The notes beneath the pieces are model-generated. The model was not told the DNA's origin. It did not search any database and saw only the letters and a program-made list of their open reading frames with translations. A stretch of 64,000 nt of DNA from Nitrososphaeraceae archaeon (GTDB lineage: Archaea; Thermoproteota; Nitrososphaeria; Nitrososphaerales; Nitrososphaeraceae). The translations under genes were made by a program, and so were the position numbers. The stretch covers positions 1-64,000 of the forward strand of contig WHTU01000001.1 in the NCBI GenBank assembly GCA_009377575.1, in the 5' to 3' direction. This document shows positions 1-64,000 of the stretch, in pieces. The stretch's first letter is position 1. Every line of letters begins with the position of its first letter.

Positions 1-1339
1 AGTATTGCTGCGTTTTTGTTCGTTTTCTTCCATGACACAGTCAAGGCAATCGGAACAACGGCTGGGCCAATTAGAATACCCATTGCCAAATAGATATATT
101 GCAAACTTGCTCCTAGTTGCAACAAAAATGATGAGAGTATACCCATTCCTAAGCCAAATCCGATTATTGTAAACCTAGACACTCGCATTAGCTGCCGACC
201 TGTAGCTCAAGGTTTTACGTAAGTACGATAGACATCATAGGTAACCAACGATGATACCGACACTAATTCAGCTGAACCTGCGGCCGTTACTGCGGTGAAT
301 AGCACCGATAAAAGTAATATTGCTCCAGCATCTCCTAAGATAAGGGTAGCGGCCGCTGGGGCGACGAGTCCGCTCTCAATTTGCTCTGGAGTTAAGGAAA
401 CGTTAGTGGCCACAGCAGCCAGTCCGAGAGTAGTAGCCAGTGCGAATGGAATGGCAAACCATGCAAGACCACCGATAAGAAATCCCTTTACAGCTGATCT
501 TGGCCTCGCAGCGATTGCCTTTTGCCAATATGCCTGGTCAACAAAGATAGTACCGAAATTGCCAACGATATTGATTATACCAAAGGCTAAAGCACCTGTA
601 GAAGCCATCGTAAGGTATGCACCCGATGAATTACCGGCGACAGGTCTCAGTGAAGCAGCCTCTGTCAATTTTTCATACATTCCTTCTATCCCTCCCAAAT
701 CTGGATTCAGAAAGTAGATTGATGTAACGAAGACAAGGACAACTCCAAAGATGAACGCCGCATTGAGATATTCTGCGAAGAAGGTCGCCTTCAGTCCCCC
801 AAAGAAGGTATACACTATTACCCCAACTGGAATAAGAAACGATGCGAGGTAAATATTAACTCCTGTCAAAGAATGTATCACGGCTGCTCCTCCCAGAACA
901 AGCATGGCTGTTACTATTGTATTGGTCATAAGCGCGAAGAAAAGGAAAACCTTATGGGCACTTACTCCGAATCTTGCGTTTATGATCTCGGGAAAGGTAT
1001 GAGATGATGGCGCCTTTCTCTTCAGCTCGATCACGAGAATACCAAACAGAACCATCTGGATGCCCCGGCTGCATACCAAAATGGCCCACTAATGCCGAAC
1101 TGATATGCCACAGTAGAGGATTGCAAAAGAGTAGCCGCCCAAGTCCATGCGGAGACTAGAGAAGCCGCTATTAGTCCAGTCTTCACATTTCTGCCCGCGG
1201 TGTAAAACCATTCGAATGTTTTTCTTGTTCCAAGCCATTTGTGTTCGACCCTAACTAGCAAAGTAACTGCAATTGCCATTACTAATCCAACACCAAGAAG
1301 TATGACATATCCGATACCCTCAGATAGGATCGAGGTCAA
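1..1339 (-). pseudogene. Broken sodium:solute symporter, DUR3-like urea transporter (5' and middle part)
   Basis: A solute:sodium symporter, most like urea active transporters: the motifs TFEWFYTAGRNVKTGLIAAS and IELKRKAP fit that subfamily. The family imports urea into the cytoplasm with sodium or protons, feeding ammonia oxidation via urease. The reading frame is broken twice. Near 1058-1064 a single base appears missing, because FWYAAGA continues in another frame as IQMVLFGILV. At 207-209 an in-frame TGA interrupts TYVKP, after which the same frame runs on as ATGRQLMRVSRF and hydrophobic helices to the window edge. The first usable start is a TTG at 1337-1339, with a TATA-like box (1362-1371) about 27 bases upstream, as for a leaderless mRNA. 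Homology is from family knowledge; the lesions are read directly. Sequencing error is the alternative to real decay. Confidence 0.82.
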
Positions 1340-1524
1340 GTATTAGATCGCCATTTCTAAAGTATATAAAGGAATACATACAAAATAACGTCCGTTCCAG
1401 ATTTCTCCTCGATATGAAAGAATTCGGCCTCGACGAAGATTAATCTGTGTTATTTGCGTATTCTACGTATATTAGAGATTATATTTAATAACGGCTTTAG
1501 CATTTAAGACGCATATTAATTTTG
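1340..1524. promoter_or_regulatory. Divergent promoter region, transporter / Lrp regulator
   Basis: This spacer lies between the minus-strand transporter and the plus-strand Lrp-type gene. It has a minus-strand TATA-like box at 1362-1371 and a plus-strand one at 1479-1488 (ttatatttaa). Divergent placement suggests the regulator may act on both promoters, which is inference. Confidence 0.45.
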
Positions 1525-2076
1525 ATGATTGACAATATTGATGAACTAATACTTTCTGCTCTTAGTAAAGATTCCAAACAAGACACAAGAGAAATATGGG
1601 ATTTCCTTCGAGATCATGGTTATAATTTAAGCGAAGATGAGATAGAGTCAAGAATCTTGAGATTAGAAGATGACCAAGTGATAACTGGTTACACCATTTC
1701 TGTAAACACCAAAAAGATCCGTCGTCGAATTATTCGGGTAGCATTGGTTAGATTCAAGTTTTCGCAGCATCTGGCAAGCAGAATTGAAGGACTCAAGAAA
1801 TACCTAGCTGATGCACCTTTTGTGCTTTTCTCAGGACGTACACGTGGAGGATACGACTGGATCTGCGTCCAGTCATTTCTTAATGAAGAGATGGCTGATG
1901 AAGAGAGTGATATATACCGCAACCTCTTTGGAGACATCATACAATCTTACGAGGTGTATGATTTTATTCCAATGAAGGAGCCATCATACCACTCGCTCAC
2001 ACATACTCCAGAAGAATACAAGAGGTTTCTGGAGGAGTGGATTCCTCCCTTCCTCGGGCGCTCTCTTACAATCTAG
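1525..2076 (+). CDS. Lrp/AsnC-family transcriptional regulator
   Basis: A 183-residue protein with an N-terminal winged helix-turn-helix (about residues 3-58, IDELILSALSKDSKQDTREI then RILRLEDDQVITGY) followed by an alpha/beta RAM-like domain (about 65-150). Such proteins bind DNA as dimers or octamers and respond to amino acids or nitrogen status. The last about 30 residues are an extra tail. A TTG lies immediately before the ATG at 1525; I chose the ATG. It is divergent from the broken urea-type transporter, so a role in nitrogen or urea uptake control is plausible but inferred. Its 3' end overlaps the convergent ParB-like gene by 11 bases. Confidence 0.8.
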   Translation: MIDNIDELILSALSKDSKQDTREIWDFLRDHGYNLSEDEIESRILRLEDDQVITGYTISVNTKKIRRRIIRVALVRFKFSQHLASRIEGLKKYLADAPFVLFSGRTRGGYDWICVQSFLNEEMADEESDIYRNLFGDIIQSYEVYDFIPMKEPSYHSLTHTPEEYKRFLEEWIPPFLGRSLTI

Positions 2077-2971
2077 GATCTTCCTTTCGTGTATTTGTGT
2101 TCTTGTACCTAATTGTCTCATCAATCAAGGAATGAATTCTAAGTCTAGTTCCCATTAGAAAGCTAACGATCTCCGCTCTTTCGGAAGGTTCTACAGTTGA
2201 ATGGACTTCGTCGATCAGGTTATCTATCCTTGCTAGAGTTATGCGGAGTGCCAGAATAGTCTTTTTTGTAAGTTTCAATACATGTGATTTCCTGTTTAGT
2301 AATCTCGGAGTTGACTGGCTGATCTGATCGGCCCCTGAATTATTGGCAAAGGTATCAGTTTTCATCAACGACTTCATTTCTCTAATTTGTCTCACTGTTA
2401 GGTCGCTTGAGTTAATTTGTTGCACAATCATGTTCTGCTTCTCAGAGGGAATGCTTGTTAATTCCAATGCGGAGCTCACATTAAGACTGTTCTCAATTAC
2501 GTGTTGTTTTACTTCTTCTGGAAGTTTTAGGAGTTGGATCCGGTGCGAAACATATTCTTCGCTCTTTCCAATTTTTGCGGCCAGCTCGGTGACTCCTCCC
2601 CACCCAAAATCAACGACGTATCTTCGAAACGATTCTGCCTCCTCTATTGGATCCATAGATTTTCGTTGTATATTTTCAGTTAACTGAATTTCATATGCCT
2701 CTTTGTCAGCCAGTTCTCTAATCTTGCAAGGAATGAATCGCCAACGCAAAGATCTGCATGCATGAAATCTGCGATGACCAGCAACTATTTCAAAACCATG
2801 GGAGAAAGGTCGAATTAGAATCGGTTGTAAAAGTCCGTGTTCCCTAATGCTTGTGATTAGACAGTGATCGTCATCTGACATACGCTGAAATCTAGCTCGC
2901 ACAGCAAATTGAGAAGATCTTATCATTTTCATTTCAATTTGTTCGACAATGCTGGTGTCGAAAAATTCCAT
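2066..2971 (-). CDS. ParB/Spo0J-like DNA-binding protein
   Basis: A 301-residue ParB-family protein. The N-terminal ParB/sulfiredoxin fold carries GHRRFHA (65-71), and TENIQR (98-103) followed by MDPIEEA; these are ParB boxes, the first being the CTP-binding motif of bacterial ParB. A helix-turn-helix follows (about 126-150, TELAAKIGKSEEYVSHRIQL). The C-terminal half is helical. ParB proteins load on centromere-like sites for chromosome or plasmid segregation. No ParA gene is adjacent, so it is an orphan here and could be a nucleoid or transcription factor. Family membership is clear from motifs; the cellular role is not. Confidence 0.85.
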   Translation of the reverse strand: MEFFDTSIVEQIEMKMIRSSQFAVRARFQRMSDDDHCLITSIREHGLLQPILIRPFSHGFEIVAGHRRFHACRSLRWRFIPCKIRELADKEAYEIQLTENIQRKSMDPIEEAESFRRYVVDFGWGGVTELAAKIGKSEEYVSHRIQLLKLPEEVKQHVIENSLNVSSALELTSIPSEKQNMIVQQINSSDLTVRQIREMKSLMKTDTFANNSGADQISQSTPRLLNRKSHVLKLTKKTILALRITLARIDNLIDEVHSTVEPSERAEIVSFLMGTRLRIHSLIDETIRYKNTNTRKEDPRL

Positions 2972-2983
2972 ACAAAAAAGTGG

Positions 2984-2997
2984 AAGTATTAGTACTT
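2984..2997. promoter_or_regulatory. Inverted repeat upstream of the ParB-like gene
   Basis: AAGTA-TTAG-TACTT is a perfect 5+5 bp inverted repeat 13 bases upstream of the parB-like start codon. It sits where an archaeal core promoter or autoregulatory operator would be. Only the symmetry is seen; binding is untested. Confidence 0.25.
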
Positions 2998-3181
2998 AAT
3001 GTTTACTAAAAATTAGCATGTTGAATCTTTTGTTATTAATGTCGTCTTATTCAGAAAAATTGACACACCTTGTTGAAGGATAATCGGATTGGCAGCTCAC
3101 CGTCAACGCCTTTATTATGTTCAGAGTATCAGTTTTATATGTATACGTGAATAGTGAAGAAAATTTAGGAATACAGAATAG

Positions 3182-3874
3182 ATGACAAAACCTATCCTAT
3201 GTCTTCAAAATATACCATGTGAGACCCTAGGTACCTTCGAGGGGTTATTTTTGAATGATGGATTTGATATTGAGAAAGTTAACGCGACGACACAGAGGGT
3301 TCCAATAGATCCAACCCCATATAGTGCAATAGTTATTTTAGGCGGTCCTATGTCAGTTTATGAAAACAGCGGGTTCATAAGGGACCAAATCAGTCTCGCT
3401 AGGATATCCAGTAAGAAGAAGACACCATTACTGGGAATATGCTTAGGCTCACAAATTATCGCGCGATCCTCTGGAGGAACTGTATTCAAAGGCCCAAAAA
3501 AGGAAATTGGTTGGCATGAAATTATGATTGAAAGCTCTGGAAATGAGGATCTATTTTCTGGGTTTCAAAATTCTAGACCGATGGTTTTTCAGTGGCATGG
3601 AGACACCTTCTCCCTCCCTAAAACGGCAAGAATTTTGGCTCGTTCCAAACTTTATCCAGAGGCTTTTGCTGTAGGTTCTCTAATTGGAATTCAATTCCAT
3701 TTGGAAGTAACCGATAAGATGATACAGTCTTGGTTAAGAACCTACAAGTCAGAGGTGGTTTCTGAGAAAATCGATGTACGAAAAATGGTGAAAGAATCTG
3801 CTGCCTATCTTAAAGAATTGGAACAGTATTGCAGTCTAGTGTATTCGAATTTCTGTGCCAAGTTTTCTCTGTAG
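3182..3874 (+). CDS. Class I glutamine amidotransferase domain protein
   Basis: A 230-residue stand-alone class I (triad) glutaminase domain. The nucleophile elbow GICLGSQ puts the catalytic Cys at 87, and QFHLEV supplies His173 and Glu175. VILGGPMSVY (about 51-60) is the oxyanion-side loop typical of GMP-synthase-like amidotransferases. The enzyme would release ammonia from glutamine, or hydrolyse gamma-glutamyl compounds as in the PuuD/GMP-synthase-like clan. No synthetase partner is adjacent. A TATA-like box lies about 45 bases upstream (gttttatatg, 3132-3140). The substrate cannot be read from sequence. Confidence 0.82.
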   Translation: MTKPILCLQNIPCETLGTFEGLFLNDGFDIEKVNATTQRVPIDPTPYSAIVILGGPMSVYENSGFIRDQISLARISSKKKTPLLGICLGSQIIARSSGGTVFKGPKKEIGWHEIMIESSGNEDLFSGFQNSRPMVFQWHGDTFSLPKTARILARSKLYPEAFAVGSLIGIQFHLEVTDKMIQSWLRTYKSEVVSEKIDVRKMVKESAAYLKELEQYCSLVYSNFCAKFSL

Positions 3875-3971
3875 CTTTAGTTTCAATGTCAGCCCAAGAA
3901 TTTGGTATTCGACATATCTGACCAATTGGCACGTTGTGTGTGTGCGTAAACAAAATTTACTGAGGTTGCAA

Positions 3972-5012
3972 TCAGCCCTTCTCGTGTAGGGCAGCGTAAA
4001 TAAACGGCAATAATGTAGTGGCTTCGCCGTGAATCGTGACACGAGATGCTTTTGCAGTTATCTTTCCCCATGATACAGCTTCTTCGACGAGGGCTCCACT
4101 TAGACTTCCGTCCCATTCTGGACTGGTAGTCAAATATACTGCATAATCCAATCCCCCTTTGAATTGATTCCACCAAAGGGTGTGATGTTTAGAAATGCCT
4201 CCCCCGATCATGAACGCACCACTTCGCTTGTCATCATAAACGATGTCTGAAATGGTGGTCTGATCTTTGAGGAGATCGAGACCAAAGTCTCTGTGTTCCT
4301 GATGGAACATCCAGAGTTGGCTACCCACAGCTCCGTCGACTATCCCAGGAACTATTACAGGTATGTTATTCTTATTGGCCCAATACAGGAACGATGAATC
4401 GTTCAACTTGCTACCTATGAAATCCATGATCTCAGAGGGTGCAATGAATTTCTTATTATGGTCATAATACAATTCGTCTAGACAGGCTCGTACCTTCTTC
4501 TCAATCACCGCTCCATAGTTTGCAAAGGGTATGAGCACATTGCCTAACCTATGTATACCCTCTTTCAAGAGGGAAGAGTCGTTTAGTCTAAAATCTCCAG
4601 CATAATAACTGGCAGAGGTGCGTGCAATATCGTGATCTAAAGCGCCACAGGTTGTTACAATACAATCAAAAGCATGTTCCTTTATCAACTCACGTATAAT
4701 TCCCCTGGTACCTGTTGAAATAATTGAACCTACAAAGGAGATGAACTTTACGCAGTTTCCGTCGCTGTTCATTGCTTTCAGGATTTCAATGCCGTTAGCG
4801 AGGTTAACTGCCTCAAAACCTCCCGAATTCATCATCCTTTCAACCAACTCGGCCATGTCTGATTTGCAGTACGAGTCGTAGTCGCGTATGGGTCTCGTTA
4901 ACAAATCATTCGAAGGACTCAATTTTCTGGGCTTCTTGCCTTTTGGGTTTTGCCGCGATCCAGTTCTTGTCTTGGGATGATTTATCTTCTTGATGCTGCC
5001 CACGCTTCTCAT
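3972..5012 (-). CDS. dys: Deoxyhypusine synthase
   Basis: Deoxyhypusine synthase transfers the aminobutyl group of spermidine to one lysine of aIF5A, the first step of hypusine formation. The 346-residue protein has the NAD-binding fold and SFVGSIISTG, TTCGALDHDIAR, IVPGIVDGAVGSQLW, GGGISKHHTLWWNQF (270-284) and EAVSWGKI, where Lys317 matches the lysine that carries the enzyme intermediate (human Lys329). The basic N-terminal about 40 residues are an extension. Length and motifs are normal for the archaeal enzyme. A related DHS-like gene lies 640 bases away on the other strand. This is the likely functional hypusine enzyme. Confidence 0.93.
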   Translation of the reverse strand: MRSVGSIKKINHPKTRTGSRQNPKGKKPRKLSPSNDLLTRPIRDYDSYCKSDMAELVERMMNSGGFEAVNLANGIEILKAMNSDGNCVKFISFVGSIISTGTRGIIRELIKEHAFDCIVTTCGALDHDIARTSASYYAGDFRLNDSSLLKEGIHRLGNVLIPFANYGAVIEKKVRACLDELYYDHNKKFIAPSEIMDFIGSKLNDSSFLYWANKNNIPVIVPGIVDGAVGSQLWMFHQEHRDFGLDLLKDQTTISDIVYDDKRSGAFMIGGGISKHHTLWWNQFKGGLDYAVYLTTSPEWDGSLSGALVEEAVSWGKITAKASRVTIHGEATTLLPFIYAALHEKG

Positions 5013-5196
5013 TACTTCAGACGTATAAAATACCTTTCATGGGATCAATTCTATTCCAACGAAAAACAACAAATACCATGCCATCAAGCCTGAGGCGCTC
5101 AGTGACTCGATTAAGATTCTTGAAGGGAATGTCAAATGAAATTTTTCTCATTTGATCAGATAAGTAGGCGATTTCAGAACTTACCTCCTAATCTCT

Positions 5197-5562
5197 TCAT
5201 ATTGGCCCTGCTGTGGAAGGTTCAGTAACATGTAGTTCATTAACAACCTTGACAACACCTTCTATTTTCCAAATTTCTTCCCCAATTCGGCGTTTGTGTT
5301 CATAAGTTTGTACCGATCCTGTGATAGATACCACCTGGTCAACAACGTTGATTACGACCTTGCTTGTGTCAATGTGAGATATGCTCTTTAACTTCGCTGC
5401 TACAAGTGATCGAAGCTCCTCGTCAGTCTTTCTTCCGGGAAGACTACTGTTGCTGAAAAAATATCCGGCATAATAGTTATCTTTGGCATGGGGATGCTCC
5501 TTGTCGTCAGTGTTGTTTGAGTCTAGCATACTCTCAACAATACTATTGATATTTTTAAGCAT
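5197..5562 (-). CDS. BON-domain protein
   Basis: A 121-residue soluble protein. The C-terminal about 70 residues form a BON domain (LRSLVAAKLKSIS ... VVINVVDQVVSITGSV ... RIGEEIWKIEGVVKVVNEL), a small alpha/beta fold that in bacteria binds phospholipids or attaches to membranes. There is no signal peptide, so it is probably cytoplasmic. It sits between two deoxyhypusine-synthase-type genes, but nothing ties it to them beyond position. The role is unknown. Confidence 0.72.
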   Translation of the reverse strand: MLKNINSIVESMLDSNNTDDKEHPHAKDNYYAGYFFSNSSLPGRKTDEELRSLVAAKLKSISHIDTSKVVINVVDQVVSITGSVQTYEHKRRIGEEIWKIEGVVKVVNELHVTEPSTAGPI

Positions 5563-5652
5563 TGCCGAACCAACGTCACCTCATACCGAAGTCCGGCTCG
5601 TTCATACCTTGGCATATACATTTTAAAGTGATTATCATGACTTCTTTAAAGA

Positions 5653-6747
5653 GTGAACAAATTTCACAATTTTTCTGGGCGCAAAATAGACCCTCCCTCC
5701 ATTTCAGGCAATATGGACGTTCGCGATTTAGTAGAATATTTTGGCGCAACTGGTTTCAATGCGCGGCGACTTTATGAGGCTTTACAGATCACTAAGCAGA
5801 TGATAAACGAAGGGGCTTGCGTTTGCTTAACATTAGCAGGTGCACTTGCTCCAATTGGGCTGGGAAGAGCAATTTCGGCCTTGATAGAGCGCGGATTCAT
5901 AGATTGGATTGTGTCTACCGGGGCCAATGTTTATCATGATCTTCACTTTGCTTACGACCTTCCCGTAAGACAAGGGTATTTCGATGTGGATGACAATATT
6001 CTCTACTCGAAACAGATCGTGCGTATCTATGATGTATTTATCAAGGAAATTGGGACATTACAGAAACAAGATGAGATAGTCAAGGCAGCTATAGAGACCG
6101 ACAGGCAGAGTTTGCTTGACAATTCCTCAACAGCCGACCTGTGCAATATTTTAGGCATGTCTGCGAAAAAAAACTCTGCATATCCTGAAAGATCCTTCTC
6201 GGTATGTGCATATGAAAATGACGTGCCGATTTACTTACCGGCTGTAGCTGATTCTTCGATTGGACTAAATATGCTCCCTCTTCTCCTTGAAAACAAACCA
6301 GTTAGCCCTAACGTGATTTTGGATGTCGCGGAATCAGCGGCAATTCTTTGGAAGAATAAGATTTCTGGAGGAATTGAATTAGGAGGAGGGGTTCCCAAAA
6401 ACTTTTTCCAACAGACCGGCCCCGCTTTGTTCCAGATTCTTAAGTTGAAGGAAGGAGGACAGGACTATCTCGTCCAATTCACAGATGCTCGTCCAGATAC
6501 TGGGGGTTTATCTGGCGCGACACTGCAAGAGGGTAAAAGTTGGGGAAAAATCAAGTCTGCTCATGATGGAAATGTGATAGTTTACGGAGATTCATCAGTT
6601 TATTTTCCCATCTTGGTAGCATTCATTATGTCTGAGTGTAAGCCTCGTCAGCGAAAGAGGATTTATAAGAAGAAAAATGCATGGGTGAAGGAAATGAAGC
6701 TAGCATATCTTCAAAGCAAAAAACATAAGCGAAGTAGGGCTCATTGA
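5653..6747 (+). CDS. Deoxyhypusine-synthase-like protein (DHS paralogue)
   Basis: A 364-residue member of the deoxyhypusine synthase family, divergent from the canonical copy at 3972-5012. It keeps GATGFNARRLYEAL (31-44), the NAD-binding STGANVYHDLHFAYDLP, GGIELGGGVPKNF and GLSGATLQEGKSWGK, with Lys299 at the catalytic-lysine position. In place of the canonical HHTLWWNQF segment it has NFFQQTGPALF. Such paralogues in bacteria and archaea include homospermidine synthases and enzymes of unknown substrate, so a polyamine role is likely but not proven. The start is GTG at 5653; an ATG at 5713 would remove the conserved N-terminal strand. The C-terminal tail (about 335-364) is strongly basic. Confidence 0.85.
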   Translation: MNKFHNFSGRKIDPPSISGNMDVRDLVEYFGATGFNARRLYEALQITKQMINEGACVCLTLAGALAPIGLGRAISALIERGFIDWIVSTGANVYHDLHFAYDLPVRQGYFDVDDNILYSKQIVRIYDVFIKEIGTLQKQDEIVKAAIETDRQSLLDNSSTADLCNILGMSAKKNSAYPERSFSVCAYENDVPIYLPAVADSSIGLNMLPLLLENKPVSPNVILDVAESAAILWKNKISGGIELGGGVPKNFFQQTGPALFQILKLKEGGQDYLVQFTDARPDTGGLSGATLQEGKSWGKIKSAHDGNVIVYGDSSVYFPILVAFIMSECKPRQRKRIYKKKNAWVKEMKLAYLQSKKHKRSRAH

Positions 6748-6814
6748 AGGTGAGGAACGATCTCTTGTCAAGATATGCCTTTGATTCAAGACTGATACTG
6801 TTGGAGGAAGTATT

Positions 6815-7282
6815 ATGAGCATGAGCAAGGAAGATCTAAAATTCGAGGTAAGAGAAATTGAATTAGGAGATTTAAAAAATGGATACTTCTCTACGCTTAA
6901 GAATTTGTCTGATTTGGGAAACGTCGAAGGGAATAGAGAGAAAGCAGAACAGATATTGAACAATATCAATGCAAATCCACTTCACAGAATATTTGTTGCG
7001 ATAGACAAACAGTCTTCTGAGATAATCGGAGCAACCACACTTCTTGTCGAGCAGAAATTTATTCATGGTGGGGGAAAGGCAGGTCATATTGAGGACGTTG
7101 TGACTCGCAAGGGATTCGAGGGCCTTGGCATAGGCTCTGCACTTATTAACCACGCATTACATTTTGCAAGGACGGTCGGTTGCTACAAGGTAGTATTGGA
7201 TTGTTCAGACAGCAACATCAGTTTTTATCAGAAGGCCGGTTTTAGGGTACATGAAACCTCCATGAGATACGACCTGCTTTAA
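6815..7282 (+). CDS. GNAT acetyltransferase, GNA1-like (glucosamine-6-phosphate N-acetyltransferase type)
   Basis: A 155-residue GNAT enzyme resembling eukaryotic GNA1: VREIELGDLKNGYFSTLKNL at the start, then TTLLVEQKFIHGGGKAGHIEDVV (73-96), the acetyl-CoA loop GFEGLGIGSAL (100-110) and GCYKVVLDCSDSNISFYQKA (122-141). GNA1 makes N-acetylglucosamine-6-phosphate for UDP-GlcNAc, which would fit the surface-glycan genes nearby. A clear Shine-Dalgarno (ttggaggaag, about 6801-6810) precedes the ATG. It follows the DHS-like gene by 67 bases on the same strand. The GNA1 assignment is by remembered motif similarity; substrate is inferred. Confidence 0.8.
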   Translation: MSMSKEDLKFEVREIELGDLKNGYFSTLKNLSDLGNVEGNREKAEQILNNINANPLHRIFVAIDKQSSEIIGATTLLVEQKFIHGGGKAGHIEDVVTRKGFEGLGIGSALINHALHFARTVGCYKVVLDCSDSNISFYQKAGFRVHETSMRYDLL

Positions 7283-7391
7283 ATACTAGGCCTTGAGATT
7301 TGATCGCGTCGCGATTTTAGGATCATCGACTTTAATAAACTCTAATCGCTCACATTGATGGTCGCGGGAGGTTTATAATAATACCCTGCAT

Positions 7392-7982
7392 TTATTGTCC
7401 ACTCAACTTATCTATCAAAAGTTCTAATTGCAAGATATCTCTACTGCCTATCATGTCGACAATTTCAATATTAGTCCTAAAGGATGAAATCACTTCTTTG
7501 GTCGATTTTAATTTGGGATTACTACCTCTTGCGCCTACTATATACCCGTCCTTTCTTGTTCCATGGTTGTAGAGCGAAATCAGGGCTTGTCCAGGTAGAT
7601 GTCCCTTGCCTTCTCTTCCACACAGAATAAGATATCTCAAGTGCGGGTAATTGTGAACAGTCTCAAGGACATTATCGATTCCTCGATTTTCCGAAAGAAG
7701 CCTACCGACAAGAAATAGCTTGCGCATAATATCATTACGGGAGACAATTTCCTTCAGAAGGCTCATGTCTGAGAGTGTGCAGATAGCAATTGTTTCGCCA
7801 TTTCCCATCGCATAAGATAACCGTATTGGAAGGACAAACTCGCATATTTTACCCGCAACCGTCTGTAAGGAATCCAGTGTTTTTTTCATCACCCAGTTGT
7901 CATTATTAACCAGCATTAATATTGTATAATCTTTTATGGAAATGCGATTCAAAGAAGGAAAGAATTTTACCGATTCAAGCAT
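7392..7982 (-). CDS. MtrA-like (DUF4346-type) cobamide-binding domain protein
   Basis: A 196-residue soluble protein whose residues about 60-175 resemble the cytoplasmic domain of MtrA, the corrinoid-carrying subunit of methyl-H4MPT:coenzyme M methyltransferase. Matching blocks are VGRLLSENRGIDNVLETV, HLRYLILCGREGKGHLPGQAL and IVGARGSNPKL. His128 in GHLPGQ aligns with the His of the MtrA GHITGQ motif, the cobalt ligand. The MtrA membrane anchor is absent and the first about 45 residues are unrelated. Thaumarchaea lack methanogenesis, so it may be a cobamide methyl carrier or sensor. It is divergent from a corrinoid adenosyltransferase, 71 bases away, which supports a cobamide link. Function is inferred. 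Confidence 0.75.
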   Translation of the reverse strand: MLESVKFFPSLNRISIKDYTILMLVNNDNWVMKKTLDSLQTVAGKICEFVLPIRLSYAMGNGETIAICTLSDMSLLKEIVSRNDIMRKLFLVGRLLSENRGIDNVLETVHNYPHLRYLILCGREGKGHLPGQALISLYNHGTRKDGYIVGARGSNPKLKSTKEVISSFRTNIEIVDMIGSRDILQLELLIDKLSGQ

Positions 7983-8053
7983 GGAATGAGCAAAATCGTG
8001 ACTATTAATATCAAATATATAGCAATGCCGTCGAGTACGGGTAACAAACTGCT

Positions 8054-8590
8054 ATGTCTAAAGGAGAAGGAATAGTTGTGATCTTTACTGGAAAGGGAAA
8101 AGGAAAGACAAGTGCAGCGCTAGGGATTGTTTTGAGATCAGTTGGACATGGTCAACGGGTAGCGATGATTCAATTCATCAAGGGAGAGTGGTATTACGGG
8201 GAGCTAACAAGCTCAAAAAGGCTCGAACCTGAATTTGACATGGTAGTATCAGGCAGGGGGTTTGTTGGTATCATCGATGACGATCTTCCCTTGGAAGAGC
8301 ATCAAGCGGCGGCAAAGCTAGCTATAGATATCGCAAAGAAGAAAGTCAGCTCTGGCGACTATGATGTAGTGATTTTAGATGAGATTAATTATGCATTGAA
8401 ACTAAAGCTCATCGTTATAGAAGACGCCCTTGATCTTTTGAAGTGCAAGGCGAGGCGGACCTCAGTAATCCTAACAGGAAACTATGCACCAACCAGATTA
8501 ATAGAAGTTGCGGACATGGTTACAGAAATGAAAGAAATAAAACATCCATTTAGAAATGGAGTAAAAGCAATGAAGGGTATTGACTATTAG
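8054..8590 (+). CDS. cobA: Cob(I)alamin / corrinoid adenosyltransferase, CobA/BtuR type
   Basis: A 178-residue P-loop enzyme that adenosylates the corrin cobalt using ATP to make coenzyme B12 or its precursor. Walker A is GKGKGKTS (13-20), the signature N-terminal loop of the CobA/BtuR family. Other matches are RVAMIQFIKGEWYYGE and YDVVILDEINYAL (Walker B-like), and LTGNYAP near the C-terminus. Length is usual for the family. Thaumarchaea are known B12 producers, so it may act in synthesis or salvage. The divergent neighbour is an MtrA-like cobamide-binding protein. Confidence 0.9.
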   Translation: MSKGEGIVVIFTGKGKGKTSAALGIVLRSVGHGQRVAMIQFIKGEWYYGELTSSKRLEPEFDMVVSGRGFVGIIDDDLPLEEHQAAAKLAIDIAKKKVSSGDYDVVILDEINYALKLKLIVIEDALDLLKCKARRTSVILTGNYAPTRLIEVADMVTEMKEIKHPFRNGVKAMKGIDY

Positions 8591-8650
8591 ATTCTGGACA
8601 CATCGGGTAGCCATATTTTCGGACCCCAAATTAGGCTCTACTAAGACCAG

Positions 8651-8711
8651 AAGCAGGGGTTGCTTACCCCTGCTTTCAAAAAAAAATCATCTTCGAGGCT
8701 CTATTACCTCG
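8651..8711. other. Two hairpins between cobA and aIF2-alpha
   Basis: A perfect 10-bp stem (8651-8660 with 8666-8675, loop tgctt) is followed by a run of A. A second, weaker stem CGAGG/CCTCG spans 8694-8711. The A-run is on the wrong side for a simple U-tract terminator on the plus strand. A transcript end, a processing site or a small RNA are possible. Only the symmetry is observed. Confidence 0.4.
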
Positions 8712-8826
8712 ACTATGGGCAAGACTGCAGGATGTATGAATAGATCTGAATTTATGCTCAATTCACGCTGTCAGTAGCCCTAATGGCAACGTTAAAGTAG
8801 CCGAAGTGTGGCGTTTACCGTTATAA

Positions 8827-9636
8827 ATGATGACTGCCGAGGTTAGACGGCTTCCTGAAGAAGGGGAAATCGTTCTAGTGACGATAAAGGAGGTAACGGG
8901 TCATGGAGCGTATATAACTCTTGACGAATACGACGAAACGATAGGCTTTCTTCATATTTCCGAGATAGCTACTGGATGGATCAGAAATATTGAAAGATAC
9001 ATTCGGCCTAAACAGAAGACCGTTTTAAAGGTTATACGAGTAAACAAGTCAAGGGCTGAAGTCGATTTGTCGCTTAAGCAGGTTAACGGCGACGAAAGGA
9101 AATCGAAGTTGATAGAGGTTAAGAAAAATGAAAAAGCTTCGGCTTTCATGGATATCGTAAGGAAAAAGGCAAATTTATCAGACTCTGAGATGACAAGCCT
9201 GGAAGATGAAATTCTAGAGAAATTTGATCTCGTCTATGACTTGTTTGAGACTGTTTCAAGGAAGGGGATCGAATCTATTCGTAGTCTTGGCCTCTCCGAA
9301 GAAATTATGAATTTAATAGAGATAGAGAGTAATAAGATCCAGATCCCTCACGTAGAAATAATGGGAATCCTCGAGATATCTCTAAACAAAGAGGACGGTA
9401 TAGAAAGGATAAAGAATCTACTTGGCTCTGTAGAAATTTCAAAAGCCAACACTGCGATCAGTATTACCTATATTTCAGCTCCTAAATACAGAATGGTGGT
9501 TAAAGCAGATAATTTCAAGAGTGCAGAAAAGATTATGAATAACGCACTAGAGAAAATCAAAAGTGCGATCAATCAGGAAAAGGGAAACTTCGAATTTAGG
9601 AGAGACCAATCCAGGAAGGTCCACTCGCAGATATGA
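8827..9636 (+). CDS. eif2a: Translation initiation factor aIF2, alpha subunit
   Basis: A 269-residue aIF2-alpha. An N-terminal S1/OB fold (about 12-85: GEIVLVTIKEVTGHGAYITL, IGFLHISEIATGWIRNI, RAEVDLSLK) is followed by a helical domain and a C-terminal alpha/beta domain (about 175-260) that contacts aIF2-gamma. The heterotrimer delivers initiator Met-tRNA to the small ribosomal subunit. Two adjacent ATGs (8827, 8830) could start it. Its stop overlaps the nop10 start (ATGA), giving a translationally coupled pair found in many archaea. The ribosomal protein genes often upstream (L44e, S27e) are not adjacent here. Confidence 0.94.
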   Translation: MMTAEVRRLPEEGEIVLVTIKEVTGHGAYITLDEYDETIGFLHISEIATGWIRNIERYIRPKQKTVLKVIRVNKSRAEVDLSLKQVNGDERKSKLIEVKKNEKASAFMDIVRKKANLSDSEMTSLEDEILEKFDLVYDLFETVSRKGIESIRSLGLSEEIMNLIEIESNKIQIPHVEIMGILEISLNKEDGIERIKNLLGSVEISKANTAISITYISAPKYRMVVKADNFKSAEKIMNNALEKIKSAINQEKGNFEFRRDQSRKVHSQI

Positions 9637-9797
9637 AAAAACATCTCATGAGGCTGTGCAGAAGCTGTGCTAGGTACACCTTGAAACTAGATTGTCCTGC
9701 ATGTGGGTCTATAACTATCAATCCACATCCGCCTCGATATTCTCCAGATGATAAATACATACGGTACAGGGTCCCTGAAAGGTATTCAACTAATTAG
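9633..9797 (+). CDS. nop10: H/ACA RNP protein Nop10
   Basis: A 54-residue protein beginning at the ATG that overlaps the aIF2-alpha stop by four bases. It has the Nop10 zinc ribbon, LCRSCARYTL and CPACGS (Cys9, Cys12, Cys21, Cys24), then the linear NPHPPRYSPDDKY motif and a basic end. Nop10 binds Cbf5 in the archaeal H/ACA particle that makes pseudouridine in rRNA. Length (50-60 residues) and the position directly after aIF2-alpha match the archaeal family. It is short enough for gene callers to miss. Confidence 0.95.
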   Translation: MKKHLMRLCRSCARYTLKLDCPACGSITINPHPPRYSPDDKYIRYRVPERYSTN

Positions 9798-9832
9798 GAC
9801 TGGCTTACTACCACCACCTAACTACATGTACG

Positions 9833-9874
9833 TCAAAGAATGGGAAATCGTAATCAAAGAATGGGAAATCGTAA
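9833..9874. repeat. 21-bp tandem repeat, two copies
   Basis: The unit tcaaagaatgggaaatcgta plus a final a occurs twice head to tail (9833-9853, 9854-9874) and is followed by a partial third start. It lies in the spacer after nop10 and before the convergent secreted-protein gene. No function is apparent. Confidence 0.85.
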
Positions 9875-10003
9875 TCAAAAAAGTGGAATAGCCGACTGGC
9901 GTGCTTATGACCACCTGAGAACGATACAAAAGCACTGACGTTATTTGTTATCTGATACTCCTGATGTCACCTTATATTGGGTTAGCCTAATAACATCTCG
10001 CAC

Positions 10004-10510
10004 TCATGAGTAGTCTCGGGGACTGGTCGATTGAGGACTTGTCATATTTATCACGTTATCTGCTGCAAACCCCGTTGCATTTGTATTTACGGTCTGTTCA
10101 ATTACGGCTTTCATAGCAGTGTCATTTGTCGTATCTCCTGTCATGTTATCTGCTCCAGTCAAGCCAGTGGCGTTGGACAGATTACCTGACATATTACTAG
10201 TAGTTGTTTGAATCAGCTGACGAGCTGCAAAATCAGTCGCGTTAGTGTTTTCTGCTTCCCTAATTACCGCTTCCATTAGAGACTGAGGTGAACCGAAAGA
10301 CTCTACCAGAGACTCTCCTGTTTGATTAGTCATACTCAAGTTGGATAATGGAGAAACATTTGTAGAATTTGACGGGGAAGCTACCGGAAACTGCTGTGCA
10401 TTAGCATTTGATACGTTTAGACCTTGCATGAGCGGCAAGCTCGAACCTATAGCTAAAATAGCAAAACCCATAAATGTCATCATGATCGACCTGTTCGCAA
10501 ATTTGTTCAT
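10004..10510 (-). CDS. Secreted, sequon-rich repeat protein
   Basis: A 168-residue protein with a signal peptide (basic MNKFANR start, hydrophobic core to about residue 30, probable cleavage near NANAQ/Q). The mature part is rich in Asn, Ser and Thr with twelve N-x-S/T sequons, suggesting dense N-glycosylation outside the cell. Two diverged repeats are visible: MEAVIREAENTNATDFAA and MKAVIEQTVNTNATGFAA. No enzymatic motif is seen. It is probably a cell-surface or matrix protein. It neighbours a secreted beta-helix protein on the same strand. Confidence 0.75.
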   Translation of the reverse strand: MNKFANRSIMMTFMGFAILAIGSSLPLMQGLNVSNANAQQFPVASPSNSTNVSPLSNLSMTNQTGESLVESFGSPQSLMEAVIREAENTNATDFAARQLIQTTTSNMSGNLSNATGLTGADNMTGDTTNDTAMKAVIEQTVNTNATGFAADNVINMTSPQSTSPRDYS

Positions 10511-10671
10511 TGATGAACAACATTTGTCATTGGATTTATTTATTTCTACCTTCTATTCTATGGGAAAGTACAGTTAGAATAATATGCTCTAACCCCCCTG
10601 AATAGTCAAAATATCATAAAAAAAAGTTATGGTGAGATCGATCACCTTTTCGGTCAGCTGGCAGATTTTGC

Positions 10672-11448
10672 TTATCTTCCTATACAGATCCCGCTTGGAT
10701 TGCTTACTTGGCAGTTGTTGTCCGTAAACTGGTTGTTGTTGATGTTAGGTGGTAGACCATTGGCATTGTTTACATCAAGGACATTTTGTAGAACGTTATT
10801 TGCTACGATGCTGTTTCCTGAGCTCTGTGCATCAAAGAATGCGCCGTTTTGGCTCCCATCAATGTTGTTCATCGAGACCTCAGATTGTTGGGTATTCACA
10901 AAAGTAATTCCTGCAAGCAAATTTCCGCTCATTAGGTTGGAAGTCAATGTAGCTCCTGAACTAGAATGTGTAGCCACACCAAGACTGTTTTGTTTGACGA
11001 TGTTCTGTTGTATCTCAGTATTCTCAGAACCTGTCATAAATACTCCAATTTGATTACTGTCTAGTATTAGTGATGACATCTTCATTCCGTTCGCACCCGT
11101 AACGAGTACACCAGCTTGGAAGTTACTTATGGAACCTGGCCCATTAATGACGATATTATCATTATTGGGAACCATTATTCCTACTTTTGAGCTATCAGGC
11201 CCTGGCCCAGTGATTGAGTATCCGTTCATGTTTATCACTGTATTATCACCACCAATAATGAGACCGTCTCCACTGCAGTCAAGATTTGCTGTAAGGTTTA
11301 CCAATCCGCTGACAACTTGCCCGCATGCTGCGTTAGTTGCTACCGGTTGCACTTGTGCCATTATTGACAATGAGGGCATTGTTACGCCTCCAATCGCCAT
11401 TAGTGACAGAATTGTTGCTACCATGTATGACACAATAGTTGGTTTCAT
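10672..11448 (-). CDS. Secreted right-handed beta-helix protein (paralogue 1)
   Basis: A 258-residue protein with an N-terminal signal peptide (about 1-31) and repeated short-strand turns (INMNGYSITGPG, NIVINGPGSISNF, GVLVTGANGMKMSSL, IGVFMTGSENTEI), the pattern of pectate-lyase-like parallel beta-helices. Four cysteines lie at the ends of the repeat block (AACGQ, LDCSG, NNCQV, GICIG). No acidic pectate-lyase catalytic cluster is evident, so it may be structural or carbohydrate-binding. A clear paralogue with the same four cysteines is encoded at 31318-32142. Confidence 0.8.
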   Translation of the reverse strand: MKPTIVSYMVATILSLMAIGGVTMPSLSIMAQVQPVATNAACGQVVSGLVNLTANLDCSGDGLIIGGDNTVINMNGYSITGPGPDSSKVGIMVPNNDNIVINGPGSISNFQAGVLVTGANGMKMSSLILDSNQIGVFMTGSENTEIQQNIVKQNSLGVATHSSSGATLTSNLMSGNLLAGITFVNTQQSEVSMNNIDGSQNGAFFDAQSSGNSIVANNVLQNVLDVNNANGLPPNINNNQFTDNNCQVSNPSGICIGR

Positions 11449-11743
11449 TCAAAAAACGCTAGCAGATATACTATATATGCGAAACTCCGATATGTACTCA
11501 ATCTCTGCTTCTTGTCTATCGAATATAAGTATCTGTTTATGTTATTGTTCTTATGTTGCAAGCACAAAAAGATAACAAGGATGTGAAACCACTCCTAGCT
11601 CAATCATATCGTCGCAATTTATCCTAGCAGTAACTAATATGCCGATCCGTTGAACCTCACAGTATTTCACTATTATCTTCTTCTATCGAGATAGCAAATT
11701 CATGGGAATAGGTTTTTAGATGCAACAAAGGAAGATCAATTCT

Positions 11744-12784
11744 ATGCGTATTGCGATCGTTGGTGCTGGTGTTGCAGGAAGCTACCTAGCATGTATGATA
11801 TCAAAGATGGGGCACGAAATTGAAGTTTATGAAACAAATGGAGAGGGAGCACATTGGCCAATATGCGCATGGGGAGGATCGAAGAATATGCTTGCAAAAT
11901 TCTCACAGCAAGCAGGCCTTGAATTCAACGAGTATATCAATCATACTGGACGGACACTAAGAATTGATCTTCCTGGGAATAAGGTGGAATACTTGGAGCT
12001 AAAGGGATTGGTCACCTATAACAAACGCAAATGGGAATCAGATTTACTTCGAGGAGTCAGGGTTTCCTATGGAAGGAAATGCAATTTGGAAAGCCCATTA
12101 TTGTCTGAATATGATTTAGTAATTGACTGCACGGGGTTCCATCGATCGCTGCTGCCAAAATCTGAGGAGGACTTTATAATACCTGCTTACGAATACCTAG
12201 TTGAAAATCTTAAAGACATGGAAGATTTTTACGTGATTGGATACAAAGGCGCTCGAGGCTATTTTTGGTGCTTTCCCTTAAGCAAAGGAGAGGCATTTGT
12301 CGGTGCGGGAGATTTGGACAGGAAATACTATGGAATTTCAGAGTTTTTGGCTAGACACCCAGAATGCAACATTAGGAAAAAGATAGGAAGGCCGATACGC
12401 CTTGCTCCACCGCGAAGAATGCAACCATTCTATTGGAACAATGTCGTAGGTGTTGGAGAGTCTATCGGCTGTGTATTTCCAATGCTTGGAGAGGGAATTA
12501 TCCCATCTTTAATATGCAGTGATATTTTCTTGCATGAGCTTACCAGAAGCAATAATTTCGGAAAGGGGTTTGACTTCAAGCATTACTCTAGCAAAGTCCT
12601 CAAACGGTTCAGATATTATGACGACGTTTACCGAATAATACGACTTAAAATGGCGTCTTCATTGAATATGATAAAGCACTTTAAACTGATGATGAATATG
12701 TACCAAAATATGAAAAGGGAAGAGGATCGATTTGGGTTTGAGGTCAGTCTGGCCAAAATGAACAGATTTGTAAATGCACTCTAG
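11744..12784 (+). CDS. FAD-dependent oxidoreductase, geranylgeranyl-reductase-like
   Basis: A 346-residue flavoprotein starting MRIAIVGAGVAGSYLA, the Rossmann GxGxxG dinucleotide motif. DLVIDCTGF and VVGVGESIGCVFPMLGEGI are the later FAD-contact motifs of the p-hydroxybenzoate hydroxylase/geranylgeranyl reductase class. Archaeal members saturate the isoprenoid chains of ether lipids or of dolichol; others hydroxylate. An in-frame ATG 24 bases upstream (11720) is possible, but the Rossmann strand normally begins the protein. It stands beside the surface-glycan block, so a lipid-carrier substrate would fit, by inference. Confidence 0.8.
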   Translation: MRIAIVGAGVAGSYLACMISKMGHEIEVYETNGEGAHWPICAWGGSKNMLAKFSQQAGLEFNEYINHTGRTLRIDLPGNKVEYLELKGLVTYNKRKWESDLLRGVRVSYGRKCNLESPLLSEYDLVIDCTGFHRSLLPKSEEDFIIPAYEYLVENLKDMEDFYVIGYKGARGYFWCFPLSKGEAFVGAGDLDRKYYGISEFLARHPECNIRKKIGRPIRLAPPRRMQPFYWNNVVGVGESIGCVFPMLGEGIIPSLICSDIFLHELTRSNNFGKGFDFKHYSSKVLKRFRYYDDVYRIIRLKMASSLNMIKHFKLMMNMYQNMKREEDRFGFEVSLAKMNRFVNAL

Positions 12785-12839
12785 TTCAAGCCGACGAATT
12801 GCTGTGAATCGCTATCAATGTTGCATCATTGCATTCTTA

Positions 12840-13700
12840 TTAGTGAATTATTCGATGCCGCTTGCCTGAAATAGCAGAGAGCATTCTCCTTTTTTGAATT
12901 TCCCTAACGAATCTTCGAAGCTGGTCGTCGTATAACCGATCGTATCCGACCATTTTTGGTTTGTACGAGAGGTAGTAATATAACATATTGAACGCTCCAA
13001 TTCTCCCTGTTACCTCTCCAGTTGCTAGATATTTCGCAAATCTGCCCCATACAAAGATCGGGTGATATCCTAGTGTCTTCATGCTCGCACCAAATTCATA
13101 GAACTTGTGATGCTTTCCCAGAGGTCTAGAGTGTTGAAACCTAGCTTCAGTCAGTGTCGCGTAGCTGTATCCCAGCCGTTCTGACTCATAGAGAATTGCT
13201 GACTCGTAACCCATTAATTCAGGGTATACTCCTCCCCATTGAGTCTGTTCAAAAAAAGAGTTACGCACAAATCTCCCTGCACCATGCGGCTTCTCAGGCA
13301 CGTACTTTGTGTAATTGCCTGATGCTACAGCAATACTTGAGTTAGCATCCATAAAATCGACCAAATCGCGAGCATACTCAGGTGGATAAGTTGTATCATC
13401 CGTTGCTATCATGTGATAGGTTGCATGTGCAAGCTTCTTGTTCCTCGAGTATGCGATGGCTTCGTTCCAGTTCTTGACTACTCTGCCAATATCATAACCC
13501 AAATCATTGTTTGTTATGACATGAAGAGATTGCCAGTTTTGTCTTGTCTGTGTCAAGATCTTAGAAGTTTTGTCCGTCGACCCATCATCCACTACAATCA
13601 CATATTGTGGAGCTAAAATCTGTTTTTTTAATGACATTAGGGCAGCGTGAATATCGTCCTCGGAGTTCCTACATGTAACGATCGCGAAATACGTACCCAT
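12840..13700 (-). CDS. Glycosyltransferase family 2 (GT-A fold)
   Basis: A 286-residue GT-A glycosyltransferase with VIVVDDGSTDKTSKIL (about 34-49) and ATDDTTYPP, the DxD-like metal/nucleotide-sugar site. Family 2 enzymes build glycans on lipid carriers at the cytoplasmic side of the membrane. There is no transmembrane segment at either end. It is the most downstream gene of a minus-strand glycan block, 136 bases after the next glycosyltransferase. Sugar specificity is unknown. Confidence 0.87.
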   Translation of the reverse strand: MGTYFAIVTCRNSEDDIHAALMSLKKQILAPQYVIVVDDGSTDKTSKILTQTRQNWQSLHVITNNDLGYDIGRVVKNWNEAIAYSRNKKLAHATYHMIATDDTTYPPEYARDLVDFMDANSSIAVASGNYTKYVPEKPHGAGRFVRNSFFEQTQWGGVYPELMGYESAILYESERLGYSYATLTEARFQHSRPLGKHHKFYEFGASMKTLGYHPIFVWGRFAKYLATGEVTGRIGAFNMLYYYLSYKPKMVGYDRLYDDQLRRFVREIQKRRMLSAISGKRHRIIH

Positions 13701-13836
13701 ACAAGAGGGTCGATGGAGGGCTAATTAAAGTCCTATCAATCGGGAATGAAGGCCACTTCCCTCTTCTTATTGAAGGAACTAAGCCACAAGCCCGGTTGAC
13801 AATTTTAGGAATCGACGATAAATGGTTGTGAAACCA

Positions 13837-15009
13837 TCAGCAGCACTTGTATGCACTTATAATTTGATCTTCGTGTTTCTCCCATGTCAACTTTTCTCTT
13901 GCTAACTCTCGTGTTCTTTTACGCAAATTATACAGCTCTTCTGGATGCCCTTGCAAATAGTCTAGCTTCTTCATTAAATCTGGATAGTCTTCAAACGTTA
14001 CGCAGCAATCTTGAAGCGATTCTATTACAGGATGGATTGAGGAAGTACACATCACTACCAACCCAGCATGTGCGTATTCATATGGTTTGTTTGGATTCGT
14101 ATAATAGTGAGCCCAGTGCTTCTTCCAAGGCAAGAGACCTACAGTGTGTCTTGACATTTCATCGAACATTTCGGGACGTGACAAGAACCCGACAAATCTC
14201 AGATTCGAAAATGAGGGATCCGACCAACCTGCAATTGTCAAAGGGTATCTTTTGTTATTCTCAAATATCTCGAAGAGTCCATCCATTTGCCTCTGAGGAT
14301 ACATGACCTTATCATTGCCGTCACCTCCTGAATAAATGCAATCGACCGGGGCTTGATACGTGGGAGAGCCTACTGCTTCTATTTCTGACCATATAGGGTA
14401 ATTTGGAACGAGAAACGGCCTGGCGTTCCGTTGACGCTCGTAGTCCTTTGCAATCGTTTCAGAAACGACAATAACAGGGGTAGTAGAAATGAGTTCTTTC
14501 TCCCATGCAGTCCATATCCGAATCGCATATCTATCAATCAGACGCCTTCTTATCCTACCCATCCTCCCCTTAAACGTAATTTTGGACATCTCAGATTTTC
14601 CCATTTTTTGTGTTCTAATGCTAGATTGGAATGGTTGATAATCCATCTCCAGCAGTATTTTCGATGACATCGACCAATATTCATGGTCATCGAAGACAAA
14701 GGGCACACCTAGTTCTGAAATTAGCTTAGCAGAATACAGATTGTGTGAATGAACTATGTCTGGAGCTTCTTGTTTCAAAATTTTCTTTAGCTGCTTTTTC
14801 ACTCTTTCCCAGTAATAGGGGATACCCAATCGTGCCTTGCTATTCCATTCCATCTCATAGATAGTTGCAAATTTAGTTCCGTTGGTATTATTTCCTGGTT
14901 TACCTGCAAAACTAACCCTATAACCAAGCTTGAGTCCGGTGATTGCAGATTTTTCTACTCGCCAATCTGGAAGGCTTTCGTGAGAGACGTGTAGCACCCT
15001 CAAATGCAT
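13837..15009 (-). CDS. Glycosyltransferase, GT4-like (GT-B fold)
   Basis: A 390-residue GT-B enzyme. The N-terminal domain has LRVLHVSHESLPDWRVEKSA and PDIVHSHNLYSA; the C-terminal domain has YSGGDGND, LTIAGWSDPSFSNLRFVGF, MSRHTVGLLPWK and NPNKPYEYAHAGLVVM, resembling the nucleotide-sugar pocket of GT4-type retaining enzymes. It is soluble or peripherally bound. The position suggests surface-glycan synthesis with the family 2 enzyme downstream. Confidence 0.87.
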   Translation of the reverse strand: MHLRVLHVSHESLPDWRVEKSAITGLKLGYRVSFAGKPGNNTNGTKFATIYEMEWNSKARLGIPYYWERVKKQLKKILKQEAPDIVHSHNLYSAKLISELGVPFVFDDHEYWSMSSKILLEMDYQPFQSSIRTQKMGKSEMSKITFKGRMGRIRRRLIDRYAIRIWTAWEKELISTTPVIVVSETIAKDYERQRNARPFLVPNYPIWSEIEAVGSPTYQAPVDCIYSGGDGNDKVMYPQRQMDGLFEIFENNKRYPLTIAGWSDPSFSNLRFVGFLSRPEMFDEMSRHTVGLLPWKKHWAHYYTNPNKPYEYAHAGLVVMCTSSIHPVIESLQDCCVTFEDYPDLMKKLDYLQGHPEELYNLRKRTRELAREKLTWEKHEDQIISAYKCC

Positions 15010-15295
15010 GGATGCTCAATATTGGATTCAATTAATAAATCTACTACGAATAGCTCTTAGTGACGAGAGTTCAATTCCATAGGTTTGCACCATATTCTTA
15101 AACGCCGAGATGTTCTGTAGCTGGGAGTTAAGGGGTTTGTAATGGTAAATGTGCTCATTAAGGTCTGAATGTCTTATTGATGTCTGACTGGAATCTGGTG
15201 GTAAAACTGGCCCTATCTGCGATCAAAAGGATCATTTTTGAAGGTTACATTCTCGGGTTGAGATGGACGAGGTTGGCGGTCTAAAAAGAAAGCTT

Positions 15296-15871
15296 TTATT
15301 TCTGCCCTTGTTCTATTCGCGGTTCCTTGTAGTCAGAGCCGACGTCGGTAGGTCGATCAATGGGATCCTGCTTCTGATTTCCGGTTTGTTCAGTCGGTCT
15401 AGGTGGCTTTCGTACAATCTTGTGTAGCATATCCCTCATTTGCTGTTTCTCCTCTTCAGAAATCTTACCGTCAATAAGATCGATGACAAACAACCACATG
15501 GTAGCCCCTATTTCATTCTCCTTGAACAGGGCTTGCTGCTCTACCCTCCACTGAGTTTTGCGGTGCCAATACCCAATGACGATTGCTATGGGTACATATG
15601 CTGAAACAAAGATTACTGCGAAAATCCAAATGCTTTCGAATAGACTCTTTAGATAAGGCACCTGGTCAATAAGAAGGCCATATTGTATCGTAACAAAATT
15701 TGCAAATGTCATCAAGAATATTAGATAAATACTATGGCCATTCCGAAAATCTAGCCATCTCCTTCTAGTCCAATTACTGGCCAAAGATTTCATCAGGGAT
15801 TTAGAATCCACACTAATATTGGGCAGAATACCGTTAAAATACATTGCGTATCTCGACAGTGACAAATTCAA
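15296..15871 (-). CDS. Two-helix membrane protein, unknown
   Basis: A 191-residue protein with two predicted transmembrane helices (about 48-68 and 82-102), a basic segment RRRWLDF before the first, and a cytoplasmic tail containing ELIDGKISEEEKQQ-like charged helix and a Pro/Gln-rich end. It starts 17 bases after the stop of the upstream multi-membrane protein, so they are probably co-transcribed. No known domain is recognised. Confidence 0.65.
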   Translation of the reverse strand: MNLSLSRYAMYFNGILPNISVDSKSLMKSLASNWTRRRWLDFRNGHSIYLIFLMTFANFVTIQYGLLIDQVPYLKSLFESIWIFAVIFVSAYVPIAIVIGYWHRKTQWRVEQQALFKENEIGATMWLFVIDLIDGKISEEEKQQMRDMLHKIVRKPPRPTEQTGNQKQDPIDRPTDVGSDYKEPRIEQGQK

Positions 15872-15888
15872 TTAGGCAATACTCCTTC

Positions 15889-17472
15889 CTAATGAACTAA
15901 GCTCATATTTCTTGGGATTTCCAATATCCGGTAAACGGTAAACAAGTCGTTTGAATGAACTTTTACAAGCTCAGATGCGGAATCCGTCTTGTGACGAACA
16001 GAATCATCGCCTCCATCCGCGTCAACCAGATATGCATGATCGTCACGTTCATAGGTCGTATCTTTAAATAAATTCCCTAGACTTTCATAGCTGCTAAAAC
16101 TTCTGTTTCCGGACAAACCTGAAATGAACCATCCTCTCCAGTCATTACTTCCAATGATTTTCGATTCGGTAGATGTGTTTTCATTTACCCAATGGATTAC
16201 GTCTATAATAATAGGAGATTGCTCGACTGTGACCGAATTAAATTGCATAGATTTTGATACAAATTTTTTGATGTTCATATCAAAGAGACCAATAACTGAA
16301 ACCTGTGCATCATTTGGAAGTAAAGCATATGTGAAACCAAATTGGGCAAAAATAGAAAAAATTAATGCCGAGACTGCAACAAGTATATAAGTATTTCTTA
16401 GCCATTTTGAAATTATTTGAATGGTCTTGATAAATCCGTAGCCCGCAAAGATCGAAAAGGATATACCAAATAGCAAGATCCACCTATCTGCAACAAGTTC
16501 CCTTGCGTGAGGAAACACTAGCCAGGTCATTGAGCCTATAAAGGCAACGATTAGGCTAATCTGTAATAACGGCTCTTTCAATCGTACATAACCGACAACA
16601 GCCAGAGGAATAAGCAAAATATTAAGAGCTATGAAATAGGAAAAAAGATTGACCTGATTGTAGCTGTCATTCAACTTTCCTTGTTCGCCAGATATTTGAG
16701 CATCCAGACCTGCGTTTGCTACACTACGGATCGAGGAACTTATAATTGAATATCCATCATCGGTAACAGTTAAAAGCGTGAAAAATGATGCTAAAGCTAC
16801 CACCAGACTTAATGCTACGGTCCTCTCTCTATAGAGTATGGTACAGATACAATAGATCACGATAAGCCATGCACCAACCATTCTATCAGAGACAACGGAC
16901 AATACCGTAAATGTTAGGCAAGATACGAGGGATGGAAAAGGGTACGTGCTTGGGTGATTTTTTCTTAATTGTATTAGCATCGAAATTGCAAAAAACATCA
17001 TGGTAAGAGAGAACATGTCCCTGTGTAAATCCCAGCTCGTTCTTAAAACTGAGATTTGGATAATAACAAATAGTGTAATTAACACAGCAAAGAGATTACT
17101 ATTTCTAACTATCGCCTTTCCCAATGAGAGGATTGATACTGCGAAAAGACCGAATATAAGAATTGCAACAGTAGAGATGGTAGTTTGAACTGATAAACCT
17201 GTTAAATTCTGTATGAGGTGAAGTACATACGTATAGAATGGATAATCTCTTAAAATTGTATGCCATTCATTTTCAAAGTTATGCAACATTGGGATATAGT
17301 AATTAATGACATCATAGCCTATCGGATATGGATAAGCAATTAATTCAGTAACAGTCTTTAAGGCTGTAGCGGAGAAGAAAACTATCAGGTAAAGAACAAG
17401 ATCTTTTCGAGAAAAGATCCTAACTGCACGCAACGAAAGATAGTTTTCCAATAAAGAATTATGTAAATTCAA
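15889..17472 (-). CDS. Polytopic membrane protein, possible GT-C-type glycosyltransferase
   Basis: A 527-residue protein with roughly ten to eleven hydrophobic helices in the first about 380 residues and a soluble C-terminal domain. An acidic, aromatic loop IGYDVINYYIPMLHNFENEW follows the first helix, and DLHRDM lies in a later loop; acidic extracytoplasmic first loops are typical of GT-C enzymes that use polyprenyl-linked sugars. The lipid-linked oligosaccharide role is inferred from this and from the neighbouring glycosyltransferases. It could instead be a glycan polymerase or flippase. Confidence 0.7.
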   Translation of the reverse strand: MNLHNSLLENYLSLRAVRIFSRKDLVLYLIVFFSATALKTVTELIAYPYPIGYDVINYYIPMLHNFENEWHTILRDYPFYTYVLHLIQNLTGLSVQTTISTVAILIFGLFAVSILSLGKAIVRNSNLFAVLITLFVIIQISVLRTSWDLHRDMFSLTMMFFAISMLIQLRKNHPSTYPFPSLVSCLTFTVLSVVSDRMVGAWLIVIYCICTILYRERTVALSLVVALASFFTLLTVTDDGYSIISSSIRSVANAGLDAQISGEQGKLNDSYNQVNLFSYFIALNILLIPLAVVGYVRLKEPLLQISLIVAFIGSMTWLVFPHARELVADRWILLFGISFSIFAGYGFIKTIQIISKWLRNTYILVAVSALIFSIFAQFGFTYALLPNDAQVSVIGLFDMNIKKFVSKSMQFNSVTVEQSPIIIDVIHWVNENTSTESKIIGSNDWRGWFISGLSGNRSFSSYESLGNLFKDTTYERDDHAYLVDADGGDDSVRHKTDSASELVKVHSNDLFTVYRILEIPRNMSLVH

Positions 17473-17549
17473 ATAAACCGCTCTTGGGTTGGACTTGTCA
17501 TCTTTTTGGACATCTTTTCAAGTTGTGGTTGCAAATACATAATGACACT

Positions 17550-18764
17550 TCATATATGGTGTAAGGGATTCATTTCAGAAGTCACAAAAATCCTGTACCA
17601 CACCTCTAGGCTTAGAATCTGCAAGAGCTTGCTAATATATCTAAGATCAAGATTTTCGTCAACTCGCTTAAGTGATCTCAGGTACCAATTTTTATCTATT
17701 AGATCATCCTCGAAAACACGTCCTTTATCCAAAAGCAAGGTCACCGTTTCCCTGCCGGAGCTATTCCAAAGGCTTACAAGGTCCATGCCATATCCAACCT
17801 TCACATTCATTTTCCTGTCAGAATCTTGGGCATAGATTCTTAGAATTTCACGTAATGGAAGTTTTCCTATGTTGTACTCCATACTGTATTTCATCTCTGA
17901 TGGCATATCGAATCCAACCTCTACGACATCATTATCTAACAGAGGTGAAAATCCTTGCAGTTTAAAGAAACGGAAATATTTATCGTTGGTTGGTACAAAA
18001 TCGTGCATGAGCTTACCATTATAATCGGCCAATAGCACCTGGTCCAATGGATTTAGGTCATTGTTGAAATATGAAGTGAGAAGAGAATAGATCGAGGACC
18101 AGTCGAACTTTAACTTGTTGGCAAACATTTCATGCTGATCGGGGACCCAATCCCTTTCATGGCAAGATAGATATATCTTGACTCTTTCAAAGGAGTTTGT
18201 ATTTTGTTCGCAACTTTGCAGAAATTTCTTGTATCGAAAGGTATAGCCGGCAAAGATTTCATCACCTCCATCTCCCGTGAACAACAGATTAGAAATAGAT
18301 TTTGCTTTCTTTATAAAGTAGTACTGATAGACGTTCCACCTTGGTTCTTTTATGATATTTATCATCGCAGGCAAGTCACGTAGGGGATTTTCCACGTAGA
18401 CTTGCTGGAAACCTGCACCTTTCTGTTCTGCAAAATTCTTGGCTTCAAAGGCCTCGTTCTTTTCATCAAAACTGACGTTGATACATTCCAGCTCTAACTC
18501 AGGATATTCTTCGCGCAACAGACATAAGATTAGGTTAGAGTCCACACCAGCACTCAATGCGACACACACCTTATTTTGGGTAAATTTATCTACTTCTCTT
18601 CTAATCGCAGATCTAATTTTGGTCTCAAGAATACGAACAGAAACTGAGTTCTTTTTTGCATAAGATTTGACGATATCTAGAACAGATACATCTCTTAATC
18701 TGAAAGTAGGAACATAAATGTTCATCGGGTCGTACCGGAGAGTCAGCAAAGGAAGAAGGTTCAT
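17550..18764 (-). CDS. Asparagine-synthetase-like amidotransferase lacking the glutaminase domain
   Basis: A 404-residue protein matching only the synthetase half of AsnB. The PP-loop ATP site is SAGVDSN (71-77), and TGDGGDEIFAGY (163-174) is the second signature. The N-terminal Ntn glutaminase domain with its Cys1 is absent; instead there are about 50 short residues. Such domains in glycan clusters are thought to amidate sugar acids (as for WbpG/WbmF-like cases). Ammonia or another protein would have to supply nitrogen. It lies between membrane and glycosyltransferase genes on one strand. Confidence 0.82.
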   Translation of the reverse strand: MNLLPLLTLRYDPMNIYVPTFRLRDVSVLDIVKSYAKKNSVSVRILETKIRSAIRREVDKFTQNKVCVALSAGVDSNLILCLLREEYPELELECINVSFDEKNEAFEAKNFAEQKGAGFQQVYVENPLRDLPAMINIIKEPRWNVYQYYFIKKAKSISNLLFTGDGGDEIFAGYTFRYKKFLQSCEQNTNSFERVKIYLSCHERDWVPDQHEMFANKLKFDWSSIYSLLTSYFNNDLNPLDQVLLADYNGKLMHDFVPTNDKYFRFFKLQGFSPLLDNDVVEVGFDMPSEMKYSMEYNIGKLPLREILRIYAQDSDRKMNVKVGYGMDLVSLWNSSGRETVTLLLDKGRVFEDDLIDKNWYLRSLKRVDENLDLRYISKLLQILSLEVWYRIFVTSEMNPLHHI

Positions 18765-18817
18765 TTGATTAGTATTCTCTATTTCAAGTCCATTATGGAA
18801 GATGGTATTTATTATTG

Positions 18818-19708
18818 TTAGCTCCGTGAATACGCGCGTTCTAGTTGCTTTACAAGACTGCTTACTGTATGATATTTTTCAACATATAGTCTTCCTGCTT
18901 TTGATAACTTCCGCTGCTCCTCGATGTCACTTAGAATGGACTCTAAATCGCTCTTGAGTGTATCCTTAGTTGTTCTGTAAATCGGGGGATTATAACGTTG
19001 AAATAGCTGCGAACTGACGTAAGCGACAACTGGTTTACCTATTGCCATAGCCTCTAGCTCGAATTTCCCGAACCATCCAATTTGGGGTAGTATTTTCCCA
19101 ACAACGAGATCGCACGAGGAAAGGATTGTCAAAACCTCGCTGCGCGGAATGTCAAATAAAGTCACTATTTTACACTTGCCTTCCTTCTCCAACTCTTGAA
19201 GTGTGTTTGAGTATAAATCTGCATACTTCTGGTACAACCTGTAATGAGGATAGTGGGCAACAATTGGCTTCCGAGAAGGAGAGAATTTGTCTGAATAGCT
19301 TGGAGTATAAACAAGGTGTTCTAGATCCACGGGAGTAGGAAACCACTCGCCGTTAGGAGCAAATTCCAATAGATCAGGCGTAGAAACTAGACAAAAATCA
19401 TTATCAATTTTTCCCCTTAGATCATCTCCGTGGTAATGCTTTAAGTAGGTCCTGTTTTCTTTTCGTTTTTCTAGAATCCTCCTGAGAGACCCATAAGGAT
19501 AGTGATAATGCCAGATATCGTATCCCTTCAGTTTCCTCAAGAATTTCCATCTTGATATTGGAAAATAGTAATTTACCTTTTCTCCTCCGAACTGCCGGTG
19601 CAAGTATTTATTGAAAACAAATACGTCGGCTTCGTTTCCTAAAAATCGTTGATGTTTGCTCAGAATAGACGCGATTCCGGCGGTATTATTTACATGTGCA
19701 ATTCTCAT
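18818..19708 (-). CDS. Glycosyltransferase, GT-B fold
   Basis: A 296-residue GT-B-type enzyme, short for the family. It begins MRIAHVNNTAGIASIL and contains YDIWHYHYPYGSL, LKHYHGDDLRG and VGKILPQIGWFGKFELEAMAIGKPVVAYV, the last being the E-x7-E-like nucleotide-sugar region of GT4-like enzymes. It is the upstream gene of the minus-strand glycan block. The acceptor and donor cannot be read from sequence. Confidence 0.83.
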   Translation of the reverse strand: MRIAHVNNTAGIASILSKHQRFLGNEADVFVFNKYLHRQFGGEKVNYYFPISRWKFLRKLKGYDIWHYHYPYGSLRRILEKRKENRTYLKHYHGDDLRGKIDNDFCLVSTPDLLEFAPNGEWFPTPVDLEHLVYTPSYSDKFSPSRKPIVAHYPHYRLYQKYADLYSNTLQELEKEGKCKIVTLFDIPRSEVLTILSSCDLVVGKILPQIGWFGKFELEAMAIGKPVVAYVSSQLFQRYNPPIYRTTKDTLKSDLESILSDIEEQRKLSKAGRLYVEKYHTVSSLVKQLERAYSRS

Positions 19709-19789
19709 TTTAAGGCAACCTCAATTATACTCCGAAGGCAGACTGGACCACAACACCATTATCACAGCTAGAACTAAGGTTTTGGGTTC

Positions 19790-20668
19790 CTAATGCGTAG
19801 TGTATTTGCGTTCTAGATCTATGTACTTTTGCAGGTTTACAAGCCGATTGAATTCTTCAAATGTGATCATCTTCTCCCTTTCTCTGGAGGTACTACCAGA
19901 TCTATGGAGCTCCTCAAAGACTTGTTTCATGGCAAATGCTGAAGCGAATAGACCGGAGAGGGGAAAAACACCGATCCTGAAACCTAGGTCATGAAGCTCT
20001 GGCGCTGTCAGGTTTGGTGTGATGCCTCCCTCGATCATGTTAGCGACCAATGGGGCATCAATCTTGCTGCCTATTTCCTTTAGCTCGTCTATCGATCTAG
20101 GAGCTTCGACAAAAATGACATCTGCGCCAGATTTGAAATATTCTCTGCCACGTTCTATGGCTTCATCCAAGCCAGATGTGGCACGAGCATCAGTCCTCGC
20201 AACTACAATAAAGTCATTGTCGTCACGAGCGTCGATCGCAGCTCTTAACTTCAGCAAATATTCATCGACTGAAATTATATCCTTTCCTGCCATGTGGCCA
20301 CAGCGCTTAGGCCATACCTGATCCTCTAAAAATATTCCGGAAGCACCCATCGCTTCAAGGTCTTTTACAATGCGCCACACGCTAAGGGGATTACCATATC
20401 CAGTATCGATATCTACTATGACAGGTATATTCACCGCTCGTACAATTTTTCGTGCATTATCCATAGTTTCTCCAGCGTTCAAAAAGCCATAATCTGGCAT
20501 ACCTAATATGGTAGCTGCAGAACCATAACCGGTTTGAAAAATGGCGTCGAAGCCAGTGATCTCAGTGATTCGGGCGCTCAAAGCGTCAAATACCCCGGGC
20601 AATACGAGAAATTCATTGGGGTTCAAAATTTTTTGTCTAAGATGTTGTATGTCTGATTTGGAATTCAT
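19790..20668 (-). CDS. Isocitrate lyase/PEP mutase superfamily enzyme (methylisocitrate-lyase-like)
   Basis: A 292-residue TIM-barrel enzyme with DIDTGYGNP (86-94, Mg-binding acids), EDQVWPKRCGH (115-125) and VARTDA. The KRCGH loop with its catalytic Cys123 marks the lyase branch (isocitrate, 2-methylisocitrate or dimethylmalate lyase) rather than PEP mutase, which lacks this Cys. No methylcitrate-cycle partners are adjacent, so the true substrate is open; oxaloacetate hydrolase/decarboxylase activity also occurs in the family. It is cytoplasmic, upstream of the glycan block but likely its own unit. Confidence 0.85.
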   Translation of the reverse strand: MNSKSDIQHLRQKILNPNEFLVLPGVFDALSARITEITGFDAIFQTGYGSAATILGMPDYGFLNAGETMDNARKIVRAVNIPVIVDIDTGYGNPLSVWRIVKDLEAMGASGIFLEDQVWPKRCGHMAGKDIISVDEYLLKLRAAIDARDDNDFIVVARTDARATSGLDEAIERGREYFKSGADVIFVEAPRSIDELKEIGSKIDAPLVANMIEGGITPNLTAPELHDLGFRIGVFPLSGLFASAFAMKQVFEELHRSGSTSREREKMITFEEFNRLVNLQKYIDLERKYTTH

Positions 20669-20934
20669 GATGCAGAATAGAATAAATTGGCTATTAAGTT
20701 ATCGTCATATTTTGTTAAAACAATCTGTTTATCACAGGGTCTGCATACTAAATGAGCTCGCAAATTCTCTTGGCAGATAACTAGAAGCTAGCCATTCCTA
20801 TGCAACAAACAAATCCAGAATTTGGGTCCTGTATTTAATCTGCGAATAGATCCTTTAAACCAACTCCTCTACAAGTAATTTGGGGTCAAACATAAGTATA
20901 TATCGCATCTGACCTATTCGAATGAACGATTTAG

Positions 20935-21291
20935 ATGGTTCTACATATTTATGTAGATGGTAGCGGTAGTCCTAACCCCAGATATGGTTATCTAATTGAC
21001 GAGACTGGGGAATCTCATATGGAATCTCATGAAGGTATTACTAATAATGAGGCGGAATACTTGGCTATCATCACTGCGCTTAACGGTGTCATTGACAAAG
21101 ATAATCACATTATAATACTGTCGGACAGCCAATTGGTGGTTAATCAAATAAATCACAAATATGGAATAAACAATCAAAAATTGAGAAGTCTAGCCTCTCA
21201 GGTTTGGGTCCTCGAAAAAAAGTTTGACAAATTTGAACTCCATTGGGTCCGCAGGTCAGAAAATAAGGCGGGAAAGATGCTTGGTAGTTAA
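20935..21291 (+). CDS. RNase H-like protein (type 1), last acidic residue absent
   Basis: A 118-residue RNase H fold. Asp8 (IYVDGSG), Glu39 (TNNEAEY) and Asp64 (LSDSQLVV) match three catalytic acids of RNase HI. The fourth, expected in an NKxAD motif, is absent: the end reads ENKAGKMLGS. This shortened archaeal type is often called RNase H-like or reverse-transcriptase-like. It would cleave RNA in RNA-DNA hybrids if still active. The ATG is about 20 bases after a weak AT-rich region; no operon partner is adjacent. Confidence 0.82.
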   Translation: MVLHIYVDGSGSPNPRYGYLIDETGESHMESHEGITNNEAEYLAIITALNGVIDKDNHIIILSDSQLVVNQINHKYGINNQKLRSLASQVWVLEKKFDKFELHWVRRSENKAGKMLGS

Positions 21292-22146
21292 AAAGAAATA
21301 ATCTGCAGTCCAAAAGGCATATACAAGAATCACATTGAATTTGATTACTTTACTATACCAAAATTATTGTCACTCAATCTATTAAAGGGAATGTCCAATA
21401 TACGTTCTGATCTGCAGAAACACAATTTATTCGATTCAATGAGACAGCATCTCAACTGTAAAGGTTCTAACGATTTCAAGACTTGAGAACATACTCCGTC
21501 TTGTAATGACAATATAGGACTTTAAATATGTTATTAACAATTTATGGAAGTAATAAACCTAAACCTACACATTCTAAGCCAACCTCAACTTAAATACTGT
21601 CCAATATTCATTATTAGGATAAATCTTGAAAATGATTCTCTTATGGAGTAAAACCATGTGAATATTCAAATGTAATATTTTATCTCCTTCCCATTGGCAC
21701 AATACGGACAATAGAGGAAAACAATCTGTCTAACCATCTTAAATCCAAGTAGAGAGAATACTAAACTAGGTGAGCCTAACCTGTAATTTGAAGCGAAGTG
21801 CTTCATGACTGTTATTGAACTTAACTGCAACCAGGATTTCTGGTCAATTCGACTGTAAGAATAATAAGTAAGAGGACTAAATTGATCACTTTTCACTAAC
21901 AACCCAAATATATGATACAAAATCATTTAATGGTTGGGGAATCGCAATAGTATCAACCAAGGGAGAGCCTTTGGGCTTCTGTATTTCACAAGACTAAAGT
22001 CCTAGAAAGGCGGAAACTGCCTTCCTCCATTATTTTATTGTGTTCTCAATACAAGAGTTGTCCTGACAGTTCTGATACTTTTAAACGAACAAACAAACAG
22101 GATTTGTTCTTAGATCGTCGCTCTTACCTCCGAACTATTCAGGCTG
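21292..22146. other. Gene-poor spacer
   Basis: I see no convincing gene in these 855 bases. One 86-codon minus-strand reading frame (21666-21926) ends LYCPYCANGKEIKYYI but otherwise has no recognisable features. A short inverted repeat, AAGGC/GCCTT, lies near 21997-22013. Confidence 0.4.
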
Positions 22147-22416
22147 TTATACTGCCGAGCTTTCTTCTTCTGAAATAGAGGTTAATTCATTCATAGTATT
22201 GTAAATTTCCAAGTATCTCTTTCCTTTTTGGGTAGTAATATATGTCTGTTCACCCAACCTATATTCTAGCAATCCATTATCTTGTAACTCCGTCAAATGG
22301 GCACAAAGTTGATTGTGAGAAAGATATGCCTTATACATAATCTTTGTCTTGTTTTCTGCAGCTATTGCTGCTTCCAAAATCATCGCATTTATGTCCTGTC
22401 TGCCCCTATTTTTCAT
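22147..22416 (-). CDS. Winged-helix transcriptional regulator, small archaeal type
   Basis: An 89-residue winged helix-turn-helix protein: RQDINAMILEAA, TKIMYKAYLSHNQLCAHLTE (recognition region) and LLEYRLGEQTYITTQKGKRYLE (wing). This single-domain form, with the closing TTQKGKRYLE signature, is a large thaumarchaeal family related to HTH_45/ArnR-type regulators. It probably acts as a dimer on its own or nearby promoters. Target unknown. Confidence 0.85.
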   Translation of the reverse strand: MKNRGRQDINAMILEAAIAAENKTKIMYKAYLSHNQLCAHLTELQDNGLLEYRLGEQTYITTQKGKRYLEIYNTMNELTSISEEESSAV

Positions 22417-22781
22417 GATATGAATTGCTATGCAAGATGAAGTTATTTATCAGAATCGAAAAGAGGTTATCAGTTTAGGTTATATTGCATACTTACGGTA
22501 TTCCATACTATAATATTCTTCTTGCAAAAACTAGTATTATGTAATACATATGTATTTTTATGACTTCGAACCGTCCAGAAGTTATTGGAACCTATCACTA
22601 AATATTTAGTAAGTTTATAATTATTGCACGGTCTCCACTGAATCACCCCCCCTTACTCGTAATAGGCAAGATAGGCAAAATGGAAATTGTTCAATTTTGG
22701 CCACTAGAACACATCCAGGCGATGTCGTGTTTTTCTAGATTATTGGAGTAGCTTCGACTTAATCTCACGAACAATGCAGAA

Positions 22782-22970
22782 TCAAGTTCTTTTTCCCTTC
22801 CATCCTTCAAAACACTGTAGATGGTAGTACTCTGTTTCATTTCCTGTATTGGCTACCACGTACACACTCCCGAGGGAGTCCAGATTTATCACTTTTTTGC
22901 ATTCACTGCAGAATACTGGAGCTTGAGCTGCCGACATAGTTACTCTTTCATGTCCCTCTTTAGTAGGCAA
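22782..22970 (-). CDS. Small zinc-binding protein (LIM-like half finger)
   Basis: A 62-residue protein with Cys21, Cys24, His50 and Cys53 (FCSECKKV ... YYHLQCFEGW), a likely single zinc site like one LIM finger. An internal ATG at residue 12 (MSAAQAP) could be the true start. Such mini-proteins are common and uncharacterised in thaumarchaea. It has long non-coding flanks. Confidence 0.55.
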   Translation of the reverse strand: MPTKEGHERVTMSAAQAPVFCSECKKVINLDSLGSVYVVANTGNETEYYHLQCFEGWKGKRT

Positions 22971-23484
22971 GAATTAAGATTTTAACTTTGCTGTTCATCG
23001 TTTCCTATTTTGATAGGTTTAGCTAGCATATCTGCGTGCTGTAAATGCCAGGATAATCTCCATTTTAGAAAGCTGCCCGTGCATCTATAATATCAGAAGT
23101 GAAATTAAGGGGTTTCTAGCATTAATTGTTAGCGTAAAATATATGATGTTTAAATGAACAGAAGATCGTTAAGAATAGTACCGTCTTAAAGATCGCTTTG
23201 TATTGTGCTAATAGACAGGTGATTTTTACCGCAGCTAAAATGAAATTCATAATAACCTACACAGGTACTTTCCAAGAAGCGATTAAATGCCTAATTTTGA
23301 GGCGTATGAGGATGAAAGTTTGCTAGACTATTCCTAGAAGTTCATCTGATAGTCCAGCATTCGAAATTACCAAAGTATACAGCATTGATGAATTTGTAAA
23401 ACACTCGTAATTGTCCGTTTACATATATACAATATGGACTCAACATGTTCGCGAGATAAGAGATAAATAATTGATGTGCGTTGA
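22971..23484. other. Spacer without recognised gene
   Basis: These 514 bases are AT-rich and hold no reading frame I can support. The last about 60 bases presumably carry the promoter of the CBS-domain gene. Confidence 0.4.
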
Positions 23485-24144
23485 TTGATTGTGCAAGAGG
23501 AGAAGGATCAGAACAAGCAACAATCTAACACTATTGCATCGTATCTTTCGTCGACTGTTGGGTCCATTTCTAATTCTGATGTGATCATCCTCGAAGCAAA
23601 TAGTACTGTTGACGATGCGAGCCGTCTCATGAAAGAAAAGAATTCTACGAGTGTTCTTGTATCTGCAAGGGGGGATATCGTTGGCGTGGTTAGCAAAACA
23701 GACATTTTATTCAAAGTAATGTCTCAAAACAGAGATCCCTCTAAGGTAAAGCTTCGGGAAATAATGTCTAGTCCTGTGCTGACCATACGCCCTAATGCGA
23801 CCGTAGAGGAGGCGTTATCCAGGATGGCGAAACGAAATGTCAGACAAATATTTCTTCATGCCTTTAACGCAATAATTGGAGTGATATCTAGAGAACAAAT
23901 CTATAGGAGGATGGAGGAAATTTCTCTATCGACTGAAAATTTGGCAATAAGTGGGACACCAGTGTGCATTGTGAATTCGAAATCTGTCACATACATCAAA
24001 GATAAGAGTAAAGTAAATTACCTATGTCCATATTGTCAGTCACCATTTGATACCACTGAAGGCCTTTCAAAACATATGGACAGATTTCATAATGAATTTG
24101 ATGCAGGCGTTCTTGAAGGAGATGTCAGATCTATCTTCGATTAG
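23485..24144 (+). CDS. CBS-domain pair fused to a C2H2 zinc finger
   Basis: A 219-residue protein. Residues about 25-145 form two CBS motifs (VDDASRLMKEKNSTSVLV ... GVVSKTDILFKV; MSSPVLTIRPNATVEEAL ... IIGVISREQI), which usually bind adenine nucleotides. The C-terminus carries a classical C2H2 finger: Cys181, Cys184, His197, His202 (spacing 2-12-4). The fusion suggests nucleotide-dependent DNA or RNA binding. Start is either the TTG at 23485 or the GTG two codons later. It stands alone. Regulatory target unknown. Confidence 0.85.
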   Translation: MIVQEEKDQNKQQSNTIASYLSSTVGSISNSDVIILEANSTVDDASRLMKEKNSTSVLVSARGDIVGVVSKTDILFKVMSQNRDPSKVKLREIMSSPVLTIRPNATVEEALSRMAKRNVRQIFLHAFNAIIGVISREQIYRRMEEISLSTENLAISGTPVCIVNSKSVTYIKDKSKVNYLCPYCQSPFDTTEGLSKHMDRFHNEFDAGVLEGDVRSIFD

Positions 24145-24775
24145 TTCAACTGACTCTCTTTGCATTAATTTAGGTTTTGAAACTTTAGACTCAAGCTGCA
24201 CATTTAATAATTGAGACTGACTAGGATTTTTGAAAGTTTCATTATTTTGGTTGCAAATTAAACTATACCCCAATAGGTAACGAGATTTCCAATAATAAAA
24301 CATAATATAATTTAGCATCATTATCCGCTTTTCGAACTTTAATGACTGTCACTAAGTCTGTTAATGTTTCCTTGTTCTCAAAAAACGCCCAGGTTCAAAA
24401 GGTAAAGTTGACGTTGTCAACGTTCCTCATTTAGAAGAGCATCAAAATGTAAATGACTGTACTTCTCCTATCCAAGAGATTTACTTCTATTGATGTGAAT
24501 TTAGGATTGGACCTAACCCACCGATCAATAGTATGGCTAATTGAAGCACCAATATCTTACGAAAGAAATAGGGATTTGCATAAAGGTCTCAATGCTATCT
24601 TTGATACTATCTATTGTTATAAGGATCAAGGATAAATGTAAACTGATCAGGTTTTACATACTAATAATAGAAATGTATAATTATTACAATCTTTTGTAAC
24701 TATTAGTGTATTTTCATACCACATCGGCATTCACTCAAGAAAATATAATAATAACCTAGTCGTATATTTGAGGAG
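24145..24775. other. AT-rich spacer
   Basis: No supported gene in 631 bases. A 60-codon plus-strand frame (24453-24635) lacks recognisable motifs and is probably chance. Confidence 0.4.
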
Positions 24776-25273
24776 TTGCAGAAACATATCTCTAAGCGGC
24801 TTTTCAGTATTGAGAAGAAAGGGCAGAATCTAAACAAAGAGATTCAAAAGATACGTAGTGGATTTTTTTCATTTGAGGAGATCTGTCCACAATGGTCTCT
24901 TGCATTGCGACTAGGATGTACGAATAATCCCAATCTGGATGTCCAGGACGCAAAGAACTGTATTGTTGGAGAGGCTCATGGCTTCCGAAACAAGTGTTTG
25001 GTATGTTCAAAATGCTGGGAGTATTCTCAGAGCTTCACTTTCTGTACCTACGGAAACAAGAATCACAAATACATCATAACTGATAGTCAGAGGTTCGAAG
25101 ATTTGAAGTTCGATTTTGTCTCTCATTTTAACCAAAAACATCTCCTCAATCGATTTCATCAGCAAAATATTCTAATTCTGCCGATTCGAAGTGTGTCAAG
25201 AGTTTTACGTAGGCTCAAAAATATATCATTATTGTTGTCCTGTATGAAAGTGTTCGCAAAAATAGTAATATAG
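24776..25273 (+). CDS. Cys-rich protein, unknown
   Basis: A 165-codon frame with a TTG start. The N-terminal half is plausible protein, with SLALRLGCTNNPNLDVQDAK and seven cysteines (37, 48, 62, 74, 77, 80, 90), including CLVCSKC, suggesting a metal site. The composition is more protein-like than its spacers, and I believe a related thaumarchaeal family exists, but cannot confirm. The C-terminal third is hydrophobic and basic. Function unknown. Confidence 0.5.
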   Translation: MQKHISKRLFSIEKKGQNLNKEIQKIRSGFFSFEEICPQWSLALRLGCTNNPNLDVQDAKNCIVGEAHGFRNKCLVCSKCWEYSQSFTFCTYGNKNHKYIITDSQRFEDLKFDFVSHFNQKHLLNRFHQQNILILPIRSVSRVLRRLKNISLLLSCMKVFAKIVI

Positions 25274-25603
25274 TTTTAATGAGTGAATATCAGATAGATT
25301 AGCTGAACCCGATTATTTTGCAGTAGAGTTACAGCTGCTTAATTCGTAATATATGGGAATCCAGTAAAGATTAATAGCATCCTCGATATCATTATCTTGT
25401 GTGGTCAGGCCATACGACGTTAACCACTATATTTGTGCTAAGCCGAACTAAAAGACAGATGATTCAAATTAATTCTTACAGGATATCGCAAACATCCCTG
25501 TAAGAGATGATTACATTCATCGGCATAGCATTGTACTCGAAGCAATTCATAATTTATGAATATCATAAATATCAATAAGTAGGAACGCAGCTCAAATTAC
25601 TTT
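25274..25603. other. Spacer without recognised gene
   Basis: I see only AT-rich sequence with stops in all frames over these 330 bases. Confidence 0.4.
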
Positions 25604-26107
25604 TTAGTTGGTGCCATATTGTTCTCTATATACCAATTGGCTAAGAGGGAGACGATTCTTTTTCTTTCCGGTCAATGGTTTGAGGGGATAACCGAAACCT
25701 AGGATAATAGAAGGAGTCAAATCGTTTGGGATTCTAAAGTCATTTCGAAGATTTCCTTCTTTTATTCCTGTAAACAGCCCGGAAACTACTCCTTCGTTCC
25801 ATGCAGTAAGTTGCATGCTTTGAGCAACTCTCCCTGCATCGATTAAATGGAAGCGCAGTGTTGGATTCGTCAGAATAATTATTGCAAAATCTGCACCTGC
25901 AATCCATCCTCCGCTAGTACTGTCCAGAGCCAGCTGGCTCAGATTTTTCTTGTCTTCAACGAGGACAAAGCGCCAGTGTTGCAGGTTCAAACCTGAACCT
26001 GTTTGTCTAGCAGATTCGAGAATTCTTCGCTTTATTTCTGATTCAACCTCTTTCCTCATAAATTCCCGTACTTCAAGTTTGGATACTACGCATTCGAAAG
26101 TGTTCAT
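25604..26107 (-). CDS. Nitroreductase-family FMN protein
   Basis: A 167-residue, short member of the nitroreductase family. The FMN-phosphate region is seen in ARQTGSGLNLQHWRFVLV (33-50), and the C-terminal ILGFGYPLKPLTGKKKNRLPL is the usual family ending (G-P/Y-P ... K-x-R). DAGRVAQSMQLTAWNEGVVSG is the dimer helix. It would reduce nitro-compounds, quinones or flavins using NAD(P)H. The substrate is unknown. It is a single gene between AT-rich spacers. Confidence 0.85.
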   Translation of the reverse strand: MNTFECVVSKLEVREFMRKEVESEIKRRILESARQTGSGLNLQHWRFVLVEDKKNLSQLALDSTSGGWIAGADFAIIILTNPTLRFHLIDAGRVAQSMQLTAWNEGVVSGLFTGIKEGNLRNDFRIPNDLTPSIILGFGYPLKPLTGKKKNRLPLSQLVYREQYGTN

Positions 26108-26442
26108 TCCTTGATTATCAACACAATATATGGTTTGAGCCCTTAAAGGCTTTCATGGCCTAATTGGGTCATGACAACCTATTCTATGAATTTGCTAGAC
26201 GCAAATCGTAGCAATATTTAAGGTCGCATTCACCTCTTCTGTTCAAAGGCACAGCGATTAAGAATTCAGTCTTGGTTATTGTACCTGAATTGCTTTCATC
26301 GCCTGAGGATGGATGGAATTTCGTTCTCCCCATTTTCCTCGTTTGATTCATCTCCATCTTGAGGTCCCATTTCATCTTCTTGAACTTCGTCTCCGATAGA
26401 AATTCAATTCATATCCGACCCGAATGTATTCACTTCAATTAA
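26108..26442. other. Spacer between nitroreductase and PQQ dehydrogenase relic
   Basis: No supported gene. A 63-codon minus-strand frame has no recognisable features. Confidence 0.35.
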
Positions 26443-27743
26443 TCAATTTTCTTGTTCGCTAATACCATTTTGAGATGAGGAATCGTTTTTTAATAGAGAA
26501 GTTGGAAGAATCTTGAGGAGACTTCCCTGACCATCATTTTCCCTATCGAATGTCAGAAGGTACAAATTGCCATCAGGCCCAGTTTCTATTTCCGTAATCC
26601 TGCAAAACCAGTTCCAATCGTCACAGCTGATAGCTCTTCATCGCTATCTGCGACCAGATCGCCCAAGGGTGAGTCCTTTTCCAAACTTATCCCTGTTCTA
26701 TCAGCGTTAGGCTAGAAATAGTAAAGCGTCCCCGAAGTTATATCTCCTGCGAAGACGCCATTTTCGTAATTTGATCTAAATGCCGTCGAATTGAGAAACT
26801 CAATGTCAGTTATCCCTCGCGATTCTGCCCAACTGAAGACAGGGTCAGCATAATAGGATCCTGGAATACTAGTCAAACTAGATTCAGATACGCCTGCGTT
26901 GGCGCTCATCGGACCCATGGCCGATTTCCATCCACTATTGAATCCAGGCTCAACTACATTAATTTCATCGAATACATCTTCGCCATTTTCTGCGTCCCAG
27001 AGCTTTCCTGTTACAGGGTCAAAATCAAAACCGTAGCTGTTTCTAATGCCGTAGGCATAATATCTGCCAACTTCATCGCCTTTGGCAGCAAATGGATTAT
27101 TCACAGAAGCTGATCCATTAATGGGGTTTACTCTAAGTATTACGCCACTATCATCTGGCGGCGGTCCATTTTGGAAGTTTTGAAGCTGCCCTTCTCTTTG
27201 CATTTCTCCAACTATGACATATAGTTGCTTATCAGGGCCAACCTTTAGCTTGCCTCCTTGATGATTTGTGCCGGGTGTGGCTGGAAGGTCTAAAAGTAAC
27301 TGCGGGTCAGTTAGAGAGGAGCCGTCCCAAGCATAGCTATATACTCTATTCCGGACTTCGTTTTCGGTAGAAATTCCCTCTACCGGGGCGCCATTTTCAG
27401 TGACAAAAAGGTATACTTTAACACCGTCGTAAGCTATCCCCAATAAACCACGCTCGTTATTACTTTCAATATCTTCAATCTGTAACACTGGTTCTGGTTG
27501 CAATACTCCGTTTGAAATCAATCTGACATTCCCTCCCTTTTCTAACAGTAAGATATTGTTATTATCAAGAAAAATAAGACTGGTTGGGGAAGCTAATCCG
27601 TCAACCATAACTTGAATTGTGAGGCTTGGATCATTAAGCTGCCCCTGAGCAAAAACCGAATCAAGCCCGAAAGGAAATATTAAAAAAACAAAAGCGATAG
27701 CCACAAAAGGCGATATCCCTAAAGTCCCCAAAACATCTGACAT
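26443..27743 (-). pseudogene. PQQ-dependent sugar dehydrogenase (glucose/sorbosone type), disrupted
   Basis: The intact part encodes 343 residues: a signal peptide or anchor (about 9-32, ending VFAQ), then a six-bladed glucose/sorbosone dehydrogenase propeller with NERGLLGIAYD, GTNHQGGKLKVGPD, YAYGIRNSYGFDFDP and DAENGEDVFDEINVVEPGFNSGW. An in-frame TAG at 26712-26714 follows GTLYYF. The same frame then continues PNADRTG to FAGL, where one base seems lost (about 26596-26600), and the remainder ITEIETGPDGNLYLLTFDRE resumes in another frame to a stop at 26443-26445. The enzyme oxidises sugars outside the membrane with PQQ. Two lesions suggest decay, although sequence error cannot be excluded. 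Confidence 0.83.
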
Positions 27744-28174
27744 ATTTATTGTACTAAGACAACCACTTTTTTCTTAGATTAAGTTTCAGTCTACGAAGTA
27801 CCACACAGCGGACTAGTCTATCTATCTAAACTCATTCGCGACGAGAAAAGACTAGTGTTCAACTTAGCTACTCTATTATTGGCTGTCGATGTATTTTATA
27901 GTATGAAAGGAGCTAACAGATTAGCCCCATTGTTAAAGGAGTGGCCACAAAAGTAACATACTTAGCGACCTATTTTATCATAGTAATGCTAATACTCTTT
28001 CCCATGAATAATGCGTCAAAACAAAATGTGTATTTAAAAATATATGCTTAGATTGGTTGCCTAATTCTCCCACGTAGACCTATCAAGTGGGTTTTCAAAT
28101 CAGCTAAGGGTAGTTATGATGGGGCTCAAAAATAATGGTAGAGGTAGATGGGGTACCATATTTCCAAGATTTAG
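27744..28174. other. Spacer
   Basis: 431 bases without a supported gene. The left part would hold the promoter of the PQQ dehydrogenase relic. Confidence 0.35.
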
Positions 28175-28501
28175 TCATATTCCCACAGTATCTACCTTCT
28201 TGATTTCAAGAGTTACTCTGTCTCCTACTTTTAAACTCATGTCCTCGTACTCCCTCATACTCAACTTTATGGTAGGAGATTCAGAAATCCCCACGCCTCC
28301 CATCATGTTAGAAAATGCTTTAGGTAGATTCTTCATCATGTCTTCAGGAGACGTGAATGCAAATGCATGAGCACCAAAAGGACTCTGGGGAGATCGCTGT
28401 CTGTTTTCGCTGGTAGAAGAAGGATCGCTAAAGCTAAGATATATGTACGGGCTACCGTCTTGGGTGGCTTCAATGCGTGAGACTATAAATTCTTTCTTCA
28501 T
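28175..28501 (-). CDS. Conserved-looking small protein, unknown
   Basis: A 108-residue soluble protein beginning MKKEFIVSRIEAT, a strand-rich N-terminus (SPYIYLSFSD), a Ser/Pro/Gln-rich middle, FTSPEDMMKNLPKAFSNMMGG, and MSLKVGDRVTLEIKKVD at the end, which looks like a small beta-barrel. I do not recognise a named family, though the protein-like composition supports a real gene. An ATG directly upstream (28504) is an alternative start. Confidence 0.62.
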   Translation of the reverse strand: MKKEFIVSRIEATQDGSPYIYLSFSDPSSTSENRQRSPQSPFGAHAFAFTSPEDMMKNLPKAFSNMMGGVGISESPTIKLSMREYEDMSLKVGDRVTLEIKKVDTVGI

Positions 28502-28504
28502 CAT

Positions 28505-29299
28505 CTATTGTCTTACTGTAAACACTTTATAGTTTTTTGGGTGTCTTTAGAACTAAACATAGTGAAAAGTGGACTAATAATTTATGCTCGACAAAATTTG
28601 AGCGCACAGATCCTTCCAAGATCCGAGATCGAATTAGTAAATCTTGATAGCAGTGACAGCAGGGATAATGATCCATTATATGAAGGATCTAATCATACAC
28701 ATATTCCGTTCCTACATCACTACCGACTGACAAAGTCTACGGCTACACCAGCTTGCCAGAACGGGGCATTCTCTGAGACTCAAGCTGTTAGTGAATGCGG
28801 CGATTAACTCGATATAATTTGGAAAAGTGTGAAAAACTTGGATCGAAGAATGTGCATAAACGTACAATTAGGAATTCCGAAGATGAAAAACGTACGACAA
28901 ACTTGCCGTCAAGATGGAATCAGCTGCTAGTGGCGCTGGGATATTTCATTTAAGTCATGTAGGATAACGCCCAATCACCGTACTCTCAGTAATTCGGTAG
29001 CCTGTCACTGCCATTTCTAATGAATGTTCAAATTGCGCAGAATCCAATTGTCCCAGGTGTTACCACTCCCGTGGACGGGTATGTTGAGTCAGTCAGATAA
29101 GGAGTGCTAGTATTCAACTTCGGAAGCGATTAATCTGTTTATCATTCGATATACGATACGAGGTATACATTATTTTTAGACTTGGGCAAGGCGCATTTTC
29201 TGATTTTGCTCTTTATAGCATTGTCTTCAGAATTCAACCCTGAGGAGCACAGGAATAAATATATAAGATATAATTATCTATCAACCAATTTGACTACTA
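28505..29299. other. Long spacer with quinoprotein promoter
   Basis: No gene recognised in 795 bases. An AT-rich TATA-like element (aataaatatataagata, about 29254-29270) lies about 35 bases before the quinoprotein start. Confidence 0.4.
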
Positions 29300-30991
29300 G
29301 TGAACACCATAGAAATCAGACATCCTGGATGTTCTATACATTATTTGTGCATTTTTTCATTTCTAGCTTTCATCACCATACAAGGATCAGATCTAATTTT
29401 TGAATACTACGTTTCTGAGAATAAATACGCTATTGCGCTATCGCCCTATGTCATAATGGCACACGCTACAATAACTGGTAACAATATACCAAATGGTAGT
29501 GATGACGAATGGGTAACTGTTAATCATGATTTCTATGGTACAAGAAGTAGTAATCAAACCATCATTAATGAGGAGAATGTGGATTCTTTAAGAATCAAGT
29601 GGCAGATTGTAAATAATTTTGAAATACAGGATTCACCCATAATCATTGGCACCGTCGGTTACGTTCAAGATTATGCTGGAAATGTGTTTGCTTTTAATAT
29701 AGAAAACGGACGAGTTCTATGGAATGTGCGTGTAGGTTATGGACCAACAATGGGTCTGAGCTACGACAATGGATTAATTTTTTCGAGTACTGCATCGAAT
29801 GGGACCGTTGTTGCAATAAACGCAACAGATGGTAGCAGGAAATGGGAATCTCAAACTCTCGGTGATACATCAGTGGGCTATAGTATAGATTCCTTCCCTA
29901 TAGTATGGAAAGATTATGTAGTTGCGGGATCAGGGGGGAGTGGATTGCCACCAGGGCCTGGCATGGTAAAAGGGAACGTTACGGCACTTAACCGTACAGA
30001 CGGTAGTGTCCTGTGGAATCTTGCAACAACTACAGGTGAATGGGTCAAAAAAGGGAAGACCCCACCAAACGGAGGGGCGACGGCATGGTCTGGGGGTTCA
30101 TTTGATCCTGAAGAAGGTATTTTATATGTTCCATTAGGAAGTGCTTCCCCAAACTTTAACGCTTCTACTAGACAAACACCAAACCTCTATTCGAATCATA
30201 TGATAGCTGTGAACGTTACTTCAGGGGATATTATATGGGCTACGCCATTTATAGCACATGGTACCGTCCTAAATCATGTTGTGGTTCCAGATACTCACGA
30301 TTGGGATACATCTTGGGGTAGTAGCATTACTAAGGTATCACTACAAAATGGTACTCAAAAGAAGATCGTAGTAGGACACGATAAGATGGGTAATGTAATT
30401 GCGATGGATGGTAAAACCGGTGACGAGATATGGTGGAAGACATTGGGAAAACCAATCAACATCAATAAAATTCCCTCAGCAAACGGTACTGGCCTTATTT
30501 GGGCATACGGCGTTTATAATTACCATGCTGTGGACGACACAAACACGCTCTATATTACTGCTACAAACCGAGGTTTGAATTTCTTTACCGATGGAATAAG
30601 TGGTCATAAGAAAGCAGCTCCAGACACCATCGAGCAAGGATTAAAAAATGGCACAATATATGCGATTGATATTCTCACCGGTGAAATTAAATGGAAACTT
30701 GATACAGAGTTTCCACCTAGAGTATCACCTTTAGTTACTAATGATATACTTTTTACTGGCTATATTCCATATGATGGAAAATCAAAATCAGGCATAATTC
30801 TAGCTCTGGACAAACAGACTGGAAGTAAACTATGGGAATTTAATGTAAATGCGCCTATAGCCCCAGTAGGTCCATCTATTGCAAACGGTATGCTTTTTGT
30901 GCCTACAGGCAAGTTAGTCTCTAACCCCACTCTCTCCTCGACAAGGGGCGAAGGTTCTCTAATTGCCTTTGAACCTGGGACGTCTAATTGA
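29300..30991 (+). CDS. Exported PQQ-type eight-bladed propeller (quinoprotein dehydrogenase-like)
   Basis: A 563-residue protein with a GTG start, an N-terminal hydrophobic segment (about 12-30), and repeated tryptophan-docking blades such as GRVLWNVRVG, GSRKWESQTLG, GSVLWNLATT, GDEIWWKTLG, GEIKWKLDTE and GSKLWEFNVN. This is the PQQ alcohol dehydrogenase/BamB propeller class. HDWDTSWGSS resembles the catalytic-aspartate region of quinoprotein alcohol dehydrogenases. There is no haem c motif and no disulfide Cys-Cys pair, so it may lack enzyme activity or use another electron acceptor. N-x-S/T sequons are frequent. It is probably extracytoplasmic. Confidence 0.85.
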   Translation: MNTIEIRHPGCSIHYLCIFSFLAFITIQGSDLIFEYYVSENKYAIALSPYVIMAHATITGNNIPNGSDDEWVTVNHDFYGTRSSNQTIINEENVDSLRIKWQIVNNFEIQDSPIIIGTVGYVQDYAGNVFAFNIENGRVLWNVRVGYGPTMGLSYDNGLIFSSTASNGTVVAINATDGSRKWESQTLGDTSVGYSIDSFPIVWKDYVVAGSGGSGLPPGPGMVKGNVTALNRTDGSVLWNLATTTGEWVKKGKTPPNGGATAWSGGSFDPEEGILYVPLGSASPNFNASTRQTPNLYSNHMIAVNVTSGDIIWATPFIAHGTVLNHVVVPDTHDWDTSWGSSITKVSLQNGTQKKIVVGHDKMGNVIAMDGKTGDEIWWKTLGKPININKIPSANGTGLIWAYGVYNYHAVDDTNTLYITATNRGLNFFTDGISGHKKAAPDTIEQGLKNGTIYAIDILTGEIKWKLDTEFPPRVSPLVTNDILFTGYIPYDGKSKSGIILALDKQTGSKLWEFNVNAPIAPVGPSIANGMLFVPTGKLVSNPTLSSTRGEGSLIAFEPGTSN

Positions 30992-31317
30992 GAATTTCTT
31001 TTGTAGCAGAAATAAAGCACTGCCATCATGATTATTGTCAGTACATTTTTCCATTTGTCCAATATATCTAATTACCGGAACCTCAAGTAACAATTCCAGA
31101 AAGCCATGTAGTCCTAGCCCAACCAATATTTGCACTCGAATTCCTGGGAGCGTATTTTATGGTTTGGTCACCTCTCGTACCTGGAAGATTTTATTATCAA
31201 TTGAATAAACAACATTCAAAACATGAATGGCAGCTGCGATTTCATCACAAATAGGGCAAATTCAATACTGAATCATATGAATATATACTCAAAGAAATAT
31301 GTAATTAGACAGCTCAC
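30992..31317. other. Spacer with a possible coding remnant
   Basis: From about 31073 to 31248 a plus-strand frame without a start near its beginning reads protein-like (VVLAQPIFALEFLGAYFMVW) before a stop. It may be the tail of a lost gene; I cannot name it. A TATA-like box (gaatatatac, about 31279-31288) sits about 30 bases before the next gene. Confidence 0.35.
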
Positions 31318-32142
31318 ATGAGGGGGAGACTAGAATTGGCCCGTCAATGTCATAAGTGGGATCTCAACTTGAGATTTATTCTGCTTACTCTACTTGCACT
31401 TACTCTAAGTAATTGCCTTACTATTGTGCTGACAGAGACACAAGTGAGTAACTCTATTTCAGTACATGGAGTATTGGGCGCAAGCTGTGGAAGTTTAATT
31501 AATAAATCAACTGAGCTTTCAGCGAATCTCGTATGTAATGATCATGGAATTATAGTGAATGCTTCAGACATATCGATTGCAATGAATGGATATTCCATAA
31601 TCGGCCCGGGAATACAAAGTACAAAGTCTGGAATAATTGTCCCTGACCTTGATAATGTAACAGTTTATGGTCCAGGACGTATAGTTGCCTTCCAATCAGG
31701 CATTTTTGCAACAGGTTCGAACAAGGTAGGTGTATCTTCGATCTTTCTTGACGACAATCGAATAGGCGTCTACTTGACTGGTGCCACTAATTCAACCCTT
31801 GAATATAACATGATGAGGAACAACGAATTAGGAATAGCAACGCATTCCAGCAGGGATATATTGTCCAATGAAAACTATTTTTATGATAATTCATTGGCTG
31901 GAATTTCATTTATCAATACTGGAGATTCATCCATTTCTTTAAACTATATAAATGGAAGCCAAAATGGCATCTTCACCGATCCGTCTAGTTTTTTAAATGA
32001 CATCTCGTTTAATTTCTTGCGCAATATTATCGATATTAACAGTGCAAACGGCTTGTCTAATGATATCACAAATAATACATACGAAGGTAATTACTGTGAG
32101 CTTAGTTTACCTTCTGGAATATGTAGAGGAGTGACAGAGTAA
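31318..32142 (+). CDS. Secreted right-handed beta-helix protein (paralogue 2)
   Basis: A 274-residue protein paralogous along its length to that at 10672-11448: shared blocks are MNGYSI-GPG, VYGPGRI, RIGVYLTG, GIATHSS, LAGISFINTG and INGSQNG. The N-terminus is a signal peptide preceded by a basic stretch. The same four cysteines bracket the repeats (ASCGS, LVCND, NYCEL, GICRG), so disulfide clamps are probable. No catalytic cluster is seen. It is probably a secreted adhesin, matrix or glycan-binding protein. It likely makes a leaderless mRNA from a TATA-like box about 30 bases upstream. Confidence 0.8.
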   Translation: MRGRLELARQCHKWDLNLRFILLTLLALTLSNCLTIVLTETQVSNSISVHGVLGASCGSLINKSTELSANLVCNDHGIIVNASDISIAMNGYSIIGPGIQSTKSGIIVPDLDNVTVYGPGRIVAFQSGIFATGSNKVGVSSIFLDDNRIGVYLTGATNSTLEYNMMRNNELGIATHSSRDILSNENYFYDNSLAGISFINTGDSSISLNYINGSQNGIFTDPSSFLNDISFNFLRNIIDINSANGLSNDITNNTYEGNYCELSLPSGICRGVTE

Positions 32143-32733
32143 TGGCCTAATTTTTGACTGAGCCAAGTCGAAAGCATCAATATCAAGACCGTATATACTC
32201 TGAATTGCAGTAATCAGCAAGCATTATATGAAATTTGCTATTGCTTGTATAGTCCATGGAGATATGATTTAACGTCTGGGTATCACACATCAAATCTGTT
32301 CCATTAGAGTCCCTCTTATGAAGGAGCTGAACTGTGATTAAAAATTGGCTAAGCATATTTATGTATTGCAGACTCGACATTTTGAATACGCAAATCATCA
32401 AGCATGATTCGTGATTGGAAATGAGTGGTGTGGGATGACTTTAGTTGGATGTCCGAGGTCAATGGATTCTATTCTGACAATGCACACCTTCGAACTGCAA
32501 TGTTTGGGGAACAGGTGGTGCTCCGAATGGAGGACAGATAATTATGAACATTTCTTTGAAAAATTAGCAGACACATATTATAACCTAAGGTAATTAAAAA
32601 TTAAAGAATTGATGAAAGCAATTCAGAATGTTACCCATTCTATAGAATCGGAGTAAATAGCTTTTCTGAATGGAATAAAGATAAATTATACATTAGCACG
32701 TGTCATACTCTATCTTCCATACTCATAGTAGAA
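32143..32733. other. Spacer
   Basis: No supported gene in 591 bases; short frames here have no recognisable protein features. Confidence 0.35.
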
Positions 32734-33432
32734 CTAGAATGGAAATATTTCTCCAGTGTCCTCAGATCTGCCCTTTTGTCTGGTCTTAGATGGTGCCAGA
32801 TCAGGTAATTTGTCTTCCATATTCACTTCGACTACTGCTGAGGCTTCTTCCATGATTTTCGTAATTTCTACACCATCGGTTCCTATCGGATCGAGACTAG
32901 ATATCCCGTTTCCTTGCAACGATGAGTCAGAATAGGTACTATTTAGTATATCTCCAAGGGATTCAGAAATTTGGGAAAGAGAATGGTCTGCCGTGGGAAT
33001 AACTGAAGAAAGGCCACCTCGTAAATCCTTAATTACGGAAGTGGTAGGAGTTAATGTAGATGCAACATCTCCTAATTCAGTAACCGTTTCAAGTCTCAGT
33101 CTTACTTGTTCTGTTGTCAGCATAGTTGATTTGACAACTTTGTTTATCTTTCGTATCTGAGAGAGTTCGCTTGAAAGCGATTTTGCATAATTTGTTTCAT
33201 GGCTCTGTACCGCTTCTACAACATTGTTAAAGATCTGTTGGTCGCGTTGTTTTAGTCTTCCAGAAAACGATTCCATTTTGGAGATTTGTATCTGGAGCTT
33301 CCGGTGTGCTTGCTCTAGTCGAGGTTTCAGAGGTTCCGCTGATCTCAAGCTCTCCCTGATCTTGTTCTTAAGGTCACCTGAGGATTTACTCTTTTTCTTT
33401 TCTGATCCACTCCATCTATCGAAGAAAGACAT
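32734..33432 (-). CDS. cdvB: CdvB-type ESCRT-III (Snf7-like) protein
   Basis: A 232-residue Snf7-fold protein. The basic N-terminus (about 10-45) leads into long helices (RLEQAHRKLQIQISKMESFSG, VRLRLETVTELGDV, STLTPTTSVIKDLRGGLSSV) typical of archaeal CdvB. ESCRT-III polymers constrict membranes for cytokinesis in archaea lacking or supplementing FtsZ. The C-terminal Pro/Asp-containing tail (DKLPDLAP) could bind the CdvC/Vps4 MIT domain, by inference. It lacks the extra C-terminal winged helix of some CdvB paralogues. No cdvA or cdvC is adjacent, so it is one of several copies expected in thaumarchaea. Confidence 0.88.
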   Translation of the reverse strand: MSFFDRWSGSEKKKSKSSGDLKNKIRESLRSAEPLKPRLEQAHRKLQIQISKMESFSGRLKQRDQQIFNNVVEAVQSHETNYAKSLSSELSQIRKINKVVKSTMLTTEQVRLRLETVTELGDVASTLTPTTSVIKDLRGGLSSVIPTADHSLSQISESLGDILNSTYSDSSLQGNGISSLDPIGTDGVEITKIMEEASAVVEVNMEDKLPDLAPSKTRQKGRSEDTGEIFPF

Positions 33433-33538
33433 TACGAGTAAAGTTCTGTCACATACTCACTTAATTTTACCATGTATCAAGAAAATTTGTTAAGAAGGTG
33501 AACTGAATCTTGTTTCAAAATGCCTCCCTATACCCCAC

Positions 33539-33552
33539 AGGGTTAAAACCCT
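33539..33552. promoter_or_regulatory. Palindrome upstream of cdvB
   Basis: AGGGTT-AA-AACCCT is perfectly symmetric and lies between the downstream end of one minus-strand gene and the cdvB promoter. It could be an operator or a terminator stem. Only symmetry is seen. Confidence 0.25.
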
Positions 33553-33579
33553 CGAAACAGGCGCATGTTCAGAGCAAAG

Positions 33580-33780
33580 CTAACGCTTAAAAAAAACCTC
33601 CATATAGCCGCACAATGAACAGATAAAGATAGTGTAGTTACTGTACTTCTTCATAATACTTGGAAGGTACTTTTCTATCGACATGGTCGGCTTTAATGGA
33701 ATTGGCAACGGTACTTTCTTTGGAACTGGTTGGGTTTCTTCTTCCAATATTCCCTCGCATTTAGGACAATTCTTTGACAT
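33580..33780 (-). CDS. Small zinc-ribbon protein
   Basis: A 66-residue protein with Cys5, Cys8, Cys54 and Cys57 (CPKCEG and CSLCGYME), a two-knuckle zinc ribbon. The middle is Pro-rich (PVPKKVPLPIPLKP). The size and motif match the many uncharacterised thaumarchaeal zinc ribbons. It lies upstream of cdvB on the same strand, 148 bases away. Role unknown. Confidence 0.65.
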   Translation of the reverse strand: MSKNCPKCEGILEEETQPVPKKVPLPIPLKPTMSIEKYLPSIMKKYSNYTIFICSLCGYMEVFFKR

Positions 33781-34165
33781 GCAGAGGAATAAACACGTGG
33801 AATAATTACATGTTTCTTACTTCAGAAAATGATGTCATATCTGAGCAAAGCTAGCCTATAGAAGTTTACAAGTACATAATTGAGATTTGGCTTATTCAGA
33901 AAGCTGAGGTAGACAAAACTCTACCGTATAATCGGGTTGGCAGGTATGAGATCTAAAGAGAATCTAGAGCCAAGAGAGCGACCCAACAAAATATAAACAC
34001 TCGTCGATGCTCCGTTCCTAATTTTCGACATGATTACTCGTAATTGTGGAGTAATGCCAGTCGGGAAAGATGACTTGGAACAAGGGCGGCAGTTGTCACT
34101 CGTCAATTGAATTCTGCCATGTTGCCCTTAATATCACGGAAATAATACTTGGTCAACTATAGTCT
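33781..34165. other. Spacer
   Basis: No supported gene; a 61-codon minus-strand frame has no recognisable features. Confidence 0.35.
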
Positions 34166-34384
34166 TCAAGGATCTAGATATGGAATAAATCCAATCCCCA
34201 AGCAGCTCTCACATTTGTCATCGGTCATCGACGCAATAATTCCACATATCTTATCCTTCTTGCTCACCCCCGAGGACGAAAAGACGTAGCCTGTTCCACA
34301 ACAAATAGTGCATCTTAACCATGCATTGGGCATTGGCACTCTACTCACAATTTTTGAATGCGTTTTGCGTTTAGTTATAGACAC
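34166..34384 (-). CDS. Small DnaJ-type CxxCxGxG zinc protein
   Basis: A 72-residue protein with two zinc knuckles of the DnaJ central-domain kind: CTICCGTGYVF (Cys25, Cys28) and CESCLGIGF (Cys58, Cys61). The N-terminus is basic. It has no J-domain and no membrane segment. Such domains assist protein or metal handling; the role here is unknown. Confidence 0.65.
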   Translation of the reverse strand: MSITKRKTHSKIVSRVPMPNAWLRCTICCGTGYVFSSSGVSKKDKICGIIASMTDDKCESCLGIGFIPYLDP

Positions 34385-34503
34385 TGACAGATCCTCTAAT
34401 ACGCTATCACATTAATATTTAGAGGTATACATCAAAATCCTATACAAGAATGAAACGAATTCAATAGTGGTGCGGAATTTTAGAAATAGCAAATGAGATT
34501 CTG

Positions 34504-36327
34504 TCAACCGCCATTTTTGCTTTCAAATAATTTAGAAATTGCCTCAATTGCCTCTGATAGGGGAGTCCCCTGATCCGCTATTGATTCCTGCCCCGCCATG
34601 TTATCTTCAGATTGGTTTTGAGAAACCTGACCTTCCATGTCTCTAGCCGACTCGTTAGAAGATCCATTTCCAAGTACTGTCATTTGGTTTGCCAACAGCC
34701 CATCAGTTTGTTTCTCAGTTGTATTAACACTAGTTCTCTGATCGCTTGATACATTGCGAGATATGGACATATTACTTAAAGTTTCGTCACTGGCAGGACC
34801 CGCCAAAGGCATTGATGTTTGTACTGGCGTATCCTGTGCTGGCCCAGTTGAAAGATTTGCTGACAAGATTGGGGTGGTTTGTTCTGTAGATACAACACTA
34901 CTTAGATTATCGGCATGGGAAGCGTTAGAAGCTATTAGGCTATCATTATCAATCGTTTTGATTAGATCCTCAATTGCCTGGGATGTTCCTGTTCCGGTCT
35001 CGTTGGACGAGGGATGTTGAGACTTATCGCTGAAAAATTTGACAAGCAAGTCTGCCAAAGGTCCTGGTTGCTCTTCAGGGATCCAGTGACCAGAGAAAGG
35101 CATTATGATCTCTGACACGTTGTTTGCTAATCGTTTTGCCGATTCTAAGCTATAATTCGGTTTAGCGTCACCTCCTCCAAAAGGAGATACTTCCCCAGAT
35201 ACTGCCAAAATTGGCATTGCAAGCTTATCCCTTGATGTTTCATTATTCATAGTTGCATCATTTGCGGAAGCCCTAAAGTATTCAAATCCTGAACGCATTC
35301 CCCCCGGGGCCGAATATTGCCTCACATATTCGTCAATGGCCTCTTCGCTGACAGAATATGGATTGTACGCCAATTGACGGTAGAACCACGACAAATACTC
35401 ACGTTCATTGCCAGCGACGAGGGCTTCTGGCAGGTCCAATGTTCTATGGAATGAAAACCACCAAGGTTCAGCAAACGATAGGTTGGATAGTAAGCCGGGA
35501 AAGACATAATCTATCACAACAAGTTTGCTTACATTGTTTGGATGGGCTGTCGCATACGAATAACCTGTTTGAGCTCCGATGTCATGACCTATTAAGTGAG
35601 TAGTGTTAAAACCTAAATCAGATACTAGCTGATAAATGTCAGAAGCAGTTGTGTTTCCATCAAATCCAATTGCGGGTTTTGAACTGTCGCCCAGGCCTCT
35701 CAAATCGGGTACTATTACAGTATAGTTATTCTCTGCTAGCATCGGCATCACATCTCTCCATTCGTACCATGTTTGGGGCCAACCATGCAACAACACTACT
35801 GCGTCTCCTTTTCCGCCCATCACATAATGCATTGTAATGCCATTTACTTCGTTTCTATAATGTTTGAACTGGACATCGTCAAGCATGATAGAATCAGAAC
35901 TGAGAGAAGGGTCGTAAGATTCAATATTTTGGGAATCATCAAACGCCCGGGTGGAGTTACTTGCACTAACAACTTGCTCAGCTAACACCTTTTGGGCATC
36001 AGATGATGAGGAAGGTGCTTGCGCTATGGTGGCGTTTTGAAGGATCATAGCTGTTCCCTCACTCTGCAGATTAGCATTACCAACCTCCCTATCGTCTAGA
36101 GATGAAAAAAGGGGTGTCTGATATGGATAATTTTGCTCTTGGTTATTCTGAGCCATCCCTAGATTAGGATCTATGAGAACTGAACTGATGAAAAAGAGCG
36201 CAAAAAATGCTGCTAAATGTCCAAGGCGCTCATGAAAATGACACATTCTCACCGGTATCTCCAGAATATTATTATAAATAAGACGATCACTCTGCATGCA
36301 CCTCTCGTCCAAAAAAGTTTCACCCAA
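34504..36327 (-). CDS. Secreted alpha/beta-hydrolase, epoxide-hydrolase-like, with long disordered tail
   Basis: A 607-residue protein. A hydrophobic export signal lies at about 38-58, and the true start may be Met28. A serine/threonine-rich linker leads to an alpha/beta-hydrolase core (about 160-435) with HGWP (181-184), the nucleophile in GHDIGA (Asp249), lid Tyr350 and catalytic His414 (SGHWIPEEQ). Asp as nucleophile plus HGWP indicates epoxide hydrolase or haloalkane dehalogenase chemistry. A tail of about 170 residues, rich in Asn, Ser and Thr sequons, follows and is probably glycosylated and disordered. Substrate unknown. Confidence 0.86.
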   Translation of the reverse strand: MGETFLDERCMQSDRLIYNNILEIPVRMCHFHERLGHLAAFFALFFISSVLIDPNLGMAQNNQEQNYPYQTPLFSSLDDREVGNANLQSEGTAMILQNATIAQAPSSSSDAQKVLAEQVVSASNSTRAFDDSQNIESYDPSLSSDSIMLDDVQFKHYRNEVNGITMHYVMGGKGDAVVLLHGWPQTWYEWRDVMPMLAENNYTVIVPDLRGLGDSSKPAIGFDGNTTASDIYQLVSDLGFNTTHLIGHDIGAQTGYSYATAHPNNVSKLVVIDYVFPGLLSNLSFAEPWWFSFHRTLDLPEALVAGNEREYLSWFYRQLAYNPYSVSEEAIDEYVRQYSAPGGMRSGFEYFRASANDATMNNETSRDKLAMPILAVSGEVSPFGGGDAKPNYSLESAKRLANNVSEIIMPFSGHWIPEEQPGPLADLLVKFFSDKSQHPSSNETGTGTSQAIEDLIKTIDNDSLIASNASHADNLSSVVSTEQTTPILSANLSTGPAQDTPVQTSMPLAGPASDETLSNMSISRNVSSDQRTSVNTTEKQTDGLLANQMTVLGNGSSNESARDMEGQVSQNQSEDNMAGQESIADQGTPLSEAIEAISKLFESKNGG

Positions 36328-36439
36328 GTTGCCCAGTTAATTAATTTGACAACTATACTTTGCAACTATTGTAATAGTCTGACCAATCAATTTTTAATGG
36401 ACTTTTACTTTGACTACTTTGAACAAAGACCCTGTTGAA

Positions 36440-36703
36440 ATGAAAAGCTTTCTATTTCACAGTGGTACCCTGGTAATTGTTAAGAGGCCATTAAGGTTCG
36501 ATGACTTGTACCCACTCCTTGTGGATGAATATAGGAACCTCACATTTGGAAAAGTACCGCAATGTGCTATTAGAAATTGTATGGGAAAAAGCGCCATGTG
36601 CAAGGCAGAATGGGTTATTTCTCGAATGGAGCAGGTTAAGCTTTCGCTGAGGTGGATATCAAATAGAGGAAAGCCTAGAAATCCGAAGTACAGACTAAAA
36701 TAA
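36440..36703 (+). CDS. Small basic protein, unknown
   Basis: An 87-codon frame beginning MKSFLFHSGTLVIVKRP, with RFDDLYPLLVDEYRNLTFG, two cysteines in CAIRNCMGKSAMCKAEW, and a basic end. The composition is protein-like but I recognise no family. An upstream TTG would add ten residues. Confidence is low. Confidence 0.4.
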   Translation: MKSFLFHSGTLVIVKRPLRFDDLYPLLVDEYRNLTFGKVPQCAIRNCMGKSAMCKAEWVISRMEQVKLSLRWISNRGKPRNPKYRLK

Positions 36704-37239
36704 GAAACAGAATAATCGACTAAGACACATGGAAGATGTTAATGAATCCTAGCTGGCTCTAGTAGAGGGTAGGAGAAACCAGAAATGTTAAGGCTTTCTA
36801 TGTTAGGCTCATTGCAATGAAAATTTGCAGGACCGTACTTGATATGACGGAAATTCTTCATAATCCCGTGTGATCGAATCAATACAGCAAAACTGCGATA
36901 ATCTGCCCTTATTTTTGGTTCTCTCTTAGCGCCAGCACTAAATGGCAACGAATTGCTCCATCATTCATTTGTAGTACCCCTCTTTATACCTGAGCGTAGG
37001 TACGTACTGTAGAATAAGATAAGCCTCCATGAACTTTATGACTAAGCTAATTGTTGAAACTATTGTTAATATCCTGTGTTATCCTAGAACAAGTTTTCTT
37101 TTGCACTTTCTGTTAATGGCTAATGAACACAATAAAAAACCAGGAATATTGGTCTAAACCTCATTATTGGAGTGACCCTAAAGGATAAAATTATAACTCA
37201 GTTGAATTTAAGGAAAAATAAGGGGGCTTAGGTGAATTA
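36704..37239. other. Spacer
   Basis: No supported gene. One 69-codon minus-strand frame (36739-36948) is unconvincing. Confidence 0.35.
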
Positions 37240-37689
37240 ATGCTATTTACTAAAGTTGGAACCGTGATACTTCTGGTGTCGGATATGGAGAGATCAGTAA
37301 AATTTTATAACGAATTGCTCGGGTTGCCAGTAAAGACGAAAACGCAATCTCCGGATTGGGTTGAATTTTTTAACCGGGAAACGACCTTATCCTTGCACGC
37401 AATAAAGAGGGGCAAGGTTGGTGACAGTGCCGGCAGCAAGGACACAAAGTTGGGAACTGGAACCCTGGTAGGCTTCATGGTGAGCGATATTGACTCTACG
37501 GTTCAATTTCTGAAGGAGAATAACATTCGATTCTTCAAGGAGCCCAGAGACGAACCCTTTGGCAAGCATGCGATAATTGAGGATCCTGATGGTCATTTGA
37601 TCTCGATTGCACAACTTAATAATAGAACTGCATCTGCAGCATCAGATGCAGAAGAATTTGACCTGCTGGGATTGCTTGGGGCAGAGTAA
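37240..37689 (+). CDS. VOC (glyoxalase/bleomycin-resistance) family protein
   Basis: A 149-residue VOC-fold protein made of two beta-alpha-beta-beta-beta modules: VGTVILLVSDMERSVKFYNELLG and GFMVSDIDSTVQFLKENNI, ending IIEDPDGHLISIAQL. The family binds a divalent metal and includes glyoxalase I, dioxygenases and antibiotic-binding proteins. A fourth metal ligand is uncertain. It is soluble and probably acts as a dimer. A TATA-like element and an AAGG-type site precede it. Substrate unknown. Confidence 0.83.
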   Translation: MLFTKVGTVILLVSDMERSVKFYNELLGLPVKTKTQSPDWVEFFNRETTLSLHAIKRGKVGDSAGSKDTKLGTGTLVGFMVSDIDSTVQFLKENNIRFFKEPRDEPFGKHAIIEDPDGHLISIAQLNNRTASAASDAEEFDLLGLLGAE

Positions 37690-37802
37690 TTGGAGAAAAA
37701 CATCCGAGGAATTCAAAGTATTCTCACCCAAATCTAAAGCACAGGCATACATAGTTAAATAGTTAAGAAATCTTATTAGATGCATCTTCGCACCATTGGA
37801 TA

Positions 37803-38153
37803 ATGGATTATAAATCTATTCATGAAAGAATAATGAATCTGGATCCTAGAATTAGGTTGGTCACTATATGCGACTTGAACGGAAAAATAATGCACTCCGA
37901 TCATCGAGTGGGAGTCGAGAATATGCTGTCATCGGAGGAAAGTAAAAAATCCTTGGAACTGGCTGTCAACGCTTGGAAGACAAGGAGCACTCTTCAGTCC
38001 AAAATAGGTAAGGGTAAATACGTTTTGGCGGAATACGAGAAGATCAAAAGAATAACGATGCCATTGGATGAAGAACACATTCTTTATATAACCACTGAAG
38101 TGGACGCTGATCATTCAAAAATAATTGACAGCGCGAGAAGAGAAACAAGATAA
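37803..38153 (+). CDS. Roadblock/LC7-like small protein (DUF6659-type)
   Basis: A 116-residue protein of alternating strands and helices (IRLVTICDLNGKIMHSD, SSEESKKSLELAVNAW, KYVLAEYEKIKRITMPL, HILYITTEVDADHSKII), which fits the Roadblock/LC7 fold and a family I associate with thaumarchaea. Roadblock proteins bind small GTPases or act as scaffolds. No partner GTPase is adjacent. The family name is from memory. Confidence 0.6.
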   Translation: MDYKSIHERIMNLDPRIRLVTICDLNGKIMHSDHRVGVENMLSSEESKKSLELAVNAWKTRSTLQSKIGKGKYVLAEYEKIKRITMPLDEEHILYITTEVDADHSKIIDSARRETR

Positions 38154-38327
38154 TTCTCGCTATTTTGCCTTTTTTCAAGGTCCTGCAGATGACGGAAAAT
38201 AAAAAATAATAACAACAGCAAGTATTATCCTAGCTCACATGATTGTTATTTTTTAACTACCTAAATTTCGCAATTTACTTAAATATGATGTATTTCTTTA
38301 TGAAAGAATAGAGGTAGAGGATAAAAA

Positions 38328-38708
38328 GTGGTATTTGGGTCTTTTTTCAAGAAGAAGAAAAAGCAGGTAGAGAATGGTGTAAGCGATGTAGAGAACATGA
38401 TTAAGCCAGAACAACAACAGCCTGAGAGCGAACTGGAAAAAATGGATCACTCATTCACTGCCGAAAAAACAGAACCTGGAAATTCTAAGAAAGGATCAGT
38501 TGAAACAGAGCAATTACAGGGCGCAGAAGATAATCTCCCCGAAAACGATCGTTTTTCAGATCCCGAACCGGTGGTTTTTCAAGCGACTGTCAAAGAAGTT
38601 ACAGTGAATATTAATTCAGAGCTCCTACGACAGGCGCAAGCAAAAGGAGTTGATTTATCCAACATTTTGGAACAACAGCTCAGGAGACTAATGTCTGATA
38701 CTCAATAG
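38328..38708 (+). CDS. Protein with C-terminal ribbon-helix-helix/CcdA-like domain
   Basis: A 126-residue protein with a GTG start. The N-terminus is basic (KKKKKQ), followed by an acidic, Gln/Glu-rich disordered stretch. The last about 35 residues, VTVNINSELLRQAQAKGVDL then SNILEQQLRRLM, look like a ribbon-helix-helix DNA-binding unit of CcdA/antitoxin type. No toxin gene is adjacent, so I do not call it an antitoxin. It may be a small regulator. Confidence 0.55.
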   Translation: MVFGSFFKKKKKQVENGVSDVENMIKPEQQQPESELEKMDHSFTAEKTEPGNSKKGSVETEQLQGAEDNLPENDRFSDPEPVVFQATVKEVTVNINSELLRQAQAKGVDLSNILEQQLRRLMSDTQ

Positions 38709-38841
38709 ATCGTTCTTACGACATTTCTATTCCTGCAGTTCATCCTTAGGATTACTTTAGGAATACCTGGACTCTATCTGGTCAGGACACTGCGCTTCGG
38801 GAAGGATTAAACTCAAGCTTTAAGGATGATTCCTCATCGCG

Positions 38842-39711
38842 TTATCTGCTCATATCATTTGAAGCGCTTTTTGTTTTGTTTAGTTGCCGCCTAAACAGCC
38901 AACCTACTAGAGGGTTTAGAAAGTATGGGAAGGTCTGTTTGAGCCACACTCCTGCACGGATATAAAAAGGGACCATTATTTCAAGGCGGCTGGAGCAAGA
39001 TGCTTTGAGGATTGCTTTAGAAACGGTCTGCGGTTCCAAGAAAAAACCAGCATAATTTGGTTTCTTCCAACCAAATGAGACGTGATTGAAAAACTCGGTT
39101 TTTACACCGATTGGACTCACAACCGTGATTTCAACCCCTGTGCCATGTAGTTCATGATACAAGGACTCGGAAAATCCTAATATCGCATACTTTGAAGCAG
39201 AATAACAGGCCATTCCTGCAACTCCAAAACTTCCAGCTACGGAAGCTACATTTACTATGTGACCAGATCGTCTTTTCAGCATAGATCCAAGAAACGCTTT
39301 GGTACAATATGCAGTTCCTAGGAAGTTAGTTCGCATAACCAATTCTAAATCTTCTGCAGTTTGTTTTTCTAAATTGCCATAGATTCCAACGCCTGCGTTG
39401 TTTATTAGAATATCAACATACCCGAACTTATCAATGACTTTTTGGGCCAGCTCACCTACTTCCCGCCTATTTGACACATCACATCGATAAGAAACAACGT
39501 TCACTTGCCGCAATTCTGTGCCTCCCCTGATAATACTCTCCAATTCAACAAGCTTTGACTGCGTTCGCGCGACAAGGATTATTACCCCCACTCCCTTCGA
39601 TGCAAAATCCATTGCTGTTTGTTTACCGATACCACGAGAAGCGCCAGTGATAAGTACTATTTTCCCTTCTAATTTGTCATGATCGCGTTTCAATAGAGTC
39701 TCACAAAGCAA
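38842..39711 (-). CDS. Short-chain dehydrogenase/reductase
   Basis: A 289-residue SDR with the NAD(P) loop TGASRGIG (22-29), NNAG (104-107), catalytic Ser157, Tyr170 and Lys174 (YSASK), and SPIGVKTEF after the active site. It resembles 3-ketodihydrosphingosine-reductase- or dehydrogenase-type classical SDRs with a C-terminal hydrophobic, basic tail (about 250-280) that could bind membrane. Substrate not predictable. Confidence 0.86.
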   Translation of the reverse strand: MLCETLLKRDHDKLEGKIVLITGASRGIGKQTAMDFASKGVGVIILVARTQSKLVELESIIRGGTELRQVNVVSYRCDVSNRREVGELAQKVIDKFGYVDILINNAGVGIYGNLEKQTAEDLELVMRTNFLGTAYCTKAFLGSMLKRRSGHIVNVASVAGSFGVAGMACYSASKYAILGFSESLYHELHGTGVEITVVSPIGVKTEFFNHVSFGWKKPNYAGFFLEPQTVSKAILKASCSSRLEIMVPFYIRAGVWLKQTFPYFLNPLVGWLFRRQLNKTKSASNDMSR

Positions 39712-40151
39712 TGATCGAAAGTTGAAATTTAACCATTCCCCTATCGACCTTGAGTCTTGTCACGGGCAATTATATTTTGTACTTTGTAATGTTATACTTT
39801 TATCTTCAGTGATTCAGGAGCAATAAGAAAAATAATGAGGATACTCCACTCATGTTGGAATCTAGGATTGCAATACTGACAGAGTTAGACCGGATTCATG
39901 GTCAAGTGAAGAATTTCTAATTTTGCACTAACGATGTCGATCTTGGAGGGAGGTAATAATTATCAATCTCTCGTCTTTTGAACAAAGAATCAGTCAATTA
40001 TTTTAGGTGATGACTAAGACCAGGTTATCTCTAGCAGGAATCCTCTAGTCAAATAAATGAAAATTAGTAAAGGTATCAAACCTTTTCACTCAGCTTACAT
40101 TTTTTAGTTCTCCCAATGAGAAATGGTCTTGATCTAAAGTAACTGGTCGTA
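39712..40151. other. Spacer
   Basis: 440 bases without a supported gene. A 22-codon start-to-stop stretch near 39852-39920 reads MLESRIAILTELDRIHG but is too short to call. Confidence 0.35.
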
Positions 40152-40529
40152 CTAATACATATAGGGCAGAAGATTTGTTTCGTTAGGAACACTGAGGTAG
40201 ATGTACTTTCCATCATACCCTTTTATTCTCGAAATTGGAATTATGTACTCATTAAGTAATCTGAATCTACCGAAGTCTATGACTACTATATTGTCCTTGT
40301 AATTACATATGACTTTACCGCATGACATGCCATCGCCCGTCTTCGCTAGAATTCCTAACTCAGATATCGAGTCCCAACTCACCTTTAAATCAGATGGATA
40401 ACTGTTTCTGTCGGCTTCGTCTATGTCTTCTTTATCTGGGAAAAGGTTTTCGTCTCGCAAGGGATGTGACGCCAGGGTCCCGTCCTCGTGTTTGGCCATA
40501 GAATATTGTGTACTTGCATACTCGCACAT
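40152..40529 (-). CDS. PRC-barrel-like small protein
   Basis: About 125 residues from an ATG at 40529 (MCEYAS). The C-terminal part (VSWDSISELGILAKTGDGMS, GKVICNYKDNIVVIDFGRF, YIIPISRIKGYDGKYIYL) has the strand pattern of PRC-barrel/DUF2171 domains, found in electron-transfer and division-linked proteins. An in-frame TTG upstream would add 15 residues. The family assignment is tentative; the protein is likely real. Confidence 0.55.
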   Translation of the reverse strand: MCEYASTQYSMAKHEDGTLASHPLRDENLFPDKEDIDEADRNSYPSDLKVSWDSISELGILAKTGDGMSCGKVICNYKDNIVVIDFGRFRLLNEYIIPISRIKGYDGKYIYLSVPNETNLLPYMY

Positions 40530-41306
40530 TACTATATACCCTTTTAAGATTAAAAAGATCGAATCTTTTGTCAAATTATTCTATGCAGATAGATCTTTTG
40601 GATAAGAGGTCGGTTCCCCAATATAGAAGTATTCTTAATATTATTTAAGTCGGCAACGTTGAACCCTAAACCGCAATTTTTCAAACCTGACACGAAAGGG
40701 TATATGTATCAAAATGAGATTAGTTGTGACTCCCCTTTCACTGATAATGTTTGCATATTTTAGCGTTCCAATCGACAACTTTTCTCAAATGCCCACAAAT
40801 GTTTATCTGAAAATAGTCCTGGCAAGCGCCAATAGTTGAAGGAATACTGAGAGTTAGCATATCTCAATACGGCTACAATTCTTCTAATACACTGATTGGA
40901 CGTCTTCATGTGTCACGGTATGCATTAAATTTGAATTTCTGGTGCTGCCGCCTTATATTGTTTATAGAATTTCTAACAGAATAGGCCAGCACGAATATTT
41001 ACGCCTAATCCACATCTTTTGGATCGCAATAATATAACTGACTTAGAATACCTGTTTAGTAAAATGATTGTGTACGTAGTAAAGGCAACAAACTACCTAC
41101 AGCTTGAAGCCGGTCTGAAAACAGCAAATGGTTTGAGAGGATAAATTTTTTCATCGCTTTGAGAATACTGATATCTTCAGGGTGAGATGTGAAACATAGG
41201 TCTGTATTTGACTATATTCTGGAATAACTATTGTTGTGCACTTTGGAGATTTTATTTAACAAACGAATGTTAAAAGTTAAGGAGAAGTGAAGAAATAGTA
41301 AAAAAT
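40530..41306. other. Long spacer
   Basis: No gene recognised. An AT-rich stretch near 41249-41260 (attttatttaac) could be the promoter of the next gene. Confidence 0.35.
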
Positions 41307-41915
41307 ATGGGACTCAATTCTGTCGCGGAATACCTGAAAATACCGTTGGAGATGGTAGTTGATTTGAGAAAGCGACAAGATAGGAGCAATCAAGCTCAGG
41401 AAAAATTGGTGCAAGGTTCTCGATCTGGAGGGCCCGAAACTTTTCACTACTATGAAAGGTCCACGTCGAATAACGGTACTATCCCGCTATCACCGACGCT
41501 TTCAGAGTATATAGAAAGACGGTTCATCCCAACTTTGTACTGGTATCAAAATAAAGCCAGATCAAATTCAATGAAATTCAACATCTGGAAGGTTGTAATA
41601 ATATCATCTGCTTTGTTTGTGGCAATTCTAAATGCGCTAGCTTTGGGTTTGAATAACCAGAATGTTAACAACCCAATGGTGACTCTTGCATCTGCCATCG
41701 CAGCGATAATTATACTGACATCATTTGCCTACCTCCAAGCTTCAAAAATTCATGAGAGCAGAATCCACTTTACACGGGTGAAACAGAGATTGGAGAGGGA
41801 GTATCAGCTCTTTATGTTGAGGGCCAAACACTACGCTAGAAGAGAAGGGATTAACGATAGTTATTCTACCCAGTTATTTGTGGAAAATATAGAAAGTATA
41901 TTAACAAATGATTAG
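41307..41915 (+). CDS. Two-helix membrane protein, DUF4231/SLATT-like
   Basis: A 202-residue protein with a soluble N-terminus, then IPTLYWYQNKARSNSMKFNI (about 71-90), a helix pair (about 95-112 and 125-143), and a conserved helix YLQASKIHESRIHFTRVKQRLEREYQLFMLRAKHYAR. This layout is DUF4231, which belongs to the SLATT group of two-helix membrane effectors; those are associated with nucleotide-signalling immune systems. Here no nucleotide cyclase or SLOG gene is adjacent, so a defence role is only a possibility. Confidence 0.7.
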   Translation: MGLNSVAEYLKIPLEMVVDLRKRQDRSNQAQEKLVQGSRSGGPETFHYYERSTSNNGTIPLSPTLSEYIERRFIPTLYWYQNKARSNSMKFNIWKVVIISSALFVAILNALALGLNNQNVNNPMVTLASAIAAIIILTSFAYLQASKIHESRIHFTRVKQRLEREYQLFMLRAKHYARREGINDSYSTQLFVENIESILTND

Positions 41916-42081
41916 AAACTGCTAATAAAATATACGGATTACTTTTCGGGAGCCTGTTCGATTCAACAGAATAACTTTGGCTTTTTCTCTGCAATTAGAG
42001 GTTAAAATAAGTGGAAGCTCCGTACAAGTTTATCGGTAGAGCAATTCTTGTTGGTTTTTCGGAACCATCATAGGATGTAAG

Positions 42082-42420
42082 TTAATGTCCATATAATTTA
42101 CTTTTCACATTTTGGACTCTATCTTTCAATGTATGGATTTTGTCCATTCTTTGATCTATTCGAATGGTAGTGATGATGCGAGATGCGCCAACCTTTTCTA
42201 CTGCTTCATGTGCAGCCTCGACGGCGGTCAAAATACTCTTTAAGTTTGATGACTCTACTTGTGTTCCCATGCCAGTAAGGGTAACTTTCAACCCTTTTGT
42301 CTTCTTAATAGCCAGAAACGCTATAGCGATCTCATCACTCATGCTTACTTTACCTTTCACGAGGGGAACTAAACTAATTTCGGCAACGACGATCTTGCTG
42401 CTGGGTTCAAGATGTGACAT
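42082..42420 (-). CDS. MTH1187-type thiamine-binding protein (DUF77)
   Basis: A 112-residue protein of the MTH1187/YkoF-like family, with VVAEISLVPLVKGKVSMSDEIA and TLTGMGTQVES, then AHEAVEKVGASRIITTIRIDQRMDK. Members form tetramers and bind thiamine or hydroxymethylpyrimidine-type ligands. It is likely a cytoplasmic thiamine-handling protein. The C-terminus is basic. Start ATG at 42420 begins MSHLEPSSKI. Confidence 0.85.
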   Translation of the reverse strand: MSHLEPSSKIVVAEISLVPLVKGKVSMSDEIAIAFLAIKKTKGLKVTLTGMGTQVESSNLKSILTAVEAAHEAVEKVGASRIITTIRIDQRMDKIHTLKDRVQNVKSKLYGH

Positions 42421-43020
42421 AATTTGAATTAGGTGTTGTCAACTTTTAACCATTACCACACGGTAACGCGGCTAACGGAACTTAAAGTATCTTCGTTCCA
42501 TAGGAACGTTAGAAGATTTTAAGCCTGCCTAGAAGATTAGCTAAATAAAGTCTTCCGGTCCGGCGTTTATCCTCATCCCTATATCGGGTAGCATTATGTT
42601 GCCTCTTCTGTAAATTATGCATCATCAATCTCATGAATATGAGACACTAATTCTTATGAAAAGCCTCAGAGGCTTTCTGAAGTAGACGATTGCTATCTGA
42701 ATTGCATGATGAATCGGAATACACATATTGACATTATGAACGAAAATAATCTGAGGTTCAAATATTTATCATAAATTGTGTTCATCTAATGCATTTATTC
42801 CTTGGAAATTGATTTTTGGGAAGGCCAGTTCGGGGACGTCACATTAACATTGGATCAAAGTGGAATTGTAGACTATCTGAATTGAATTGCCCTGTTGACT
42901 TTCTAACTCAGTCTTGTTCTATTTGAGGGGCATTGCCTTTTGCTATATAATTTTGAAATTAGCGAAGTAAATGTTGCTAGGATATCTACTACTGAATTTT
43001 TTACTTATAGTTGAATAAGT
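42421..43020. other. Spacer
   Basis: No supported gene in 600 bases. A long AT-rich run near 42950-43015 is a plausible promoter zone. Confidence 0.35.
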
Positions 43021-43314
43021 ATGCACCATTTTGGCAGAGTATTAGAAGAAATATATGTGACTATGGATGGTTGCATAAATTCAGTGGTATCTGAACCCAA
43101 AAATTTAGCGATCTTGATTTTATTCATAGGTGGTATCATCATTGGGTTTGGCCTTGTCTTCGTTGCTCAAAGTAGAAGCCTCTTGGGTCCTCCTTCTTCA
43201 TTCATGTATAGTAATGTCGAATGGACCACAAATGGATCTGCAGTCGTTTTGATAGGGATCTTTGTGTGTTCTATCGGTTTGCTGATGAGATTTCTCAGAT
43301 GGTCACATAGATGA
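43021..43314 (+). CDS. Small two-helix membrane protein
   Basis: A 97-residue protein with two hydrophobic segments (about 27-47, LAILILFIGGIIIGFGLVFV, and 74-91) separated by a Ser/Pro-rich loop, and a basic C-terminus. No named family is seen. The hydrophobic pattern and an ATG start favour a real membrane protein. Confidence 0.5.
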   Translation: MHHFGRVLEEIYVTMDGCINSVVSEPKNLAILILFIGGIIIGFGLVFVAQSRSLLGPPSSFMYSNVEWTTNGSAVVLIGIFVCSIGLLMRFLRWSHR

Positions 43315-43814
43315 GAAATTAGTATCAAGCCGGCGACTCTGCATAAGCTTCGGCTCAATTTTAATTTGCATATAATCTATCGCTACTATCTTCGTCCTTC
43401 GGCCGTGCCTAACTACTCTGCGATATTTTGTTTGAATGACAAGGGTCCGTAGAGTGAACTAGACAGTGATTGTAATTTTAGGCACCTGATCATCTTATAT
43501 TTCCTTAGCATAATTATTGCATGAAGACCAGACAAAGCAATGGAAGGTGACAATTCATCAACCTATAGAAGCTTGTAGACCCTTATATGAATACAAAGTA
43601 GAGCCAAACATACCATACGAGATTTTAAATGAATTTTGAATCAGCGCCACTCTCTTCTCGTGTTCAAATGGGTCGAAGGCTACAGGCAAGGCATATTTAG
43701 ACCCGAAAAAACAAGCATGAAACAACGATGGTCTTATCAATTTGGGGTTGACTGATGTGGGTAGGATGTAAGTAGTAGTTTCGTTTTTCTAATTCTGGAA
43801 TTTAATGGCAACAA
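43315..43814. other. Spacer
   Basis: No supported gene; a 60-codon minus-strand frame is unconvincing. Confidence 0.35.
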
Positions 43815-44243
43815 TTGAGAAATTATAAGAATAAGTTATTCTATTATCATATTGAGAATTTGGCGTCATATGAATTGAGAGAGATAAGATCCGTTTTTCG
43901 CGGGTTGCAAACGTTATATGAAACATATTTGCCCAAGGTAGACCCACTTCTTATCCATGATTTGCTAGTTCGCGAGCAAGAAAAATCAGAGCATACACCA
44001 TTCTACATGGTAGAAATTTTTACAAAAGATGGGACGGATTCCGATCTAATGAAAGATAAGATTTACCAAAGCACGGGGATGGTTCCATCCATCTACGATA
44101 AAGGCACTCATTATGTGACCAATCAAAGATTGAGTTTGGAAAAACTGCAAGAGATAAGTAATGATGAAAATGTGTTGGAAGTGACAGGAGACTATACTGG
44201 AACGCTTACGGGCAGAGGTGCGTCACACGAACACAAGCATTAA
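43815..44243 (+). CDS. Small alpha/beta protein, unknown
   Basis: A 142-codon frame with a TTG start and no earlier ATG in frame. Residues about 60-125 form a compact pattern (FYMVEIFTKDGTDSDLMKDK, MVPSIYDKGTHYVTNQRLSL, ISNDENVLEVTGDYTG) reminiscent of ferredoxin-like inhibitor or ligand folds. The C-terminus is His-rich (SHEHKH), possibly metal-binding. I do not recognise the family. Confidence 0.6.
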   Translation: MRNYKNKLFYYHIENLASYELREIRSVFRGLQTLYETYLPKVDPLLIHDLLVREQEKSEHTPFYMVEIFTKDGTDSDLMKDKIYQSTGMVPSIYDKGTHYVTNQRLSLEKLQEISNDENVLEVTGDYTGTLTGRGASHEHKH

Positions 44244-44633
44244 CTGTCAGGTGGATTATCTTTTTTTATCATTACTATTTAATCAAGTTCGAACCGTACA
44301 CTCAATTTTCATCTAAGGACAAGACATTGTTACAGAATCAGATTGATGTACAAGATTATAAGCGAAATCTACACCTCTTCACACAAACATATCTATACTA
44401 CAAGTAAGATTTAGAATCTGATTCGAACTGCCTAAAAAAGCTTTACAGTTCCAATTGCAAATCTCGAGAGATTACCCAGCCAGCAACCAATAAGCAATGA
44501 AGCTCTAAAAATTTTGAGCTCTACAATTCCGGCCCTGAACAGATCGAATCTGACTTCGACCGAATAACATTCATCAGTGCGAGTGAATCTAATTAATAAG
44601 AGTTAGATACTGGAAAGATCTAGACAATAACTG
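44244..44633. other. Spacer
   Basis: No gene. A small symmetric element AATCT-CGAG-AGATT lies at about 44460-44473. Confidence 0.35.
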
Positions 44634-45128
44634 ATGTGGTTTCCCCTGCTGACACGGAACAGAATTAAGGAGAATTGTGCAGTTTGTAATAAGGAGTTAT
44701 TAAAATTTAGATACAGACCAAGGAACGAATGGAATATTCACGGTATGCTCTGCGGAGATTGTCACGTCATGAAATCCATGGAATATTCAGGACACAGTGA
44801 AACCAGTGGAGATAAAAAACGGCAGGACCTTATAGAAGATGAGAAAGAGACATCTCCAAAGTGTGGAGGATGTAATAGTGACATTGGCTCTGGCTCAGAA
44901 CATTTTAGACCAAAATGGCAATGGAACCTGGACACAAACCTAATCCTTTGCAGGCGATGTTATTCCTTGAAGAGCAAAGAATACGAAAAGAGAATCAACT
45001 ATTGTGCAGTATGTGGTAATAAAATGTCCTTCTTTCGGTACAACCCCAAACCTAAGTGGAAGATTGATGGCCAGCTTTGCAAAAGATGCTGGGATAATTC
45101 GAATACTTTCTGGAAAAATCAACAATAG
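44634..45128 (+). CDS. Triple zinc-knuckle repeat protein
   Basis: A 164-residue protein made of three copies of one C-x2-C ... C-x2-C unit: Cys15/18/40/43, Cys77/80/106/109 and Cys124/127/149/152. Each unit repeats an F-R-Y/P-K-x-x-W-x-x-(H/D)-G-like core (KFRYRPRNEWNIHG, FRPKWQWNLD, FRYNPKPKWKIDG). A charged linker (50-75) separates units 1 and 2. It probably binds three zinc ions and nucleic acid or protein. No named family is recognised. The repeat itself is directly visible. Confidence 0.75.
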   Translation: MWFPLLTRNRIKENCAVCNKELLKFRYRPRNEWNIHGMLCGDCHVMKSMEYSGHSETSGDKKRQDLIEDEKETSPKCGGCNSDIGSGSEHFRPKWQWNLDTNLILCRRCYSLKSKEYEKRINYCAVCGNKMSFFRYNPKPKWKIDGQLCKRCWDNSNTFWKNQQ

Positions 45129-46171
45129 TGTAATAGAATATTCGCGGTAAAGCAATACGATAGTTTGAATTTCGACATCTTAGATGGTAATGGGTCTCAT
45201 TTCCTATTGTTTAAGCCTCCTCACGTCTAATTTTTCAGTTAATTTTCCTGGCGAAATATTACGACTTTATCCGAACTGCTTCCACGTGTATGTCTGTATT
45301 TTCGATCTATAGAAGTATCAAAAAATAATTAATTAATTACGCAAAATTATGTGCATTGGATGTATTAACAGAAAGAGATATACCAAGCAAGAGCGATGTT
45401 CTGACATTATGAGGATATAAACACACGGAACAATCTTTACGAATAGATCGGATTTTCATCTGCCGCTCTATTTGGAATATCTGCCACCATAATCATTCAG
45501 AGTTTGAAGGTTGCAAGTTCAAATCACTATAGTAAGATCGTACGTTGTCATTAAATACAATGCATTAAAGCAAAGTCAACTTGGACATTTTTTGGACACA
45601 TTTGTCTATCAAATGAATGCGTCTAACCACGTGTACTTTCCATGAAGATCATAATTTTATTAAATTATCGTCGTTGACGTATAGAATGTTCAACCAAATT
45701 CCATTGGAATTATTTGATCTGACTAGCTCGATTAAGGCTACGTGGCAGATTGCTAGGAACTATTCCTTGAATTGACGAAACCGGGATTAATATCTAAGTG
45801 ATGTAGGTCTTACCATCGATATTTGCAGACATTTTGCTTCAGAATCGTTCTGAGGTTCAGTATGCAATGCTGATAACGTATGTTAGCAGTTTGCACTGAA
45901 CTTGAAAAAGGGGGCTCTTTTTTGACCGCCAATCTCGTCGAAAAAAATACTAGGCGCATCGATGCTATATTGGCGACGATCATGTACTGACAGCAATAAG
46001 AAATCCAATTTGGTCTCAACAGAACATAAAGGAATGCCGTTCAACTTTTTGGAGGAGAGAATAGACGTACATTTACGCAAGCAATCTGATTGGCGTCGAA
46101 AATGTTAAAACCTAATTGTGATAGTCATCATCCTTTTTTTCGCAATAATATCGGATTGTTTGGATCCGCAT
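45129..46171. other. Long spacer
   Basis: 1.04 kb without a convincing gene. Two overlapping minus-strand frames (45810-46080) are unrecognised. An AT-rich palindromic run (aattaattaatta) lies near 45327-45341. Confidence 0.35.
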
Positions 46172-47329
46172 CTATGTCTTGCCTAACAGAACTTTAATCG
46201 CGCTCCTAAACTCCTCAACTTGCATCGGCGGCGTATCAGCTATCTTCAGATTCTGCTCTACATGTTCTGGCTTTTTTTGACCTAACAGGGGTGCTATAAC
46301 CGAAGGAGTTGAACGTACCACTTGAACTAGCTTCGCAACTGGATCGGTTAACTCTGAATTGTAGCTAGGGATATTGGCGTGAAGAAGCCTTCCTTGAAAA
46401 AGAGGAATGCTAGTAAAGACTCCGATATTTAACTTTGACGCAGCTTCTAAAATTGATAGATTCTTCTCGTCACCAACGTTTTGATTTTTTAGAAGCAACG
46501 CTTCACTGTATGCTAGGTTGTAGGGTAGTTGGATAAACCGAAAACCATGATCATTTGATTTACCTTCGTTGACACTTTGAGCTAGCTTTACAATCTCTTC
46601 AAGTGATAAGTATTCACTACTACCATAAGGTACCCTAAAGCAAGTCCAGGTCGCCATTCCGTAGTAACGTATTTTGTTTTTCGACCGATACATCTCATAA
46701 ACCTGAAAAACCTTCCTAAGCATTTCAATGTATTCCTCCTTGGTGACATCCTGATACCAACTTTCAAATGAATTATGCACATACACCAGATCAATGGTAC
46801 TTAGCTTCATATTGTACAGTGACCTATCGATGCATCTCTCAATGTACGTAGGATTTAATACATTGTAGCTAGCGCTTATATCGCTCTGACTTATCAGTCC
46901 AGGAGATATGTACATCTTCTGCATGTATTCCATCATCCCTATACCAGGAAAATCTCCGTCATTTGTGATGTAACCGTTCTTAGTTGAGATGAATATCTGA
47001 TCTCTTGAAATAATGCGATCTCTTATAAGACGCAACAATGCCCTTCCAATTGACTTCTCCGATTTCATGGCTCGATAGTTGATCGCAGTATCGATCACAT
47101 TCATTGCCCCAGATTTGATGGATTCATAGATCGCGTTTTCGATTGCCTCATCTTCGTAATCTGTAACATCTCCCAAATAGGTTCCCATACCAAGGCTTGA
47201 TAGATTTAGACCATCAAAAATGCGAAAATGGCTTTCAGGTTTGCCTTTTTCATTGACAGCATATCTCACATATCGAGAAGTACCTTTCTCAGTCGCAAAT
47301 CCTTCAATCAATTCTTGTTCGTTAGGCAA
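46172..47329 (-). CDS. Aldo/keto reductase
   Basis: A 385-residue AKR TIM-barrel enzyme with the tetrad Asp80 (NVIDTAINYR), Tyr85, Lys117 (FISTKNGY) and His185 (VYVHNSF). SIGRALLRL and VIAPLLGQKKPEHVEQNLKI (near the C-terminus) are the NADP-binding parts. It is about 50 residues longer than average, with extra loops around 120-160. Reduces aldehydes or ketones with NAD(P)H; substrate unknown. It is alone on its strand. Confidence 0.87.
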   Translation of the reverse strand: MPNEQELIEGFATEKGTSRYVRYAVNEKGKPESHFRIFDGLNLSSLGMGTYLGDVTDYEDEAIENAIYESIKSGAMNVIDTAINYRAMKSEKSIGRALLRLIRDRIISRDQIFISTKNGYITNDGDFPGIGMMEYMQKMYISPGLISQSDISASYNVLNPTYIERCIDRSLYNMKLSTIDLVYVHNSFESWYQDVTKEEYIEMLRKVFQVYEMYRSKNKIRYYGMATWTCFRVPYGSSEYLSLEEIVKLAQSVNEGKSNDHGFRFIQLPYNLAYSEALLLKNQNVGDEKNLSILEAASKLNIGVFTSIPLFQGRLLHANIPSYNSELTDPVAKLVQVVRSTPSVIAPLLGQKKPEHVEQNLKIADTPPMQVEEFRSAIKVLLGKT

Positions 47330-48671
47330 TGATGATATGATCAGAATTGATACCTAAATTTTAGGATTACTTGAAAATCGGTTTCTGTTTATCAGCCTCA
47401 ATAAACAGATAATCTTGCTATGATATTATGGCCTTATTTGTCCCAATTTGGGGACAATGGATTACTTGAAAGTATAGACGTTGAATACTTGACCCCCGTG
47501 ATCAACATTAGCCTATCCTAGTGAGCAATAGAATTCAAGGTGTCTTTAACAAATAATCACCGACTGGTGCATTTGCATTGTGTCGGTGCAGAATTGGATC
47601 CTCGATTGAACGTTGGTCAAATCAAAAAAGATACCCTATTTGATAGGACAATGTTCGGGTTCACCAAGCCATGTCTTCGTATTCCGGCCCTATGAGTCAT
47701 TGGTACCATTACGAAGAACCTTGATATTGTGTCAAAAGTACCTAAAGTGCTCATCCGAATCAAATAATGAGTATAAGATATTGAATATGTTGAAACCGTA
47801 AATTCCTTAAACTAAAGCTAATCAGAATGTGCGTTACCGTTAACAGAACTTTAAGTCACTTAAACAAACAATGAACAATTTATCACCATTTCCTCAACTT
47901 TAGGCCGCTTGAAGGTTTTTGATAAAGTAAATCTTACTAGCTTCAGATCTGTTGTATTGTTTAAATAGTGAACCAGAGTCGATAAATAGTCTTACCCTAC
48001 AACTGTCAAATCAAAAAAAGAAAAGTCAGATACAAGTATGGCTAAAATTATAATGAGCAAGATTCTTTCTATCCAGCTTCTGCTCATAAAGCTAATCGAA
48101 GATCCAAGATGTTGTCACAAAATTGACCTTCTAAACGGTGGTGGTGCGTTCTAACATGCCAATAACACCACTAAACCTTTGATTGTGGTTATTCAAGTTG
48201 GTAATGGATCGCATGTAAAGAATATGATAATGAGAAGGTGTACTCCTAAACTATGTTCCAAGATTCGTTTGAAAATTATTTCTTCACTATTCTTTGTACC
48301 AAAGTATTAGCTAACGGTCATCAAATGGCTGTGGGCCGAATCAATAAAGGGGACATGTTCTTCGGTCTCAGGCCAGATAACAGAGCCAAGCTATACTTCA
48401 TATTTATGGTTGACTGTGATGATTATACTCGACTTAATCCAAGCCGTTTTCTCTCTACAACCAATCATATTTAATTCGAAAGCAAATTAGCTGGCTATCA
48501 TCGCAGGGTAATTGCGTTAGCTGGCAGACAGTTGGTAGAATCTAATGTTGTCTAATAGCTACTGCAAAAGTACTTAGCTAGACAAATAGAAAAAATATTG
48601 CAAAAGAGTATCATATTCCATTAAATACTCTACTCTTTGCATGAAGCAAAAAAAGAGTTGTCTACCACATG
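47330..48671. other. Long spacer with a hairpin
   Basis: 1.34 kb without a supported gene. A perfect 7-bp hairpin TTGTCCC-aatttg-GGGACAA lies at 47438-47457, about 110 bases upstream of the reductase start and thus a possible operator. Confidence 0.4.
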
Positions 48672-48779
48672 TTACTTGCTTTTGGATTTCTTACCTTTCT
48701 TTGCTGCCTTTGTTCCCGTTGCAGTTGAGCTCTTTTTCTTTGAACTAACTGCAGTTTTCTTTTTTGTTGATGACGGCAT
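48672..48779 (-). CDS. 35-residue Lys/Ser/Thr-rich protein
   Basis: A 35-codon frame starting MPSSTKKKTAVSSKKK and ending GKKSKSK, about 40 percent lysine with Ser, Thr and Ala, so strongly basic. It resembles histone H1-like tails and small DNA-compacting peptides. A strong TATA-like element (minus strand AAATATATATAAG, 48804-48816) sits about 30 bases before the ATG, right for a leaderless mRNA. It is too short for most gene callers. Reading frame and promoter are seen; the chromatin role is inference. Confidence 0.65.
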   Translation of the reverse strand: MPSSTKKKTAVSSKKKSSTATGTKAAKKGKKSKSK

Positions 48780-48803
48780 CTAATTTTGATCTAGCATTAG
48801 GTA

Positions 48804-48816
48804 CTTATATATATTT
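48804..48816 (-). promoter_or_regulatory. TATA-like box of the Lys-rich gene
   Basis: An AT-only run of the form AAATATATATAAG on the minus strand, centred about 31 bases from the ATG. Archaeal TATA boxes lie about 27 bases from the transcription start, so the transcript would begin only a few bases before the codon. Confidence 0.5.
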
Positions 48817-50746
48817 TTCTCGATACCAACTTTAGAAACGTTGCTCCCCATCGATTATTTGTCTTAAGTCAAATGGAATATGATTCGATATGTCTGCAGG
48901 ACGCTGAAATATTGCGAATTGCTAAAAAAATAGTAACCGTTCGAGAGATAAGTATGGGAAGTTACGTTGGTTTAGAAAAAAAGTCGAGAAGGAATTCAGC
49001 GTTTGGAAGGCAACAAGATTTTAGGAGCAGTCTAACCATTTCATCAATATCAAATTCTGGCTTTAAAGCTTTAATTTTCAGGATTAGGTAAAACTTAGAC
49101 TATTGGAAGGATATCAGCAAGACCGATGATTCTTTCTACTTGAGCTATTCCTTACTAGATCCAGATCCATGGCCATAATCATGCTCTAACTTCTCATCAA
49201 TGTGTTGAAACCGTTATGGGCATACAAGCTTTGATGCCAACAAGTCTTTGTCACTTTCCTACTTGTAACGCATTTCATTTGCCACACACCAAGTATCATA
49301 ACATGATGTAAGGACCGAAATTAATAGAGAGGAGCCTGTAAAATCAATTACTTTAAACTAATATACCTTTGATCATTCTAGGAATCAGGAAGTTGAAGGT
49401 AATATCATTTGTTCCTTAGATAGAAACAATATCTGAGAACCGATCAATTCTACGATAAACGCAATCATCATCCGAAAATATCAATCAAGAGTATGAAATA
49501 AGTCTGTACGGCCAATCCTCTGGACAGTATTAGATTTTTTAAAATGGTTCGTGTTTAAGTCCCATTCCCGTCAGATGTATGCCTTCAATATTTGTGTTCT
49601 TCACATAATTACGTAGAACAATGAACAAGAAAAAGTGATTTATGATTTGAGGAATGAGAAATGTGAGGAAAATAAATAGAACGGATTTCATAGATTTCAT
49701 TCAAATTTGTTGTGTTCCTATGATCACTTTTGTTCTCTCCCTCCTTCGGTAATCATTTGACAAAAAGACTATAGTGGTTAACCTCTGACTCATGGTCAAC
49801 CCATCATTAGTCATTACGATACTCAATCTACCTACTAGCAGAACCAGAAAAAGACAGGACTAGTCATTAAATCTCTTATAGAGGGTTGAGAAGTTACAAT
49901 ATTGAATATTCGTACCTGATCATGCCCAAGATCTAGCTAGAATCAGACTTAGTGTTAGACATCGAACCAGCCCCAGCGGATGTCTTGGCACACATGAAAG
50001 ATTCAAGGATTCAACGAGTAATAAATCTGCAGAAAAAATCCTAGTGGGACATGTTTATTTCTTTAAGGATCGGCTGGTATCTAGATAGGATTTATTGTTG
50101 ATTTATTGTTGTGGAAAAAGTATATTTCTCAAAAATTAAGATTTCTATGCATGGAAAAACCGTATGTAGAACATTCCAACGCGACAGAATATTGAATATC
50201 CATTAGATTTGAAGCCTCGAAATGTAGTTGACTTGGCTTGACTCACCTCAAGCATATGGATCGACGATGAATCGTAGGACTAAATGAGATTTGATTATTA
50301 CGTATCTACTCCAGAGACATATTTTTTGGCCAAACTAGATCTAGCAAAGGACTTTCCTAAATAATATGAGATAATCCGGATCATTAGTTCTGAAGGATTT
50401 TCGATATGACATGCAATGGGAGTACAAACTCAGGGAAGGAGTAACAGAATATCAGAGGATAAATATACACCAAATTGGGATTCTGACACGGTACTAACCC
50501 CCAAGCCTGTAAGTTTTGCACTCTAGATAAATCAGTGGATCCGAAGACTCATGCGGTGGGGAAACTTGAAGAATCAGATGAGAAAGAGAGATTTTTCCAA
50601 AGAAGTATAACTGATGATCCTCGCTAATTTAGAGCGAGTAAAACGATTTTAGACTAACCAAGGATATTAGATTTGTGCGTGATCTCTTAGTTATCTCAAT
50701 CGATTTGCGCCAATTTGCTTTAAACGACTTCATAAATACAACCGCA
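48817..50746. other. Very long gene-poor stretch
   Basis: Nearly 2 kb with stops in all frames and no motif I recognise. A 12-bp direct repeat (gatttattgttg) occurs twice at about 50091-50114. A 72-codon plus frame at 48873 is unconvincing. Confidence 0.45.
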
Positions 50747-51070
50747 TCATTTCTTTTCCTTGGTTACTTCCTTGTTAATTGCGTTTCTGAGCTCATCATC
50801 ATTCTTATTACTGTAATCGATCCCCAGTGTATCAGCGATCGTTTCCAATTTTTCCCTATCTATATTAGAGACGTCTGTTTGATCTTTCAAAAGTGCTAAG
50901 TCTCGATCTGCTTCCAGTTTGGATTTCCGGAATTCCGCTGAAGCTTTTCCAAATGATCTAGCTAATTGTGGTATCTTCTTCACTCCGAAAAATAGGATTA
51001 CGATTACAACGATAATAATTATCCATTCAAATCCAACCACCATGATCAAATTGGTTAATTGCTGCAACAT
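50747..51070 (-). CDS. tatA: Sec-independent translocase TatA/TatB-type protein
   Basis: A 107-residue TatA-family protein. The transmembrane helix (about 13-30, FEWIIIIVVIVILFFG) is followed by the FFG-hinge and amphipathic helix VKKIPQLARSFGKASAEFRK and a charged tail. TatA forms the pore that exports folded proteins with twin-arginine signals. No tatC is adjacent. In archaea TatA copies are often scattered. Possible clients include the exported oxidoreductases, but no RR signal is obvious among them. Confidence 0.9.
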   Translation of the reverse strand: MLQQLTNLIMVVGFEWIIIIVVIVILFFGVKKIPQLARSFGKASAEFRKSKLEADRDLALLKDQTDVSNIDREKLETIADTLGIDYSNKNDDELRNAINKEVTKEKK

Positions 51071-52594
51071 TGCAAGATACCCTGCCTACATAATACTGCG
51101 CAGTGAGGATTTAAATATTCTTTATTTGATGGAAGGTGAGTATAGCGCATCAAGTTCCCAGGACTATCAGGTCTGAAATAAGCTGCAATGAACTCATCTA
51201 CATTGCTGCATGTTGCTAAGAAAAAAATAGACTCTGGTAGATCATATTCTTAACTTCACAAGTTCAAATCGGTTGAATTTGTCGGCAATAGTAGTTCCGG
51301 TCAATTAGAGTGCTGGCATCCTTGGATACCCGTTAACCAGCTGTAACCTACCACCCCAATACCTGACATCTTATGCTAAAACCGCTTCATTCATTCCCAA
51401 GTATCTACGGAGTCCTAGGTTATACAACTTTCCAGTGCATGTGGCAGTGACGATAAAATGAAAAATTGTAAGGTCAGAAAAGTACGTTAGGAATTATCGT
51501 TGTTTAGCAGTACCTAAATTTGTTGGGAATTTGACATTTTGAGTAAATGGTACGTCCCTTTATCATTTAGTTACCCAACGGGCGTGCAGTTTTGTAACTT
51601 GCCATGGTAATTGTGATAAGCATTTGATGGGAGGCGCTCTCCGAATACATCTTCCTTGAATCCTGCTCACGCACCATGACAGAAACCACAATAATACTGA
51701 TAAAGTTTTAGTCATATCGATTTATTGACTACCTGTACGAATACATCGGAACTAACTAAAGAGAATGTAGTCTTCTTAGGTTTCTGGGAATACCCTACTT
51801 CCCTCTTATTTCTAGCTAACCACCTTTTCAGAGCATGCAAAATCTCTGTGCTGGCCTTGATATCGCAGTATATCATTTACATTTGAGAATTTTTTCAAGA
51901 ATCAATTTAACACTCACCCAGTTGAGCTTCGAGGGAATGAAAACTATGTCCAGCTAAGCCGGAATAAGGACAACGAGGAAGCGGGCCCTTTTTGGATTGG
52001 CGCGATAAATAGGCACTAGTTAAACTAATATCAGTAATGGTGATGAAGAAAAATTTCAAATTGTCCCTTGTAGATGAATATCTGTTCTTACTATCGGATT
52101 GAATCCCTAGACCTCTTCTATTATTGGAAGTACCTAAAAGAATGATTTTGTTGTATACCAAATAGTTTTGCAAAGCCATTATTCATGCATATTTGCTCCA
52201 CGAATTATTTAGCGTTAGTTGAATTATCTGACTGGTGAAACATAGTTTGTTAGGGTTCCTCTATTTTCTTGGGGATTACCATTTGACGCAGAATTTCCGC
52301 TAGCAGCGCACATAAAATTCGTGAACAATCATGCATGAGATGAAACGAATTAATTCGGAGAACAAGGACGGGGTCTTTACCTATCGAAAGAAATTGCTAG
52401 TCAATTTTAAACTTTGTAAGCATATCGATGGCACAAATGGGTTCACATGATTCGTCGTAACACTGCGTCATAATCATATTGGCCTGCAGCTGCAGGTGCG
52501 GTAGTTTTATAGTTATCTGGATCAACGAAGTCCATGGTCTGACATTGCGACCATACTCCATGATTTTTAACCCTCGTCATTCAGAATTGATTTG
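51071..52594. other. Long spacer
   Basis: 1.5 kb without a convincing gene. Short frames, e.g. minus 51907-52179, have no recognisable motif. Confidence 0.4.
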
Positions 52595-54192
52595 ATGAGA
52601 TTCGAGAATGAAAATACTTTTAGGAAGCTATTGAGGTCAAATAGAGAGTCAATCTTTCATAAGAAATATGATGATGCGATTGAAGTGATTAAATCCCAGT
52701 TTGGTAGAAAATATGCGCTATTAATTGACGGCAAGCATGTCAGCTCGGTAAGGTCATTTGAACATACTTCCCCCTTAGACACTCGAATAGTCCTAGGATA
52801 CTTCCCTAAGGGGAATTTGAAACATGTAAACAGAGCAATATCATCAGCCTTCAAGGCATTTGAGAATTGGAGAAAAGCAGACTACCAGAAGCGCATAAAG
52901 ATTTTTGCTTCTGCTGTAGAGATAATTGTAGCCAGAAAGTTTGAACTATCAGCTTGGATAACATTTGAAAGTGGAACCGATTTGAAGCTGTATCGGATAT
53001 CGACGAGGCAATTGACTTTATGAGATATTACACTATTGGAATGGAAGCGAACAGAGGCTATATTGTTGATACAAGAAGTGCCCATCCCGACGAAAGAAGT
53101 AAGAGTGTGATGAAACCTTATGGCGTCTGGGGAGTAATTTCCCCTTTTAATTTTCCTGCTGCCCTCACGATAGGTATGTGTACTGGAGCTCTACTTACAG
53201 GGAATACAGTGGTCTTAAAACCTGCCAGCGACACTCCAATAACTGGGTATCTATTCGCTGAGATCATGATGCAGGCGGGATTGCCTGCAGGAGCTCTGAA
53301 CTTCATAACTGGTAGCGGTACCACAATCGGGGAGGCTATTGTACAAAACAGGATGGTGTCCGGAATTGCTTTTACGGGCTCTAAGGTCGTCGGTGACAGG
53401 ATATTAGCCGAATCCCACAAGATGAAGTCACGGATCATAATTGCAGAATTGGGTGGAAAGAATCCAGTAGTAGTCACAGAGAATGCAGACCTGGATGACG
53501 CAGTAGAAGGCATCATACGAGCAGCATTTGGATACTCAGGTCAAAAGTGTAGTGCTTCTTCACGCGTATATGTTCAGAAAAGTATCAAGAAAAATTTTAC
53601 AGAACGATTGATCCAGAGAACAAATGAATTGTCTGTTGGAAATCCAGTCAGTGCTAAGATCTTCATGGGGCCCCTTATCAATTCCGCTGCTTATCTTAAA
53701 TATCAAAAATTCTCGAAACTAGCTTCTCGTTACGGAAAGGTTTTGGTGGGAGGAAAAATAAGGAGAGATGGTGATTTAAAATACGGCTTTTACGTTGAAC
53801 CTATGATCGTCGAAGGTTTGTCAAAAGGCAATCGCATGCTAGAAGAGGAGCTATTTGTTCCGATTTTATGTATAGCAGAATACAGTAAATTTTATGAGGC
53901 ATTGGAACAGTGTAATAACTCTGAATACGGTTTGACAGCCGGTATTTATAGCGACAGCGAAAAAGAGATCAAGATCTTCCTTCAGGATATTCAAGCAGGA
54001 GTGGTATATGTAAACAGAACTTTGGGTGCCACAACTGGGGCAATGGTGGGCTGTCAGTCATTTGGTGGTTGGAAATCTTCGGGAACGACGGGAAAGGGAA
54101 CCGGTGGAACATATTATTTGGGTCAGTTTCTGAAAGAACAGAGTCAAACAATTGTCGTGAAGAGATTCGAGGATAGAAGGAAGAAGGATTGA
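52595..54192 (+). pseudogene. 1-pyrroline-5-carboxylate dehydrogenase, single-base frameshift
   Basis: An aldehyde dehydrogenase of the P5C type, which oxidises glutamate semialdehyde in proline breakdown. The first frame (from ATG 52595) contains FKAFENWRKADYQKRIKI and SAWITFESG; the second, from about 52980, contains RFEAVSDIDEAIDFMRYY, PFNFPAALTIG, FTGSKVVGD, AELGGKNPVVV (Glu general base) and GYSGQKCSASS (catalytic Cys). At about 52975 GTGGAACCGATT lacks one A: with GGAAACC the frames join as G-N-R-F-E-A. As read, the protein is split into 143 and 390-residue parts. Otherwise every catalytic block is intact. Frameshift, or an A-run sequencing error. Confidence 0.88.
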
Positions 54193-54464
54193 TTGATCGA
54201 ACTCCAAATGGTTCCATCGAATCCCAAAGCTAACCTTTATCTGAATTATTAAGACTCAATAGATCGGATCATTCTCTCCGCAGTTATTCGTAAAACTTGA
54301 AATGAGGTCTGACACTATTTTCTAGATCTGTAACCCGTTCAATTCGTGGGCACGTAGGGTTTTTTTGGCGTAATACGAAGTATTGAATTTATGTCTGTGT
54401 CAATCTAATTCGTACTCTCATGTTTATTAAATGCAATCAATTATTACTAAGGTGAAGAGGGCCA

Positions 54465-54683
54465 ATGACTGTTGTACACGAATTACATGAAAAAAATGAA
54501 TGGTGGTTGAATGAGCTACGTTCTTTAGGATTAAAGGTTAACAACAGGAATGATTTTAACGACTTGAGCGAGATGAGCAACCTAGCCAATATGATAAAAC
54601 AACATTATTACAAAGATTACAAAAACATTTCTTGTCGTACTGATCGATCAATGTCTTTAATGCCGTCTGGCGCCCATTTTTAA
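54465..54683 (+). CDS. Small protein, unknown
   Basis: A 72-codon frame beginning MTVVHELHEKNEWWLNELRS, after a purine-rich AAGGTGAAGAGG site 7-8 bases upstream. It is hydrophilic and helical in the first half. No family recognised. Confidence 0.4.
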   Translation: MTVVHELHEKNEWWLNELRSLGLKVNNRNDFNDLSEMSNLANMIKQHYYKDYKNISCRTDRSMSLMPSGAHF

Positions 54684-54697
54684 TTTAGTAGGGGGTG

Positions 54698-54925
54698 TTA
54701 ATTCCTCTTGCAAGTCCTACACTTACCGTAATAAAACGGGTTTCCACATACTTTCCTTAAACTTGTCTCAAAACGAGTTTGGTCATACTCACAGCTAAAT
54801 AATACTGCACACCTTGTGCATTGATGATAGCAGCTATCCTTGAGTTGGTTCGGGTCGTAAAGTCCAGTTACTTGCGTTTTAAGCCGAACGTCTTCACCCT
54901 GATTTACAGATGGAAATGCTGTCAC
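54698..54925 (-). CDS. Cys-rich small protein
   Basis: A 75-residue protein with Cys32, Cys36, Cys39, Cys45, Cys60, Cys69 and Cys72 (CYHQCTRC ... CGNPFYYGKCRTC), probably binding one or two zinc ions. It ends convergently 15 bases from the preceding plus-strand frame. Family unknown. Confidence 0.5.
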   Translation of the reverse strand: MTAFPSVNQGEDVRLKTQVTGLYDPNQLKDSCYHQCTRCAVLFSCEYDQTRFETSLRKVCGNPFYYGKCRTCKRN

Positions 54926-55964
54926 TTGTCAACACTGAATCTGATGATAGACTATATGAACAGTAATTAATAATATTACTTTAAAATAAACAGGAAAATT
55001 ATCCTTCATAATTAGTTATGGCAAAATCGATCTAATGGAACACAAAATGGCCATAATTGCAAGATCATACGAATCAATGCCTCGGGATCAAGCTCCTACG
55101 AGAGCTGAATTCCAGATCCCGATAATTACTTACAGGAACTGGGAGGAGTAAAATCTGAGGAATAATTCAAGTAATTAACCAAGCATTCGAGCAAACCAAT
55201 ACCAGTTGGGACTTTATGTACAGATTAACATTCAAACTTATTTGTCCTTGTAGTGCGATTGATACTTTTCCAGTTAGACACGAATTGATTTTATCGAGTC
55301 GAGCGAGCCGCCCACGAACTGTTCCTTAGAGATTTAGAAAAGGTAAGCCAAGTTTTCCCCAGCCTTCTTTTCTATATTTGAGGGGCTGCCAGACCTCTGG
55401 TAGCCATTGAATTTGTGTTACCAAGGCCACAGGCCATTTGGCATGTCAATTTGAGTCTGTGGATGTACTTAAGTACTTTCATTATAACAGCCAAGAACAA
55501 ATCGCTATCTTGCAAATGATTTTAGGCACGAGGTCAGCCAAATGAATTAAGTGCATATGTGAAGGAGGGAAAGGGGGGCTTGCCAATTTTTTGTTGCCAA
55601 TGTAAAGACCCTATTATTATTGACCTAAGCAGATAAACTAATTTCTGGTGAAAAGTCTTTGGATACACCCAAGGGGTTTTGTTAGTGGGGTACTCATTGC
55701 ACCTATTGCCAGAAAATTAGAGTTTGAGTATTCAACGAATTAATTAAAGGTGTTCCACTTCCTTGCTGTCAAAGTCAGATATCGAAGACATACTGGTGGC
55801 TAAACAAACGATTGGTCTCAAAGGGATTCAAATTCCTGTAACACAAAAGTAAGGAAAACGAAACAACAGGCTATAGCAATGGGGGGAACATGTTCTAATA
55901 TTCGTTAATTTCATGAAACGCAATAGGAAACTATTTAGCTTACCATGAGAACTTATGCACAAAA
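54926..55964. other. Long spacer with a GC-richer hairpin pair
   Basis: No gene recognised in 1.04 kb. Two strong stems lie close together at 55384-55405 (10 bp with one G-U) and about 55421-55441 (CCAA-GGCC-ACA-GGCC-attTTGG). A structured RNA or terminator is possible. Confidence 0.4.
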
Positions 55965-56291
55965 ATGAATTGGGAGGAGACAAAATCAATAAAAGAGCCA
56001 GAATTGGTAACTGTCAACGGCCTACAGTTCAAGAAGTATCAAATGTCATGGTTACGGGACATGGCAATAAGGTACAATCATGGAAGTGTGAACGAATTCA
56101 TAATAGATGTTGTGTTAACGGATCTTCTAATCAAGTTAGAAAAATTGTATGGGAATAATGCCTGCCGGTACCCATATCCAATACGAGAGAAATTGAAAGA
56201 AGAAGGGTATGAAGGCAATTTAGAGAAGATATTCAAACTCACAGGGGCTCCAGGAGAAGTAGTATTAGACAACATAGAAGAAATTACTTAA
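55965..56291 (+). CDS. Small alpha-helical protein, unknown
   Basis: A 108-residue frame, MNWEETKSIKEPELVTVNG then helical IRYNHGSVNEFIIDVVLTDL and LIKLEKLYGN; the C-terminus repeats acidic turns. It is protein-like but unrecognised. An ATG 10 bases earlier in another frame is a weaker candidate. It lies beside an integrase relic, so could be mobile-element cargo, by inference. Confidence 0.5.
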   Translation: MNWEETKSIKEPELVTVNGLQFKKYQMSWLRDMAIRYNHGSVNEFIIDVVLTDLLIKLEKLYGNNACRYPYPIREKLKEEGYEGNLEKIFKLTGAPGEVVLDNIEEIT

Positions 56292-56356
56292 ATGATAGTC
56301 TGAATCCGCTTTGTTTGTGGCTTGGAATTATAACAATTGAAATGTTTTGTTGCAAT

Positions 56357-56723
56357 TCAAACGACCTCAAACCCATCGCAAAACTGTATTGCTTGTTTCC
56401 CTGTAAGACCCTTATTGGATTCTATGGTCGACTTTCTGAGCTCTTGGTCAGTGGGTGACCTATCATTCGCGCTTTTTGCTTTTGGAAATTCCACGAGTTA
56501 TCTTCTTCCAATTAAGAGCTGCACCATTCATCTCGCAAAAGAGCTTAATCGCTCTAAAATAGTTCCGAACCGTTCCTGCTGCAAGTTCTTTTCGTCTCAC
56601 CCTTTCAAGGTGAAAATCAAAGAATCTGAGTAGGTATTTCACTTGCAAGAAGGGTCTTTTCGTATACTTTCTAAGAACGTGAAGGCTTGCTGACCAGAAT
56701 CCGCGGAAGTCTGAGAAAATCAA
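56357..56723 (-). pseudogene. Tyrosine-recombinase (integrase) relic
   Basis: Only the core-binding region survives. LLRFFDFHLERVRRKELAAG then TVRNYFRAIKLFCEMNGAAL and NWKKITRGISK match the helical N-terminal domain of thaumarchaeal site-specific integrases (GTIRNYIKAIKLFCEMNDI-like). After about 56465 the frame shifts and reads NDRSPTDQELRK, the usual next segment, then ends at 56357. The catalytic Arg/His/Tyr domain is gone. It lies about 0.8 kb from a tRNA-Lys gene, the normal target of such integrases. A remnant of a lost integrated element is the simplest reading. Confidence 0.75.
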
Positions 56724-56895
56724 ATAAGAGCGCTAATCGTCCAGGGTACTACCGTCTTGCTTCAGTTGATTTCAACACATACATGAACGAAGCAATAGGA
56801 GACTGAACCTCAGACTTTTTTCATATTCTTCAACACCTGAGCGTGACATCCTCACCCAATCACTAGTATCACTAAGTGGCGGGGGGGATAAAAAG

Positions 56896-56920
56896 GGACA
56901 GGATTGATGCGGGCTCGGTG
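56896..56920. repeat. Degenerate copy of the tRNA-Lys 3'-end region (att-like)
   Basis: The 25 bases at 56896-56920 match 57528-57552 at 21 of 25 positions, in direct orientation. The second copy covers the tRNA-Lys 3' end (from 57542) and its flank. Duplication of a tRNA 3' end is the footprint of an integrase insertion, and an integrase relic lies next to it. No further match extends into the T-arm, so this is a degenerate attachment scar rather than a clean att site. Confidence 0.5.
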
Positions 56921-57020
56921 TTAAGTCAAATTTGACATATTTTTGAGTCCCGACTCTCTTCTTTCGTAAATCTTGAATATTATTCTGGGACCACAGAGAG
57001 TCAACATTCCGCTAGCATTG

Positions 57021-57278
57021 TTAGCTAGAAGCACAGAACGCGTTATGCCTATCTATCTCAGCACCCACTTGTACCTCCATACTGGCTTCTAAATTTCTTG
57101 TGTCAAAGGTACTATCCGGATTAGACAAGTTTGCCTCGAAAAGTGCATTATATATCTCTACTGCTAAATCCAGATCATCTGCCCATTCTTGGCATCGACC
57201 AACTTCATCATCTCCATAATAGTCAATTGCTTGGCCATAACCACTATGTTCCTGTAAATGAACGCTTAAAACGTTCAA
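57021..57278 (-). CDS. Possible small acidic protein
   Basis: An 85-codon frame with only a TTG start and strong acidity (YYGDDEVGRCQEWADDLDLA). It is inside the putative integrated interval and has two copies of ACGTTCAAAAT (57271-57281, 57317-57327) at its 5' end. Low confidence that it is translated. Confidence 0.3.
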   Translation of the reverse strand: MNVLSVHLQEHSGYGQAIDYYGDDEVGRCQEWADDLDLAVEIYNALFEANLSNPDSTFDTRNLEASMEVQVGAEIDRHNAFCASS

Positions 57279-57541
57279 AATGTTCTAAAAGATTTACCTT
57301 ATGGGGCATTCAGCTGACGTTCAAAATACCGTTCAATTTTGTTCAATCAAAATTAAAAATTGTGACATTAAAAATTTTCCCGACTGTGTACGCTGTATAC
57401 AGAGATCAATTTCTCGACTCCACTATCTAATTTGATATCTATGAAGATCTACATGAATAACGCCAACGGAGTGGAATTCAAATCCATACTGTTGTTGATA
57501 GTATTATTCGGTTGGGTCTAAATAAATGGTCAAGATTGAAG

Positions 57542-57634
57542 CGGGTTCGGTGGGATTCGGACCCACGACATTTTAACCCAATTCACACTGACTGGTTAAG
57601 AGCCAGACGCTCTACCTGGCTGAGCTACGAACCC
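57542..57634 (-). tRNA. trnK: tRNA-Lys (CTT) with a 19-nt noncanonical intron
   Basis: Reading the minus strand: acceptor GGGTTCG (57634-57628) pairs with CGAACCC (57549-57543), D-arm GCTC/GAGC, anticodon loop CTCTTAA (anticodon CTT), and T-arm GTGGG-TCCGAAT-CCCAC (57566-57550). The gene is 19 bases longer than a standard 74-nt tRNA. Removing 57573-57591 restores the anticodon stem TCTGG/CCAGA and a 5-base variable loop. The intron is between positions 42 and 43, not at the usual 37/38. AACC (exon) and GGTT (intron) form a 4-bp helix with 3-base bulges AGT and AAA, cut after the second base of each, a bulge-helix-bulge. TATA-like atatttaaat lies about 30 bases upstream. Confidence 0.92.
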
Positions 57635-57769
57635 ATCAGGTGAAACTTCAAGGTATGCAGATATTTAAATCTAATATAGGTCTAATTCTTTGTACTCTAC
57701 AAAAGCAAAAGGTGCACTCTTGTACGAGGGCTAATCTTCTATAAAAAATGCGATAGTCAAAATCAGTGA

Positions 57770-58372
57770 TTATGCCGGCACATTGGTTGCTATTTGGTTC
57801 TGATCACGCTCTTTTAGTAAGGTTACAATAGCATCCGAAACCGAACAGTGGAGCCTCTCCTTCTCTTTTAATACACGTCTATATGCATCAAGGGTTATGT
57901 AGACTGGAATAGAGCCTGTTCCCTCTAACAACGCCTTTACCCTATATAATCCGTTTTCCATACCTCGCTCGGCGACTTTCTTTAATTTGACTTTATCCAT
58001 TAAGCCGCCAAGAGGTCCTAAGGGCATATCATAGTCAACTCGCATGCTGATTTTAGTAGCATTAGTAGTAACCTCCTCAAATTCAACTATTATTTCCCAT
58101 CTCTTGAAAGGGCCATCGATCATCTTAGCTACGATCCTACGGTGCGGGATGTAATCTATTGTTTCACAATCCCATTCTAGCTTCTTTCCATCAAAATCTC
58201 CGCTTATCCTAAATATGGTCCCAACCCCAAATCCGTTCTTAACCTCCAAAGGTATAATGTTTAATCCCATATTTTCAGGGAATTGATCAGCCATATGTTC
58301 AGGTCTTGCGAAATACGTAAAAACCTCACTTAGGGGAGCCTTTATTTCCACTGACTTGCTAATCTTAGTCAT
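57770..58372 (-). CDS. SRPBCC-fold protein fused to a C-terminal ribbon-helix-helix-like domain
   Basis: A 200-residue protein. The first about 145 residues are an SRPBCC/START-like (polyketide-cyclase) fold, MTKISKSVEIKAPLSEVFTY then FARPEHMADQFPENM and VVTTNATKISM-like strands, which makes a hydrophobic ligand pocket. The last about 40, IPVYITLDAYRRVLKEKERL then HCSVSDAIVTLLKE, look like a ribbon-helix-helix/VapB-type DNA-binding unit. The fusion suggests a ligand-responsive regulator, by inference. It lies just upstream of the tRNA-Lys on the same strand. Confidence 0.72.
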   Translation of the reverse strand: MTKISKSVEIKAPLSEVFTYFARPEHMADQFPENMGLNIIPLEVKNGFGVGTIFRISGDFDGKKLEWDCETIDYIPHRRIVAKMIDGPFKRWEIIVEFEEVTTNATKISMRVDYDMPLGPLGGLMDKVKLKKVAERGMENGLYRVKALLEGTGSIPVYITLDAYRRVLKEKERLHCSVSDAIVTLLKERDQNQIATNVPA

Positions 58373-58620
58373 TTCCTTATGCTCAGAAACCTCTAAGACT
58401 GGATTTAAAGGTTTCCTGACCTTCCTGGCCTCTGGACAACCAAGCTCTACCCATTTTGTTCAATTTTATTTTGCCCACTAACTGTTGCAGCTTTATAAAG
58501 AAAAATTTCAGGATATAATTCAATGGGATTAACATTAACTGCAGTAAGTCATGCAGTGACTACAAAAACGATTTCAGGTAACCTAACAAACTCGACTCAA
58601 ATGAATTTCTCAAGAGGTGA

Positions 58621-59916
58621 ATGTGCTTGAGAGAGAAGAGAGAAAAATACCCTTGCTCAAGATGCACCCAAACATGCTCTAGACGTTGGAATTTGATGAT
58701 ACATATTGACAGAAGACATCCGGAACTAAGTGGAGCAGCAAACCCAATAAGACAGGCACACTATTCAGCGAATATTCCGAACCATACGAATGGGAATACG
58801 AACCATGATTGGTGGGTCCCAGGCTGGAAACATCTACTGACAAGGAATAATCCGTATACAGCTGGTGTCTTCAGCCCCCATACAGCGTACAGTTCAGCTA
58901 CGCCTTTCTACAATACACCGATAGAAAGTATGTTGTTGAGGCGGTACGAAGAAGATAGGCAAGAAGAGTTAGCGACCAAGCGTAGAGAAAGTGAAAGAAT
59001 TTATTCCCGCCAGCTATTTGAAGGCTATCAAACCGCTTGGAAAATCAGGGAAACTGAGATCCGGAAGAGAATGGGCGGAATCTTAGGCTTCGATATAATG
59101 AGCGAAATATCCAACCAAATGGCAACTGGAAGATTAACTCCAGTGATGACAATCGATAGGGAGGGAAGCATTTCGATTACATGTGAATTTACAAACAGGG
59201 AAAATGAATCTTTAGCTTCTAACCAAAATGATTTAAGCGTTCGTCAATTTCAGGATATATTAGCGAAACTAGCTGAAGCACAAGCTGAATTTACTTACAA
59301 TTTCATCAAATGTATGGAAGCGAGGAAACGCAATCTTGATGTGGTAGACGAGGAGCTCATGCAGATCATAGCTGGAGGAATCAAGGTCTCTCAAGCAAAC
59401 AATCCTAAAACAGAACTATTAAGTATAGACGACAAACCAAGAGTTGTTTCCAGGTTATTATCTAGAATTGAAGGAAAGAATGACGAACGCTACGACGGGC
59501 AAGAAGAAAAGCCGTCGCGGAAAGAACTTGGACAAGATGATTTCGCCAAATCGTCCAGTTCAAATTGCGAAATGTTTTCAAGCATGACTCCAACTGCACC
59601 ACCACCACCCATCGATATCGCATTGCTTCATATCAAAAGTACGGCGTCCGATATATCAAGTGAAGAACCGGAACCCTTGGCAATGTTAATTGAAGATGAT
59701 GAGAAAAAGTGGAGACGACCAGATCAACAATCTAGCAGACTGATACGACCACAAGAGCACTTTAGTTCCAGTCAAGATTATGGAGTTCAACAGGTTCGAC
59801 TCGTTGACGAACAGACGAAAGAAGAAGATCAAAGATTCATCGAGGGCGTAATGAAAATGCAAATAGGGGCGATACAGGAGAAAAATAGTAAGAAGGAACG
59901 GTCGATCTTTGGGTAA
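58621..59916 (+). CDS. C2H2 zinc-finger protein with long unknown C-terminal part
   Basis: A 431-residue protein. One classical C2H2 finger is at the N-terminus: Cys12, Cys15, His28, His33 (spacing 2-12-4), in CSRCTQTCSRRWNLMIHIDRRH. Residues about 110-260 are charged and helical; the rest is low-complexity with Ser, Glu, Pro and poly-Pro (APPPPID). Similar large C2H2 proteins turn up in thaumarchaeal accessory regions near mobile elements, but I cannot name this one. It would be a DNA-binding protein, acquired with the nearby integrated scar in one scenario. Confidence 0.7.
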   Translation: MCLREKREKYPCSRCTQTCSRRWNLMIHIDRRHPELSGAANPIRQAHYSANIPNHTNGNTNHDWWVPGWKHLLTRNNPYTAGVFSPHTAYSSATPFYNTPIESMLLRRYEEDRQEELATKRRESERIYSRQLFEGYQTAWKIRETEIRKRMGGILGFDIMSEISNQMATGRLTPVMTIDREGSISITCEFTNRENESLASNQNDLSVRQFQDILAKLAEAQAEFTYNFIKCMEARKRNLDVVDEELMQIIAGGIKVSQANNPKTELLSIDDKPRVVSRLLSRIEGKNDERYDGQEEKPSRKELGQDDFAKSSSSNCEMFSSMTPTAPPPPIDIALLHIKSTASDISSEEPEPLAMLIEDDEKKWRRPDQQSSRLIRPQEHFSSSQDYGVQQVRLVDEQTKEEDQRFIEGVMKMQIGAIQEKNSKKERSIFG

Positions 59917-60633
59917 TCATCCTACCCAGTGCCAGGATCCCGTTACTAGGGGGAAGACTAAGCTGACTTTGGGTTTCCGAGCTAAATTTTTAGCAAGCAG
60001 ATGAAAGGGTTTCGGATCCGACAAACAACATTCCCTTATTGTCGGTATATGGAATGGCCTTGCTCTTACGCGTTATATACGAAAGCAAAAGAACAGTGCC
60101 AATGTCCATAACTATGGCAAAACTCATGTGTCGTCTCCTTGAATATTAGTTTGGCAGAAGAGGCATTGCAATTTGGTGTCTCTATTTCCCTGCTGAGGTA
60201 ACAATCTTTTGGGATTTATAGCTGCTCTTATCTCCACTGATAAGAGCCTCTCCAAAGCCCAAGGTTTACTTCTCAAAGCAGGCGTCAAGATGGTGTATAG
60301 CCTGCCGTTTTATGTTGTTCGAAGCTTCGGATGTCTATTGCAGCTAACGGTGCAAATCATTAAACTTGAATTGATTTGTATCGCAGTAAGATGAGTTAGG
60401 GGGTCGTTGGACATATGTGTAATGGAGGTAGTAGGCATACAATTACATTTGAATGCCCGTATAGTACCGGATACCTAGGTAGTCTCCGTTTTGAATAGCT
60501 CAATAATTTAGAACATGATCACAGTATAGATCAAGATCTGCAATAGGTCGATTATTGCAATATCGCTGCTCGTTGTGTTCAGGCCAGAAAATGACTCCAG
60601 AGAGCTCTTGCGAAATAGCGAACTTAGTGACTT
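59917..60633. other. Spacer before the secY operon end
   Basis: 717 bases without a supported gene. A 61-codon plus frame (60209-60394) is unconvincing. Confidence 0.35.
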
Positions 60634-61302
60634 TCAGGCAAGCCTATTTTTTACCTTCCGTATAATATCCTTAGATATCTCTATAAGACACTCAAGATTC
60701 ATCATATCCGTATTCAATGAGAAATCAAATACTGAAAGATCGTTACCGAATTCGAAACCGTAAAGTTCCTGATAGATTTGCTTGTTTTTACGATCTCTTT
60801 CCTTAACGATTTCTGCGGCCTCAGCAATACTGATGTTGTCTCTTTTGGCCATTCGAATAGCTCTATTCTTGGGGGATCCTTGAAGCCATAATTTGACACA
60901 TTTATCCTCTACCAACCATGGAAGAGTATAACTCGTGACTACTGAATTCCCTTTTTTTAGAATATCTTTCAACTTATTATCGACTTCTATATCGGAAGTA
61001 TGATCGCTCTTCCTTTTCTCCATGAATTGTCTGCCCTCTTCACTATCCCACCAATCGGTACCGGATGTTCGATAACCCAAATTAGTAGCGATCTGCTTGA
61101 GGATATCACCACCGTTGTGAAGCGTAAGGCCAAATTCATCGGCCAGCTCTGCGGCAACAGTCGTCTTACCAACCGCCGGCCAACCTGAAACTATTATCGA
61201 GAGAGTTTGTGCCTTGTTACGCCTTCTTTCGTACACTGCGTTACTAACATCGATATTTCCATGATGAACGGATTCATTCACCTTCGTGTTTTTTAAGCTC
61301 AA
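60634..61302 (-). CDS. cmk: Cytidylate kinase, archaeal type
   Basis: A 222-residue P-loop kinase that phosphorylates CMP/dCMP. Walker A is GWPAVGKTT (40-48), followed by LHNGGDILKQIATNLGYRTS and DWWDSEEGRQFMEK, and a lid with RIAKRD-like RMAKRDNI. An N-terminal extension of about 30 residues is unusual. It overlaps the upstream DUF106 gene by four bases and closes the operon L15-secY-adkA-EMC3-cmk. This order is strongly conserved in archaea. Confidence 0.92.
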   Translation of the reverse strand: MSLKNTKVNESVHHGNIDVSNAVYERRRNKAQTLSIIVSGWPAVGKTTVAAELADEFGLTLHNGGDILKQIATNLGYRTSGTDWWDSEEGRQFMEKRKSDHTSDIEVDNKLKDILKKGNSVVTSYTLPWLVEDKCVKLWLQGSPKNRAIRMAKRDNISIAEAAEIVKERDRKNKQIYQELYGFEFGNDLSVFDFSLNTDMMNLECLIEISKDIIRKVKNRLA

Positions 61303-61916
61303 TTTCCTGTAAGGCTAGGCATATTCGTCTTGGTTACCTTAGAAATTATGCCGCTAAATGCAAAGGATGTAATCAGAAACCAGCCCCATAAAAAGAGTTC
61401 TCCCGGAACAGAACAAGCACCTTTTGGTGTGCCATCTGTATCTATTTCCTGGTCCAATTGAACGTTTTCTTCGCTACAGGTAATCCAAGGAATTTGTATC
61501 GGAGAGAGTGCGGTTGTCTGGCCGAATACGGCAGGAAACACAAAAATCCAGATCATGAGCGAAGGCATCATATAGATTAACATTGGCCTCATCTGTTGTT
61601 GTTGCATCTCCATCGTCATCTTGTTTACAGAGCCCTGCTTCTTCTTCAATTCCTCTACTCTAGCCTTATCACGTTTCCTGATGGCATCTGTATACTGTTT
61701 CCGCCATTCGTTGGTTTCCTTCATAACTCTATTCATCTTGTTCATATCTGTGGTCCTCTTCCTGAGCAGAGCCATGCCAAAGTTCATAGCAATTGCGATC
61801 AGCGCCGCTACCAACATTGCCGAGACCATGTCCGGGAAGAGAGGATCCTTCGTGTAGTGAGGCGTCAATCCGGGCAGCTGCATCAGTATTGATTCAAAAA
61901 CATTTGGAGGGATCAT
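61299..61916 (-). CDS. EMC3/TMCO1-type (DUF106) YidC-family membrane insertase
   Basis: A 205-residue protein with three hydrophobic helices (about 26-50, 112-132 and 172-198) and a basic coiled helix between the first two (RVMKETNEWRKQYTDAIRKR). DUF106 proteins are the archaeal YidC/Get1/EMC3 relatives that insert membrane proteins. Its place directly after adkA, in the secY operon, with four-base overlaps both sides, is the conserved archaeal arrangement. Confidence 0.88.
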   Translation of the reverse strand: MIPPNVFESILMQLPGLTPHYTKDPLFPDMVSAMLVAALIAIAMNFGMALLRKRTTDMNKMNRVMKETNEWRKQYTDAIRKRDKARVEELKKKQGSVNKMTMEMQQQQMRPMLIYMMPSLMIWIFVFPAVFGQTTALSPIQIPWITCSEENVQLDQEIDTDGTPKGACSVPGELFLWGWFLITSFAFSGIISKVTKTNMPSLTGN

Positions 61917-62521
61917 TTCATGTCACTACTCCCATATACCATATTTACTAAGTCTTTGACGGCTTCATCTATCTTATCGTAAGAATTGTATATGAATTTG
62001 AAAGGTGCACCGATCAGCACAGATGTCGAAGCAATCATGATAGCCGAAACATCGAGATCTGCTTTAATCCCGTCTACAGAAATCAAATCCCTGTTTCTAG
62101 TACCGTCTTGCGTTCTTCGCCTGAATATATCTTCAGGATCCGCGGTTATCATTACTAAATGTGTAGGAGACAATATCTCCAACAGATTCTTGGGCAAACC
62201 GGGGTACCTCCCCTCCTTTGTATTTATAAAAAGATGAGTATCGATCAATACATTGCGATTTTGGACTGCTTTGATACTATTGGCCGCCAATACTTGAAGA
62301 CTTCTTTGCTTCTGTACCGGTAGTCTTCGCATCTCATCCCTATCTTTAACACCTAGCTTGCTGGCCTCATCTAACATCGCCGAACCAAATACTATCACTT
62401 GAGTCATTAATCCTCTTTTACTTAGGGATTCGACAGCCTTACTGATAACGGTAGTTTTGCCTACACCAGGAATTCCAACGATGACCATACGACAGAAAAA
62501 AGAATTGCTATTTTCTTCCAA
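61913..62521 (-). CDS. adkA: Adenylate kinase, archaeal AdkA type
   Basis: A 202-residue nucleoside monophosphate kinase with Walker A GIPGVGKTT (16-24). RRRTQDGTRNRDLISV and NVLIDTHLFINTKEGRYPGL resemble the archaeal adenylate kinase, which forms trimers and interconverts ATP and AMP with ADP. It overlaps secY by 14 bases. Translationally coupled within the secY operon. Confidence 0.93.
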   Translation of the reverse strand: MEENSNSFFCRMVIVGIPGVGKTTVISKAVESLSKRGLMTQVIVFGSAMLDEASKLGVKDRDEMRRLPVQKQRSLQVLAANSIKAVQNRNVLIDTHLFINTKEGRYPGLPKNLLEILSPTHLVMITADPEDIFRRRTQDGTRNRDLISVDGIKADLDVSAIMIASTSVLIGAPFKFIYNSYDKIDEAVKDLVNMVYGSSDMK

Positions 62522-63947
62522 GTAGGGCCGCCAATTTTGGCATGTGAATTTCGACTTGCTCTTTTACGAGAAGATTATGGTAATTGACCATGATATCTAC
62601 CATTAAAAGTACTCCTATCCCAGTACCGAAAACATTCAATACATCAGAAGTAGCCGCAAGTAGACCTATTACTACACCTCCAATTATTGTTACTGAAGGA
62701 ATATACCGATTAAGCAAGGTCTCAACAGATCCTTCTGAACGTCTAAATCCTGGTACTTGAACGTCTGCATCAAGTAAATTCTTAGCCGCAGCTTTGGGAG
62801 ACAGACCACCAAGTTCAACCCATAGTTTAGCAAATACTGTTACAATTGTAGTGAGAAAGATAATATACACGACCGCCCGTACGGGATCTTGAACTGTAGC
62901 CTCAAGGCTTCTAGGGGGGGTCATGTAATACAGTATTCCTCCAATTGGACTTTGGGGATCTTCAGGATTGTACTGCGCTACTAAATTAAATGCAGGATTC
63001 GAATTCTGAGGATTATAATTTGCCCACAACATTTGGCCCATAAAAATCGCATTGGCTGATAACGCGGATGCCAAAATTACGGGAATGACCGAAGTATACA
63101 GCAGCTTGATGGGATAGACAGCCTTAAATCCTCTGTACTTAGTTGAGATGATAGGAATGTCTATGTGAATTCCCTGAACGTATACTATACTTGCTATCAC
63201 TAAAGCAGTGATTATTAAACTAAAGATGCTCGGTAGCTGGCCTGATCTGAATAGCGCGTCCTCTAAATTCCCGTTCATAGCTGATTCCACCATGAAAGGA
63301 ATAACACCAACGCTTCCGCCATCTGGTGCTGGAATCGGACTGATTACCGCCCACCATATGCCTTGAGCAACTCCTGCCATAATGAAAAGGCTTAAGCCCG
63401 ATCCTAAACCCCATCCCTTTTGCACTAGCTCATCTAGCAGCATAACTATCAAGCTAGCACCTATCAGCTGAGCAATAACGATTGCGACAAATTCAGGCTG
63501 TGCAACTAACCCGCCGTACACACTTGCTCCGTAAAGCACCCCTTCCGCTACAATAACAATAATGGTAACAAGTTTTGTAGCCGAGGTGAATAAAGCTCTA
63601 TCATCAGGATTCTTGAAGTTAAGATTAATTATCTGGGATCCCTTAAGAAGCTGCATTAACAGACCTGCTGTGACTATTGGTCCTATGCCTAATTCTAATA
63701 ATGTTCCCTGCTGAGCAGCAAAGATTACTCTAGCGAAAGCAAGGAAATCAAATGCAGGATCATCGGTGACACCGTAAAGTGGGACTTGCCCCATAATCAG
63801 ATATATAAAGAGAGCAATGCCACACCATACAAACTTCTCAGTAAGGGTTAGCTTCTTCTTGGGCTTCTCGACCTGAGGTATGTAAGTAGATACGCTCTTT
63901 ACAACGCGCCGAAAAATACTCTCGCTTTTCTCAACTGATTTCTTCAT
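62508..63947 (-). CDS. secY: Preprotein translocase subunit SecY
   Basis: A 479-residue SecY with about ten transmembrane helices, the central channel of the Sec translocon. A cytosolic N-terminus (PKKKLTLTEKFVW) is followed by the plug region IMGQVPLYGVTDD, and loops with GWGLGSGLSLFI and FRRSEGSVETLL. The start overlaps the end of the L15 gene by 17 bases, and the end overlaps adkA. Length is usual for archaeal SecY. Confidence 0.95.
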   Translation of the reverse strand: MKKSVEKSESIFRRVVKSVSTYIPQVEKPKKKLTLTEKFVWCGIALFIYLIMGQVPLYGVTDDPAFDFLAFARVIFAAQQGTLLELGIGPIVTAGLLMQLLKGSQIINLNFKNPDDRALFTSATKLVTIIVIVAEGVLYGASVYGGLVAQPEFVAIVIAQLIGASLIVMLLDELVQKGWGLGSGLSLFIMAGVAQGIWWAVISPIPAPDGGSVGVIPFMVESAMNGNLEDALFRSGQLPSIFSLIITALVIASIVYVQGIHIDIPIISTKYRGFKAVYPIKLLYTSVIPVILASALSANAIFMGQMLWANYNPQNSNPAFNLVAQYNPEDPQSPIGGILYYMTPPRSLEATVQDPVRAVVYIIFLTTIVTVFAKLWVELGGLSPKAAAKNLLDADVQVPGFRRSEGSVETLLNRYIPSVTIIGGVVIGLLAATSDVLNVFGTGIGVLLMVDIMVNYHNLLVKEQVEIHMPKLAALLGRK

Positions 63948-64000
63948 TCAGTACTATATCGCCTCCAGCTAATTCGATCTTTTGCTTTGCAGTCGCAGAG
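63931..64000 (-). CDS. rpl15: Ribosomal protein uL15, C-terminus (cut by window edge)
   Basis: The minus-strand frame ending TGA at 63931-63933 reads SATAKQKIELAGGDIVL then NEEIS, the usual end of archaeal uL15. It overlaps secY by 17 bases. Only about 22 residues are in the window. Operon order supports the assignment. Confidence 0.82.
   Translation of the reverse strand, partial: SATAKQKIELAGGDIVLNEEIS

Follow-up and report, generated by a model that had tools for sequence, protein, structure and literature searches.

A soluble MtrA-like protein of ammonia-oxidizing archaea as a candidate cobamide carrier outside the Mtr complex

The window analysed here, a stretch of 64,000 nt from a Nitrososphaeraceae archaeon, carries on its minus strand a gene that encodes a real member of the MtrA family (PF04208). 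We tentatively favour, with somewhat less than even confidence, the view that its product is a cytosolic cobamide carrier derived from MtrA, acting in B12 supply or redox chemistry together with an oxidoreductase and not as a Mtr methyltransferase. In natural waters, ammonia-oxidizing archaea are considered major producers of B12 (PMC4303638). The handling of B12 after its synthesis in these archaea is little known, and the conserved MtrA-like protein is a concrete candidate for this step. A widespread MtrA descendant without partners also shows the fate of a component of methanogenesis in a lineage without methanogenesis. In the literature searched, which excluded most subscription papers, we found no description of the ammonia-oxidizer clade of the protein, of its operon with the oxidoreductase gene or of its cob neighbourhood.

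The minus-strand frame given in the ORF list spans 7392-7982 (196 aa) and was confirmed. It passed the Pfam model of MtrA with 74.1 bits (cut-off 25, E 1.4e-20), and phmmer matched M. jannaschii MtrA in the PDB (5l8x) at E 5e-17, aligning GHLPGQ of the MtrA-like protein with GHITGQ of MtrA. The His in GHITGQ is the cobalt ligand (PMC4915002). The cut-off of the NCBIfam equivalog TIGR01111 was missed (68.9 vs 249 bits). The orthologues start at approximately residue 32 of the ORF, the first 31 residues having no counterpart in them, and three congeners (L080-L082) contain an in-frame TGA two codons 5' of the codon equivalent to M32. Therefore, the gene is taken as 7392..7889 (minus strand, 165 aa, ATG at 7887-7889), and the 31 codons at 7890..7982 (minus strand) are probably untranslated. 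The initial annotation had matched GHLPGQ to the cobalt-ligand motif of MtrA, and the aligned motif bears this out; its residue number, His128, came from the mis-called start, and the true ligand residue is His97 (codon 7599..7601, minus strand). The gene is under purifying selection against congeners (dN 0.10 / dS 0.39; dN 0.11 / dS 0.73), with dN/dS of approximately 0.15-0.26. The C-terminal membrane segment is missing: the profile match stops near position 147 of 173, and the protein has 165 aa compared with approximately 240 in MtrA. As first annotated, it is predicted to be soluble, without a membrane anchor.

The AlphaFold2 model of the protein, computed with 34 orthologues as input, had a pLDDT of 86.6, which was low only at residues 1-23. 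The best structural match was MtrA (5l8x_A, TMq 0.76, rmsd 1.8 Å, E 6e-13), MtrA with cobalamin (5laa) gave a TMq of 0.72, and MtrA chains were the sole PDB structure matches of the model at E < 0.001. The structure comparison suggested along with the initial annotation thus agreed with the assignment to MtrA.

The residues of the cobamide pocket were numbered by mapping onto M. fervidus MtrA and were followed in two sets of orthologues, 34 collected with the Pfam profile and 81 with a DNA search pattern. The initial annotation had made its claim depend on the conservation of the ligand His in orthologues, and the His84 position was His in 34/34 and 81/81. In MtrA, Glu54 holds this His by a His-Glu linkage (PMC4915002). 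The corresponding residue, Glu67 (codon 7689..7691, minus strand), was invariant in the unbiased Pfam-profile set (34/34); it was also Glu in 81/81 of the other set, a biased count because Glu54 and its neighbours belonged to the DNA pattern that gathered those loci. Among the 81 orthologues, the Thr53 position was always Ser, which preserves the hydroxyl, the Gly57 position was always Gly, the Val61 position was aliphatic or Met, and Asn64, a tail contact of MtrA, was not preserved. The Tyr18 position was aromatic in most orthologues. From these residues, we infer that the protein binds a cobamide. Cobalamin would be bound base-off, with His97 as the lower ligand and Glu67 holding His97.

The meander motif GAIPF-Y/F-XEN, which is thought to relay the movement of the His within Mtr (PMC4915002), is degenerate in the 81 orthologues: Ile111 is variable, E115 is gapped, and N116 is mostly replaced. 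This decay fits a protein freed from energy coupling. An extra N-terminal Cys without an equivalent in MtrA is invariant in the 34 orthologues; it lies in the segment before residue 24, where the AlphaFold2 model is unreliable. In 58/80 loci of the context survey described below, the MtrA-like gene has a dUTPase_2 gene next to it, convergent with it or overlapping it. The Cys and the dUTPase neighbour would fit a protein that kept the fold and took a non-cobamide cofactor, for example in nucleotide or pterin metabolism. We consider this very unlikely, because the cobalt-ligand His, the Glu that holds it and the contacts by Ser and Gly do not vary and because convergent neighbours do not share a promoter.

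The Mtr partner subunits searched were MtrH and MtrE. MtrH was found in 0/120 Nitrososphaeria genomes, including that of the host, whereas methanogen controls were positive, and MtrE was not found in the host genome. This widens the first observation that no other Mtr subunit lies nearby. The protein is not in a Mtr complex, and it is probably not a subunit of a pterin-dependent methyltransferase. The host genome encodes a complete MetH in two adjacent genes (S-methyl_trans, Pterin_bind, two B12-binding and activation domains), and no match to MetE or core MetE (PF01717) was found in it. This MetH brings its own B12, pterin and activation domains, so methionine synthesis leaves no gap for the MtrA-like protein. 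The idea that the protein supplies methyl groups to a folate-independent methionine synthase (core MetE) was therefore rejected for the host.

The protein may still be a methyl carrier: its Co(I) would be methylated by some methyltransferase, and the methyl group would go on to a thiol or another acceptor, in the way that MtrA methylates coenzyme M. The preserved core of the MtrA pocket is consistent with this, MtrA-like proteins of other non-methanogens have been proposed as methyl carriers (PMC9635834, PMC11291895), MesA is predicted to accept methyl groups from MtrA (PMC7857596), and the sister clade carries a PterinBD-DUF4346 fusion. However, MtrH is absent in the class sample, MetE and core MetE were not found in the host, its complete MetH has its own cobalamin domain, and among the surveyed loci no methyltransferase gene recurs immediately beside the MtrA-like gene. 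We regard a methyl carrier as unlikely. It keeps some weight through the intact pocket core and through relatives presumed to carry methyl groups, but a donor or acceptor enzyme is not in sight.

The divergent neighbour of the MtrA-like gene in the window is a gene for a CobA/BtuR-type ATP:corrinoid adenosyltransferase (8054..8590, plus strand, 178 aa), which passed PF02572 (197.8 bits, cut-off 25.7) and TIGR00708 (183.6 bits, cut-off 167.75). It is an ordinary member of the CobA/BtuR family in which no unusual feature was seen. The divergent pair reported at first, a gene for an MtrA-type cobamide-binding domain and a CobA-type gene, was thus recovered by Pfam, PDB and TIGR00708 matches. A PduO-type adenosyltransferase is encoded in the host genome besides CobA. 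After start correction, the intergenic gap between the two genes is 164 bp. An alignment of this region from four congeners shows an imperfect palindrome, CCGTCGAGTACGGG (8028..8041, plus strand), right before cobA, between a TATA-like block (approximately 8013-8021) and the cobA start. It is largely kept in the four congeners and missing in other genera, and it is possibly an operator or a leader hairpin. No known RNA elements, such as a cobalamin riboswitch, were found in 3000-13000. The gene 3' of cobA encodes aIF2 alpha (8827..9636, plus strand, PF07541/PF00575), which adjoins cobA also in Nitrosocosmicus and Nitrososphaera. Elsewhere in the window, two deoxyhypusine-synthase paralogues lie close by each other (3972-5012, minus strand, and 5653-6747, plus strand); the latter scored 430 bits against the NCBIfam model 'homospermidine biosynthesis protein' (cut-off 450).

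The gene context was surveyed in 80 named loci (L080-L159) with up to 6 kb per flank, many of them shortened by contig ends. The cobA gene was divergently upstream, within 1.7 kb, in 16/80 loci, apparently all from Nitrososphaeraceae; one of the 16 (L151) is labelled Nitrosopumilus and shows the Nitrosocosmicus arrangement. Several of these loci continue with metK and cbiD within 2.2-5.6 kb, and a complete Nitrosocosmicus-type genome has cbiG, cbiX, cbiC and cbiA as well in the cobA neighbourhood. The distance from cobA to the MtrA-like gene was 10-17 kb in four checked genomes of Nitrososphaera-type genera and from 45 to several hundred kb in Nitrosopumilaceae. In Nitrosopumilales, cbiH lies 2.7-4.5 kb from the MtrA-like gene, and Nitrosocaldaceae loci had no cob gene within 6 kb. 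Any cob or cbi gene was present in 47/80 loci, which amounts to about two independent arrangements. Conservation of the gene pair in thaumarchaea, which the initial annotation had put forward for checking, therefore holds for these 16 loci, within a wider cob/cbi/metK neighbourhood, and is not general. A functional pair of cobA and the MtrA-like gene as a general rule was rejected: the two are transcribed divergently, and they occur paired only within part of one family.

The most regular operon-like partner, tighter than cobA, is a gene for a PNPOx-fold flavin/F420 oxidoreductase. It lies directly upstream on the same strand in 24/80 loci, with spacing from an overlap to 38 bp, and loci of Nitrosocaldaceae and Nitrososphaeraceae are among these 24. 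The best NCBIfam matches of the gene were PPOX-class F420-dependent oxidoreductases, each below its cut-off. It is not adjacent in Nitrosopumilaceae, where a DegT aminotransferase gene is upstream instead; in Nitrosopumilales, the DegT gene overlaps the MtrA-like gene. The PNPOx-fold gene is also missing from the gap between the MtrA-like gene and cobA in the genus of the window, and this gap is approximately 165 bp compared with 570-750 bp where the oxidoreductase gene intervenes. The displaced orthologue of the host is on another contig (C11, 48% identity; L188:6416-6844, minus strand), and it adjoins a gene for a CDC48-type AAA ATPase.

Our hypothesis is that the MtrA-like protein serves cobamide supply and redox chemistry in partnership with the oxidoreductase and CobA. 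As a carrier, it would keep, move or present the corrinoid. Its cobalt would be reduced by the PNPOx-fold flavin/F420 oxidoreductase, whose gene is usually the operon partner of the MtrA-like gene and is displaced in the host, and the corrinoid would be used or adenosylated by client corrinoid enzymes, CobA among them. A bolder form of this proposal, which we hold to be doubtful, is that a relic of the methanogenic Mtr was made into a dedicated B12 redox carrier that, with the oxidoreductase, keeps cobamides reduced for adenosylation or insertion. Such a carrier may be needed because cells of ammonia-oxidizing archaea make NO and N2O, and, if real, it would be a hitherto undescribed kind of B12 chaperone. 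A cobamide reservoir or sensor would instead bind surplus B12 without enzymatic hand-on, or signal the cobamide state. This is in line with a small stand-alone predicted binding domain, with B12-synthesis genes nearby in Nitrososphaeraceae and with the dispensability of the gene in some lineages. We find it improbable, as the protein has no DNA-binding or signalling domain and the recurrent oxidoreductase partner indicates redox chemistry.

The host genome (3.89 Mb, 99% complete) contains archaeal AmoA, and the MAGs TH526 and TH5896 of the Nitrososphaerales are its nearest named relatives. The host is an ammonia-oxidizing archaeon and not a methanogen, as the initial annotation had assumed of it. 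PF04208 was found in 231/400 genomes of the class. In a sample of 300 genomes, in which the short MtrA-like form and AmoA were both scored, the short form was present in 160/201 AmoA-positive genomes. Another 19 genomes had the short form without an AmoA match, all in genera having AmoA. The remaining 41/201 AmoA-positive genomes were without the MtrA-like gene, for example those of the small-genome genera g21 and g30. The short form is thus confined to ammonia-oxidizing genera and was lost in several. Some small genomes without the gene retain CobA (e.g. G046), which indicates that the MtrA-like gene is not required for B12 synthesis. The confinement to ammonia oxidizers might mean that the protein shields or repairs B12 exposed to the NO and N2O of ammonia oxidation: its His-ligated corrinoid would scavenge nitrogen oxides or stand in for cofactor that has been poisoned, and the oxidoreductase would act as the reductant. 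The basis of this idea is the distribution together with general cobalamin chemistry, and the gene is missing from several AmoA-positive lineages; we judge it extremely unlikely.

In a tree of 73 sequences, every short form fell into a single clade (support 100/99), whose sister comprised MtrA domains fused to PterinBD-DUF4346 (support 99/96). Canonical MtrA, and likewise a 'long' form belonging to other lineages, stood apart from the short-form clade, in a tree whose outgroup root is weak. At L070, L071, L072 and L196, other lineages have longer MtrA-like proteins of 232-259 aa. The genes at L070-L072 adjoin an ArsP_1 permease gene and that at L196 adjoins, judged by eye, an ArsR-like regulator gene, which hints at a metalloid link for these long proteins.

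That non-methanogenic archaea have MtrA homologues, most of them retaining His84, was already noted (PMC4915002), and MtrA and MtrH of non-methanogens have been discussed, their role being unclear (PMC9635834, PMC11291895). The 'MtrA' mentioned twice in the Nitrososphaera evergladensis paper is an unrelated response regulator. Compared with MtrA of the Na+-pumping methyl-H4MPT:CoM methyltransferase (PF04208; 5L8X, 5LAA), the ammonia-oxidizer clade has the same fold and shares the cobalt-ligand His, the His-Glu linkage, the Thr/Ser contact and the aromatic residue at Tyr18. It differs from MtrA of the Mtr complex, at approximately 30% identity, in that it lacks the membrane segment, the GAIPF..EN meander and Asn64, in that no Mtr partners were found, and in an additional N-terminal segment with the invariant Cys. 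The cytoplasmic MtrA homologues of methanogens, such as that of M. fervidus (PMC4915002), are likewise stand-alone soluble domains of 160-180 aa; they are 60-97% identical to membrane MtrA, whereas the ammonia-oxidizer clade is remote and its hosts are without Mtr. The MtrA-like and MtrH-like proteins and MtrAH fusions of Asgard archaea and Bathyarchaeia (PMC9635834, PMC11291895) also place the MtrA domain outside methanogenesis, but the ammonia-oxidizer clade is separate from this type, and a MtrH partner was not found in the 120 genomes or the loci. Two of the sister-clade fusions (L073:6352-7470 and L171:55-1170, both minus strand) carry an N-terminal CxxCxC ... CxxCxxC, Fe-S-like, before the MtrA domain and PterinBD-DUF4346, and they resemble a corrinoid iron-sulfur protein of independent design. 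This Cys-rich N-terminus sets them apart from the ammonia-oxidizer clade, and beside the MtrA-PterinBD-DUF4346 fusions (L073, L171, L054) the ammonia-oxidizer form is the bare domain.
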